This document shows, piece by piece, positions 1 to 38,876 of a DNA stretch of 38,876 nt. Under the pieces are notes generated by a model. That model was not told the DNA's origin. It did no database searches and saw only the letters and a list, made by a program, of their open reading frames with translations. Made by a program: the position numbers and the translations under genes. The DNA comes from Clostridia bacterium (GTDB taxonomy: Bacteria; Bacillota; Clostridia; UMGS1883), in NCBI GenBank assembly GCA_017414645.1, contig JAFQLL010000065.1, positions 1 to 38,876 on the forward strand. Reading direction: 5' to 3'. Within the stretch, counting starts at the first letter, position 1; the number at the start of each line of letters is the position of its first letter.

Positions 1-33
1 AATTAAGGTAAACAGAGGAGAAAACACTTTGTA

Positions 34-84
34 ATGCCATATGCGTTTTCCGAGCCTCGCGAGGAAATTCTCGCATGGCAATAA
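34..84 (+). other. Possible 16-codon mini-ORF with palindromic core
   Basis: An ATG-initiated 16-codon frame ends in TAA and has a GAGGAG-like site about 13 bases upstream, which is further than usual. Its middle contains the perfect palindrome CCTCGCGAGG (55-64) overlapping a GCGAG/CTCGC inverted repeat (59-74). It could equally be a palindromic intergenic repeat. No function is proposed and coding status is doubtful. Confidence 0.15.
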
Positions 85-94
85 AATCAAATTT

Positions 95-141
95 ATTTTT
101 TGCCTTATAGGAAATACGCAATTTCCTATAAGGCAAAAAAA
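95..141. repeat. Perfect 20-bp inverted repeat, not a canonical terminator
   Basis: The arms GCCTTATAGGAAAT (102-115) and its complement (121-134) are perfectly paired around a 5-base loop and are extended by T-run/A-run pairs on the outside. The T run is on the 5' side and the A run on the 3' side, the reverse of an intrinsic terminator on either strand. Confidence 0.6.
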
Positions 142-165
142 CACCGGCGTTTATACCGATGTTTT
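135..165 (-). terminator. Terminator of the uridine-kinase-like gene
   Basis: On the minus strand AAAACATCGG pairs with CCGGTGTTTT, with one mismatch, and is followed by a run of seven T. The stop codon of the kinase-like gene (151-153) lies in the loop, so the hairpin overlaps the gene end. Confidence 0.6.
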
Positions 166-717
166 GTAATAAATTTCACATTTATATTTAATTTCAGTTT
201 GAGAAAAGTAGGTTTCCTCCAATGGAATCCACCGTTCCTCGAACGCGGCTACTCTATCCTCGCCTACCCTTTTAATAAGGCGCTCAAGCTGGCTTTTCTT
301 ATCAACATCCACAAAAACGTGAAGGTCGTAGTATTTAAACAGTTCGGGGTGGCAAGAATATGAGCCTTCTATAATTGTAACGCTTTTTCTTGTTACATTA
401 ACCTGTTCCGAAAAGTCCATTTTATGACAGTTAAAGGGTCGGTAAGAAAAGCTTTCATTGGAACAAAGAGGCTGTAAAACCTCTTTGTAAAACCTTTCGC
501 GGTCTACATTGCCGCCCGGTTCTTTAAGCCTGTCTTCTGTTCTCTGGCAAGGCCTGAGAAAAAAGTCGTCCATGTGGATAACGTTGCAGTCATAACAGCT
601 GCTTAAAATTTTTGCAAGGGTTGTTTTACCTGAGCCGCAGCGGCCGTCGATTGCAATTATGCAGCTACCTTTTTTTCGTATTAATTTATTAGTTGCATTT
701 ATAATTTCATTTATCAT
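151..717 (-). CDS. Uridine kinase-like P-loop kinase
   Basis: This 188-residue protein resembles the uridine kinase/phosphoribulokinase P-loop family, which phosphorylates small hydroxylated substrates with ATP in the cytoplasm. A Walker A motif (GRCGSGKTT, residues 25-33) is followed by HMDDFF (about 48-53), the usual position of the base and metal-binding acidic residues. It is slightly shorter than canonical uridine kinase (about 205-210 residues), so the substrate is uncertain; related clostridial proteins are often annotated only as uridine kinase or AAA family ATPase. The ATG at 717 is preceded by GAGG at 7-8 bases. That site is the 3' arm of a 9-bp hairpin (725-753), which suggests translational control. 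The gene lies 53 bases downstream of the Cys-rich conserved gene and probably shares its promoter. Confidence 0.75.
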   Translation of the reverse strand: MINEIINATNKLIRKKGSCIIAIDGRCGSGKTTLAKILSSCYDCNVIHMDDFFLRPCQRTEDRLKEPGGNVDRERFYKEVLQPLCSNESFSYRPFNCHKMDFSEQVNVTRKSVTIIEGSYSCHPELFKYYDLHVFVDVDKKSQLERLIKRVGEDRVAAFEERWIPLEETYFSQTEIKYKCEIYYKTSV

Positions 718-724
718 AACAATC

Positions 725-753
725 GCCTCGTATCATTTGTTATTATACGAGGC
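725..753 (-). promoter_or_regulatory. Hairpin sequestering the kinase ribosome-binding site
   Basis: GCCTCGTAT and ATACGAGGC form a perfect 9-bp stem with an 11-base loop on the minus-strand transcript. The 3' arm contains the GAGG that serves as Shine-Dalgarno site for the ATG at 717. There is no T run behind it, so it is not an intrinsic terminator. Confidence 0.55.
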
Positions 754-770
754 AATTTCGACTAAGTCAA

Positions 771-1148
771 CTACATTAGGTTATATTTTCCTAAAGTTTT
801 TACCCTATCGGTTTCTTTTTGAATAATTTTATCAATATTTAAATTAAGTGCATTGCACATACATGCCATGTAATAAAAGCCCTCGCCTATTTCGCGCTCA
901 AGATTCGCCCTGCATTCGTCACACAAATCGCCCCGAAGCTGACATAAATTGTCTTGCTTTTCGAAAGTTACAATGCTTTTTCTTCCGTCAATTTCCATAC
1001 AGCCGCAGCTTGTTACAGCCTTTACTGCTGCGCGATTAATTTTTGACGAGGCGTTTTGCAGCTTACTCATAATGTCGAGTATGCTTTTGTTCCATATATG
1101 ATATTTTGATACGGTGTTCTGAAAATCCTCGGTAATTGTTTTTTTCAT
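771..1148 (-). CDS. Conserved clostridial Cys-rich protein
   Basis: A 125-residue soluble protein of a type I recognise as widespread in Clostridia but functionally uncharacterised. The N-terminal half is helical (FQNTVSKYHIWNKSILDIMSKL). It carries a CGC motif (about residues 48-50), a CDEC motif (about 76-79) and a CMC motif (about 96-98), suggesting a metal or disulfide site. No signal peptide or membrane segment is visible. It is the first gene behind a perfect sigma-A promoter (1181-1209), so it may be well expressed, with the kinase-like gene downstream. The ATG at 1148 is preceded by an AGAGGG site. I do not assign a function. Confidence 0.7.
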   Translation of the reverse strand: MKKTITEDFQNTVSKYHIWNKSILDIMSKLQNASSKINRAAVKAVTSCGCMEIDGRKSIVTFEKQDNLCQLRGDLCDECRANLEREIGEGFYYMACMCNALNLNIDKIIQKETDRVKTLGKYNLM

Positions 1149-1180
1149 AGCTAACCCTCTTTTACATTTTCTGTAAATTA

Positions 1181-1209
1181 ATTATATCAATTCACCGCTC
1201 TCTTGTCAA
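1181..1209 (-). promoter_or_regulatory. Perfect consensus sigma-A promoter
   Basis: On the minus strand TTGACA (1204-1209) and TATAAT (1181-1186) are separated by exactly 17 bases. It drives the Cys-rich protein gene whose ATG is at 1148. All twelve hexamer positions match consensus. Confidence 0.9.
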
Positions 1210-1212
1210 TTG

Positions 1213-1251
1213 AACAACAAAAAAAGAATGAGAGAAAAATCCCTCATTCTT
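1213..1251 (-). terminator. Terminator of the seven-gene surface/glycosylation operon
   Basis: AAGAATGAG pairs with CTCATTCTT (stem 1224-1232 with 1243-1251), followed on the minus strand by seven T. The 5' arm overlaps the stop codon of the GtrA gene (1244-1246). Confidence 0.85.
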
Positions 1252-1705
1252 CGGCTTTAAATGCGAAAAACCGCTGTCCTGTATAATTAAAAACCACAAA
1301 CAGACCCATGCCGACAATCGTTGCAACATTGTCGATAATCTGTTCTGTAGCATTAAGATACCCGAATGTTATAAACCTTACAAAATCGAACACTTCTATG
1401 GGTGCAAGCCCCATTAAAAATGTTGTAACAGGTTTTGCAATGCCGTAAGCAAGAAGCCAGCACACTGCAATGTTAACCGCAAACCTTAGGGCCTCTTTCT
1501 TAAGGTTGCCTTTACTTTTGAAGGTGAAATACTTGTTGAGGAAAAAGCTCATTACACTTGTGGGAATGTAGTTTAATGCACCTGCAAGCATAAAGCTAAG
1601 TCCAAAAACATTAAGTGCCGTAAAATTAATTGCATAGCCCACAAGAGTGTTAAGTATGCCCACAAGAATAAATTTAAAAAGCTTTTCGTCAACTACGTTT
1701 TTCAT
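1244..1705 (-). CDS. GtrA/GtcA-family membrane protein
   Basis: A 153-residue, four-helix membrane protein of the GtrA family (KFILVGILNTLVGYAINF near the N-terminus is typical). Members are thought to flip undecaprenyl-phosphate-linked sugars across the membrane; GtcA of Listeria and Bacillus does so for teichoic acid glycosylation together with a GT2 enzyme and YfhO. The start overlaps the GT2 stop codon by four bases (ATGA) and has a GAGGA site, so translation is probably coupled. Last gene of the operon; the terminator starts inside its stop codon. The family call is strong, the flippase role is inferred from context. Confidence 0.9.
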   Translation of the reverse strand: MKNVVDEKLFKFILVGILNTLVGYAINFTALNVFGLSFMLAGALNYIPTSVMSFFLNKYFTFKSKGNLKKEALRFAVNIAVCWLLAYGIAKPVTTFLMGLAPIEVFDFVRFITFGYLNATEQIIDNVATIVGMGLFVVFNYTGQRFFAFKAEE

Positions 1706-2640
1706 ATGTCTTCCTCGGTTTCTTTAACGATGTAAATAGGCCTCTTCTTTGTTTCAACATACATTTTCGCCATGTACTGCCCTAAAATGCCAATCATAAG
1801 CAGCTGAATGCCGCCGATGAGAAGCATTGCACACATAAGTGTGGGGAAACCTGCAACAGGCTCGCCGTAAACAAGTGTTTTTATAAAAATCACAAGGCCG
1901 AAAACGAATGCCATAATGCAGAACAAAATGCCAATGAAGGACGATGCCTGCAAGGGCGCAGTAGAAAAGGCTGTAATACCGTCTAAGGAATATGCAAAGA
2001 GCTTTTTGAAGGACCACTTTGTTTCGCCTGCAACACGCGCTACGTTTTCAAAAGGAATCCACTTTGTGTTAAAGCCCACCCAGCTGAAAATACCCTTTGA
2101 AAAACGGTTAACCTCGCTCATGTCGAGCACAGCATCAACCATTTTTCCGGTCATCATGCGGTAGTCGCACGCACCGGGAACAATGTTCGTATCGGAAAGC
2201 TTGTTGATAACGTCGTAAAAGCGCATTGCAAAGAAGGAGCGGATTTTAGGCTCGCCCAGCCTTTTAACTCTGCGGGTTGCAACGCAGTCATAGCCTTCCT
2301 CCTTTATTCCCTTATACATTTCGGGAATAAATTTGGGCGGATGCTGTAAGTCGGCATCCATAACAACAGTGAGATTACCCGTAACAGCCTTAAAGCCTGC
2401 ATACATTGCTGCTTCCTTGCCGAAATTACGGGAGAAAGAGATGTAGCGCACTCTGTCGTCCTTTTTTCTGAGTTCTCTTAACACCTCAACGGTTTTGTCG
2501 GCAGAGCCATCGTTTACAAATATGAATTCGAAGGCTGCATCTGTTTTCATTTCATCTGCTACACGAATAATTTCGTCGTAAAAGTAAGGCAGCGATAATT
2601 CCTCATTATAACAGGGCACCACTATTGATATCTTGTCCAT
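1702..2640 (-). CDS. GT2 polyprenyl-phosphate glycosyltransferase
   Basis: This 312-residue enzyme belongs to the GtrB/CsbB/dolichol-phosphate mannosyltransferase-like branch of GT2. It carries the N-terminal SIVVPCYNEE motif, the DADLQHPP metal-binding motif (about residues 95-102), a GACDYRMM motif and two C-terminal membrane helices. The expected reaction is transfer of a sugar from a nucleotide donor to undecaprenyl phosphate on the cytoplasmic face. The start lies inside the 3' end of the YfhO gene (35-base overlap) behind an AAGGAG site, and the stop overlaps the GtrA start. With YfhO and GtrA it forms a complete three-component glycosylation cassette. The sugar cannot be read from sequence. 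Confidence 0.9.
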   Translation of the reverse strand: MDKISIVVPCYNEELSLPYFYDEIIRVADEMKTDAAFEFIFVNDGSADKTVEVLRELRKKDDRVRYISFSRNFGKEAAMYAGFKAVTGNLTVVMDADLQHPPKFIPEMYKGIKEEGYDCVATRRVKRLGEPKIRSFFAMRFYDVINKLSDTNIVPGACDYRMMTGKMVDAVLDMSEVNRFSKGIFSWVGFNTKWIPFENVARVAGETKWSFKKLFAYSLDGITAFSTAPLQASSFIGILFCIMAFVFGLVIFIKTLVYGEPVAGFPTLMCAMLLIGGIQLLMIGILGQYMAKMYVETKKRPIYIVKETEEDI

Positions 2641-5284
2641 TTTTCTGTCTCCTTCCGGTTATAATGATAGCTACAATAAGCATAATAAGAGCTGCAATTG
2701 ATATTAAAACACCTGCACCAAAACCAAAGGGGGTGTAGCGCAAAACAATGCTGTGCTCGCCCTTTGCAAGCTCTACACCTATCATTGCGCCTTCAAAAGG
2801 TTTAATTTCGGTTTCTTTTCCGTCAACAAAAAGCCTCCAGCCTTTCTCGTAAGGAATGGATGTATAGAAGTAGCCGTCTTCAAGCGCATTTATCCTGCCC
2901 TTAATTTTTCTTGACTTATACTCTTCAATTTCAAAGCTTTCGTCACGAAGACGCTCCATACCCTCTTCAAAAAGCTTTTCGTTCATAGAATACACATGGA
3001 ATTTGACTGAGGCTTTGTCCTTGAAGGTATCTTCAAATTCGAACTTAAACTTGAACTTTTCGCCCTCGTGATAGCTGCCTGCAGGGAAAATGTAGGCTCT
3101 CTTGCCTACCTTGTAGGTTGTGTTAGACACAATAATTTTCTTAATCTGCTTACATTCAACGTATGCGTAAAGGGAGTTTTCATCAGGAGCAACGTAGTTC
3201 ATGTGAAGCACAGGCTTTTTGTCGGGGTCCTCGGTGAAGGTGTATTTGCCTTCATGGGCACCCGTAACCTTTATTGTGGACTCGCCTGCTATAGACTTAA
3301 GAGAAACCCTTGTAAACAAGTCACCCTCAAGGCCTGTTGCCTTACGGAACAAATCGTTCTGTACGTCGAAGGGGTTTTCGCCAAGGAGTGCAGAAGATAC
3401 TAATGCTTTATCTGTCATAAAGCCAAGGGGCAGCACCTCTGTATTCTTATAAATAACATTTTTATATTTTTCGTCCGCTGTCCATTCCTCTGCAACGCTT
3501 TCAAGGTAAGGGTTGAGGTTTTTCATGTCGTTTTTGAAAATGATATGCTCAACGCCTAAGAAAGAGTTAACAAGGGGCGAGGTTGTTTCGTAATAGTAGC
3601 GGTTCGCTCGTGCAGGTGCACAAAGCGCAAGCTTTTCCATAAGCTTTGTAACAGGATAGTTTGCTGTGGAGGTAAAGGTTGAAACACCCTTATAGCCGTA
3701 GAGAGCCGGGTCATTAAGAATGTATTCCTGGCTGGTTTCTACTCTTAAAAGAGACTCGTCGGCATCAACATCCTCTAAAAGACGTTCAACCTCTTCACCT
3801 CTGTAGTAATAGGTGGAATAGGTTGTTGTTCTTACGGTAGGAACTGCAATGGCAGTATTTATGAGCATTTCGATGATAATAACGCCGCACAAGGCCTCGT
3901 TCCAGATGCTTTGTGCAGAAGTATTTCTGTGCTGGTCGATGGTTGCCATGATAACAAAGTACACAATTGCAAGAGCGCTGCAGCCTAATATTGTGGCAAT
4001 TTCAGCCTTGGCAAAGGCACATACGATTACCGCTGCAGCAAAAAGAATTGGCAGAATATATGCTGCAGTTTTTCTTTTAGGTCTGTCTTCCCCTGTAAAC
4101 TCGGCAACATACGCTCTGTATGCTGTTATAACCATTGCAAAGGAAAATACGAATGCGTAGCGATAGGGCACCATGTTCGGCTTATGGAAGCCGTGCCAGA
4201 TAATGTCTAAATCGCTTATTGTTACGCTCAGAAGAAGCACCAGCAGCATAAGAGCTGTTGAAAGCTTTTCACTGAGCTTTATTTTTTTCGACATAAAGAA
4301 GAAACCAAGTAAAATTACAGATATAAATCCACTGAAAAGATTGGGCAGCCCTTCCTTGGGAACAGGCTCGTTAAAGGATGCCATACGGCCAATATTGTTT
4401 GCCGCATCCTCTTTTATGTCTTCAATAGCGTCTCCAAGGTCGATAATAAGGCTTTTTTCTGTATTGGCTGAATTTTTCGGCACGCTTGAAACAGTATCCT
4501 GCAGAGCTAAGTATGCAGGAATTGTCATGAATGCTGTGAGTGCCAAAGCAAGAATTGAGCAAAGAGCCATCATAAGCAGCTTTTTTGCAAACGCTTTTAA
4601 GCCCATGGAGCTTTTTGCGCATTCAAAGAAAAAGTAAATTGCTGTGAAAATGCACACCATAAAACCAATGTAGAAGTTGCTTATTACGGCAATCGCCAGA
4701 GAAACCACATACAAAATCCACTTATTTTCTTTTATGAGCGAATACACACCCAACATAACAAGGGGTAAAAGGGCAACGCAGTCGTGCCACATAATGTTCC
4801 AGTAGTAGCCCAGCACGTAGCCGCAAAGAGCATAAACCATGGAAAATGCAACTGTGGACTTGTCGTACCTTGAAAACACCTTCTTAAGGTACAAGGAAAA
4901 GAAAAGCCCCGAGAAGCCAACCTTGAGAGCAACCATCACAGCAAGAAGGTCACGGAGAGCTTCCTTTGAAACAAGTGTGATAAGAATGTTCAAAGGGCTT
5001 GCACAGTAGTATGCAATAAGTGCCCAGAAATTTATACCAAGACCAATGTTTTCTGAATACAGTATGGACTGGCCTTCCTTGAGCCTCTGTTGAAGCTCGC
5101 AAAGGAAAGGATAATACTGGTGCCACAGGTCGGTTACAAGAATCTGCTTATCACCGAAGGGATGCACACCGTTTATGATAAAAATGATATAAAGCGCAAG
5201 TGCAGGCAGCACAAAAGATGCTGCCCCCACAAGAAACGCTTTGTTTTTTAATAATCCTTTAAGTTGTTCTTTAAATTTAGCCAT
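2606..5284 (-). CDS. YfhO-family GT-C membrane glycosyltransferase
   Basis: An 892-residue polytopic protein of the YfhO family. About a dozen membrane segments fill residues 15-470, a large extracellular region follows, and a final membrane helix is at about 860-880. Bacillus and Listeria homologues accept a sugar from undecaprenyl phosphate outside the cell and attach it to lipoteichoic acid. The early loop acidic residues (VTDLWHQYYPF, about 49-59) fit the GT-C catalytic site. It starts 10 bases after the SPFH gene and its end overlaps the GT2 gene, so the three glycosylation genes are tightly coupled. The acceptor here could be a teichoic acid, another glycan or a surface protein. Confidence 0.88.
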   Translation of the reverse strand: MAKFKEQLKGLLKNKAFLVGAASFVLPALALYIIFIINGVHPFGDKQILVTDLWHQYYPFLCELQQRLKEGQSILYSENIGLGINFWALIAYYCASPLNILITLVSKEALRDLLAVMVALKVGFSGLFFSLYLKKVFSRYDKSTVAFSMVYALCGYVLGYYWNIMWHDCVALLPLVMLGVYSLIKENKWILYVVSLAIAVISNFYIGFMVCIFTAIYFFFECAKSSMGLKAFAKKLLMMALCSILALALTAFMTIPAYLALQDTVSSVPKNSANTEKSLIIDLGDAIEDIKEDAANNIGRMASFNEPVPKEGLPNLFSGFISVILLGFFFMSKKIKLSEKLSTALMLLVLLLSVTISDLDIIWHGFHKPNMVPYRYAFVFSFAMVITAYRAYVAEFTGEDRPKRKTAAYILPILFAAAVIVCAFAKAEIATILGCSALAIVYFVIMATIDQHRNTSAQSIWNEALCGVIIIEMLINTAIAVPTVRTTTYSTYYYRGEEVERLLEDVDADESLLRVETSQEYILNDPALYGYKGVSTFTSTANYPVTKLMEKLALCAPARANRYYYETTSPLVNSFLGVEHIIFKNDMKNLNPYLESVAEEWTADEKYKNVIYKNTEVLPLGFMTDKALVSSALLGENPFDVQNDLFRKATGLEGDLFTRVSLKSIAGESTIKVTGAHEGKYTFTEDPDKKPVLHMNYVAPDENSLYAYVECKQIKKIIVSNTTYKVGKRAYIFPAGSYHEGEKFKFKFEFEDTFKDKASVKFHVYSMNEKLFEEGMERLRDESFEIEEYKSRKIKGRINALEDGYFYTSIPYEKGWRLFVDGKETEIKPFEGAMIGVELAKGEHSIVLRYTPFGFGAGVLISIAALIMLIVAIIITGRRQKNGQDINSGALL

Positions 5285-5294
5285 GTGTTTTCAC

Positions 5295-6185
5295 TCAATT
5301 CTGTTTATCTGTCATAACCTCTTTCAAAGAAGCTGCGAGGGTTGTAAGGTTCTGTATTTCAGAAGGTATAATAAGCTTTGTAGCCTGACCGTCTGCAACC
5401 TTTTCCAATGCTTCAAGACTTCTGATTGAAATGGTTTCCTTAGTAGGATTAGCCTGATTGATTAATTCAATACCCTTAGCTATAGCTGTCTGCACACGCA
5501 AAATGGCCTCAGCTTCACCCTCTGCCTCGCGGATTTTGGATTCTCTTACTGCCTCAGCACGCAGGATTGCACTTTCCTTTTCACCTTCTGCAACCAAGAT
5601 GGCACTTCTCTTTTCGCCTTCAGCACGCAGGATTGCTTCACGTCTTTCACGCTCTGCCTTCATCTGCTTTTCCATTGCATCCTGAATTTCGGCAGGAGGA
5701 ATAATGTTCTTAAGCTCAACACGATTGATTTTAATACCCCAAGGGTCGGTAGCCTCGTCGAGGATTGTACGCATTTTTGCGTTTACAACGTCACGGGAGG
5801 TAAGTGTTTCGTCAAGCTCCATTTCACCGATGATATTTCTGAGAGTTGTTGCGGTGAGTGTTTCAATTGCCATCATGGGGTGTTCAACACCGTAGCAATA
5901 AAGCTTGGGGTCAGTTATCTGGAAATAAACAACGGTATCGATCTGCATTGTTACGTTATCCTTTGTGATAACTGCCTGAGGGCGGAAGTCGGCAACTCTC
6001 TCCTTAAGGTTAACGGTTGCTACAACACGGTCAATAAAAGGCACTTTAAAGTGTAAGCCTACAGACCAGGTTTCTTTATATGCACCAAGGCGTTCAATTA
6101 CAACAGCCTTTGCCTGGGGTACAATTTTAATATTAAGAACAACAATTACTAATGCGATAATTATTAAAGCTATAACAAATGCCAT
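5295..6185 (-). CDS. SPFH/band 7 (stomatin/slipin-like) membrane scaffold protein
   Basis: A 296-residue protein with one N-terminal membrane segment (residues 3-20), then an SPFH domain (AKAVVIERLGAYKETWSVGLHFKVPF) and an Ala/Glu-rich coiled coil (about 180-235) with repeated RAEGEKRSAILVAEGEKESAI-type heptads. Such proteins oligomerise at the membrane and organise microdomains or hold membrane proteases. It lies 3 bases downstream of an NfeD gene, the classic partner pair. The ATG at 6185 is preceded by GAGGG. Role is by family; the link to the neighbouring glycosylation genes is inferred from operon structure. Confidence 0.92.
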   Translation of the reverse strand: MAFVIALIIIALVIVVLNIKIVPQAKAVVIERLGAYKETWSVGLHFKVPFIDRVVATVNLKERVADFRPQAVITKDNVTMQIDTVVYFQITDPKLYCYGVEHPMMAIETLTATTLRNIIGEMELDETLTSRDVVNAKMRTILDEATDPWGIKINRVELKNIIPPAEIQDAMEKQMKAERERREAILRAEGEKRSAILVAEGEKESAILRAEAVRESKIREAEGEAEAILRVQTAIAKGIELINQANPTKETISIRSLEALEKVADGQATKLIIPSEIQNLTTLAASLKEVMTDKQN

Positions 6186-6188
6186 ATT

Positions 6189-6614
6189 TTATCCCTCAAC
6201 TTTCTTTACAAGTAATTTTACGCCTTCAATGGCGCAAACCTCTACATTTTCGCCTGCAGGAATGCTTTCCGTAGCCTTTGCAGACCACAAATTGCCCTGC
6301 ACAGTTACCGTGCCCTTACCCATTACGGGATCAATCGGGCTATCTACAACGCCTCTTGCGCCTATCAAGCGGTCGGCATTTGTTCTTTCATGCTTCTGCT
6401 TGAATTTGCCGCCGAAGAGCTTCTGGAACAAAACAACTGCAATTGCCGATACTACTGCAAAGGTCAGCACACAGATGTTTGTGTCTACGCCCACATAGGC
6501 AAGAACCGCCGCCACAAGAGAACCAAGGGCGAACCAGATAGAAATAAGCATAGGTGTAACTGCCTCTATTATGAGAAACAGCACCATAGCACAAATCCAA
6601 AAAACAGCATCCAT
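6189..6614 (-). CDS. NfeD-family membrane protein (short form)
   Basis: At 141 residues this is the short NfeD form: three to four hydrophobic helices in residues 1-65, followed by a C-terminal OB-fold domain (about 80-141, with GARGVVDSPIDPVMGKGTV and a final VKLLVKKVEG). It lacks the ClpP-like serine protease domain of long NfeD proteins. NfeD partners with SPFH proteins, and the SPFH gene follows after 3 bases. The start has a GAGGTAA site. It lies 12 bases downstream of the SLH/cohesin-like gene. Confidence 0.9.
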   Translation of the reverse strand: MDAVFWICAMVLFLIIEAVTPMLISIWFALGSLVAAVLAYVGVDTNICVLTFAVVSAIAVVLFQKLFGGKFKQKHERTNADRLIGARGVVDSPIDPVMGKGTVTVQGNLWSAKATESIPAGENVEVCAIEGVKLLVKKVEG

Positions 6615-6626
6615 AAAAATTACCTC

Positions 6627-7721
6627 TTAACCTCTTGAAACAAGAATGTTGAACTCAGCCAGTTTATTAAGCAAAACAGCGGCTTCTGCTCTTGTCATTG
6701 TATCTTCGGGGCGAAGAAGGTTTTTGTCATCGCCCTGCAAAATTTTAGCTCTTACCAGCCCTGCCATGCATTCAAGCGCATAGGGAGCTACAGTTTCCTT
6801 ATCGGAGAATGTGCCAATGTACTTTTCAATGTCGATAGTTGGGTCTACCTTGTTCATTTTAAGCATTGTTCTGTAAACAAGACAGCACACATCCTGACGG
6901 GAGATTGTATCGTCGGGACGGAAGTTGCCGTTTAAATCACCTTTGGCAATGCCCAGAACCCTTGCTGCCATAATATGCTCATACTGGTAGCTTTCCTTGT
7001 CAACATCGGGGAATTCCTGAGCCTCTTTTGTTGACTTCTGCTTGCATATTCTCATGAGCATGGTTATGAATTCACCACGGGTAATTTCCTTTCCGGGATA
7101 GAAGGACTTATCGGCAATGTTTTCTGTAATGTTCAGCTTTGCCATAACACCTACGGCTTTTTCTGCCCAGTCGTAACCAAACATGTCGTCGAAGGGAGTT
7201 GCAGGCTCTGCGTCTTTATAAAGAGTTTCCTCCTCACCGTCAGTATCTTCAGCTATTGTAACGGTGGTGCCTGCTACATCGAGTGTGTAGAAGGCGTTTT
7301 CTTTAGGCTTACCGAGCATGCAGTCGTCAAGAAGCTCTATTTTCAGTTCGCCGCTCTTTTTTGCTTCGAAAAGAAGAGAAACTACAACAGGCTCATCGGT
7401 TCCTTTTATGGTCTGGTCGTAGCCTTCAAAAAGGAATGTGCCCTTTTCGTTGTCGAACTTGTTTGTAAGAATACCAAGATTTTCGTTGGAATATACCGGT
7501 GCTACAAGCTCTGCAAGAGAGCTGTCGAAGGTTCCGTTAACGCGGAAGGTGAGAAACTTTGCATCGTCTGTTTTCATAATGTCAACCAGAAACTGGTCGC
7601 CTACCTCAACAACATCCTTTACTTTTACAGCACTCATCTGAAGCTCAGCTTCCTGAGCCAATGCTGTAAAAGGCATTACAAAGAGTGCAAGCGCTACTAA
7701 AATACAAATAAATTTTTTCAT
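6627..7721 (-). CDS. SLH-anchored surface protein with cohesin-like domain
   Basis: This 364-residue secreted protein has a signal peptide (residues 1-22, ending ALA), a beta-sandwich region at about 25-155 resembling cohesin domains (VEVGDQFLVDIMKTDDAKFL near its start), an acidic linker, and SLH repeats over about 180-355 (GYDWAEKAVGVMAKLNI, ITRGEFITMLMRI, FRPDDTISRQDV, MTRAEAAVLLNKLAEF). SLH domains bind pyruvylated cell-wall polymers. The cohesin-like part could receive dockerin proteins, but no dockerin motif is visible in the window. The gene lies 19 bases after the lipoprotein gene and 12 before nfeD. The SLH call is firm; the cohesin call is moderate. Confidence 0.85.
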   Translation of the reverse strand: MKKFICILVALALFVMPFTALAQEAELQMSAVKVKDVVEVGDQFLVDIMKTDDAKFLTFRVNGTFDSSLAELVAPVYSNENLGILTNKFDNEKGTFLFEGYDQTIKGTDEPVVVSLLFEAKKSGELKIELLDDCMLGKPKENAFYTLDVAGTTVTIAEDTDGEEETLYKDAEPATPFDDMFGYDWAEKAVGVMAKLNITENIADKSFYPGKEITRGEFITMLMRICKQKSTKEAQEFPDVDKESYQYEHIMAARVLGIAKGDLNGNFRPDDTISRQDVCCLVYRTMLKMNKVDPTIDIEKYIGTFSDKETVAPYALECMAGLVRAKILQGDDKNLLRPEDTMTRAEAAVLLNKLAEFNILVSRG

Positions 7722-7740
7722 TGTTTATCCCTCTTTTAAA

Positions 7741-8274
7741 TTACTGCATAATTGTTTCAGCTGCAGTGTAGCTTGTTACAAAGTAACCGCCATTCTGAAG
7801 CTCAATGTAAATGTCGTAGGATGTTCTTGTAACACCATCGCTTTCGATTGTTGTTACTGTGGAGAAATACATGTTGTCGATATCTTCAATGGGCTGAGGA
7901 GTACTGCATTCAACCTGAAGAGGCTTTTCATTTTCTCTGCCGAAGTAGAAGTTCCAGATAGCATAATCGCTCTTCATTCTGTTAAGGTAAATTTCCTTAA
8001 GTTCATCAGAATAAAGTGCATACAAAATGGCACCATTACCCTGCATTTTAGCCTGACGCCAGTTCATTACAACCTCCTCAAGGCTCTGTGCACGATAACC
8101 GTTAAGAAATTCAGCCGAAGCATCCAGGTCTGTGTTCCAGAATTCTTCCTGAACCTGAGCACCTGTTATATCACTGGGCTTAAGCTTTTCCTTGCCTGCG
8201 CAGCCTGTAAGTACCAGAGAAAACAGCATAACAGTGCAAAGAACAACAGCAATACTTCTTCTTGTAATTTTCAT
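7741..8274 (-). CDS. Predicted lipoprotein of unknown function
   Basis: A 177-residue protein with a lipoprotein signal (MKITRRS, hydrophobic stretch, lipobox LTGC at about residues 21-24). The ATG at 8274 was chosen over an upstream extension because GGGAGG lies 9 bases before it and the signal peptide begins there. The mature part (EEVVMNWRQAKMQGNGAIL and the YDIYIELQNGGYFVTS strand region) resembles small secreted alpha+beta (NTF2-like) folds, but I do not recognise a family. It is the first gene of the seven-gene operon, behind a TTGAAA-17-TATAAT promoter, and would sit on the outer membrane face. Confidence 0.8.
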   Translation of the reverse strand: MKITRRSIAVVLCTVMLFSLVLTGCAGKEKLKPSDITGAQVQEEFWNTDLDASAEFLNGYRAQSLEEVVMNWRQAKMQGNGAILYALYSDELKEIYLNRMKSDYAIWNFYFGRENEKPLQVECSTPQPIEDIDNMYFSTVTTIESDGVTRTSYDIYIELQNGGYFVTSYTAAETIMQ

Positions 8275-8314
8275 AGTTTTTTCCTCCCAAAAATTAATAT
8301 AATACCTTGATTTT

Positions 8315-8343
8315 ATTATACTATTAATTAACCGAGATTTCAA
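8315..8343 (-). promoter_or_regulatory. Sigma-A promoter of the seven-gene operon
   Basis: TTGAAA (8338-8343) and TATAAT (8315-8320) are spaced by 17 bases on the minus strand, 41 bases upstream of the lipoprotein ATG. No further terminator or strong promoter is visible until 1251. Confidence 0.85.
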
Positions 8344-8395
8344 CTAATTTATCGCAAATTCTTTGTTTTTGTCACGAAAAACATTTTTGCTTCTA

Positions 8396-8430
8396 CACAA
8401 AAAGCAGGATGGAAACCCATCCTGCTTTTA
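8396..8430 (-). terminator. Terminator of the large SLH protein gene
   Basis: AAAGCAGGATGG (8401-8412) pairs perfectly with CCATCCTGCTTT (8417-8428) around a 4-base loop, followed by TTTTTGTGT on the minus strand. It lies 14 bases after the stop codon. Confidence 0.85.
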
Positions 8431-8441
8431 AATGTTAATTA

Positions 8442-11129
8442 TTAGTTTTTGCCAAGGTATTCGTAAAGACGAACAGCAATTGTAGCAACTGTCTGGCGGT
8501 CAACCTTGTTCTTGGGTAAGAACTGACCGAACTGGTCACCTGTCATGATGCCTGTCTTGTTAACAGCCGCAACGTAAATTCTTGCCCACATAGAGATGGA
8601 AGCACCATCTGCAAACAAGAATGCATCGTTTTCTTCGCCTGTTACATTAAGAATTCTGGAAACCATAACGGCAATTTCTTCACGTGTAATGTAGTTGGAA
8701 GGAGCAAAGATTGTTTCGCTCATACCGTTTACATAGCCTGCCTTGTATGCAGCCATTACGTAGCCATAGTGCCAGTCAGAGGGTGTAACGTCAGTAAACT
8801 TCTGTTCATATGCAGATGCATCGGTGTTAAGACCAAGAATTCTGCAGATGATTGTTGTAAATTCTGCTCTTGTGATTTCTCTCTTAGGCTCGAACCAGCC
8901 CTGTGCTGTACCGCTCATAAGGCCATAGTCGTGCGCCTTATTTACGTTTGCTACTGCCCAAGTGTCAATGTTGGTGTCAGGATAGTACTTGGAAGGACCG
9001 GGAACGAAGGATTCTTCTTCCTTGGGAACTGTTTCATATTCACCGGGTTCCCAGGTGTTTTCTTCCTCAGGCTCTGTAGGTCTTGTTTCCCAGGTTTCAT
9101 CTTCTTCTGTTGCTTTTTCCATCTTTGCTTCAAGCTCTTCCTTACAATCCTTACAAACTTCGCGTTCCTTGTTCTTGTAAACAACTGTGTAAACCTTGTT
9201 TGTGCCTTCGCCGCAGTATTCGCATTCGAAGTCGTACTCGGGTTCTGTCTTCTTTTCTGTGGATGTACCTGTTGTAGTCTTTGATGCACCTGTGTACTTA
9301 AGCTCAACGCTGCCAAATACAGCAGAGGGGCATTCGTCAGCCTTTACAGCAACCTGTTCACCCCAGGAAAGAGTGTATGTGCCCTTGTACTCAACTGTGG
9401 GAAGAGTAACTCTACCGTCAGCATTTGTGTTGAGGGGCTTGTTGTTGTATTCATCACCATCAAAGTATACGTCCAAATCGTCGATGGCATTTGTCATATC
9501 GGCATCAGAATAGAAGTATGCATAAACCTTCTTTTCTGTTTCAAGGTCGCCGTCGATCTTGCAGTAAACGAGCGGAACTGTGTCCTCGTCACCAAAGTAG
9601 AAGAGGATTTCGTCGTTGGGGTAAATTTCAACCTCTTCAAGGTCATCCTCGGGTGTGTAAATGTCGTCATTTACAGCAACGTACCAACCACTGTCACGAA
9701 CGATGTCGCCGTTTTCGTTGGAGTAGCCTGTTGTGGACTTGGATTCAAAATATGTGAAGTTTGTTTCGTCGTTGTTTGTTTCGTAGTCGATGTCTTCGTC
9801 TTCCAATACTTCAACCATGAAGTTGTAAAGGTCGAATTCATCGATCTTAGCACTCTTTGTTCTCTGAAGAAGAGTCTTATGAGCGCCTTCAATTCTTACA
9901 TAAGCCTGAACAGTACCTTCACGGTCTGTCATAAGTTCTTCCTTAACTGTTACCATTGTGAGAGGCTTGCTGGAAGACTGATAGCCGCCAACCATAACTT
10001 CGCCACCCTGGTAGGATGTGATCCAGCTTGCTGTTACTGTAGAAGACTTGAATACGTATTCACCGTCAGCATTTGTTGTCTTTGCAGTACCCTTGCTGTC
10101 GGAGCCACGCTTAAGAAGGTAAATCTTTGCGCCCTTAACGGGGTCTTCAGATACCTGTTCGCCGTTTTCGTCGAAAAGTCTGTTCTTTACTGTAATAGTA
10201 ACTTCGTCCTTAACACTGATATAATCGGGAGAAATGTCAATTACAGGGTAACCTACTTCACCGGGGACACCATAGAAAACAACAATTTCGTCGCCGCCCT
10301 TAACTTCGTCTGTCCAGTCGCCGTCGTAGTCAGCATGTTCGCCGTTCATGATGTAAGCCCATTCACAGTCTTCATAATATCTGCTTGTGGAGTTGTCCTT
10401 AAGTGTGTATGTAGAGCCTGTAGCTGTAGAAGCAACAGCTGTAACCTTTGTCTTGGAAGACTTGTACTCACGGTCTGCTTCGTCGAGAACGTATTCAACA
10501 ACCTCTAAAACAGTGGGCTTCTTAACGCTGTCAAGATTTACAACTGTTTCGTCGATGTAACGCTCTGTTAAGCCTTCAATCCATACAGTAACCTTGTTGG
10601 AGCCGTCGTCAACGCTTGTTGATGTGTTGCTCTTCTTGATAAGGAAGCTGTCAGCATAAAGCTCTTCGTTTGTATCGTCGTCGTAAACAGTAACGTCGTA
10701 TTCCGCACCTACAGATGCATCTTCAAGGTCAAAGGAAATACCTGTTGTCTTGAACTTGGATGCAGAAATAATATCGGAGAATTCAACTCTGTCGTCTTCG
10801 CAGATGATTTCAACGCGAACTACAGAAACGTCGCCTGTAACTGTACCCTTTACAACTACAGTTCCGTTGGGATAGTAGGCGTTGGAAAGGCTTACGTTAG
10901 CAGACTTTTCTTCCTCTTCTTCCTCAGTAGTTTCTTCTTCAGTTTCTTCTTCAGTTTCTTCTTCGGTTTCCTCTTCGGTTTCTTCCTCAGTAGGTTCCGT
11001 TTCAGGTGTTGTCGCCTCTGTTGTGGGTTCTTCTTCACTGCCTGTACCCTCTTCAGCAAAAACGCTTACAGAGCACACAGAAAGAACCATGCACATAGCA
11101 AGAAGCAACGCCAATAATTTTTTTGTCAT
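8442..11129 (-). CDS. Large SLH surface protein with DUF4430-like domains and zinc ribbon
   Basis: An 895-residue secreted protein. Signal peptide residues 1-25; Thr/Glu-rich acidic stalk about 27-75 with EEET repeats; an Ig-like segment about 76-165; two DUF4430/transcobalamin-C-like domains (about 178-287 and 403-513, the first containing EWAYIMNGEHAD); Ig-like carboxypeptidase-regulatory-type segments between and after (about 295-395 and 518-610); a CxxC...CxxC knuckle (about 635-661); a second acidic linker; and three SLH repeats (about 715-895). It is anchored non-covalently to the wall. Function is unknown; DUF4430 domains often bind ligands or partner proteins on the cell surface. It has its own promoter (11185-11213) and terminator and an AAGGAGGG ribosome site. 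Confidence 0.88.
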   Translation of the reverse strand: MTKKLLALLLAMCMVLSVCSVSVFAEEGTGSEEEPTTEATTPETEPTEEETEEETEEETEEETEEETTEEEEEEKSANVSLSNAYYPNGTVVVKGTVTGDVSVVRVEIICEDDRVEFSDIISASKFKTTGISFDLEDASVGAEYDVTVYDDDTNEELYADSFLIKKSNTSTSVDDGSNKVTVWIEGLTERYIDETVVNLDSVKKPTVLEVVEYVLDEADREYKSSKTKVTAVASTATGSTYTLKDNSTSRYYEDCEWAYIMNGEHADYDGDWTDEVKGGDEIVVFYGVPGEVGYPVIDISPDYISVKDEVTITVKNRLFDENGEQVSEDPVKGAKIYLLKRGSDSKGTAKTTNADGEYVFKSSTVTASWITSYQGGEVMVGGYQSSSKPLTMVTVKEELMTDREGTVQAYVRIEGAHKTLLQRTKSAKIDEFDLYNFMVEVLEDEDIDYETNNDETNFTYFESKSTTGYSNENGDIVRDSGWYVAVNDDIYTPEDDLEEVEIYPNDEILFYFGDEDTVPLVYCKIDGDLETEKKVYAYFYSDADMTNAIDDLDVYFDGDEYNNKPLNTNADGRVTLPTVEYKGTYTLSWGEQVAVKADECPSAVFGSVELKYTGASKTTTGTSTEKKTEPEYDFECEYCGEGTNKVYTVVYKNKEREVCKDCKEELEAKMEKATEEDETWETRPTEPEEENTWEPGEYETVPKEEESFVPGPSKYYPDTNIDTWAVANVNKAHDYGLMSGTAQGWFEPKREITRAEFTTIICRILGLNTDASAYEQKFTDVTPSDWHYGYVMAAYKAGYVNGMSETIFAPSNYITREEIAVMVSRILNVTGEENDAFLFADGASISMWARIYVAAVNKTGIMTGDQFGQFLPKNKVDRQTVATIAVRLYEYLGKN
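10929..10988. repeat. Five 12-bp tandem repeats encoding EEET stalk
   Basis: Five consecutive 12-base units of the form AGTTTCTTCTTC (plus strand; later units carry single-base changes) encode repeated Glu-Glu-Glu-Thr in the acidic stalk of the large SLH protein. The whole-codon unit length lets copy number change without a frameshift. Confidence 0.85.
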
Positions 11130-11184
11130 TTAAATACCCTCCTTACAGGATTAAAAAATTAACAACATAAGAATTACCTTTTAT

Positions 11185-11213
11185 AGTATAACACATAACA
11201 AACAGGATTTCAA
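11185..11213 (-). promoter_or_regulatory. Sigma-A promoter of the large SLH gene
   Basis: TTGAAA (11208-11213) and TATACT (11185-11190) are 17 bases apart on the minus strand, about 55 bases upstream of the ATG at 11129. Confidence 0.8.
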
Positions 11214-11271
11214 CCACAAAATGTAGTCCAATTCTTACCGTTGTTCCCCTATATAATACATTTCAAAGAGC

Positions 11272-11300
11272 AAAAAAGTTGCACTGGGTGCAACTTTTTT
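11272..11300 (-). terminator. Terminator of the hrcA-rsmE heat-shock operon
   Basis: AAAAAAGTTGCAC pairs with GTGCAACTTTTTT around a 3-base loop, immediately after the rsmE stop codon (11304-11306). A/T runs on both sides could make it bidirectional. Confidence 0.9.
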
Positions 11301-11303
11301 TGT

Positions 11304-12029
11304 TTAATTCATGTCGCCTGCAATATAAAGGCACAATGCAGAAGCTATAAGCCCTGCCGTTTCGGTGCGGAGTATGCGTTTTCCGAGAGTTACCCTTTTA
11401 ATGCCTGCCTGTTCTGCCTTTTCTACCTCATTTGGCTCAAAGCCGCCCTCGGGGCCAATGATAATGCCAAGGGTTTCAATGTGTTCGGGAAGAGCCTCGG
11501 AAAGGCGGCCGTCCTTTTCACATTCGTAGGGAATTATGGCAGCATCCATTTCTTTCATCATTTCAACGGCTTTATCAAAGCTTATTGGAGAAGACACCTC
11601 AGGCACATACGCCCTGCCGCACTGCTTTGCCGCTTCAAAGGCAATGCGCTGAAGGCGTTCTATTTTCGCTTCCTTGTCGATTTTTGCCACAATGCGCTTT
11701 GTGTTAACAGGCACAATGCGTGTAACGCCTAATTCTGTTGCCTTCTGAATAATCATATCCATTTTAGGGTTTTTGGGAATGCCCTGAAAAAGTGTAATTT
11801 TAAGCTTGGGCTCAGTTTCGGAAGGATATCTTCTGACAGCCTTTACGAAAACTTCCTTTCCGTTGATAGCTTCAATTTCGCCATCGGCACAGTTTCCTTC
11901 GCCGTCAAAAAGAGTAAGCTTTTCTCCCTCCTTCATGCGAAGGACCTTTATCATATGATTGGCTTCTTCCCCGCTTACCACAATTGGGTCAGAGGAAAAA
12001 GCTTCCTTGTCCACAAAAAAGTTAGCCAT
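11304..12029 (-). CDS. rsmE: 16S rRNA m3U1498 methyltransferase RsmE
   Basis: This 241-residue SPOUT methyltransferase methylates N3 of U1498 in 16S rRNA using S-adenosylmethionine. Diagnostic motifs are IIGPEGGFEPNEVEKA (about residues 186-202) and the C-terminal TLGKRILRTETAGLIA knot motif (about 211-226); the N-terminal PUA-like region contains GEEANHMIKVLRMKEGE. Length is normal. It lies 9 bases downstream of prmA and is the last gene of the dnaK operon, an arrangement common in Clostridia. Confidence 0.95.
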   Translation of the reverse strand: MANFFVDKEAFSSDPIVVSGEEANHMIKVLRMKEGEKLTLFDGEGNCADGEIEAINGKEVFVKAVRRYPSETEPKLKITLFQGIPKNPKMDMIIQKATELGVTRIVPVNTKRIVAKIDKEAKIERLQRIAFEAAKQCGRAYVPEVSSPISFDKAVEMMKEMDAAIIPYECEKDGRLSEALPEHIETLGIIIGPEGGFEPNEVEKAEQAGIKRVTLGKRILRTETAGLIASALCLYIAGDMN

Positions 12030-12038
12030 ACCCTTCTC

Positions 12039-12992
12039 CTATCTGCATACAAAGGCAAACCAGTCGCCATCGTGCTTAATTTCGAGAATTTCAAAGCCGT
12101 TTGCTTCCAGAGCCTGCTTCACTTCTTCCATGCGGAAGTCGATAATGCCCGAAGTAATGAAGTAGCCGCCCTCTTTCATGAAGCTTCGCACCTTTTCGGA
12201 AAGAGGAATTATAACATCGGCTACAATGTTTGCAACAACAATGTCGTACTTTTCGCTTGCCAATCTTTCGCAGAGCTTTGTGTCAGAAAGCACGTTGCCG
12301 CATTCGACGGTGTACACGTCCCGTGTTACGTTGTTGAGTGCTGCATTTTCGTATGCAATTTTTTCGCAGTTAGGGTCAATGTCAACAGCGTAGGCATACT
12401 TTGCACCTAAAAGAAGTGCAATTACCGACAAAATTCCGCTTCCGCAGCCTAAGTCGGCAACGGTGCAGCCTTTTGTAACAGCCTTTTCCAAGGCTTCAAC
12501 ACACATGCGTGTTGTTTCGTGCTGGCCCGAACCAAAGGTCATGCCGGGATCAATTTCAAAAACCAGCTTGCCTTCCGTGTTCTCCACTTCTTCCCAATGG
12601 GGCTTGATGATAATGTTATCGCCTACGTAAAGTGGCTTGAAATACTGGCGCCAGTTGTTTTCCCAGTCCTCCTGGGCAAGGTTTTTAATGCTTACAGACA
12701 AGCTGCCGTATTCTTCGCACTTTATTTTTTTCAGCGCTTCGTTAATTGAAAGAAGAATTTCGGAAGCCTTTGCATCCTCTTCTATGTAGGTTTTCACCTT
12801 TGTGGGGCCTTGCCTTTCGTTGTAAAGGTCCTCGTCTACATAGTCCCAGTATTGCTTGTTTTCGTCAAGAAAAGTGTTGAAATCGTCTTTATCTTCAATT
12901 TCGAAGCCTTCTATGCCTATTGCCGTTAAAGCTGCACATACACTGTCGATACCGTATTTTGTTGTTTCGATAGAAATCTGAAGCCAATTCAT
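12039..12992 (-). CDS. prmA: Ribosomal protein L11 methyltransferase PrmA
   Basis: A 317-residue class I methyltransferase that trimethylates ribosomal protein L11. The N-terminal substrate-recognition domain (about 1-110) is followed by a Rossmann core with motif DLGCGSGILSVIALLLGA (about 180-197), VDIDPN, and the catalytic-loop-like VVANIVADVI (about 252-261). MTFGSGQHETT (about 150-160) is also typical. Length matches the family. It lies between dnaJ (22-base gap) and rsmE. Confidence 0.95.
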   Translation of the reverse strand: MNWLQISIETTKYGIDSVCAALTAIGIEGFEIEDKDDFNTFLDENKQYWDYVDEDLYNERQGPTKVKTYIEEDAKASEILLSINEALKKIKCEEYGSLSVSIKNLAQEDWENNWRQYFKPLYVGDNIIIKPHWEEVENTEGKLVFEIDPGMTFGSGQHETTRMCVEALEKAVTKGCTVADLGCGSGILSVIALLLGAKYAYAVDIDPNCEKIAYENAALNNVTRDVYTVECGNVLSDTKLCERLASEKYDIVVANIVADVIIPLSEKVRSFMKEGGYFITSGIIDFRMEEVKQALEANGFEILEIKHDGDWFAFVCR

Positions 12993-13014
12993 AAGTCACA
13001 CAGCCTTTCTGCTG

Positions 13015-14178
13015 TTATTTATTGAAATAGTCTTTAATTTTACTGCTCCACTTTTTCTGCTGATTGTAATTCTTTTCGTTGGTTTCTTCAGCAAATTTCA
13101 TGAGAGCCTCGCGCTGCTTGGGGTTAAGGTTTTTGGGTGTTTCCACAATAACCGTTACATACTGGTCGCCACGTGCATTGCTATTTCCGGGGTACGGAAT
13201 GCCAACACCCTTTAAGCGGAACTTTGTACCGCTCTGTGTGCCCTCGGGGATGGTGTGCATTTTTTTGCCGTCAAGGGTGGGCACTTCAATTTCACAGCCC
13301 AAGGCTGCCTGTACAAAGGAAATTGGCATTTCAACGTAAACGTCGCAATCGTCCCTTTCAAAAATGGGATGGCGCTTTATGTTGATTGTAACGTACAAGT
13401 CACCGTTAGGCCCGCCGTTTTCACCTGCATCGCCCTTGGTGCGCACTCTTACAGACTGAGAGTCGTTAACGCCTGCAGGAATGTTAATTGTTATTTTATC
13501 GCTCTTACGGTTTTTGCCTGCACCCTGACATTCGGGGCAACGCTCTTTTATAACGGTACCCTTGCCCCGGCATTCGGGACAGGTGGTGTTTGTCTGAATT
13601 TGGCCGAAGGGTGTGTTCTGAACGCTTCTTACCTGACCACGGCCACCACAACGGGAGCAGTTTTCCGCCTTTGTGCCAACCTTGGCACCACTGCCTGAGC
13701 ACGCTTCGCAGTTTTCAAGGCGCGACACCCTTACCTCTTTTGTGCAACCGAAGGCTGCTTCTTCAAAGGTAAGGTCGATATGTGCACGAATGTCTCTGCC
13801 CTTCTGGGGAGCATTTCTGCGGCTTGAGGAACCGCCGCCAAAGCCTCCGCCGAAGAAGGAACCGAAAATGTCGCCTAAGTCGCCCATGTCGAAGCCGCCA
13901 AAGCCTCCGCCGAAGCCACCGTAGCCGCCACCTGCTCCTCCGTCAACGCCTGCATGGCCAAACTGGTCGTAGCGAGCCTTTTTCTCTTCGTCGGACAAAA
14001 CAGAATATGCCTCGCCCACCTCCTTGAACTTTTCAGCCGCTTCGGGATTATCTTTATTTAAATCGGGGTGGTATTGCTTTGCAAGCTTTCTGTATGCCTT
14101 TTTAATTTCATCGGCACTTGCACTTTTGTCAATACCCAGCACCTCATAATAGTCTCTTTTATCTGCCAAAATAGTCAC
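13015..14178 (-). CDS. dnaJ: Chaperone DnaJ
   Basis: A 387-residue type I DnaJ, the Hsp40 co-chaperone that stimulates DnaK ATPase. It shows a J domain (about residues 8-70) with the HPD motif in KQYHPDL, a Gly/Phe-rich region (about 80-130), four CxxCxGxG zinc motifs ([32 protein letters not shown]; about 158-228) and the C-terminal substrate-binding domains. All key residues are present. It is separated from dnaK by 60 bases containing a strong hairpin (14196-14222). Confidence 0.97.
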
Positions 14179-14195
14179 CCTGCCTTACGCACGAT

Positions 14196-14222
14196 GAAGT
14201 CGGACAAATTTTGCCCGACTTC
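14196..14222 (-). other. dnaK-dnaJ intercistronic hairpin
   Basis: GAAGTCGG and CCGACTTC form an 8-bp stem that continues inward with further pairs (GCAAA with TTTGT, including one G-T). No T run follows, so it looks like an mRNA stability or processing hairpin rather than a terminator. Confidence 0.55.
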
Positions 14223-14238
14223 CGCGCTTTAGTATATT

Positions 14239-16065
<1,827 letters not shown>

Positions 16066-16103
16066 CTACTTCCTTTCGAAATTAAAAAATCTGTAAATAT
16101 GTT

Positions 16104-16616
16104 TTAGTTAGCAACCTTAACCATACTGTAACGGATAATGCGCTCGCCCATTTTGTAGCCCTTCTGGAACTCTTCAACAATTTCGTTTTCGCCGAAATTT
16201 TCGTCGTCAACATGCATTACCGCATTGTGGAAATTAGGGTTGAACTTTTCGCCCAGTGCAGGAATTTCTTCAACGCCTGCAGCCTTAAGTGTTTCCACAA
16301 ACTGCTTTGAAATCATTTTAATGCCTTCGTATACGGGGTCGTCGCCCACGCTCTGAAGTGCTCGCTCTAAGTTGTCAAGCACAGGCAGGAAGGATGAAAT
16401 TACACTTACCTTTGCTTCGGGGTAAATAGCTTCCTTTTCCTTTGCTGTACGCTTTCTGTAGTTATCATATTCAGCTACAAGCCTTAAATATTTGTCATTA
16501 AGCTCTTCCAGCTCTTTTTGAGAAGAATTTTCTTCTGTCTCTTCAACTACTTCTGCTTCTTCGGGAGCATTTTCTTCTGTCTGAAGAATTTCTTCTTCGT
16601 TTTTCTTCTTTGACAT
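16104..16616 (-). CDS. grpE: Nucleotide exchange factor GrpE
   Basis: A 170-residue GrpE, the exchange factor for DnaK. The Glu-rich N-terminus and long coiled coil (about residues 30-65, with DKYLRLVAEYDNYRKRTAKEKE) lead into the beta-wing domain (about 115-170, with GEKFNPNFHNAVM and FQKGYKMGERIIRYSMVKVA). The start at 16616 is preferred because GAGGTGA lies 6 bases upstream; a longer frame to 16667 would overlap the end of hrcA and lacks such a site. Confidence 0.95.
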   Translation of the reverse strand: MSKKKNEEEILQTEENAPEEAEVVEETEENSSQKELEELNDKYLRLVAEYDNYRKRTAKEKEAIYPEAKVSVISSFLPVLDNLERALQSVGDDPVYEGIKMISKQFVETLKAAGVEEIPALGEKFNPNFHNAVMHVDDENFGENEIVEEFQKGYKMGERIIRYSMVKVAN

Positions 16617-16626
16617 TGTTTCACCT

Positions 16627-17670
16627 CTATTCTTCGTTATAGAAAACTGCAGTAAGAATTGTTTCAAGCTGAGCGTTTATGGTTTCCAGCGATGAAACTA
16701 TTCGTGCATAGTCCATTCTGGTGGGGCCTATAACGCCTATTTTACCGCTTAAAATTCCGCCTGCATGGTAGTTTGCAAGCACAATACTTGTGTCACGCAT
16801 TTCTTCAAGGCCTGCTTCGTCGCCGATAATGATTTTAACGTCACTGTCGCCGCCTGTTGTAAGAGCAAGCACCTTGTTGGCATTTTCACGATTGTCGATA
16901 AACCTTAAAAAGTCTCTCGCACGGTCGATGTCACAGAATTCGGGGTGGTTTAAAATGTTGGACGCACCGCCAACATACACCTCGGTGATGTTGTTCTGCA
17001 AGCATTCGAGCACAAAGTCTAACACAACCTTTAAAAAGTCTTTATACTGACCCATGGCTCCGTATATGAGCATTATTCTCGATTCGTCAATGTCCTTGGC
17101 GCCTAAGCCTGCAAGCTGTGAATTTAAAAAGTCGGATATGGCATCGATTTCCCTGTAGGTTATCTTGCCCGATACCTTTACCTTTTTATTCCTTACACTG
17201 CCGCCGTCAAGCACAACAACAATCAATGCCAGGTTTTCTTCAATCATGAGCATTTTTACGTTTACAACCTTTGCGGATGCAACGGCGGGAAGTGTCATGA
17301 CAGTAGGACACTTTGTTATTTTTGAAATTATGTCGGAAACAACTGAAACAACGCTGTTTAAGTTAACGTAGCGCTGGTGCAGTGCACTGTTGAGGTTTTC
17401 AATCTCCTCTACGGTTGCGCTGTAGCGATGCATTAACGAGTCCACATAGAAGCGGTAGCCAAGCTGACTGGGCACTCTGCCTGCTGAGGTATGGGGCTTG
17501 TCGAGATAGCCCATTTCCTCTAAGTCTGCCATTTCGTTTCGTATTGTTGCGGCGCTTAAGCCAAGGTCGTGGTTTTTTGCAATGTTTCGTGAGCCTACAG
17601 GCTCTGCCGTTGCAATGTAGTCTTCAACGATTGCCTGAAGAATCATTTGTTTTCTTTTTCCTAAATCCAT
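16627..17670 (-). CDS. hrcA: Heat-inducible transcription repressor HrcA
   Basis: This 347-residue repressor of class I heat-shock genes has an N-terminal winged helix (about residues 1-75, with ATIRNEMADLEEMGYLDKPHTSAGRVPS, given here in part as the family signature), then GAF-like and dimerisation regions. It binds the CIRCE operator 17697-17723 just upstream, so it autoregulates the hrcA-grpE-dnaK-dnaJ-prmA-rsmE unit; in the family GroEL modulates its activity. Length and gene order are standard for Clostridia. The ATG at 17670 is preceded by GAGGTG. Confidence 0.97.
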   Translation of the reverse strand: MDLGKRKQMILQAIVEDYIATAEPVGSRNIAKNHDLGLSAATIRNEMADLEEMGYLDKPHTSAGRVPSQLGYRFYVDSLMHRYSATVEEIENLNSALHQRYVNLNSVVSVVSDIISKITKCPTVMTLPAVASAKVVNVKMLMIEENLALIVVVLDGGSVRNKKVKVSGKITYREIDAISDFLNSQLAGLGAKDIDESRIMLIYGAMGQYKDFLKVVLDFVLECLQNNITEVYVGGASNILNHPEFCDIDRARDFLRFIDNRENANKVLALTTGGDSDVKIIIGDEAGLEEMRDTSIVLANYHAGGILSGKIGVIGPTRMDYARIVSSLETINAQLETILTAVFYNEE

Positions 17671-17696
17671 AGAGTTTCACCTCTCTTCTTAGGTTG

Positions 17697-17723
17697 TTAG
17701 CACTCACCTTGCCTGAGTGCTAA
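17697..17723 (-). promoter_or_regulatory. CIRCE operator (HrcA binding site)
   Basis: Perfect consensus TTAGCACTC-N9-GAGTGCTAA between 17697 and 17723. It sits directly downstream of the promoter hexamers at 17728-17756, over the expected transcription start, so bound HrcA would block initiation. Confidence 0.97.
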
Positions 17724-17727
17724 CGAT

Positions 17728-17756
17728 AGGATACCATCTGTTGCCAAAAAAGTCAA
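17728..17756 (-). promoter_or_regulatory. Sigma-A promoter of the hrcA operon
   Basis: TTGACT (17751-17756) and TATCCT (17728-17733) are separated by 17 bases on the minus strand; the CIRCE operator follows four bases after the -10 hexamer. Confidence 0.88.
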
Positions 17757-17780
17757 TACCTGTTTATTAAAAATTTGTAA

Positions 17781-17814
17781 ACAAAGAAAAAAGAGACTGA
17801 AAACAGTCTCTTTT
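17781..17814 (-). terminator. Terminator of the pnuC-acetyltransferase unit
   Basis: AAAAGAGACTG (17789-17799) pairs with CAGTCTCTTTT (17804-17814) around a 4-base loop and is followed by a T-rich TTCTTTGT tail on the minus strand, about 30 bases after the acetyltransferase stop codon. Confidence 0.8.
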
Positions 17815-17845
17815 GTAGGGACCGGTGTTCTCGACGGTCCGTTAT

Positions 17846-18271
17846 TTAAATATCAAGTTCCATTTTTATATGCTCTATGCCGTCCTCCAAGAAAGGCTCC
17901 GAGGTCTGGTAAAAGCCCAGCTTTTCGTACATTTCTCGTGCGTAGGTCTGTGCTTCGATAACAATTTTTTCGGCAGAAAGCTTTTCCTTTGCTACTTTTA
18001 TTCCTTCCTTTAAAAGAAGTGTGCCTATTCCCTGTCTTCTCTTTAAGCTGAGCACTCTGCCTATGCGTACATCATCTTTTTTATAAACCCTGAGATAGCC
18101 TTGTATGCCATCTTCATCCTTAACATAAACATGAAAGGCGTTTTTGTCGATATCATCAAGCTCGCTGTAGGGGCAGTTCTGTTCCACAACAAAAACGTTT
18201 ACTCGTATTTTCAAAATATCGTATAACTCATCAAGAGACAGCTCGTTAAAGCTTTTAACAAAAATATTCAT
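17846..18271 (-). CDS. ElaA-like GNAT acetyltransferase
   Basis: A 141-residue GNAT-fold protein. The N-terminal LYDILKIRVNVFVVEQNCPYSELDDID is highly typical of the ElaA group (residue segment about 14-40), and RVLSLKRRQGIGTLLLKEGI (about 75-95) provides the acetyl-CoA-binding R/Q-x-x-G-x-G/A loop. The substrate is unknown. The start at 18271 is chosen because GGGAGGTAA lies just upstream; it almost abuts pnuC (stop at 18273), so both are probably expressed together from the pnuC leader. Confidence 0.88.
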   Translation of the reverse strand: MNIFVKSFNELSLDELYDILKIRVNVFVVEQNCPYSELDDIDKNAFHVYVKDEDGIQGYLRVYKKDDVRIGRVLSLKRRQGIGTLLLKEGIKVAKEKLSAEKIVIEAQTYAREMYEKLGFYQTSEPFLEDGIEHIKMELDI

Positions 18272-18272
18272 T

Positions 18273-18962
18273 CTAATTACCTCCCTGTCGTTTTTCCATT
18301 CTGCGCCAGTTATAAAAGCCATACATATCGTTAATAAAGAACATTACAAAGCAGAAAACCATGGGAAGATACGAAATATCCTCAAGACTTGCAAGTACCC
18401 ACAAAATTATGAGCACAATGTCGTTTGCGGCGTATGCAAGTGCATAAAAGGGGTTTCGCATGTATGTAAGGTAACATGCAAGAAAGCTTGTTGTAACGGA
18501 AATTGTGCTGAAAAACAAATTTGCTGTATTGAATGCACCCAATATAAAATAGAAAACTATTGTTACTGCAATTGCCATAAGAAACATAAACAAAACCTCT
18601 TTAGGTTTCATTTTTCTTACCTCAACCTCTTTACTGTCTTCAAAGGGATGTTTTATCCAGCTTATAACTGCCATTATGGCTATGGGTGCCGTCATGCACA
18701 TGTAGGTAAGCATTTCGCCATAGTAGCGGAAGAAAAAGGATATAATGCCGTAGAAGAGGGCAAACACAACTGTAAGCACCTGTCCGAGCACGTAGCCCTT
18801 TGCCACAAAAATGAGCGCCGTTACACCAATGAGCGATGCAATAAGGGTAAGATAGTCGCCACCCTTCGAAAAAACAAAGGACAGTATAACAACAAACATG
18901 GACATAAACCACAGGCTCATTTCAAATTTTGTTAAATCTCGGAAAGGATTTTTTAAACGCAT
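18273..18962 (-). CDS. pnuC: PnuC-family vitamin transporter
   Basis: A 229-residue membrane protein with about seven hydrophobic segments and the PnuC C-terminal signature YAANDIVLIILWVLA (about residues 173-187) and FINDMYGFYNWRRM (about 208-221). PnuC proteins carry nicotinamide riboside by facilitated diffusion with trapping by phosphorylation; paralogues carry thiamine (PnuT) or riboflavin (PnuX), so the exact vitamin is uncertain. The ATG at 18962 follows AGGAGG that directly abuts the U run of an intrinsic terminator, so expression needs antitermination by the upstream leader. The acetyltransferase gene follows immediately. Confidence 0.92.
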   Translation of the reverse strand: MRLKNPFRDLTKFEMSLWFMSMFVVILSFVFSKGGDYLTLIASLIGVTALIFVAKGYVLGQVLTVVFALFYGIISFFFRYYGEMLTYMCMTAPIAIMAVISWIKHPFEDSKEVEVRKMKPKEVLFMFLMAIAVTIVFYFILGAFNTANLFFSTISVTTSFLACYLTYMRNPFYALAYAANDIVLIILWVLASLEDISYLPMVFCFVMFFINDMYGFYNWRRMEKRQGGN

Positions 18963-18974
18963 ATTTTACCTCCT

Positions 18975-19029
18975 AAAAAAGCATCCGCAGTACATCTTCA
19001 AAGACCTAACGATGTACTAACGGATGCTT
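18975..19029 (-). terminator. Leader terminator (attenuator) of pnuC
   Basis: On the minus strand AAGCATCCG...AGTACATC pairs with GATGTACT...CGGATGCTT (about 17 bp with one small asymmetric bulge, loop 18997-19010), followed by six U. The pnuC ribosome site lies right behind the U run, with no promoter between, so pnuC depends on read-through. Confidence 0.9.
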
Positions 19030-19030
19030 A

Positions 19031-19128
19031 AAGGTGAGGGAAGCTGTGGCAGAAAATTTGCCGATTAAAACCATATTTGACAGGACTCCCCTCACCTTAA
19101 CTACCCGGTGGCAGTTAAATTTTCATTT
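19031..19128 (-). ncRNA. Structured pnuC leader, candidate riboswitch of unassigned class
   Basis: The leader shows, 5' to 3': a 7-bp hairpin AACUGCC/GGUAGUU with an ACCG loop (19099-19116); immediately after it a 14-bp helix closing a 40-base internal domain (arms 19085-19098 and 19031-19044, including two or so G-U pairs); within this a GGCA/UGCC hairpin (19048-19062); then the attenuator terminator. CUGCCAC occurs twice, in the first hairpin and in the inner hairpin. I could not match the conserved cores of TPP, FMN, cobalamin, SAM-I, THF, preQ1, M-box or ZTP riboswitches. An NAD-family sensor would fit the gene but I cannot confirm it. Confidence 0.65.
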
Positions 19129-19134
19129 TTATTA

Positions 19135-19163
19135 ATGCTACCACAAATACTTTTTTAAGTCAA
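19135..19163 (-). promoter_or_regulatory. Probable promoter of the pnuC leader
   Basis: TTGACT (19158-19163) and TAGCAT (19135-19140) are 17 bases apart on the minus strand, inside the 3' end of the MGMT gene. The predicted start near 19128 lies just before the first leader hairpin. The -10 match is imperfect. Confidence 0.6.
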
Positions 19164-19437
19164 CCTTATTGCCTGTAACCTCAACGCCTTCATTTACAAG
19201 GCGGCTTTTCTGCCCTTCTATGCCACCGAAGGCATAGTTGTCGGCTAAGGCACCGTTTGCCTTTACAACCCTGTGGCAGGGTATTTTTTCCATGTCGGGG
19301 TTATGATGGAGCGCATTCCCCACACTTCGGCTGTAGGTGCTACTACCGAGCATTTTAGCTATCTGCCCGTAGGTTGCTACCTTACCCTTTGGAATACAAC
19401 AAACAACGGAATACACCTTCATGTAAAAATCACTCAT
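19138..19437 (-). CDS. MGMT/Ogt-family alkyltransferase, single domain
   Basis: About 99 residues, covering only the DNA-binding/alkyl-acceptor domain of O6-alkylguanine-DNA alkyltransferase. It keeps the acceptor motif IPCHRV (Cys about 54) and the Arg-finger region SRSVGNAL (Arg about 37), so it is probably an active minimal alkyltransferase rather than a Trp-type ATL protein. The ATG at 19437 has an AAGGATGG site 7-8 bases upstream; an ATG four codons earlier (19449) is possible. It overlaps the end of the phosphatidyltransferase gene by 8 bases, so the two are coupled. The pnuC promoter lies in its last codons. Confidence 0.9.
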   Translation of the reverse strand: MSDFYMKVYSVVCCIPKGKVATYGQIAKMLGSSTYSRSVGNALHHNPDMEKIPCHRVVKANGALADNYAFGGIEGQKSRLVNEGVEVTGNKVDLKKYLW

Positions 19438-20005
19438 CGTTGTTTCCATCCTTAACAGCCGTTATGACCGTGCGGTTACCTCGGGTGTAATTTTGCGCCG
19501 AGGAATGGATAAGAAGCTCTTCCAAGCCTGCTGCAACAGCCACGCCGTACACAATTGAGTAAACCACATTCTGAGGAATAAAGTTTATCATGTAAGGCAT
19601 TATGAAGCAGCAAAAGCCACTTGCTTTATTCATGTATGTATGAAGTGATGCAAACTTTTTGTAGCGGAATGCCGCTATGAGATAAGAGCAGATACGGAGC
19701 ATTAAAAGGCTTGCAATCATAACAGGCATTGCGTTGGGCATTGCCTTAAGCATTTCAGGCAGCAGCTTTACAAGCATTGTTCCGTAAAATAAAAGGTCTG
19801 CAACAGAGTCTAATTTAGCGCCGAATTCGGTGGTTTTCTTTGTAATTCGTGCTACAAAACCATCAAGCACGTCTGTAACGCCGCACAATGTGTAGATAAT
19901 GTAAAACTCTTTTGTAAAGATTTTTGTAAACATCATTACAAAGGCACCGACAATTCTTACTGCGGTTATGCAGTTTGGCGCATTTATTTTGCTTTTGATA
20001 TTCAT
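19430..20005 (-). CDS. CDP-alcohol phosphatidyltransferase
   Basis: A 191-residue membrane enzyme that transfers a phosphatidyl group from CDP-diacylglycerol to an alcohol. It carries the complete family motif D-x2-DG-x2-AR-x8-G-x3-D-x3-D at residues 45-70 (D45, D48, G49, A52, R53, G62, D66, D70), inside a bundle of about six hydrophobic helices. The acceptor (glycerol phosphate, serine, inositol or another alcohol) cannot be read with certainty. The ATG follows GAGGAGG. The MGMT gene overlaps its 3' end. Confidence 0.9.
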   Translation of the reverse strand: MNIKSKINAPNCITAVRIVGAFVMMFTKIFTKEFYIIYTLCGVTDVLDGFVARITKKTTEFGAKLDSVADLLFYGTMLVKLLPEMLKAMPNAMPVMIASLLMLRICSYLIAAFRYKKFASLHTYMNKASGFCCFIMPYMINFIPQNVVYSIVYGVAVAAGLEELLIHSSAQNYTRGNRTVITAVKDGNNDE

Positions 20006-20119
20006 TAATATGCCTCCTCAATAGGTTAAAAACACATTCAGCCTAAGCAATGTGGCTATTTTATCAGAAAATTGTTAATAAATTTTTAAGATTTAATGTT
20101 AATTTTGTAATTTTAGTTA

Positions 20120-20449
20120 TTATTTTGCATTTTCACGATAATACCGTATATAACAAATTCGTTCCTTGTCGCAGGAGGGACAGAATTCCCTTGAAGCAAT
20201 GCTTCGTCCGGGGCCGCCGCCAAACCTGTTTTCGGGATAAGGGAAAATGTTGCCGCATTTACTGCAAACAAGATAGGGCTTTGCGCCACGACGAGGATTA
20301 AAAACAAGTATAGCAACCGCAAAATTAATGAACAGCACCACAAGATAAGCTTCCCTTAATTTTTCGGGTACAATTTCGCCATATAACGGAAAAGTCAGTA
20401 TTAAAGCAACCGAAATAAGTTTATAAATGAAATTACCATACTTTTTCAC
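20120..20449 (-). CDS. Small membrane protein with zinc ribbon
   Basis: A 109-residue protein read from GTG (20449), chosen because GAGGTG lies 6 bases upstream. Two hydrophobic segments (about residues 7-24 and 32-51) precede a cytoplasmic-looking zinc ribbon: CSKCG (about 62-66) and CPSCD (about 92-96). I do not recognise a named family; it resembles small treble-clef/zinc-ribbon membrane proteins of unknown role. It has its own promoter. Confidence 0.7.
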   Translation of the reverse strand: MKKYGNFIYKLISVALILTFPLYGEIVPEKLREAYLVVLFINFAVAILVFNPRRGAKPYLVCSKCGNIFPYPENRFGGGPGRSIASREFCPSCDKERICYIRYYRENAK

Positions 20450-20467
20450 TGTTTTCACCTCGGTAAT

Positions 20468-20497
20468 ATAGTAGCATATTTTTTGTATTTCTGTCAA
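20468..20497 (-). promoter_or_regulatory. Promoter of the zinc-ribbon membrane protein gene
   Basis: TTGACA (20492-20497) and TACTAT (20468-20473) are 18 bases apart on the minus strand. The transcript would have a very short leader before the GTG start. Confidence 0.65.
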
Positions 20498-20531
20498 TTT
20501 TTTGGCACGAAAAACACCACGTCAAACACAA

Positions 20532-20558
20532 AAACACCCCCGAAGTTCGGGGGTGTTT
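20532..20558 (-). terminator. Terminator of the GH105 gene
   Basis: AAACACCCCCG pairs perfectly with CGGGGGTGTTT (11 bp, 5-base loop), 15 bases after the stop codon; the following bases on the minus strand are T-rich (TTGTGTTTG). Confidence 0.85.
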
Positions 20559-20572
20559 GACTTTAAAGAATA

Positions 20573-23500
20573 TTACTTTGAATATACTTCAACTTCACCG
20601 ATGCTGTTCCAGCCGGAAACTGTGTTACCATAAGCTGTAATTCTTACGTATCTTGCTTCAGCGGAGAAGGATACATACTTTGTTGTATCTGTCTGAGGTT
20701 CGCTGTTACCGCTCCATACCTTTGTGTAGGAAGAGCCGTCTGTAGAGATTTCGATATCGTAAGGAATTGTTCTCTGGTCGTCGTACATCTTCATAGCTAC
20801 GCCTACGGAAGAAAGATTCTTCTTTGCGCCGAGGTCGATAACTACGTCAGCCTGGTTCTGAGAAGCCCATACTGTCATCTTGTTGCCGTCAACAAGGTTG
20901 CCTGCATGGTTTTCAGCTTCGGGTGTCTGGGAAGCCTTGAGCATTGCTGCTGTAAGAGCAACCTTTGTACCAACAGCACTGTTTACAACTGTGCCGTTAA
21001 CGCCTGCTGTAGCAGTTGTTGTAGCAGTTGTTGCAACTGCCTTAGCATCGCCTGTGTAAACAGCGATTTCAGCTACGGAAGACCAACCGGAAACTGTGTT
21101 ACCTTCAACCTGAACCTTCACGTACTGAGCATCCTTACCAACGGGAACATAAATCATGTCGCCGCTTGAAGGCTTGGAAGAGCCTGTGAATACTGTTGTC
21201 CAAGCTGTGTTATTTTCGCTTACTGCAACGGAGAAGGGAATTGTTCTGTCATCGCCATAGAGCATGAACTGAACGCCTACTTCGCTAACAGGAATCTTCT
21301 TACCGAGGTTGATAACTGCGTTAGCAGAGTTCTGAGAAGCCCATACTGTAGCAGTGTTGCCGTCGAATGCGTTTCTGCCGGGGTTCTGTGCTTCGGGCTG
21401 CTGAGAGAATGTAACGTTGTTAGCACTTACATTAACCTTTGTACCTGTAGCCTTTTCAGCTGTGTTGGAGGAAGGTGTTGTAGAATCTACGATTGTTGTA
21501 GAAACTGCTGTGCCTGCCTTTACGCCGGGCTTATAAACTTCGAATTCGATAAGGCTGAACCAGTTGGAGCCTTCGCTGTTACCATAACCGTAAATCTTGA
21601 ATGCCTTAACCTTTGTATTGATGTCGAATACTTCCTTAGCCTTGCCCATGCCTGTAGCACCGTTATAAACCTGCTTCCAGCTTGTGCCGTCAGCTGTGTA
21701 TTCGAGCTTGAAGTTTGTTGTTCTCTGAGCTGTCTTCCAGAATACAAGAGCTACCTGACCAACGTCAACGGGTTCCTTGTATGTGAATGTGATGTTACAG
21801 CCCTGGCTGTTACCAACGTAACGGCTGTTTTCGTCTGTACGTCCATCGGACGCGTTGTATGCACCGTGATCGCCTTCGGGTTCTTCACTTGCTTCGATCT
21901 TTTCAGCCTGAATTCTGTTAGCGTCGGAAAGTGTGGGAACCTTAAGCACGAAATCCTTTTCGGGCTGCTTGGGTCTTGTGGGGTATGTTTCGGGCTTGCC
22001 GAGCATTGTTCTGAGCATTTCAACAAGACCTGCATCGCTTTCTGCGTAGAAGGGGTTAGCCTTGTGACCTACAACGATAAGACCGTTTTCGGGAGCATTA
22101 CCCTGGTTCCAGTAAACCTTCTTACCGAGAGATTCAGCAAGAGCACGGAGAGGAACGAATGTTCTGCCGCCTACGATTTCTGTAGCTGTGGGAGCAAGTG
22201 TATCAACGCCGTTAACCTTGATAACGTTGCTGCCTACTGTAAATACAACATTTCTGTCGCCGAGTGTAGCTGTAACTGTTCTGTTAGCTTCATTCCATAC
22301 AACACTGCCGCCGAAGGATTCAACAACAAGACGAGCGGGCATCATGCTTGTTCTGTTGCCGTTGTCGTCGAGCTTGAGATATACTTCTACACTATGATCG
22401 TTTTCATCGATGTGACCGATCTTACCATCCTTGTAGTAGTGAGGTGTGTTTACACGAAGTGCAAGGTATGTCTGCATCTTCTTCTGAAGGTAAGGATAGT
22501 TATCGCCCTTCTGTGTGTGACCTACAAGTCTGCTCATTTCAGCAGCTGCAAGTAAGAATGCACCTGTACCGAAGTTCTGGTTATCTCTGGGGCCCATAGC
22601 CTTTGTAGCGTTGGAGCCGATGTACTGAACGTAACCAACCATGCCGTCGGGCTGAAGAGCTACATTTTCAAGATAGTTCCAAGCGCGAACTGCAGTTTCA
22701 AGGTATTCGTCCTTGGGAAGGATACCTGCGTTGATACCCCAAGCAAAAGCATATGTAAAGAATGCTGTACCACTTGTTTCGTAACCGTTGGGGTTAGAAG
22801 CAGAAGTGGGATAGCCCTGAAGCATACTCTGTGTCCAGAAGCCATAACCGTTTTCGTCAACTCTCATGCAGTCACGGATAGCAGGAGCCATTTCGAGGTA
22901 TGTCTTAAGGAATTCATCGTAGTGTTCGTAGTCATCAGGCATATCCTGCAATACCTTTGCAAGACCTGCAAATACCCAGCCGTCGCCACGTGCCCAGAAG
23001 TTCTTTTCGCCTTCATGACCGGGGTTGGGCTTTAAGGGATATACATAACCTGCATCACGGAAGAAGAGGTATGAATAGTTGTTAGGATCGGAGTAACGAG
23101 CACCGTTGCTAAGTCTTGCACTTGTTGTGTAGCCATTAGCATCTGTAGGAATACCGCCGGGGCCGTCGTACATAAGTTCCTTAGCATATCTCCAGAAACG
23201 GTAAAGACCATCGAGGTACTTTTCGTCCTGAGTTACCTGGTAGAGCTTTGTCATAACGGGCATTACCATGTAAAGAGAGTCTGCCCACCACCAGAAGTCG
23301 TCATTGCTTCTTGAAACTTCTTCGCTCATAACTTCGATAGCTCTTGCGATCTTCTTGGGGTCTGAATATGCGCCCTTGGATTCGTTCTTTTCAATGTTGT
23401 AAAGATCGATGTAGGACTGGAAGCAGATCTGGAAGTCACCAAAGAGAACGTGCTTACTGTTGAAGGACTGGTCATAGCCCCACTTCCACTCGTTCTTGTT

Positions 23501-23842
23501 TGTGCTGGGTGCACTTGTCCAACCACAGGAATTAGCCCAGTTTGTAGCATATGTACGATATGCTTCAATACCTGTAGCATAGTAAGCTTCCATGTTACCT
23601 GTAAGGTAAGCAGCCTTAGCCCAGAAGTAGTTGGGAATACCATATTCTACCTGGTTGTGCTTAACTGTAGACTGATAATAGTCGTTAGCTGCTTCGAGTG
23701 CTTTGATTGTGCCTTCATATGTAGGCATAATGGCACCCTTGTCTTCTGCTGCGCCAACAGTAACTGCAAAAGAACCCACAACGGACATAACCATTGCAAG
23801 AGCAATTACAAGAGACACTGCACTTTTGAGTAATTTGTTCAT
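20573..23842 (-). CDS. Secreted multidomain GH105 unsaturated glycuronyl hydrolase
   Basis: A 1089-residue secreted protein. Signal peptide about 1-32; GH105 (YteR-like) alpha/alpha barrel about 38-445 with FWWWADSLY (candidate catalytic Asp188) and FWARGDGW (about 282-289); a copper-amine-oxidase-N-type stalk domain about 485-592; and three discoidin/CBM32-like domains (about 635-772, 800-930, 957-1089), the last two sharing VWASQN and RTIP motifs. GH105 enzymes remove the unsaturated uronic acid left by pectin or rhamnogalacturonan lyases; known ones are mostly intracellular, so this secreted, multi-CBM form is unusual. The ATG at 23842 is chosen for GGGAGGAG upstream and the signal peptide that begins there. 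Confidence 0.9.
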   Translation of the reverse strand: MNKLLKSAVSLVIALAMVMSVVGSFAVTVGAAEDKGAIMPTYEGTIKALEAANDYYQSTVKHNQVEYGIPNYFWAKAAYLTGNMEAYYATGIEAYRTYATNWANSCGWTSAPSTNKNEWKWGYDQSFNSKHVLFGDFQICFQSYIDLYNIEKNESKGAYSDPKKIARAIEVMSEEVSRSNDDFWWWADSLYMVMPVMTKLYQVTQDEKYLDGLYRFWRYAKELMYDGPGGIPTDANGYTTSARLSNGARYSDPNNYSYLFFRDAGYVYPLKPNPGHEGEKNFWARGDGWVFAGLAKVLQDMPDDYEHYDEFLKTYLEMAPAIRDCMRVDENGYGFWTQSMLQGYPTSASNPNGYETSGTAFFTYAFAWGINAGILPKDEYLETAVRAWNYLENVALQPDGMVGYVQYIGSNATKAMGPRDNQNFGTGAFLLAAAEMSRLVGHTQKGDNYPYLQKKMQTYLALRVNTPHYYKDGKIGHIDENDHSVEVYLKLDDNGNRTSMMPARLVVESFGGSVVWNEANRTVTATLGDRNVVFTVGSNVIKVNGVDTLAPTATEIVGGRTFVPLRALAESLGKKVYWNQGNAPENGLIVVGHKANPFYAESDAGLVEMLRTMLGKPETYPTRPKQPEKDFVLKVPTLSDANRIQAEKIEASEEPEGDHGAYNASDGRTDENSRYVGNSQGCNITFTYKEPVDVGQVALVFWKTAQRTTNFKLEYTADGTSWKQVYNGATGMGKAKEVFDINTKVKAFKIYGYGNSEGSNWFSLIEFEVYKPGVKAGTAVSTTIVDSTTPSSNTAEKATGTKVNVSANNVTFSQQPEAQNPGRNAFDGNTATVWASQNSANAVINLGKKIPVSEVGVQFMLYGDDRTIPFSVAVSENNTAWTTVFTGSSKPSSGDMIYVPVGKDAQYVKVQVEGNTVSGWSSVAEIAVYTGDAKAVATTATTTATAGVNGTVVNSAVGTKVALTAAMLKASQTPEAENHAGNLVDGNKMTVWASQNQADVVIDLGAKKNLSSVGVAMKMYDDQRTIPYDIEISTDGSSYTKVWSGNSEPQTDTTKYVSFSAEARYVRITAYGNTVSGWNSIGEVEVYSK

Positions 23843-23886
23843 ATTTTTCTCCTCCCATGCCTTTAAGGCATAAATTTGATAACATA

Positions 23887-23915
23887 ATGATAACATCTTT
23901 TTTATAAAATATCAA
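23887..23915 (-). promoter_or_regulatory. Promoter of the GH105 gene
   Basis: TTGATA (23910-23915) and TATCAT (23887-23892) are 17 bases apart on the minus strand, 45 bases upstream of the ATG. Confidence 0.65.
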
Positions 23916-23961
23916 CAAAAATCTTATAAAAATTTTGGAATTTTTATATACTATTGCTCCG

Positions 23962-23981
23962 AAGCCTGCCACTGCAGGCTT
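23962..23981 (-). terminator. Hairpin after the Lrp gene, weak terminator
   Basis: AAGCCTGC pairs with GCAGGCTT around a 4-base loop, 11 bases after the Lrp stop codon. The bases behind it are not a T run, so termination is uncertain. Confidence 0.4.
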
Positions 23982-23991
23982 TAAAAGAAAA

Positions 23992-24471
23992 TCAATCAGC
24001 TTCTTTCATGGGGATAACATTAAAATCGTTTTTAACAACCTTAAGCACAAAGTGCGTTTTCGTTGCCTGAATTCCTGCCATGTTCATGATGCTGCGATGA
24101 ATTTTTTCTAAGCTGTCTGCGGAGTCGGTATAAATTGTTAAAATAAAGTCGAACTCGCCTGTTCTGTAATAGCAGGATTGCACGTTAGGGTTATTCTGTA
24201 TCATGTCGGCGAAGGCATCGTAATACTTTGGGTGCTCTAAGCTTACCTCCATAACAGCTGTAAGAGAATTACCCATTTTTGCCTGATTAAGGCTTACGGT
24301 ATAGCCTTGTATAATCTGGTTTTTTTCCAGCTTTTTAATTCTTTCGATAACTGCCGAAACAGACAGATTAATTTTTTTGCCGATCTCCGAGGAGGTCATT
24401 CGTGCATTTTCCTTAAGACAGTTAAGTATTGCGTAATCAACAGCATCCAGTGTGTAGCTTTCGTTTTTCAT
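23992..24471 (-). CDS. Lrp/AsnC-family transcriptional regulator
   Basis: A 159-residue regulator with an N-terminal winged helix-turn-helix (ARMTSSEIGKKINLSVSAVIERIKKLE, about residues 23-49, quoted in part) and a C-terminal RAM ligand-binding domain (about 70-150, with YYRTGEFDFILTIYTDSADSLE). Lrp/AsnC proteins respond to amino acids and form octamers on DNA. The start overlaps the phosphatase stop by four bases (ATGA), making it the last gene of the gatCAB operon. The ligand is unknown; an amino acid linked to charging of Gln or Asn is an inference from position only. Confidence 0.93.
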   Translation of the reverse strand: MKNESYTLDAVDYAILNCLKENARMTSSEIGKKINLSVSAVIERIKKLEKNQIIQGYTVSLNQAKMGNSLTAVMEVSLEHPKYYDAFADMIQNNPNVQSCYYRTGEFDFILTIYTDSADSLEKIHRSIMNMAGIQATKTHFVLKVVKNDFNVIPMKEAD

Positions 24472-24926
24472 ATAAGCTTCTCCCCTTTCAGATACTTTAT
24501 AAAGCCATCTATGCCTTTTACAATGTCACGATAGGTTTCTTCAAAATTGCCGGTGTACCACGGGTCAGCAATGCTTTCCTGTGAATGGGCAAATTCCAGA
24601 AATTTATATACCTTATCATTATTTCCGAGAATTTTTGCCATGTTTCTTACGTTTGCATCGTCCATGCCGATAAAATAGTCGTACTTTTCGCCGTCGGCTT
24701 TTGTAAGCTGAACAGCCCTCTTTTTTGAGCAGTCAATTCCAAAGCGGTCGAGCACTTTTTTTGTTCCGTAGTGAACACCATTGCCGATTTCTTCACGACT
24801 TGTAGCAGAAGATGCTATGTAAAACTTATCCCCAAGCCCCATTTTTTCAACCGTGTCACGGAAAAGAAACTCCGCCATGGTGCTTCTGCAAATGTTGCCG
24901 TGGCACACGAACATAACCTTTATCAT
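24468..24926 (-). CDS. Low-molecular-weight protein tyrosine phosphatase
   Basis: A 152-residue phosphatase with the P-loop CHGNICRS at residues 8-15 (C-x5-R) directly at the N-terminus and the general-acid motif DPWY (about 118-121). Both catalytic elements are intact. It dephosphorylates phosphotyrosine proteins in the cytoplasm. It overlaps gatB upstream and the Lrp gene downstream by four bases each, implying translational coupling of three functionally different genes. Confidence 0.95.
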   Translation of the reverse strand: MIKVMFVCHGNICRSTMAEFLFRDTVEKMGLGDKFYIASSATSREEIGNGVHYGTKKVLDRFGIDCSKKRAVQLTKADGEKYDYFIGMDDANVRNMAKILGNNDKVYKFLEFAHSQESIADPWYTGNFEETYRDIVKGIDGFIKYLKGEKLI

Positions 24927-26338
24927 GTTTCCACCTCCAAAAGTTTTTCAAGTATTGCTTTTACAAGGGCAGGGTTTGCCTTGCCGCCTGTTTTTCTCAT
25001 GCATTGGCCCACAAGATAGCCTAAAGCATTGGTTTTGCCCTTTTTATAATCCGACACGCTTTTTTCGTTTTCCGAAATAACCTTACGTGCAGTTTCCTCA
25101 AGAAAGGCTTTGTCGCTTATCTGTCCAAGACCTTTCAATAAAACTATTTCGGAAGGCGACAGCTTGCTTTCAAACATTTGTTCAATAACCACGCCTGCCG
25201 CAGTGTAGGAAATTTCATTTTTGCTTATAAGTGCGGAAAGCTCAGCAAGGCTTTCTCCGTTAAAGGGAATATTGCTTGTTTCCATTTCTTTTTCGTTAAC
25301 TATGCGCATAACAAAGGACAAAAGAAGGTTTGTCACCATCTTTGCATCGGCACCGCAGCCTACCGCTTCGTCAAGAAGAGAGCTCAGCTTAACATCCGAA
25401 GCAACGGTTGTTGCATCGTATTTACTCAGGTCATAGTCCTCCTCATACCGTCTAACCTTACTTAAATAGGGCTCGGGCATTTCCTGCTTAATTTTCTGAA
25501 GCCATTCGTCCGCTATAACTACAGGCGGCAGGTCGGGCTCAGTAAAATAGCGATAATCGCCCACCTCTTCTTTGCTTCTTAAAAGCACACTTTTTTGGTT
25601 AGCATCGTCCCACTTGCGTGTTTCACGCCTTATGCTGCCACCGTTTTCAATAATTTCAATTTGCCTTTCGGTTTCCCTTTCAATGCTTCTTAAGGCTGCA
25701 GAAAAGGAATTTATGTTTTTCATTTCGCAGCGCTCATTAAGAGCCTGTTCGCCCTTCTTGCGCACAGAAACGTTAACGTCACAGCGCATCTGGCCGCGCT
25801 CCATTCTGCACTGTGAAATCCCAAGGGATATGGCAGTGTTTCGAATGGTTTCAAGAAAGATTTTAGCCTCTTCACTGCTTTTAAGGTCGGGCTCGGTTAC
25901 AATTTCGAGAAGCGGCACCCCTGCGCGATTAAAGTCGATAAGGGTTCTATCTTTCTCATGGATGAGCTTTCCTGCATCCTCTTCAATGTGAATACGGTTA
26001 ATTCGTATTTTCCTGCCCTCTATTTCGATGAAGCCATTTATACATATGCTGTTTTCCCCCTGGCTTATCTGATAGCCTTTAGGAAGGTCGGGGTAAAAAT
26101 AATTTTTACGTGCATGATAAGATGTGCGATTGATGCTGCAGTTTAATGCTAAACCAAGCCTTATTGCATATTCAACCGCTTTTTTGTTTAGCACGGGCAT
26201 TGCCCCGGGAAGCCCCATGCACACGGGGCACACACAGCTGTTGATTTCAGATTTGTATTTGACCGGACATGAGCAAAAGGCCTTGGAAAAAGTGTCGAGC
26301 TCAATATGCACCTCAAGACCTATACAGGCTTCATACAT
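24923..26338 (-). CDS. gatB: Asp/Glu-tRNA amidotransferase subunit B
   Basis: A 471-residue GatB. The cradle domain begins EACIGLEVHIEL and includes CVCPVCMGLPGAMPVLN (about residues 32-48), with the zinc-site cysteines C-x-C...C-P-V-C present. The C-terminal YqeY-like tail (about 330-471) ends with GYLVGQCMRKTGGKANP, which binds tRNA. GatB activates the misacylated Glu or Asp carboxyl group with ATP and accepts ammonia from GatA. The start at 26338 is favoured by GGAGGG 8-9 bases upstream and overlaps gatA by 8 bases. Confidence 0.97.
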   Translation of the reverse strand: MYEACIGLEVHIELDTFSKAFCSCPVKYKSEINSCVCPVCMGLPGAMPVLNKKAVEYAIRLGLALNCSINRTSYHARKNYFYPDLPKGYQISQGENSICINGFIEIEGRKIRINRIHIEEDAGKLIHEKDRTLIDFNRAGVPLLEIVTEPDLKSSEEAKIFLETIRNTAISLGISQCRMERGQMRCDVNVSVRKKGEQALNERCEMKNINSFSAALRSIERETERQIEIIENGGSIRRETRKWDDANQKSVLLRSKEEVGDYRYFTEPDLPPVVIADEWLQKIKQEMPEPYLSKVRRYEEDYDLSKYDATTVASDVKLSSLLDEAVGCGADAKMVTNLLLSFVMRIVNEKEMETSNIPFNGESLAELSALISKNEISYTAAGVVIEQMFESKLSPSEIVLLKGLGQISDKAFLEETARKVISENEKSVSDYKKGKTNALGYLVGQCMRKTGGKANPALVKAILEKLLEVET

Positions 26339-27728
26339 CGCAAAGCCCTCCTTCCTCACAGGCAGCTGCTATGTTAAAAAGCAGTTGCTCACAAAATCGG
26401 TTTCCTATAAGCTGTGCGCCTATTGGCATGCCGTTTTCGTCTTTTCCGCAGGGAATACTTATTGCAGGCAAATCGGCAAGGCTTACAGCGGCAGTGCACC
26501 TATCCTTTTCGCACACCTTTCCACTGTCCTTCTTTTCGTTTATTTTGGGCACAACAGCAGGGCAAACAGGTGTTAAGAGTACGTGGAATTCTCCCAGAAG
26601 CGATTCAAGCTCGTTTCTGATAAGACTACGTGCAAGATTTGCCTTATTGTAGTAGAAATTATAGTTTTCGCCCGATAAAACCCGCGTGCCGAAAATTATG
26701 CGTTTTTTTACTTCATTGCCCAAGGCTTCGCTTCGGCTTTTTACACACAACTCCTCGAAGCTTTTGTATTCTTTACTCTTGTAACCAAAGCGCACACCGT
26801 CGTAGCGCGCAAGGTTACTTGATGCTTCCGCAGAGGATATTACATAATAAGCTGCAGTTGCATATTTAACACTTTTACAGCTGCATTCATTGACTATTGC
26901 GCCCATTTCTTCAAGCTTTTGCGCCATGGTGTAAACAGCCTTTTTCACACTATCGTCGGCATTTTCGAAAAATTCTTTAGGTAAGCCTATTTTAATATTT
27001 TTAACCTGCGGCTTTATATTAGCATAATAATTTTCTTTTTCACGTGTGCTGCTCGTTGCGTCCTTACTATCGCCCCCGGCAATGGCATCGGTTACAATTG
27101 CAAGGTCCTTAACGCAATTTGCCATGGGTCCTATGCAGTCAAGGCTTGAGGCAAAGGCTATCAGCCCATGCCTTGAAATTAGTGAATATGTGGGTTTCAA
27201 GGCATAAATGCCGCAGAATGCCGCAGGCTGACGTATGCTGCCGCCTGTGTCGGTACCTAAAGAAGCAAGTGCCATGCCTGCCTTTACCGCTGCTGCACTG
27301 CCGCCTGAGGAGCCTCCGGGCACATACAGGGTGTTATGGGGGTTTTTAGTTACATGAAAAGCGCTGCATAAGCTGTCGGAGCCCATACCGAATTCGTCCA
27401 TATTTGTTTTACCCGTTATGACCGCACCACATTTTTTAAGGCGTTCAACCACAGTTGCATCGTAGTCGGGCACAAAATTTTCGAGCATTCTGCTGCCTGC
27501 AGTTGTGCGCACGCCCTTTGTGCAGATATTGTCCTTAACGGCAATGGGAATGCCCCAAAGAGGCGAGCCTTCCACAGCTTCCTTTGGTATGCTCAGGTTT
27601 TCTGAGAGGGTTATATAGGCTTTAATATCTCCCTCCCGTTCATTTATTCTGCCCATAATCTCGCAGGCAAGCTCCGATGGTGAAATGCTTTTATTCTTAA
27701 TTAAAGCTGCTGCTTCGTAAATTTTCAT
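26331..27728 (-). CDS. gatA: Asp/Glu-tRNA amidotransferase subunit A
   Basis: A 465-residue amidase-signature protein that releases ammonia from glutamine. The catalytic triad is intact: Lys65 (IAVKDNICT), cis-Ser140 (GGSSGGSAAA) and nucleophile Ser164 (GTDTGGSIRQP), with the family spacing of 75 and 24 residues. It overlaps gatC by four bases and gatB by eight. Length is slightly under the usual 480-490 because the N-terminal and one internal loop are short. Confidence 0.97.
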   Translation of the reverse strand: MKIYEAAALIKNKSISPSELACEIMGRINEREGDIKAYITLSENLSIPKEAVEGSPLWGIPIAVKDNICTKGVRTTAGSRMLENFVPDYDATVVERLKKCGAVITGKTNMDEFGMGSDSLCSAFHVTKNPHNTLYVPGGSSGGSAAAVKAGMALASLGTDTGGSIRQPAAFCGIYALKPTYSLISRHGLIAFASSLDCIGPMANCVKDLAIVTDAIAGGDSKDATSSTREKENYYANIKPQVKNIKIGLPKEFFENADDSVKKAVYTMAQKLEEMGAIVNECSCKSVKYATAAYYVISSAEASSNLARYDGVRFGYKSKEYKSFEELCVKSRSEALGNEVKKRIIFGTRVLSGENYNFYYNKANLARSLIRNELESLLGEFHVLLTPVCPAVVPKINEKKDSGKVCEKDRCTAAVSLADLPAISIPCGKDENGMPIGAQLIGNRFCEQLLFNIAAACEEGGLCDV

Positions 27729-27946
27729 TCGCCCACCACCTTCGGCACAGTAATATAGCCATCTGTAATTTTCACATTACTTATTACAGGCTCGTCTTCA
27801 CGCAGGGTGGCACTTTTGCATTCTCTTTCACATTCACCCTCAAGCTCTGTTAAGACAGCAGCAATATCAAACATTTTTTCAATGTCTCTTTCAAGCAGAG
27901 TTATATCCGCAATGTCAAGCATTGCCATTTGTGCTGTTTTTTTCAT
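27725..27946 (-). CDS. gatC: Short Asp/Glu-tRNA amidotransferase subunit C
   Basis: A 73-residue GatC-like subunit, shorter than the usual 90-100. The AQMAMLDIADITLLERDIEKMFD helix pair near the N-terminus and the C-terminal LREDEPVIS...ITDGYITVPKVVGE pattern match GatC, which wraps around GatA and stabilises it. It is the first gene of gatC-gatA-gatB-phosphatase-Lrp, downstream of promoter 27998-28026, and overlaps gatA by four bases. An AAGGAG site precedes the ATG. Confidence 0.85.
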   Translation of the reverse strand: MKKTAQMAMLDIADITLLERDIEKMFDIAAVLTELEGECERECKSATLREDEPVISNVKITDGYITVPKVVGE

Positions 27947-27997
27947 TTTATGCTCCTTTTTAAGAAAAATTTCCGTTCACACATTAATATTTGCTTT

Positions 27998-28026
27998 ATT
28001 ATATCATTTAACCAAAAATTTTTCAA
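27998..28026 (-). promoter_or_regulatory. Sigma-A promoter of the gatCAB operon
   Basis: TTGAAA (28021-28026) and TATAAT (27998-28003) are 17 bases apart on the minus strand. The -35 hexamer lies directly behind the T run of the alr terminator. Confidence 0.85.
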
Positions 28027-28056
28027 CAAAAAAGGTAGAGCTTACACTCTACCTTT
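28027..28056 (-). terminator. Terminator of alr
   Basis: AAAGGTAGAG (28031-28040) pairs with CTCTACCTTT (28047-28056), followed by six T on the minus strand. It starts four bases after the downstream stop codon at 28060-28062, which marks the original end of the alr frame. Confidence 0.85.
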
Positions 28057-28128
28057 AAATTATTCGTTAATGTAAATTCTCGGCACACGGTCGCTTATTT
28101 TAAAAACCGGTTCGTAATTTATGGTGGC

Positions 28129-29142
28129 TTAAAGCGCGGCAATTTCCTCACAGGGAACCATTTCGTCAATAAGACCTACCGTATCGCCCACCTTTACATT
28201 AGGAATGTTTGTTACATCGACCATGAACTGGTCCATACAAACCCTGCCAACAATGGGTGCATAACAGCCGTTTATTGTTACTCTGCCACGATTGGAAAGC
28301 GCTCTGGGGTAGCCGTCGGCATAGCCCACAGGGATTGTTGCAATAACCCTTTCACTCTCGGTAACATGAGTTCTGCCGTAGCTTACCGAGGTGCCTGCAG
28401 GAACAGTTTTTACGTAAACAACGTGACTCTTAAGCTTTAAAGCAGGCTTAATACAGATATCGCCCACATCAGAGGAGGGCTTCAAGCCATATGTAATGAT
28501 GCCGCAGCGCACCATGTCAAGCCCCATGTGGGGCAAGTCGATTATTGCGGCACTGTTTGCAACGTGCTTTATTGGGATGTGAACCCCTTCCGCCTCAAGA
28601 GCCCTGGCAAAGTCGGAAAACAGCCTGAACTGCTCATTTGAAAAGCTTTTATCCTTTTCGTCTGCTGTGGCAAAATGAGTAAACAAGCCTTCTATTTTTA
28701 TCCCGTCCAGCGCAGCAATACGCTTTATGGTTTCCACGCTTTCCTTTGTAGGTGTAAAGCCGATTCTTCCCATGCCTGTGTCAACTGCAATGTGAGCTTT
28801 GCCTCCATGCTTTGCAAGAAGGAGCGCACTATCATAGTCGAAAATAGTTTGCTCAATGTCGTACTTTACCAATTCGCTGAAATATTCAGGCGATACATAG
28901 CCAAGTATAAGAATGGGTTTTGTAATACCCTCTTCTCTTAAAGCAATGGCCTCCTCAATGGTTGCAACGGCAAAATAGTCGGCAATGGAAGCTGCTGCAT
29001 GGGCAACCTTAATCGCACCGTGACCATATGCATTTGCCTTAATAACCACCAAAAGCTTTTTTCCTATATGCTCTTTTATTTTCGTCAGGTTGTGTCTTAT
29101 AGCATCAAGATCAACCTCGGCATACACTCTATGATATTTCAA
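28129..29142 (-). CDS. alr: Alanine racemase with premature stop
   Basis: A 337-codon frame of PLP-dependent alanine racemase, which makes D-alanine for peptidoglycan. The PLP lysine is in VVIKANAYGHG (Lys35), the second catalytic base in SVSYGRTHV (Tyr255), and the CMDQFMVDVTN motif is present. The frame ends at TAA 28129-28131, but the same frame continues for 22 more codons with the conserved C-terminal pattern (INYE, then RVPRIY) to a second TAA at 28060-28062, right before the terminator. So a single nonsense codon cuts off the end; expected full length is about 360 residues. The start is TTG with an AGG-type site; no in-frame ATG is close. It could be a recent lesion, a read-through site or a sequence error. 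Confidence 0.9.
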   Translation of the reverse strand: MKYHRVYAEVDLDAIRHNLTKIKEHIGKKLLVVIKANAYGHGAIKVAHAAASIADYFAVATIEEAIALREEGITKPILILGYVSPEYFSELVKYDIEQTIFDYDSALLLAKHGGKAHIAVDTGMGRIGFTPTKESVETIKRIAALDGIKIEGLFTHFATADEKDKSFSNEQFRLFSDFARALEAEGVHIPIKHVANSAAIIDLPHMGLDMVRCGIITYGLKPSSDVGDICIKPALKLKSHVVYVKTVPAGTSVSYGRTHVTESERVIATIPVGYADGYPRALSNRGRVTINGCYAPIVGRVCMDQFMVDVTNIPNVKVGDTVGLIDEMVPCEEIAAL

Positions 29143-29174
29143 GCTAATAACCTGCCTTTAATAAACTACTGACT

Positions 29175-29203
29175 ATTATAATACCATATTATGCTTTTTT
29201 CAA
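29175..29203 (-). promoter_or_regulatory. Sigma-A promoter of alr
   Basis: TTGAAA (29198-29203) and TATAAT (29175-29180) are 17 bases apart on the minus strand, 33 bases upstream of the TTG start codon. Confidence 0.85.
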
Positions 29204-29225
29204 GTGTTAAAGTGTATGGCAGCAC

Positions 29226-29253
29226 AAAAAAAGTCCCGTTGGGGACTTTTTTT
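29226..29253 (-). terminator. Terminator of the AbrB-type gene
   Basis: AAAAAAAGTCCC pairs with GGGACTTTTTTT around a short GTTG loop; the minus-strand tail is T-rich. The stem begins in the stop codon of the AbrB-type gene (29253-29255). Confidence 0.85.
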
Positions 29254-29525
29254 TAAAACATAACAGTATTTTTAATTTCAGCTACGCAGTCGGAGCATAT
29301 CGCTTTATCCTTAAAGGTTGCAAGCACGCCCTCCTTACCGCAGAAAGCACAGCCGGCAGCAAACTTTTTAAGAATAATTTTGTCGCCTTCAACATATATC
29401 TCAAGTAAATCCTTGTTGTCTTCAATGTCAAGAACTGTTCTGAGCTCCTTAGGGATAACAACTCTGCCGAGCTGGTCTACCTTTCTTGTAACGCCTGTAG
29501 CTTTTGCATCGTTCTTTTTAGCCAT
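29253..29525 (-). CDS. AbrB/SpoVT-type regulator with zinc knuckle
   Basis: A 90-residue protein. The N-terminal swapped-hairpin AbrB DNA-binding domain (TRKVDQLGRVVIPKELRTVL, residues 13-32) is followed by a C-terminal CAFC...CSDC knuckle (Cys 59, 62, 77, 80) that probably binds zinc. AbrB/SpoVT proteins are transition-state or sporulation regulators, fitting the adjacent spmAB genes. The ATG at 29525 has AGGAG 9 bases upstream; a TTG three codons earlier would touch the ribosome site and is rejected. It has its own strong promoter and terminator. Confidence 0.9.
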   Translation of the reverse strand: MAKKNDAKATGVTRKVDQLGRVVIPKELRTVLDIEDNKDLLEIYVEGDKIILKKFAAGCAFCGKEGVLATFKDKAICSDCVAEIKNTVMF

Positions 29526-29561
29526 AAATTTCAACTCCTAAATTTGTTTTTTCCTGCAATT

Positions 29562-29590
29562 AATATAACATTCGACAAATTAAAAGTCAA
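29562..29590 (-). promoter_or_regulatory. Sigma-A promoter of the AbrB-type gene
   Basis: TTGACT (29585-29590) and TATATT (29562-29567) are 17 bases apart on the minus strand, 37 bases upstream of the ATG. It diverges from spmA. Confidence 0.82.
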
Positions 29591-29673
29591 CCGAATTCCG
29601 AGCAATTAATGCATTTTTTGCCATTATGTAACAGCTTGTTTTCAATTTATTCATAATTTGGAGGTGGGGCCCT

Positions 29674-30255
29674 ATTTTAACCTATATCTGGTCATTTATG
29701 ATGCTTGCAGGAGTGTGTGTTATTGCATTTACTCAGGGTGGTGATGCCGCCGTAACCACATTAAATAACGGCATTGAAAAGGCATTTTCTCTTATACTTA
29801 CCCTTTGCCCTATTATGTGCTTTTACACGGGGCTTATGGAGATTGCAGAAATGACAGGCATCACAAAAATTATAGCGAAGCTTCTCTCGCCGGTTACCTC
29901 TCTTCTGTTTTCAAAAAAGGTGCAACACTCCCCTGCTATGGAGAAAATAAGCATGAATATGTCGGCAAACATTTTAGGCATGGGAAATGCCGCAACGCCC
30001 CTTGGCTTAGAGGCAATGAAAGAGCTCGATTCTTTAAACCCGAATCCCGAGGTTGCAAGCAAGGCAATGTGCATGTTCATTGTAATAAACACAGCTTCCA
30101 TTCAGCTTATTCCCTCCTCGGTAATTGCCTTAAGAAGTCAGTATGGCTCACTTTCGCCCTCTGACATAATGCTTCCCACAATAATTACCACCCTTTGCGC
30201 CTTTGTGATAGGCACATTTAGTGCAAAGCTTTGTGAAAGGTTCTTTTATGAATAA
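29674..30255 (+). CDS. spmA: Spore maturation protein SpmA, probable AUU start
   Basis: SpmA is a membrane protein of the nucleoside-recognition/Gate domain type needed, with SpmB, for spore core dehydration in Bacillus and Clostridium. Signature segments are NGIEKAFSLILTLCPIMCFYTGLMEIAE and MSANILGMGNAATPLGLEAM (quoted in parts); about five membrane helices. The first ATG is at 29698, but the strong GGAGGTG site (29660-29666) lies 31 bases before it. In frame, seven bases after that site, is ATT (29674), from which the frame reads LTYIWSF, matching the usual SpmA N-terminus (YIW). I therefore propose initiation at AUU, giving 193 residues; the ATG at 29698 (185 residues) is the conservative alternative. 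It overlaps spmB by 8 bases. Confidence 0.88.
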   Translation: MLTYIWSFMMLAGVCVIAFTQGGDAAVTTLNNGIEKAFSLILTLCPIMCFYTGLMEIAEMTGITKIIAKLLSPVTSLLFSKKVQHSPAMEKISMNMSANILGMGNAATPLGLEAMKELDSLNPNPEVASKAMCMFIVINTASIQLIPSSVIALRSQYGSLSPSDIMLPTIITTLCAFVIGTFSAKLCERFFYE

Positions 30256-30763
30256 TATTGCATCTCTTTTTCTTCCTGTTTTCATTGTGCTTGTTTTATC
30301 CTGGGCACTATTTAAGAAGGTTAATATCTTTTCTGCCTTTACAAAGGGTGGTGCCAAGGGGCTTTCCTGTATGGTGAGCATTGCCCCCTCGCTTATTGCC
30401 CTTGTGGTGGCAATTGAGCTTTTGTCGGCATCGGGGGTTTTAGGGGCATTTTCTTCTTTTTTTGCACCGTTATGCAAGCTTGTGGGAATCCCGAAAGAAA
30501 TATTGCCCCTTTCTTTAATGCGCAGTGTGTCGGGCAGTGGCTCAATGGCAATTTTCCGTGATATATTAGATGTACATACACCCGACAGCTACATTGGCAG
30601 AGTTGCATCGGTTATAATGGGAAGCACCGAAACAACCTTTTACACCTTAAGTGTGTATTTTGCCGCCACACGGGCAAGGGGCCTTCGTTACTGCGTGCCC
30701 TGCGCCCTTCTGGGCGATTTAACAGGAAGCATTGTAGGAAGCTTTATATGCCGTTATATTTAA
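30248..30763 (+). CDS. spmB: Spore maturation protein SpmB
   Basis: A 171-residue membrane protein, partner of SpmA. It has the SpmB signatures GGAKGLSCMVSIAPSLIALVVAIE (quoted in part), PKEILPLSLMRSVSGSGSMAIF (in part) and GSTETTFYTLSVYF, plus a closing GSFICRYI. The ATG at 30248 is preferred to an upstream ATG at 30221 because AAAGG lies 7 bases upstream and it matches the usual N-terminus. It overlaps the end of spmA by 8 bases, so translation is coupled. Convergent to glf across a bidirectional terminator. Confidence 0.95.
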   Translation: MNNIASLFLPVFIVLVLSWALFKKVNIFSAFTKGGAKGLSCMVSIAPSLIALVVAIELLSASGVLGAFSSFFAPLCKLVGIPKEILPLSLMRSVSGSGSMAIFRDILDVHTPDSYIGRVASVIMGSTETTFYTLSVYFAATRARGLRYCVPCALLGDLTGSIVGSFICRYI

Positions 30764-30766
30764 ATA

Positions 30767-30789
30767 GCGTGTCGATAAAGCCGACACGC
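30767..30789 (+). other. Hairpin after spmB
   Basis: GCGTGTCG pairs with CGACACGC around a 7-base loop, directly after the spmB stop codon. It lacks a T run, so it is more likely a 3'-end stability hairpin; true termination is at the next hairpin. Confidence 0.5.
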
Positions 30790-30815
30790 GCCAAAAATAG
30801 GTTTATTAATAGTCT

Positions 30816-30843
30816 AAAAGGAGCGGAAATATCCGCTCCTTTT
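30816..30843. terminator. Bidirectional terminator between spmB and glf
   Basis: AAAAGGAGCGGA pairs perfectly with TCCGCTCCTTTT around a 4-base loop. It ends two bases before the glf stop codon region and has A and T runs on both sides, so it can serve convergent spmB (+) and glf (-). Confidence 0.85.
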
Positions 30844-30844
30844 C

Positions 30845-31957
30845 TCAGTTTAGTTCTTCTTTTACGCACTCAAGTGCAGCTGCAATTACGTTGTGCATGT
30901 CAAAATATTTATACATGCCTAATCTTCCGCCGAAAATAACCTTTCTTTCGCTCTTTGCCTTTTCAAGATATTTTTGATAAAGAGCGTTGTTTTTGTCGTC
31001 GTTCATGGGGTAATAGGGCTCGTCGCCTCTTTGCCAGGTTGCAGGGTATTCTCTTGTGATTACTGTTTTTTTGTTTTCGGTTCCGTTCTGACACATGAAT
31101 TCAAAATGCTTGTGTTCAATTATTCTTGTGTAGGGAATTTCCTTTTCGGTGTAGTTTACAACAGCATTGCCCTGGTAGTTTTCACAGTCCAGAATTTCTG
31201 TTTCAAACCTTAATGAACGGTATTCAAGCTGACCGTAGCAATAGTCATAAAACTCGTCAATCATGCCTGTGAATACAACTTTATCGGCTAAGGAAAGATA
31301 CTCGTCCTTCTTGTCAAAGAAGTTTTCGTTGAGCCTTACCTCAACACCCTCCAGCATTTTTTCAACAATCTGTGTGTAGCCGCCAACAGGAATGCCCTGA
31401 TATTTATCGTTAAAGTAGTTGTTGTCGTACACAAAGCGCACAGGGAGCCTTTTTATGATAAAGCTGGGCAGGTCTTTACAGTCCTTCCCCCACTGCTTTG
31501 CTGTGTAGCCCTTTACAAGCTTTTCATAAATGTCGGTGCCAACCATGCTTATTGCCTGCTCTTCAAGGTTATTCGGTTCACCGATGCCCGCCTGTTTGAT
31601 TTGTTCTTCAATTTTTGCTTTAGCTTCGCCCGGGGTTTTCACACCCCACATTTTTGAAAAGGTATTCATGTTAAAGGGCAGATTATACATTTCGCCCTTA
31701 TAATTTGCCACAGGCTCGTTTGTGTAGCGGTTAAATTCACAAAAGGAATTAACATAGTCCCACACTTCTTTGTTGCTTGTGTGGAAAATATGTGCGCCGT
31801 ACTCATGCACCTGAATCCCTTCAACCTCTTTTGTGTAAATGTTACCGCCTATATGGCTTCGTTTATCTATAACAAGAACGCTCTTGCCTGCTTTTTTTGC
31901 CTCGTGTGCAAAAACAGCTCCGAACAAGCCTGCGCCTACAATGAGATAATCGTACAT
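30845..31957 (-). CDS. glf: UDP-galactopyranose mutase
   Basis: A 370-residue flavoenzyme converting UDP-galactopyranose to UDP-galactofuranose for surface glycans. It has the FAD Rossmann motif YLIVGAGLFGAVFAHEA (residues 4-20), the EYGAHIFHTSN segment (about 53-63), KQWGKDCKDLP (about 155-165, active-site region) and a C-terminal GRLGMYKYFDMHNVI (about 343-357). Length is normal. AGGAGG precedes the ATG by about 9 bases. It lies 39 bases after the GH43 gene without an intervening terminator, so the two may be co-transcribed. It implies galactofuranose in this organism's surface polymers. Confidence 0.96.
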   Translation of the reverse strand: MYDYLIVGAGLFGAVFAHEAKKAGKSVLVIDKRSHIGGNIYTKEVEGIQVHEYGAHIFHTSNKEVWDYVNSFCEFNRYTNEPVANYKGEMYNLPFNMNTFSKMWGVKTPGEAKAKIEEQIKQAGIGEPNNLEEQAISMVGTDIYEKLVKGYTAKQWGKDCKDLPSFIIKRLPVRFVYDNNYFNDKYQGIPVGGYTQIVEKMLEGVEVRLNENFFDKKDEYLSLADKVVFTGMIDEFYDYCYGQLEYRSLRFETEILDCENYQGNAVVNYTEKEIPYTRIIEHKHFEFMCQNGTENKKTVITREYPATWQRGDEPYYPMNDDKNNALYQKYLEKAKSERKVIFGGRLGMYKYFDMHNVIAAALECVKEELN

Positions 31958-31996
31958 TGGTTATCGCCTCCTGATTTATAATGCCATTTTACACCA

Positions 31997-34222
31997 TTAG
32001 GAGCGAGTTGTCAAATTTCCGTAGGAATTATAGAGCGAAAAAACGTCAACCTGTGAAAGGGCTCTGTCATAAATGCGCAGGTTGTCAATATACCCGTCAA
32101 AGCATTTGTCCCAGGGGTTTATGCCTAAGTAAAGCTTGCTGCCCTCACCAAAGCAAAGCTTGCTTACAGAGCCTGTCTGAACAGCGTAGCCGTCAACATA
32201 AAGCTTTACTGTAACACAGTCTTCCGTACCGCCAAAATAGTTTGTATCAAACACAATTGCCACCTGCTGCCACTTGCCTTCTTTTAAGGGCTTGTCCCAA
32301 ATAGCGTCGAGCCACTGCTCCTTTTGGGCATTACGTGACCAGGCAACGGTGTTTTTGCCTGTAAAGCTTGTAAGAGAAAACCAGCTTTCCGTATCGCCGG
32401 TAAAGCCTTTTGAAATTGCAATTATGGGCGTATAGGGCGATATTGTGTTCGGCTTTACGAAAAAGCTTAAAGTCATGTTTTCTTTTATATCTATGTTTTC
32501 AAACATAAGCCCCTTATTGTTGCCAAGCTTAATTGAGCCATTTTCAATTAAAGGCTTTTCGCCTTCAAGAGGCTTTGGGTCTTTACCTTTTTCAAAGCCT
32601 GCAACAGAGGCTTCTTCCGGAGAAATTTCTCTCTTGTCCGACTTAATGTCGTATTCTTTAGTGTTTTTCTTAACAGCCCAGATAGCATCGTTTTCACCGC
32701 CTGCAAGAGTGAAGGTCATTACCTCTTCACCGCTTTCAGAAAGCTGTTTAAAGAAGACACCTTTGTAGGTTACGCCATCAATATACATTGTGGCATATTT
32801 GCCATCTGCTCTCCACCTGCCACTTACAGCACCTTTAATTTTACCATCGCTTGTAAGGAACACCGTTTGCCCTTCTCGCACCTTTGAGCCTTCGCCAATG
32901 TAGTGACCATGGTTTATGTATTCGTACAAGCCTACAATGTCAGCATCGGTGTAGCCTTCGTCATTTATTTTGCTGCCCAGATAGCGCATGGGAGCCGCAA
33001 CAGGCCAGCCGTCCTCATTGATGAACATCTGATGCACACGCATCTGGAAAAAGTCTGTTCCTTTAAAGCGTGTGTGGTAAAAAACATAGCGCTCGCCATC
33101 ACTATCAACAAGGGCTGAGGAGTGACCGCCCGAGGTGTATGCCGCTGTGCTTTCGAATTTATAGTTGCCGAAAAGCTTATAGCCGTGCTCGTGGTGAACA
33201 TCGCCGTAAACTGCGCTGTTACCCATCATATCGGTAAAAGGACCTAAGGGGTTTTCGCTTCTGAACATTCTTATGTGGTAACCGCCGTCTGTGCCAAGCC
33301 ATTCGTAGCTTGTCTGCAGATAGAAATAGCCTGCTTCCTTGTCGTAGTAAATAAAGGGGCCTTCACCGGACCAGCCCTTACCCCCTGCAATATGGGTGCC
33401 GAAGTATCTATCAACCATGCGGCCATCGGCAGTTTTTTTGTCAAACCCCGGGTAAAGAAGGCTGCCGTCAAGCTCATTTATGGGAAGGGCAAAAATGCCG
33501 CCCGACCATGAGCCGTAGGTAAGGTAAAGCCTGCCTTTTTCGTCTTCATACACACAGGGGTCAATTGCGTTGGGATAGGTTATGTTGTTATAATCCTCAA
33601 TGCCCCAATCGTCCTTATAGGAGCAAACTCTTCCCTTTTCAATAAGCTCGTCGAGGTGGGTGTTGGTATACTTTTTGTTATGTGTGCTGTTTTCGTCCTT
33701 AGCGTTTATTTTTGTAAAGCCTGAATAAATAACGGTATCAACATATTCATAAACGCCGTCAATTTCCTTGGACACAGCTAAGCCTATACAGCTGCGCTTA
33801 TAGGTGGAGGATGCGCTGTAATACATCATGTAAGCGCCTCGTGAGCCGTCGGGCCACAAATACTTGGGGTTATAGTAAACATCGGGCGCCCATACTGCAA
33901 AGCCACCCTTACAGTCGCTATCGTCCTCACCCGCCCACTTGAAGGAGCCCTTCAAATTTTCGGAAAGGTTGCCGAAATGAACATTGCCCTCTCTTTTATA
34001 GCCGCGGGCAGTATGCTCCCAATTTATCAAATCATTGCTCTTTACGGTAGTAATGTGGCTGCCGAAGGCGTAATACTTACCCTCTGCAGTTTTGATTATG
34101 GAGGGGTCGTGTACCGAAACCTCTCTTATGTTTATGTTTTCTTTTTTCATTTCCGCACCTCCGCTTATTGCCGTTATTGGTAAAATGGTAAGCGAAAGCA
34201 GTATGCAAAATAGTTTTTTCAT
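31997..34222 (-). CDS. Secreted GH43 arabinanase with LamG domain
   Basis: A 741-residue secreted enzyme: signal peptide about 1-22; GH43 five-bladed propeller about 30-415 with the three catalytic carboxylates in VHDPS (Asp39), NAIDPCVY (Asp221) and SGEGPF (Glu287), and the structural His of HSSALVDSDG (about 367); a GH43 C-terminal beta domain (about 430-530, with YIDGVTYKGVFFKQL); and a LamG/concanavalin-like domain (about 555-735, with DGYIDNLRIYDRALS). The likely reaction is hydrolysis of alpha-1,5-arabinan from pectin side chains; a xylanolytic GH43 role is less likely. The ATG at 34222 is set by AGGAGTG upstream and the signal peptide. Confidence 0.88.
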   Translation of the reverse strand: MKKLFCILLSLTILPITAISGGAEMKKENINIREVSVHDPSIIKTAEGKYYAFGSHITTVKSNDLINWEHTARGYKREGNVHFGNLSENLKGSFKWAGEDDSDCKGGFAVWAPDVYYNPKYLWPDGSRGAYMMYYSASSTYKRSCIGLAVSKEIDGVYEYVDTVIYSGFTKINAKDENSTHNKKYTNTHLDELIEKGRVCSYKDDWGIEDYNNITYPNAIDPCVYEDEKGRLYLTYGSWSGGIFALPINELDGSLLYPGFDKKTADGRMVDRYFGTHIAGGKGWSGEGPFIYYDKEAGYFYLQTSYEWLGTDGGYHIRMFRSENPLGPFTDMMGNSAVYGDVHHEHGYKLFGNYKFESTAAYTSGGHSSALVDSDGERYVFYHTRFKGTDFFQMRVHQMFINEDGWPVAAPMRYLGSKINDEGYTDADIVGLYEYINHGHYIGEGSKVREGQTVFLTSDGKIKGAVSGRWRADGKYATMYIDGVTYKGVFFKQLSESGEEVMTFTLAGGENDAIWAVKKNTKEYDIKSDKREISPEEASVAGFEKGKDPKPLEGEKPLIENGSIKLGNNKGLMFENIDIKENMTLSFFVKPNTISPYTPIIAISKGFTGDTESWFSLTSFTGKNTVAWSRNAQKEQWLDAIWDKPLKEGKWQQVAIVFDTNYFGGTEDCVTVKLYVDGYAVQTGSVSKLCFGEGSKLYLGINPWDKCFDGYIDNLRIYDRALSQVDVFSLYNSYGNLTTRS

Positions 34223-34248
34223 TTTCTCACTCCTAACCTTATATTTCA

Positions 34249-34276
34249 ATTATACCATTAATAAGCGAAAATACAA
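34249..34276 (-). promoter_or_regulatory. Promoter of the GH43-glf unit
   Basis: TATAAT (34249-34254) with TTGTAT (34271-34276) 16 bases upstream on the minus strand; 27 bases before the ATG. Confidence 0.65.
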
Positions 34277-34279
34277 GAA

Positions 34280-34311
34280 AAAAACAGACAGATTTCCATC
34301 TGTCTGTTTTT
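34280..34311 (-). terminator. Terminator of the acidic membrane protein gene
   Basis: AAAAACAGACAGAT pairs with ATCTGTCTGTTTTT around a 4-base loop, followed by a T-rich tail, directly after the stop codon at 34316-34318. Confidence 0.85.
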
Positions 34312-34315
34312 GGTC

Positions 34316-35107
34316 TTATTCAGCCTCTGTTACATCTGTTGCAGATTCTGCAAGATATCTTTCGTAGTCGATCTTGTTAACTGTTTTTCTTACCTCACCC
34401 CAGAGAGTGTCGGCTGTTACATCGTCGCCAAGGTTGTATTCTGCAACGAACTCACTTACAGCCTCTTCGCTGCCAAGGTAAATCTTAAGAGGCATTGTGT
34501 CAAGTGCTTCGCCCCATGTGGATTCTGCTGTAATTTCTTCACCAAGGGAGAAGGCTTCCTTCATTTCTTCAACGCTCATACCGTACATTTCTGTCATGTA
34601 GGATACAGGAACAAGGAACTGAACAACGTCGTAATAAGTGTCGCCCTTAACATCGTCGGGAAGCTGGAGCATTCTTCTTGCCTGTTCAACGCTCATGTTA
34701 TTCATTTCGGCAACGCTTTCAAGTGTCATGCCTGAAATGTTGTAATAGCCCATGTGGTTGTAGGGGTTGTAGAAGGTTTTGTATGCTTTCATGCCGCCAA
34801 ATGCAAGAGCCGCAATAATTACGATAGCTACAATCGCCTTAAGTACACCCTTGAGAGCTTTGTTTGTTCTGCTCAGCTTTTCGTTCTCAATCTTGAGCTC
34901 TGTAACCTCGTCAATGAGAAGCATTGTATCAATATACTTTTCAGCCTCTGTGCTGTCTTCAACTTCCTGCCCTTCAGCTATTTCTTCAACAGCTTCGTCT
35001 ACTGCATCTTCAACAGCCTCAACTGCTTCTTCTAAAACCTCTTCTGCTGCTTCTACAGCTTCTTCAACGCCCTCTTCGAGCAATTCATTGTTTTTATTTT
35101 CGTCCAT
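34316..35107 (-). CDS. Acidic single-pass membrane protein with three helical repeats
   Basis: A 263-residue protein of unknown function. Residues 5-55 are a strongly acidic Ala/Glu coiled-coil-like region (EEAVEAAEEVLEEAVEAVED), 60-85 another helix, 88-106 a single membrane segment, and 126-245 three related repeats with the pattern MSVEE...L-LG-(E/D)-(E/D)-(I/V)-TA-(E/D)...WGE. Similar repeat units occur at the ends of some clostridial redox membrane proteins and look like helix-turn-helix hairpin modules, but I cannot name a family. The ATG at 35107 (8 bases after AGGAGG) is chosen over ATGs at 35113 and 35149. Confidence 0.75.
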   Translation of the reverse strand: MDENKNNELLEEGVEEAVEAAEEVLEEAVEAVEDAVDEAVEEIAEGQEVEDSTEAEKYIDTMLLIDEVTELKIENEKLSRTNKALKGVLKAIVAIVIIAALAFGGMKAYKTFYNPYNHMGYYNISGMTLESVAEMNNMSVEQARRMLQLPDDVKGDTYYDVVQFLVPVSYMTEMYGMSVEEMKEAFSLGEEITAESTWGEALDTMPLKIYLGSEEAVSEFVAEYNLGDDVTADTLWGEVRKTVNKIDYERYLAESATDVTEAE

Positions 35108-35142
35108 TTTCATTACCTCCTTAAAAACATCTTTACAATAAT

Positions 35143-35177
35143 AACACAAAAACTGACTAAAGTAAATAGTCAGTTTT
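35143..35177 (-). terminator. Terminator of the two-helix membrane protein gene
   Basis: AAAACTGACTA (35149-35159) pairs with TAGTCAGTTTT (35167-35177) and is followed by a T-rich TTGTGTT tail on the minus strand, about ten bases after the stop codon. Confidence 0.8.
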
Positions 35178-35187
35178 ATGTTTTGGC

Positions 35188-35646
35188 TTATTTATTGTTT
35201 ATAACACCCTGCGCCCATTTTATGTGGTCAATTATATCCCTTCTGTTTTTTCGTCCTGAAAATGTTGAAAAGCCTGCCAAAGCTACAAAAAACAAAATAA
35301 AAAATATCGGAAAGAGCCCGGTCCATCCCGGTTCGTCCTTAAGAATAAAAAACATTCTCACAACTATCGAAACCCACACAACGGAAAAAAGCGTTACAAG
35401 CCAATTCCACCTGAATATGCCCTTGGCAATTGTTTTACCGGGCTCAACCTCTTTAAAGTGCAGTTTCAAAATTGGTCTGAAGGAATTGCGGTAGGAAATT
35501 CCATGATGTAAGCTTACAAGGCTGCCTATCCTTCTGGCATAAATAACATCCTGTTCAAAAAGGAGTACCGGTTTTTCTGTATAACGCAATATTTCTTCTA
35601 TTGCAGTTTCCTTATCACAGTTAAATTCAAATTCATAAATTTTCAT
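35188..35646 (-). CDS. Uncharacterised two-helix membrane protein
   Basis: A 152-residue protein with a soluble N-terminal half (residues 1-78; MKIYEFEFNCDKETAIEEIL...), two membrane helices (about 80-97 and 108-128) and a basic C-terminus. No family is recognised; the layout resembles small PH-like or YcxB-like membrane proteins. The ATG at 35646 has AAAGG 7 bases upstream. Its first 11 codons and upstream bases recur as a diverged direct repeat at 37702-37740 on the other side of the plus-strand beta-helix gene. Confidence 0.75.
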   Translation of the reverse strand: MKIYEFEFNCDKETAIEEILRYTEKPVLLFEQDVIYARRIGSLVSLHHGISYRNSFRPILKLHFKEVEPGKTIAKGIFRWNWLVTLFSVVWVSIVVRMFFILKDEPGWTGLFPIFFILFFVALAGFSTFSGRKNRRDIIDHIKWAQGVINNK

Positions 35647-35656
35647 GTTGTTACCT
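35618..35656. repeat. Direct repeat copy A (39 bp)
   Basis: This copy covers the ribosome site, start codon and first codons of the gene at 35188-35646. It matches copy B (37702-37740) at 35 of 39 positions in the same orientation. Confidence 0.8.
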
Positions 35657-35715
35657 TTCTATGTTGTTCTTTCTCTGCATGTGTGTTGTTAAAAACCTGA
35701 TAAAAACATCACGTC

Positions 35716-35744
35716 TTGTCAAGCGTGCATATTCGTGCTATATT
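35716..35744 (+). promoter_or_regulatory. Promoter of the beta-helix gene
   Basis: TTGTCA (35716-35721) and TATATT (35739-35744) are 17 bases apart on the plus strand. The -35 lies in the palindrome CTTGTCAAG (35715-35723), whose other strand presents TTGACA toward the divergent gene at 35646, so this may be a shared operator or overlapping promoter pair. Confidence 0.6.
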
Positions 35745-35802
35745 TATTGTACATCAATGTGTAATTTAAATCAAGTATTTACATTGTATATGGAGGTAAA
35801 AA

Positions 35803-37647
35803 ATGAAAAGAGAAATTCACGTATCAAAGCTTGGCTCAGATACAAACAATGGTAGCTTGGAGAGCCCGTTTCTGACTATCTCCAAGGCTGCAAAAATAGC
35901 CGAAGAGACAGACACGGTAATTGTGCACGAGGGCACCTATCGTGAAAGGGTTTCGCCTGCCAACAGTGGCAGAAGTGACCTTCACAGAATTGTGTATACT
36001 GCTGCAGAGGGCGAAAGGGTTGTAATAAAGGGGTCGGAAATTATAACCGAATGGGTTCTTTTTAAAGACGACATTTACCTTGCAAGGATTGACAATTCCC
36101 TCTTCGGAGATTATAACCCCTACACACAAACTGTCAGCGGTGACTGGTGCATATTCCCTATTGACCCTATGGTTCACACAGGGCAGGTTTACTTAAACGG
36201 CAAGGCAATGAGTGAAAAAGCAGACATATCCCTTCTTACGGAAGAAATGACATGGTGCGCCTTAGTCACAGACACAACAACCGAAATTTATGCAAACTTT
36301 GGCTGTTCACCCACAGGCGAGCTTGTTGAAATAAATGTACGCCCGGGATGCTTCTATCCCGATATACCGGGCATTAACTACATAACCGTAAAGGGCTTTG
36401 AAATGGCACATGCCGCAACAGAGTGGGCACCGCCCACCGCCCGACAGACAGGCATGCTCTGGACTCGCTGGAGCAAGGGCTGGATTATTGAAAACAACAT
36501 ACTTCACGATTCACGCTGCAGCGCAATAAGCCTTGGCAAGGAAATATCAACAGGGCATAATCTGAGCACTCGCTACAGAAGAAAGCCAGGCTACAGAACT
36601 CAGCTCGAAACTGTTTTTATGGCACGCCATGAGGGCTGGGATAAGGAAAGAGTCGGCTCACATATTGTGCGTAACAACAAAATTTATGACTGTGGTCAAA
36701 ACGGTATTGTAGGCAACTTAGGCGGAGCTTTCTCGGAAATTTACGGCAACGAAATATACAATATAGGCACACGCCACGATTTTATCGGCTACGAAATTGC
36801 AGCAATTAAGCTGCACGCAGCAATCGATACTTCTATTCACCACAACTTGCTGCATAACAGCGTCCGTGGCTTGTGGCTCGACTGGCAGGCCCAAGGCGTG
36901 AGAGTAAGTGCTAATGCCTTTTTTGATAACGAGCTTGATTTCTGGGTAGAGGTAACTCATGGCCCTCACCTTATAGATAACAATATTTTCGCTTCGAAGG
37001 ATTCGCTTTTAAACCATGCTCAGGGCGGAGCATATATACATAACATTTTCTGCGGAAAAATATCCACAGCTCCGGTTCCATACAGAGCTACTCCCTATCA
37101 TCTGCCACATTCAACCGAAATAATAGGCACGTCACGTATATACGGCAATGATGACCGTTTTTATCAGAACATTTTCTGCACTACAGGTACAAATCAGTAC
37201 GATGGCTGTCCGTCGGATTTTGAAGGCTTCCAGAAAAGGGTTATAAAAAACATTGCCGAAACCACCAATATGGACATTGAAAGCTACTGCTTTGAAAAGC
37301 TTCCCTGTTATATTAACAATAACTGCTATCTGGGCGGAGCTGTGGCGTATTCGGAGGAAATTAACAAAACTGTTTCTGCTGAAAAAATGAAGGTTGAAAT
37401 TGTCCGTGAGGATGATGGCTTTTATGCCGAAATTTATTGCCCTGTTGACCCAAGGAGTGAAGCGAGTGAAATAATGTGCACGGAGAATTTGCCCATAACC
37501 TACATGACAGAACAGCTCTACGAAGCACCCGACGGCACGCTCATTGCAATTAATACTGACTATTGTAATACAGAAAGAGGCGAAAATCCTGTTTTGGGTG
37601 CATTTGAAACTCTTACAAAGGGCGACAATAGAATTAAAATCTGGTAA
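35803..37647 (+). CDS. Right-handed beta-helix carbohydrate-active protein, possibly GH141-like
   Basis: A 614-residue protein starting HVSKLGSDTNNGSLESPFLTIS (quoted in part), the DUF1565-type opening of right-handed parallel beta-helix carbohydrate enzymes. Many short beta-helix coils with Asn ladders follow (IIENNILHDS, IVRNNKIYDCGQNGI, IYGNEIYNI, IHHNLLHNS, LIDNNIF; about residues 220-400). Size and fold fit GH141 or PL-like beta-helix enzymes acting on pectin or xylan side chains; I cannot prove the family or catalytic residues. No signal peptide is present, so it is probably intracellular and acts on imported oligosaccharides. The ATG at 35803 follows GGAGG at 6-7 bases. It is one of only three plus-strand genes. 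Confidence 0.75.
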   Translation: MKREIHVSKLGSDTNNGSLESPFLTISKAAKIAEETDTVIVHEGTYRERVSPANSGRSDLHRIVYTAAEGERVVIKGSEIITEWVLFKDDIYLARIDNSLFGDYNPYTQTVSGDWCIFPIDPMVHTGQVYLNGKAMSEKADISLLTEEMTWCALVTDTTTEIYANFGCSPTGELVEINVRPGCFYPDIPGINYITVKGFEMAHAATEWAPPTARQTGMLWTRWSKGWIIENNILHDSRCSAISLGKEISTGHNLSTRYRRKPGYRTQLETVFMARHEGWDKERVGSHIVRNNKIYDCGQNGIVGNLGGAFSEIYGNEIYNIGTRHDFIGYEIAAIKLHAAIDTSIHHNLLHNSVRGLWLDWQAQGVRVSANAFFDNELDFWVEVTHGPHLIDNNIFASKDSLLNHAQGGAYIHNIFCGKISTAPVPYRATPYHLPHSTEIIGTSRIYGNDDRFYQNIFCTTGTNQYDGCPSDFEGFQKRVIKNIAETTNMDIESYCFEKLPCYINNNCYLGGAVAYSEEINKTVSAEKMKVEIVREDDGFYAEIYCPVDPRSEASEIMCTENLPITYMTEQLYEAPDGTLIAINTDYCNTERGENPVLGAFETLTKGDNRIKIW

Positions 37648-37664
37648 GAAGTAAAATTTATATC

Positions 37665-37696
37665 AAAAAAACGACTTGCTTGACAAGTCGTTTTTT
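37665..37696. terminator. Bidirectional terminator between the beta-helix gene and ygjV-type gene
   Basis: CGACTTG (37672-37678) pairs with CAAGTCG (37684-37690), extended by A7/T6 runs on both sides. It can end both the plus-strand beta-helix gene and the minus-strand YgjV gene. Confidence 0.85.
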
Positions 37697-37701
37697 AGTC
37701 G

Positions 37702-37740
37702 CAGTTAAATTCAAATTCGTAAATTTTTATTTGGTTACCT
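37702..37740. pseudogene. Direct repeat copy B: remnant start of a paralogue
   Basis: Thirty-five of 39 bases match 35618-35656. Read on the minus strand it gives IKIYEFEFNCD then TAA: the same 10 residues after the initiator as the gene at 35646, with the ATG changed to ATA. The differences inside the codons are third-position synonymous changes (Tyr TAT/TAC; flanking codons for Cys and Asp also differ synonymously), so this looks like the 5' end of a former paralogous gene. It overlaps the end of the YgjV gene and abuts the terminator. Confidence 0.6.
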
Positions 37741-38251
37741 CATTACAGTTTTTATGCCTTACAATACCTATAATTGCAGAAGCTATTGCAACGGCCTCGT
37801 AAATCATTCCGCCTATTGCCATTACAAAAGCATCGTAGGTGAAAACCATGGGTGAAGTTACAAGAATGCTCCAACGGATGCTTTGTGCTTCCTTTAAATT
37901 AAGGCAGAGGGTGTTTATTACAAGCCCTGCTACAATAAAAATGCTGTACCAGCCATTCCATGACAATATGCCTAAAATCGCCATAACAGCGGCAAAAACC
38001 CAAGGCAGAATGTTTGCCCAGATACCGAGCTTTTCTTTTTTGTAGTATGTAATGTTTCTTACTGTGCCAACTGCGTTAAGAAAAAACGCAGGCCATGCAT
38101 TTAAACAAAGATAATGCGCGCAGAACACAGCGCAGGTTGCTATCTGAAAAACAAGAAGGCTTTTTGCGTTCTTTGTCTGGTAGGACAAAAACCCTAATAT
38201 TACAGTAATTATGCCAAAAATTTGACCTAAAATAAAAATTGCAGTACTCAT
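37727..38251 (-). CDS. YgjV-family inner membrane protein
   Basis: A 174-residue polytopic protein (about six hydrophobic segments) with the YgjV pattern FGIITVILGFLSYQTKNAKSLLVFQ near the N-terminus (quoted in part) and LNAVGTVRNITYYKKEKL in the middle (about residues 63-80). The function of the family is unknown. The ATG at 38251 is chosen because GAGGTGACAAA lies directly upstream. It has its own promoter and ends inside the repeat copy B. Confidence 0.85.
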   Translation of the reverse strand: MSTAIFILGQIFGIITVILGFLSYQTKNAKSLLVFQIATCAVFCAHYLCLNAWPAFFLNAVGTVRNITYYKKEKLGIWANILPWVFAAVMAILGILSWNGWYSIFIVAGLVINTLCLNLKEAQSIRWSILVTSPMVFTYDAFVMAIGGMIYEAVAIASAIIGIVRHKNCNEVTK

Positions 38252-38268
38252 TTTGTCACCTCGGTAAT

Positions 38269-38297
38269 ATTTTAACACAAGGAAAGGAGTATTGCAA
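38269..38297 (-). promoter_or_regulatory. Promoter of the YgjV-family gene
   Basis: TTGCAA (38292-38297) and TAAAAT (38269-38274) are 17 bases apart on the minus strand, leaving a short leader before the ATG at 38251. Confidence 0.6.
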
Positions 38298-38362
38298 TAA
38301 GGTAGTCAATAGTATGTAAAAGTATAATAGTTCAAATGTCCGTTTCTTTGTTAAATAAACAC

Positions 38363-38876
38363 CTATTCAACCTTCATCATTCTGTATCCGACACCTATAT
38401 GTGTCTGAATATACTGCGGAGAGTCCGGAAGTTTTTCAATCTTTTTTCTAAGTGTTGTCATAAATACACGAAGAGAACCTATATCTGTTTCCCACGCACT
38501 GCCTCGGATTTTCTCTGCAATAAATTTATGCGTAAGCACCTTTCCTACATTTTTTGACAACACGCAAAGCAGCTTATATTCTGTGGGAGTAAGGTGCATT
38601 TCCTCCTCATCAAGGTATGCACAGCCTGCAGCATAATCAACTTTAAGCTTTCCGTTTGTAAAAATTGATTCTGATGCTGCCGCTTGGTTTTGATAGCTTA
38701 ATCTTCTTTGCGTAACTCTTAGTCTTGCAAGAAGTTCTTCAACAGAAAATGGTTTCGTCAGATAATCGTCTGCGCCACAGTCTAATGCCTCTATTTTATC
38801 TGTGTCCTCACTTCTTGCGCTAATCACGATAATCGGCATATTAGACCACGTACGGATTTTCTTAATTACTTCAATT
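38363..38876 (-). CDS. KdpE/OmpR-type response regulator, 5' end cut by window
   Basis: The frame runs off the window end; the visible part (about 170 residues) begins IEVIKKIRTWSNMPIIVISAR, i.e. after the phospho-acceptor Asp of the receiver domain. DADDY-type GADDYLTKPFSVEELLARLR (with the conserved Lys) ends the receiver, and an OmpR winged helix follows (LTPTEYKLLCVLSKNVGKVLTHKFI, quoted in part; IGSLRVFMTTLRKKIE; HIGVGYRM). The RTWS and ARLRVTQRR features are closest to KdpE, the potassium-uptake regulator, but the histidine kinase and target genes are not in view. An internal ATG at 38839 is not the real start. Confidence 0.92.
   Translation of the reverse strand, partial: IEVIKKIRTWSNMPIIVISARSEDTDKIEALDCGADDYLTKPFSVEELLARLRVTQRRLSYQNQAAASESIFTNGKLKVDYAAGCAYLDEEEMHLTPTEYKLLCVLSKNVGKVLTHKFIAEKIRGSAWETDIGSLRVFMTTLRKKIEKLPDSPQYIQTHIGVGYRMMKVE

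Follow-up and report, generated by a model that had tools for sequence, protein, structure and literature searches.

A Seven-Gene Clostridial Operon Joining Surface-Protein Genes, an SPFH-NfeD Pair and a YfhO-GT2-GtrA Glycosylation Cassette

Gene Order and Transcription Signals

The window analysed, a stretch of 38,876 nucleotides from an uncultured Clostridia bacterium (contig JAFQLL010000065.1), carries on its minus strand an operon of seven genes in the order LIPO, SLHs, NfeD, SPFH, YfhO, GT2 and GtrA, all of them starting with ATG. Three known modules are joined in it: module A (LIPO and SLHs), module B (NfeD and SPFH) and module C (YfhO-GT2-GtrA). The features, together with the gene upstream of the operon, are the following:

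8442..11129, minus strand: SLHl, SLH protein of 895 amino acids with three SLH domains, outside the operon (upstream)
8315..8343, minus strand: sigma-70 type promoter, TTGAAA-17-TATAAT, score 11/12
7741..8274, minus strand: LIPO, lipoprotein of 177 amino acids, module A; LTGC lipobox recognized by eye
6627..7721, minus strand: SLHs, secreted protein of 364 amino acids, module A; PF00395 in three stretches, 107.7 bits
6189..6614, minus strand: NfeD, short form, 141 amino acids, module B; PF01957, 61.4 bits
5295..6185, minus strand: SPFH, QmcA/stomatin type, 296 amino acids, module B; PF01145 (Band_7), 142.7 bits
2606..5284, minus strand: YfhO, predicted GT-C type membrane glycosyltransferase of 892 amino acids, module C; PF09586, 548 bits
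1702..2640, minus strand: GT2, polyprenyl-phosphate glycosyltransferase type, 312 amino acids, module C; PF00535, 120.9 bits
1244..1705, minus strand: GtrA, flippase-type, 153 amino acids, module C; PF04138, 68.9 bits
1213..1252, minus strand: intrinsic terminator ending the operon, 13-pair stem at 1252-1223 and T tail to about 1213

The re-derived coordinates agreed with the seven-gene layout of the original prediction, the successive spacings being 19, 12, 3, 10, −35 and −4 bases, where the negative values are the overlaps of GT2 with YfhO and of GtrA with GT2. A clear purine-rich ribosome-binding site was found at six of the seven genes, that of YfhO (GAGTG) being weak. The terminator stem starts within the final GtrA codons, which corrects the earlier description. 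Genomes used for comparison included five of the window's genus (G000-G004), G005 from a second genus and G006 from a third.

The first 10 kb contained 25 promoter-like and 13 terminator-like sites, as compared with 18.9 (sd 4.6) and 9.4 (sd 3.1), respectively, in shuffled sequences, so that a single match alone proves little and conservation within the genus counts instead. Both promoter hexamers and their spacing were conserved in four aligned genomes of the genus (window included), and so was the operon terminator, which has the most base pairs among all the sites scanned, in agreement with the predicted single unit bounded by a promoter and a terminator. Weak promoter-like sites are also present inside the operon on the same strand, for example at 5327-5298 (9/12), just upstream of YfhO; as judged from sequence, a second transcription start may therefore lie ahead of YfhO.

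Protein Families of the Three Modules

The Pfam search with LIPO gave no match. Its relatives were found in the same six of the 29 genomes of the order as those of YfhO, and the protein from G005 is hydrophobic at its N-terminus but lacks the lipobox cysteine. Strong matches to the LIPO family were obtained in five genomes of the class sample (G004 lying outside it), and a further 10 genomes gave weak matches with E from 4e-9 to 8.5e-4, one of which also had a sub-threshold match to DUF3828. SLHs is composed of an N-terminal domain without an assigned family and three SLH domains, and its profile matched the SLH domains of the S-layer protein Sap in the PDB. The label "cohesin-like", previously given to this protein, was dropped, since the Cohesin profile PF00963 gave no match to SLHs at a limit of E 10 (the HMMER filters remove most matches above 0.1), though another protein elsewhere in the genome matched at 1e-9; a cohesin domain was thus rejected on sequence. 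SLHl is kept as the upstream neighbour in the g1, g2 and g3 genomes and contains a Thr/Glu-rich stretch at residues 29-68.

The presence of an SPFH-NfeD pair was confirmed by the profile scores. NfeD has PF01957 as its sole Pfam domain and is of the short type without a protease domain; the top PDB match of SPFH was QmcA (8z5g, residues 2-295, E 1.8e-61). The pair thus resembles the widespread SPFH1-NfeD1 operons, such as QmcA-YbbJ of Escherichia coli, in which a QmcA-type SPFH adjoins a short NfeD, and differs from them by the glycosylation cassette located downstream. For relatives, an oligomeric membrane scaffold has been described (PMC11222466, PMC10434171).

YfhO covers the full PF09586 model (1-835 of 835), and no other YfhO match was present in the genome assembly. 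Its candidate catalytic residues D52, Q56, D168, H364 and R375 were conserved in 97-100% of 29 aligned rows, a count from which one of the 27 class loci (L069) was excluded by the length cut-off. Many proteins labelled YfhO have been described as a separate GT-C family (PMC10584680), and the window YfhO, predicted to be of GT-C type, may belong to either of the two families bearing that label. GT2 matched GtrB sll0501 in the PDB (5ekp, E 1e-74) and has C-terminal hydrophobic segments at 225-286. With all three families matched and the candidate residues conserved, the cassette proved complete, as had been proposed. A second GtrA is located elsewhere in the genome near another GT2, indicating that the sugar-lipid pool need not depend on this cassette alone.

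Distribution in Related Genomes

The complete seven-gene arrangement was detected in the window's genus and, outside it, in a single genome of the second genus, the unit being whole in G002, fragmentary at contig ends in G003 and G004, and present in G005. Conservation of the neighbourhood in relatives had been chosen beforehand as one of the points on which the prediction might fail; it held, within two genera only. Between these genera NfeD is 47% and YfhO 54% identical, and the tight spacing is retained except before GtrA. In G006, LIPO-SLHs occupies the same place behind dnaK-dnaJ-prmA-rsmE-SLHl, with two short extra frames preceding LIPO and without the other five genes. The NfeD-SPFH pair of this genome is located elsewhere, adjoining a clpC/mcsB-like stretch (assigned by eye), and its sole YfhO match is a distant paralogue with 21% identity.

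YfhO was absent in 23 of the 29 genomes of the order, and at 26 further loci (flanks of up to 1.5 kb) NfeD adjoined SPFH with no match to the other five proteins. The closest relative of the cassette, that of G365, consists of YfhO and a divergent GT2-GtrA, and SPFH, NfeD or SLH was not found within about 19 kb of it; in a quick tree the YfhO proteins of the two genera grouped with that of G365 and an Eubacterium sequence. A wider survey took 40 of the 73 genera in which YfhO was found, with one YfhO locus per genus, excluding the window's genus and its two sister genera. SPFH or NfeD was found near YfhO at none of the 40 loci within up to 8.5 kb on each side (blastp against the window proteins, E<1e-8; one flank was shorter than 6 kb, because of a contig end, at 13 loci), and an SLH gene at one (L149, 3.6 kb distant). 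The count from the SPFH search includes paralogues of every kind, cases with both families on one contig were read by eye among the matches listed, and the SPFH tree was based on the nine rows that passed an overly strict motif filter. In genus g61, a second, different YfhO, which is not the copy represented among the 40 loci, lies 4-12 kb from NfeD-SPFH in eight of 10 genomes (by eye, among the matches listed), with unrelated genes between them in the four genomes inspected.

The separation of the modules in relatives argues against an obligatory coupling. Three independent envelope modules might share the transcript merely by descent and have no joint function, a laterally acquired cassette having come to lie, together with NfeD-SPFH, downstream of the older LIPO-SLHs genes in the ancestor of the two genera. 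We regard this explanation as a serious though somewhat doubtful one. It agrees with the gene content of G006, the NfeD-SPFH pairs standing alone, the free-standing cassette of G365, the negative survey of 40 genera, the grouping of YfhO in the tree and the scarcity of YfhO in the order. It accounts less readily for the survival of a tightly spaced unit between the two genera despite the divergence of its proteins, for the occurrence of LIPO and YfhO in the same genomes (which, however, belong to related genera, the YfhO of G006 being only distantly related) and for the location of the second YfhO in g61.

Proposed Function of the Cassette and Its Acceptor

The best explanation, which we put forward tentatively, is that a complete extracytoplasmic glycosylation cassette has joined SPFH-NfeD and surface-protein pairs, the acceptor being the CsaB-pyruvylated secondary cell-wall polymer (SCWP, or its lipid-linked repeat) and SPFH-NfeD a general pair on the same message. 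In this inferred scheme, in which the activity of the cassette, the sugar, the acceptor and the co-function are all putative, GT2 would load one sugar onto undecaprenyl phosphate at the inner membrane face, GtrA would flip the sugar-lipid and YfhO would transfer the sugar outside the membrane, most likely to the SCWP that anchors SLH proteins or else to its lipid-linked repeat. One transcript would then provide both an SLH protein and the tuning of its ligand, with SPFH-NfeD probably being a general membrane pair that faces the cytoplasm and serves as a scaffold or in quality control. CsbB in the absence of YfhO has been reported to trap the carrier lipid (PMC11081497), which is consistent with the order and overlap of the genes in the window: with YfhO placed ahead of GT2 and overlapping it, synthesis of GT2 would always be accompanied by that of the ligase releasing the carrier lipid.

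Among the acceptors originally proposed, the SLH-bound polymer emerged as the likeliest, CsaB being present, TagB/F being absent in carriers and two carriers having no LtaS-like protein. Each of the seven genomes representing the three genera (G000-G006) has CsaB above the cut-off, and in G000 it is fused to a GT4 domain and adjoins an O-antigen-ligase-family gene. Thus, both traits of SLH/SCWP anchoring, three SLH domains and a genomic CsaB, are present. The ligand of SLH domains is a pyruvylated SCWP (PMC6030368), and three-component systems are described to decorate cell-wall polysaccharides, including the Bacillus anthracis SCWP via GtsABC (PMC8035078). GtsABC, too, has GT-A, flippase-type and GT-C components and operates in an envelope bearing SLH proteins; it is set apart by its GT-C enzyme, which by the description in the same review is of the PMT-2 type and not YfhO. 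Against the preferred explanation, 20 genomes of the order had CsaB above the cut-off and 14 of these had no YfhO, so that the polymer can do without the cassette. The PMT-2 type of the GtsABC enzyme, the separate GT-C family among proteins labelled YfhO, the second GtrA of the genome and the PF00884 proteins described below also count against it.

Classical decoration of teichoic acid, as in Bacillus, Staphylococcus and Listeria, is a rival explanation, and the same three families, with conserved candidate catalytic residues, make up the CsbB-GtcA-YfhO system of Bacillus subtilis, Staphylococcus aureus and Listeria. One PF00884 protein each was found in G000, G001, G003 and G004 (four of the five genomes of the genus); of the two scanned, the one in G000 is a distant LtaS match (90 bits, cut-off 970), whereas the one in G003 has no NCBIfam match. 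However, the TagB/F family (PF04464) gave no match in any of G000-G005, and no PF00884 (LtaS/sulfatase) match was obtained in G002 and G005, both operon carriers, absences which are provisional in these assemblies with completeness of 89% and 96%, respectively. The arrangement is similar in that B. subtilis also has csbB and yfhO in one operon. It differs in three respects: in the window YfhO precedes and overlaps GT2; GtrA is part of the operon, while the locus numbers in a review (PMC8035078) place gtcA apart in B. subtilis and S. aureus; and the window cassette is joined to SPFH-NfeD and SLH genes. A teichoic acid acceptor appears very improbable.

Decoration of Thr-rich extracellular proteins, for example at the stretch in SLHl, in the manner of Pgf on Cnm and WapA of Streptococcus mutans, appears unlikely too, even though the best NCBIfam matches were PgfS for GT2 (329.7 bits, cut-off 500) and PgfM2 for YfhO (304.1 bits, cut-off 1500), both under the cut-off. 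A precedent exists in the S. mutans operon cnm-pgfS-pgfM1-pgfE-pgfM2, in which a surface protein gene is on the same transcript (PMC5856776); the window operon differs from it in having GtrA and in having neither a strongly Thr-rich protein nor an epimerase gene. SLHl reaches 13 Thr per 40 residues and LIPO a moderate 12 Ser+Thr (8 Thr), but SLHl is likewise Ser/Thr-rich in G006, which is devoid of this cassette, and reaches only 8 Thr per 40 in the carrier G002. SLHs, with at most 7 Ser+Thr per 40 residues, has no Ser/Thr-rich region that would resemble an acceptor stretch, and the proposal that this co-encoded protein is modified by its own cassette was rejected. At five of the 40 YfhO loci, a frame rich in Thr and hydrophobic at its N-terminus lay within 1.5 kb, by thresholds set after two of the five cases (G279 and G365) had been seen; the frequency near YfhO (5 of 129 genes) was not significantly higher than that far from it (6 of 267, p 0.35; genes at 1.5-3 kb from the cassette were in neither group).

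Scaffolding of the glycosylation machinery by the predicted SPFH/NfeD scaffold is possible. QmcA faces the cytoplasm, which makes GT2 the likelier partner of SPFH. The stronger form of this idea, in which a QmcA-like SPFH cage and NfeD would gather GT2, GtrA and YfhO into one membrane patch and the SLH-binding polymer would receive its sugar there while the SLH proteins emerge, ligand and protein thus coming from one operon, seems to us quite improbable.

No paper with both NfeD and YfhO was found in the literature searched. To that extent the combination is undescribed, as had been claimed, and cnm-pgfS-pgfM1-pgfE-pgfM2 and GtsABC are partial precedents. The combination is new, every part of it is of a known kind, and the arrangement is lineage-restricted and well preserved. 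It links an SPFH-NfeD pair, about whose partners little is known, genetically to a defined membrane enzyme pathway, and suggests that in bacteria with SLH-anchored surface proteins a YfhO system may have a target different from teichoic acid.

Organization and conservation of the operon

The seven genes lie on the minus strand between a promoter and a terminator and are transcribed in the order LIPO, SLHs, NfeD, SPFH, YfhO, GT2 and GtrA. They comprise the lipoprotein LIPO with the small SLH protein SLHs, the pair NfeD and SPFH, and the glycosylation cassette YfhO-GT2-GtrA. The window features referred to in this section are:

8343-8315, minus strand, promoter of the operon
1252-1213, minus strand, terminator of the operon
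1181-1209, perfect promoter (TTGACA-17-TATAAT, 12/12, TG preceding the -10), directly behind the operon terminator
771-1148, gene of 125 amino acids, downstream of the 1181-1209 promoter

Checking of the gene coordinates and signals showed that the gaps and overlaps of the original prediction were right in detail. All seven genes start with ATG, and the ribosome-binding site is clear in six of them and weak for YfhO. The name of each gene was backed by a Pfam match with the exception of LIPO, for which the Pfam search gave no family. The GC content of the genes (0.38-0.47) is near the window mean (0.43), and therefore composition marks no module as recent.

Relatives of the operon were sought by scanning genome contigs. 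A complete operon, whose overlaps are likewise of 35 and 4 bases, was found in a metagenome-assembled genome (MAG) from roe deer rectum (L032), and the operon was also present in one from goat rectum (L033, L035), with YfhO interrupted by a contig end; the operon neighbours were conserved on either side as well. The promoter hexamers and the terminator were conserved across four aligned genomes of the genus, the window included, as was the promoter at 1181-1209. In the same genus, G004 contains both operon ends on two short contigs, and no LIPO, YfhO or NfeD was found when these were searched in G001 (59% complete). G005, the sole genome examined from another genus of the family, has all seven genes in the same order, with identities of 47% for NfeD, 85-87% for SPFH, 54% for YfhO and 81% for GT2, and with about 340-380 bases ahead of GtrA. 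Given this conservation, the operon is real, and selection, or at least shared descent, has preserved it in both genera. The predicted conservation of the neighbourhood was thus confirmed, limited to the window's genus and G005. The LIPO relative of G005 (L049:8280-8843) shows a hydrophobic N-terminal segment without the lipobox cysteine, and its membrane anchoring may be kept by other means.

The NfeD-SPFH pair and the modules in wider relatives

SPFH belongs to the QmcA type (PDB 8z5g, E 1.8e-61) and has one hydrophobic segment, which is N-terminal. QmcA is described as cytoplasm-facing by prediction, and in E. coli qmcA adjoins an nfeD-like gene (PMC10434171); 229 of 353 SPFH1 genes are reported in an operon with NfeD (PMC2636767). 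As this pairing is common in the cited work, the module is an ordinary pair. In S. aureus membranes, FloA-NfeD is reported to stabilize unfolded client proteins (PMC11222466). On this predicted topology, any physical link of SPFH would more naturally involve GT2, through its cytoplasmic domain, than YfhO, through its outer domain.

In G006, from a third genus, LIPO and SLHs are located behind dnaK-dnaJ-prmA-rsmE-SLHl, with two short frames separating LIPO from SLHl (the large SLH protein), and without the other five operon genes; NfeD-SPFH is on a different contig, and the sole YfhO match, 21% identical, belongs to a different gene cluster. At 26 further NfeD loci (flanks up to 1.5 kb) NfeD adjoins SPFH, with no match to the other five proteins. 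YfhO was found in 6 of 29 genomes of the order and LIPO in the same 6, which is weak evidence of co-function since the carriers are related genera. Of 392 genomes across the class, 110 contained YfhO and 274 contained an SPFH relative of any kind. One YfhO locus was read from each of 40 further genera (up to 8.5 kb per side, 13 cut short), and within these flanks no SPFH or NfeD was detected at any locus, an SLH protein at one, and an adjoining GT2 at 18; GtrA was detected at 4, an undercount, because at least one further locus has GtrA by Pfam. Genus g61, which is among the 40, also has another, dissimilar YfhO copy accompanied by GT2; among the matches listed, this copy lies 4-12 kb from NfeD-SPFH in at least 8 of 10 genomes. 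This YfhO is divergent, with GT2 on the opposite strand (L096-L099), and unrelated genes separate it from NfeD-SPFH in all four genomes inspected.

In a quick tree, YfhO of both operon genera grouped with that of a Eubacterium MAG and of G365, a genome of another family, whose cassette consists of YfhO with divergent GT2-GtrA and has no SPFH, NfeD or SLH match within about 19 kb. The simplest history would be a lateral acquisition of the cassette, which joined NfeD-SPFH and the older LIPO-SLHs in the ancestor of the two genera.

The cassette and its putative acceptor

YfhO, GT2 and GtrA belong to the families of a known three-component machine, in which GT2 attaches a sugar to undecaprenyl phosphate, the loaded lipid is flipped by GtrA and a GT-C enzyme transfers the sugar outside (PMC8035078). 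The nearest solved structure to GT2 is GtrB (5ekp), and many YfhO-labelled proteins are reported to form a separate GT-C family (PMC10584680). Residues D52, Q56, D168, H364 and R375 of YfhO, kept in 97-100% of 29 aligned rows, may be catalytic. In B. subtilis, CsbB without YfhO is reported to trap carrier lipid and induce SigM (PMC11081497); the order YfhO then GT2, with genes overlapping by 35 bases in the window and likewise in G002 of the same genus, and by 8 bases in G005, would fit a need for the ligase first.

A protein could be the acceptor, as in Pgf, which the cassette resembles and for which cnm-pgf offers a precedent (PMC5856776). SLHl (8442-11129, minus strand) has a Thr-rich stretch, LIPO a moderately Ser/Thr-rich one, and Thr-rich neighbours occur at 5 of the 40 YfhO loci; however, the enrichment beside YfhO is not significant (5/129 near genes vs 6/267 far, p 0.35). 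Action on teichoic acid is unlikely from the gene content, because neither G005 nor any of the genus's five genomes had a match to the TagB/F family (PF04464), and the operon carriers G002 and G005 had none to the LtaS/sulfatase family (PF00884). G000 (the window's genome), G001, G003 and G004 do have one PF00884 protein each, that of G000 matching LtaS with 90 bits vs a cut-off of 970; the proteins of G000 and G003 were scanned, and the latter gave no NCBIfam match.

CsaB, named for pyruvylating the polymer bound by SLH domains, scored above the cut-off in G000-G006. Within the order, CsaB is above the cut-off in 20 genomes, and 14 of these are without YfhO, so the polymer can do without the cassette. 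GtsABC is a known three-component system decorating the secondary cell-wall polymer (Table 1 of PMC8035078), although its GT-C enzyme is of a type other than YfhO. With teichoic acid unlikely, CsaB present and the GtsABC precedent, the secondary cell-wall polymer is favoured as the putative acceptor.

Further genes observed, at loci of G000 and of two other clostridial families and in the window, were:

L120:3540-5785 (G000:C89), second GtrA near another PgfS-like GT2 (165 bits), no YfhO match at the locus
L118:2701-4908 (G000:C74), GT4 glycosyltransferase with CsaB fused behind, a single 735-aa protein
L118:1-2133 (G000:C74), protein with cohesin and dockerin domains, adjoining csaB
L140:11099-12844 and L139:4399-6279 (two other clostridial families), Thr-rich proteins with a hydrophobic N-terminus, adjoining YfhO cassettes
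Window 30845-31957, gene that by eye we take to resemble UDP-galactopyranose mutase

In 11 further genomes of the order the open frame at the CsaB match spans 737-832 codons, whereas in genera g4 and g5 the full-length matches lie in frames of 365-408 codons; the GT4-CsaB fusion is therefore probably common to part of the order. The cohesin/dockerin protein hints at a cellulosome-like assembly in the organism, and the mutase likeness at galactofuranose in a surface glycan.

The seven genes as a combination

In the open-access library searched, no paper on NfeD and YfhO together was found, and nothing on YfhO and S-layer, or on NfeD, glycosyltransferase and operon, pointed to this arrangement; within that library the combination is undescribed, as had been proposed. 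A joint function of the seven genes as one system is plausible, though unproven; in relatives the three parts behave as modules, which argues for caution on this reading. The operon is a new, lineage-restricted combination whose parts are of known kinds.
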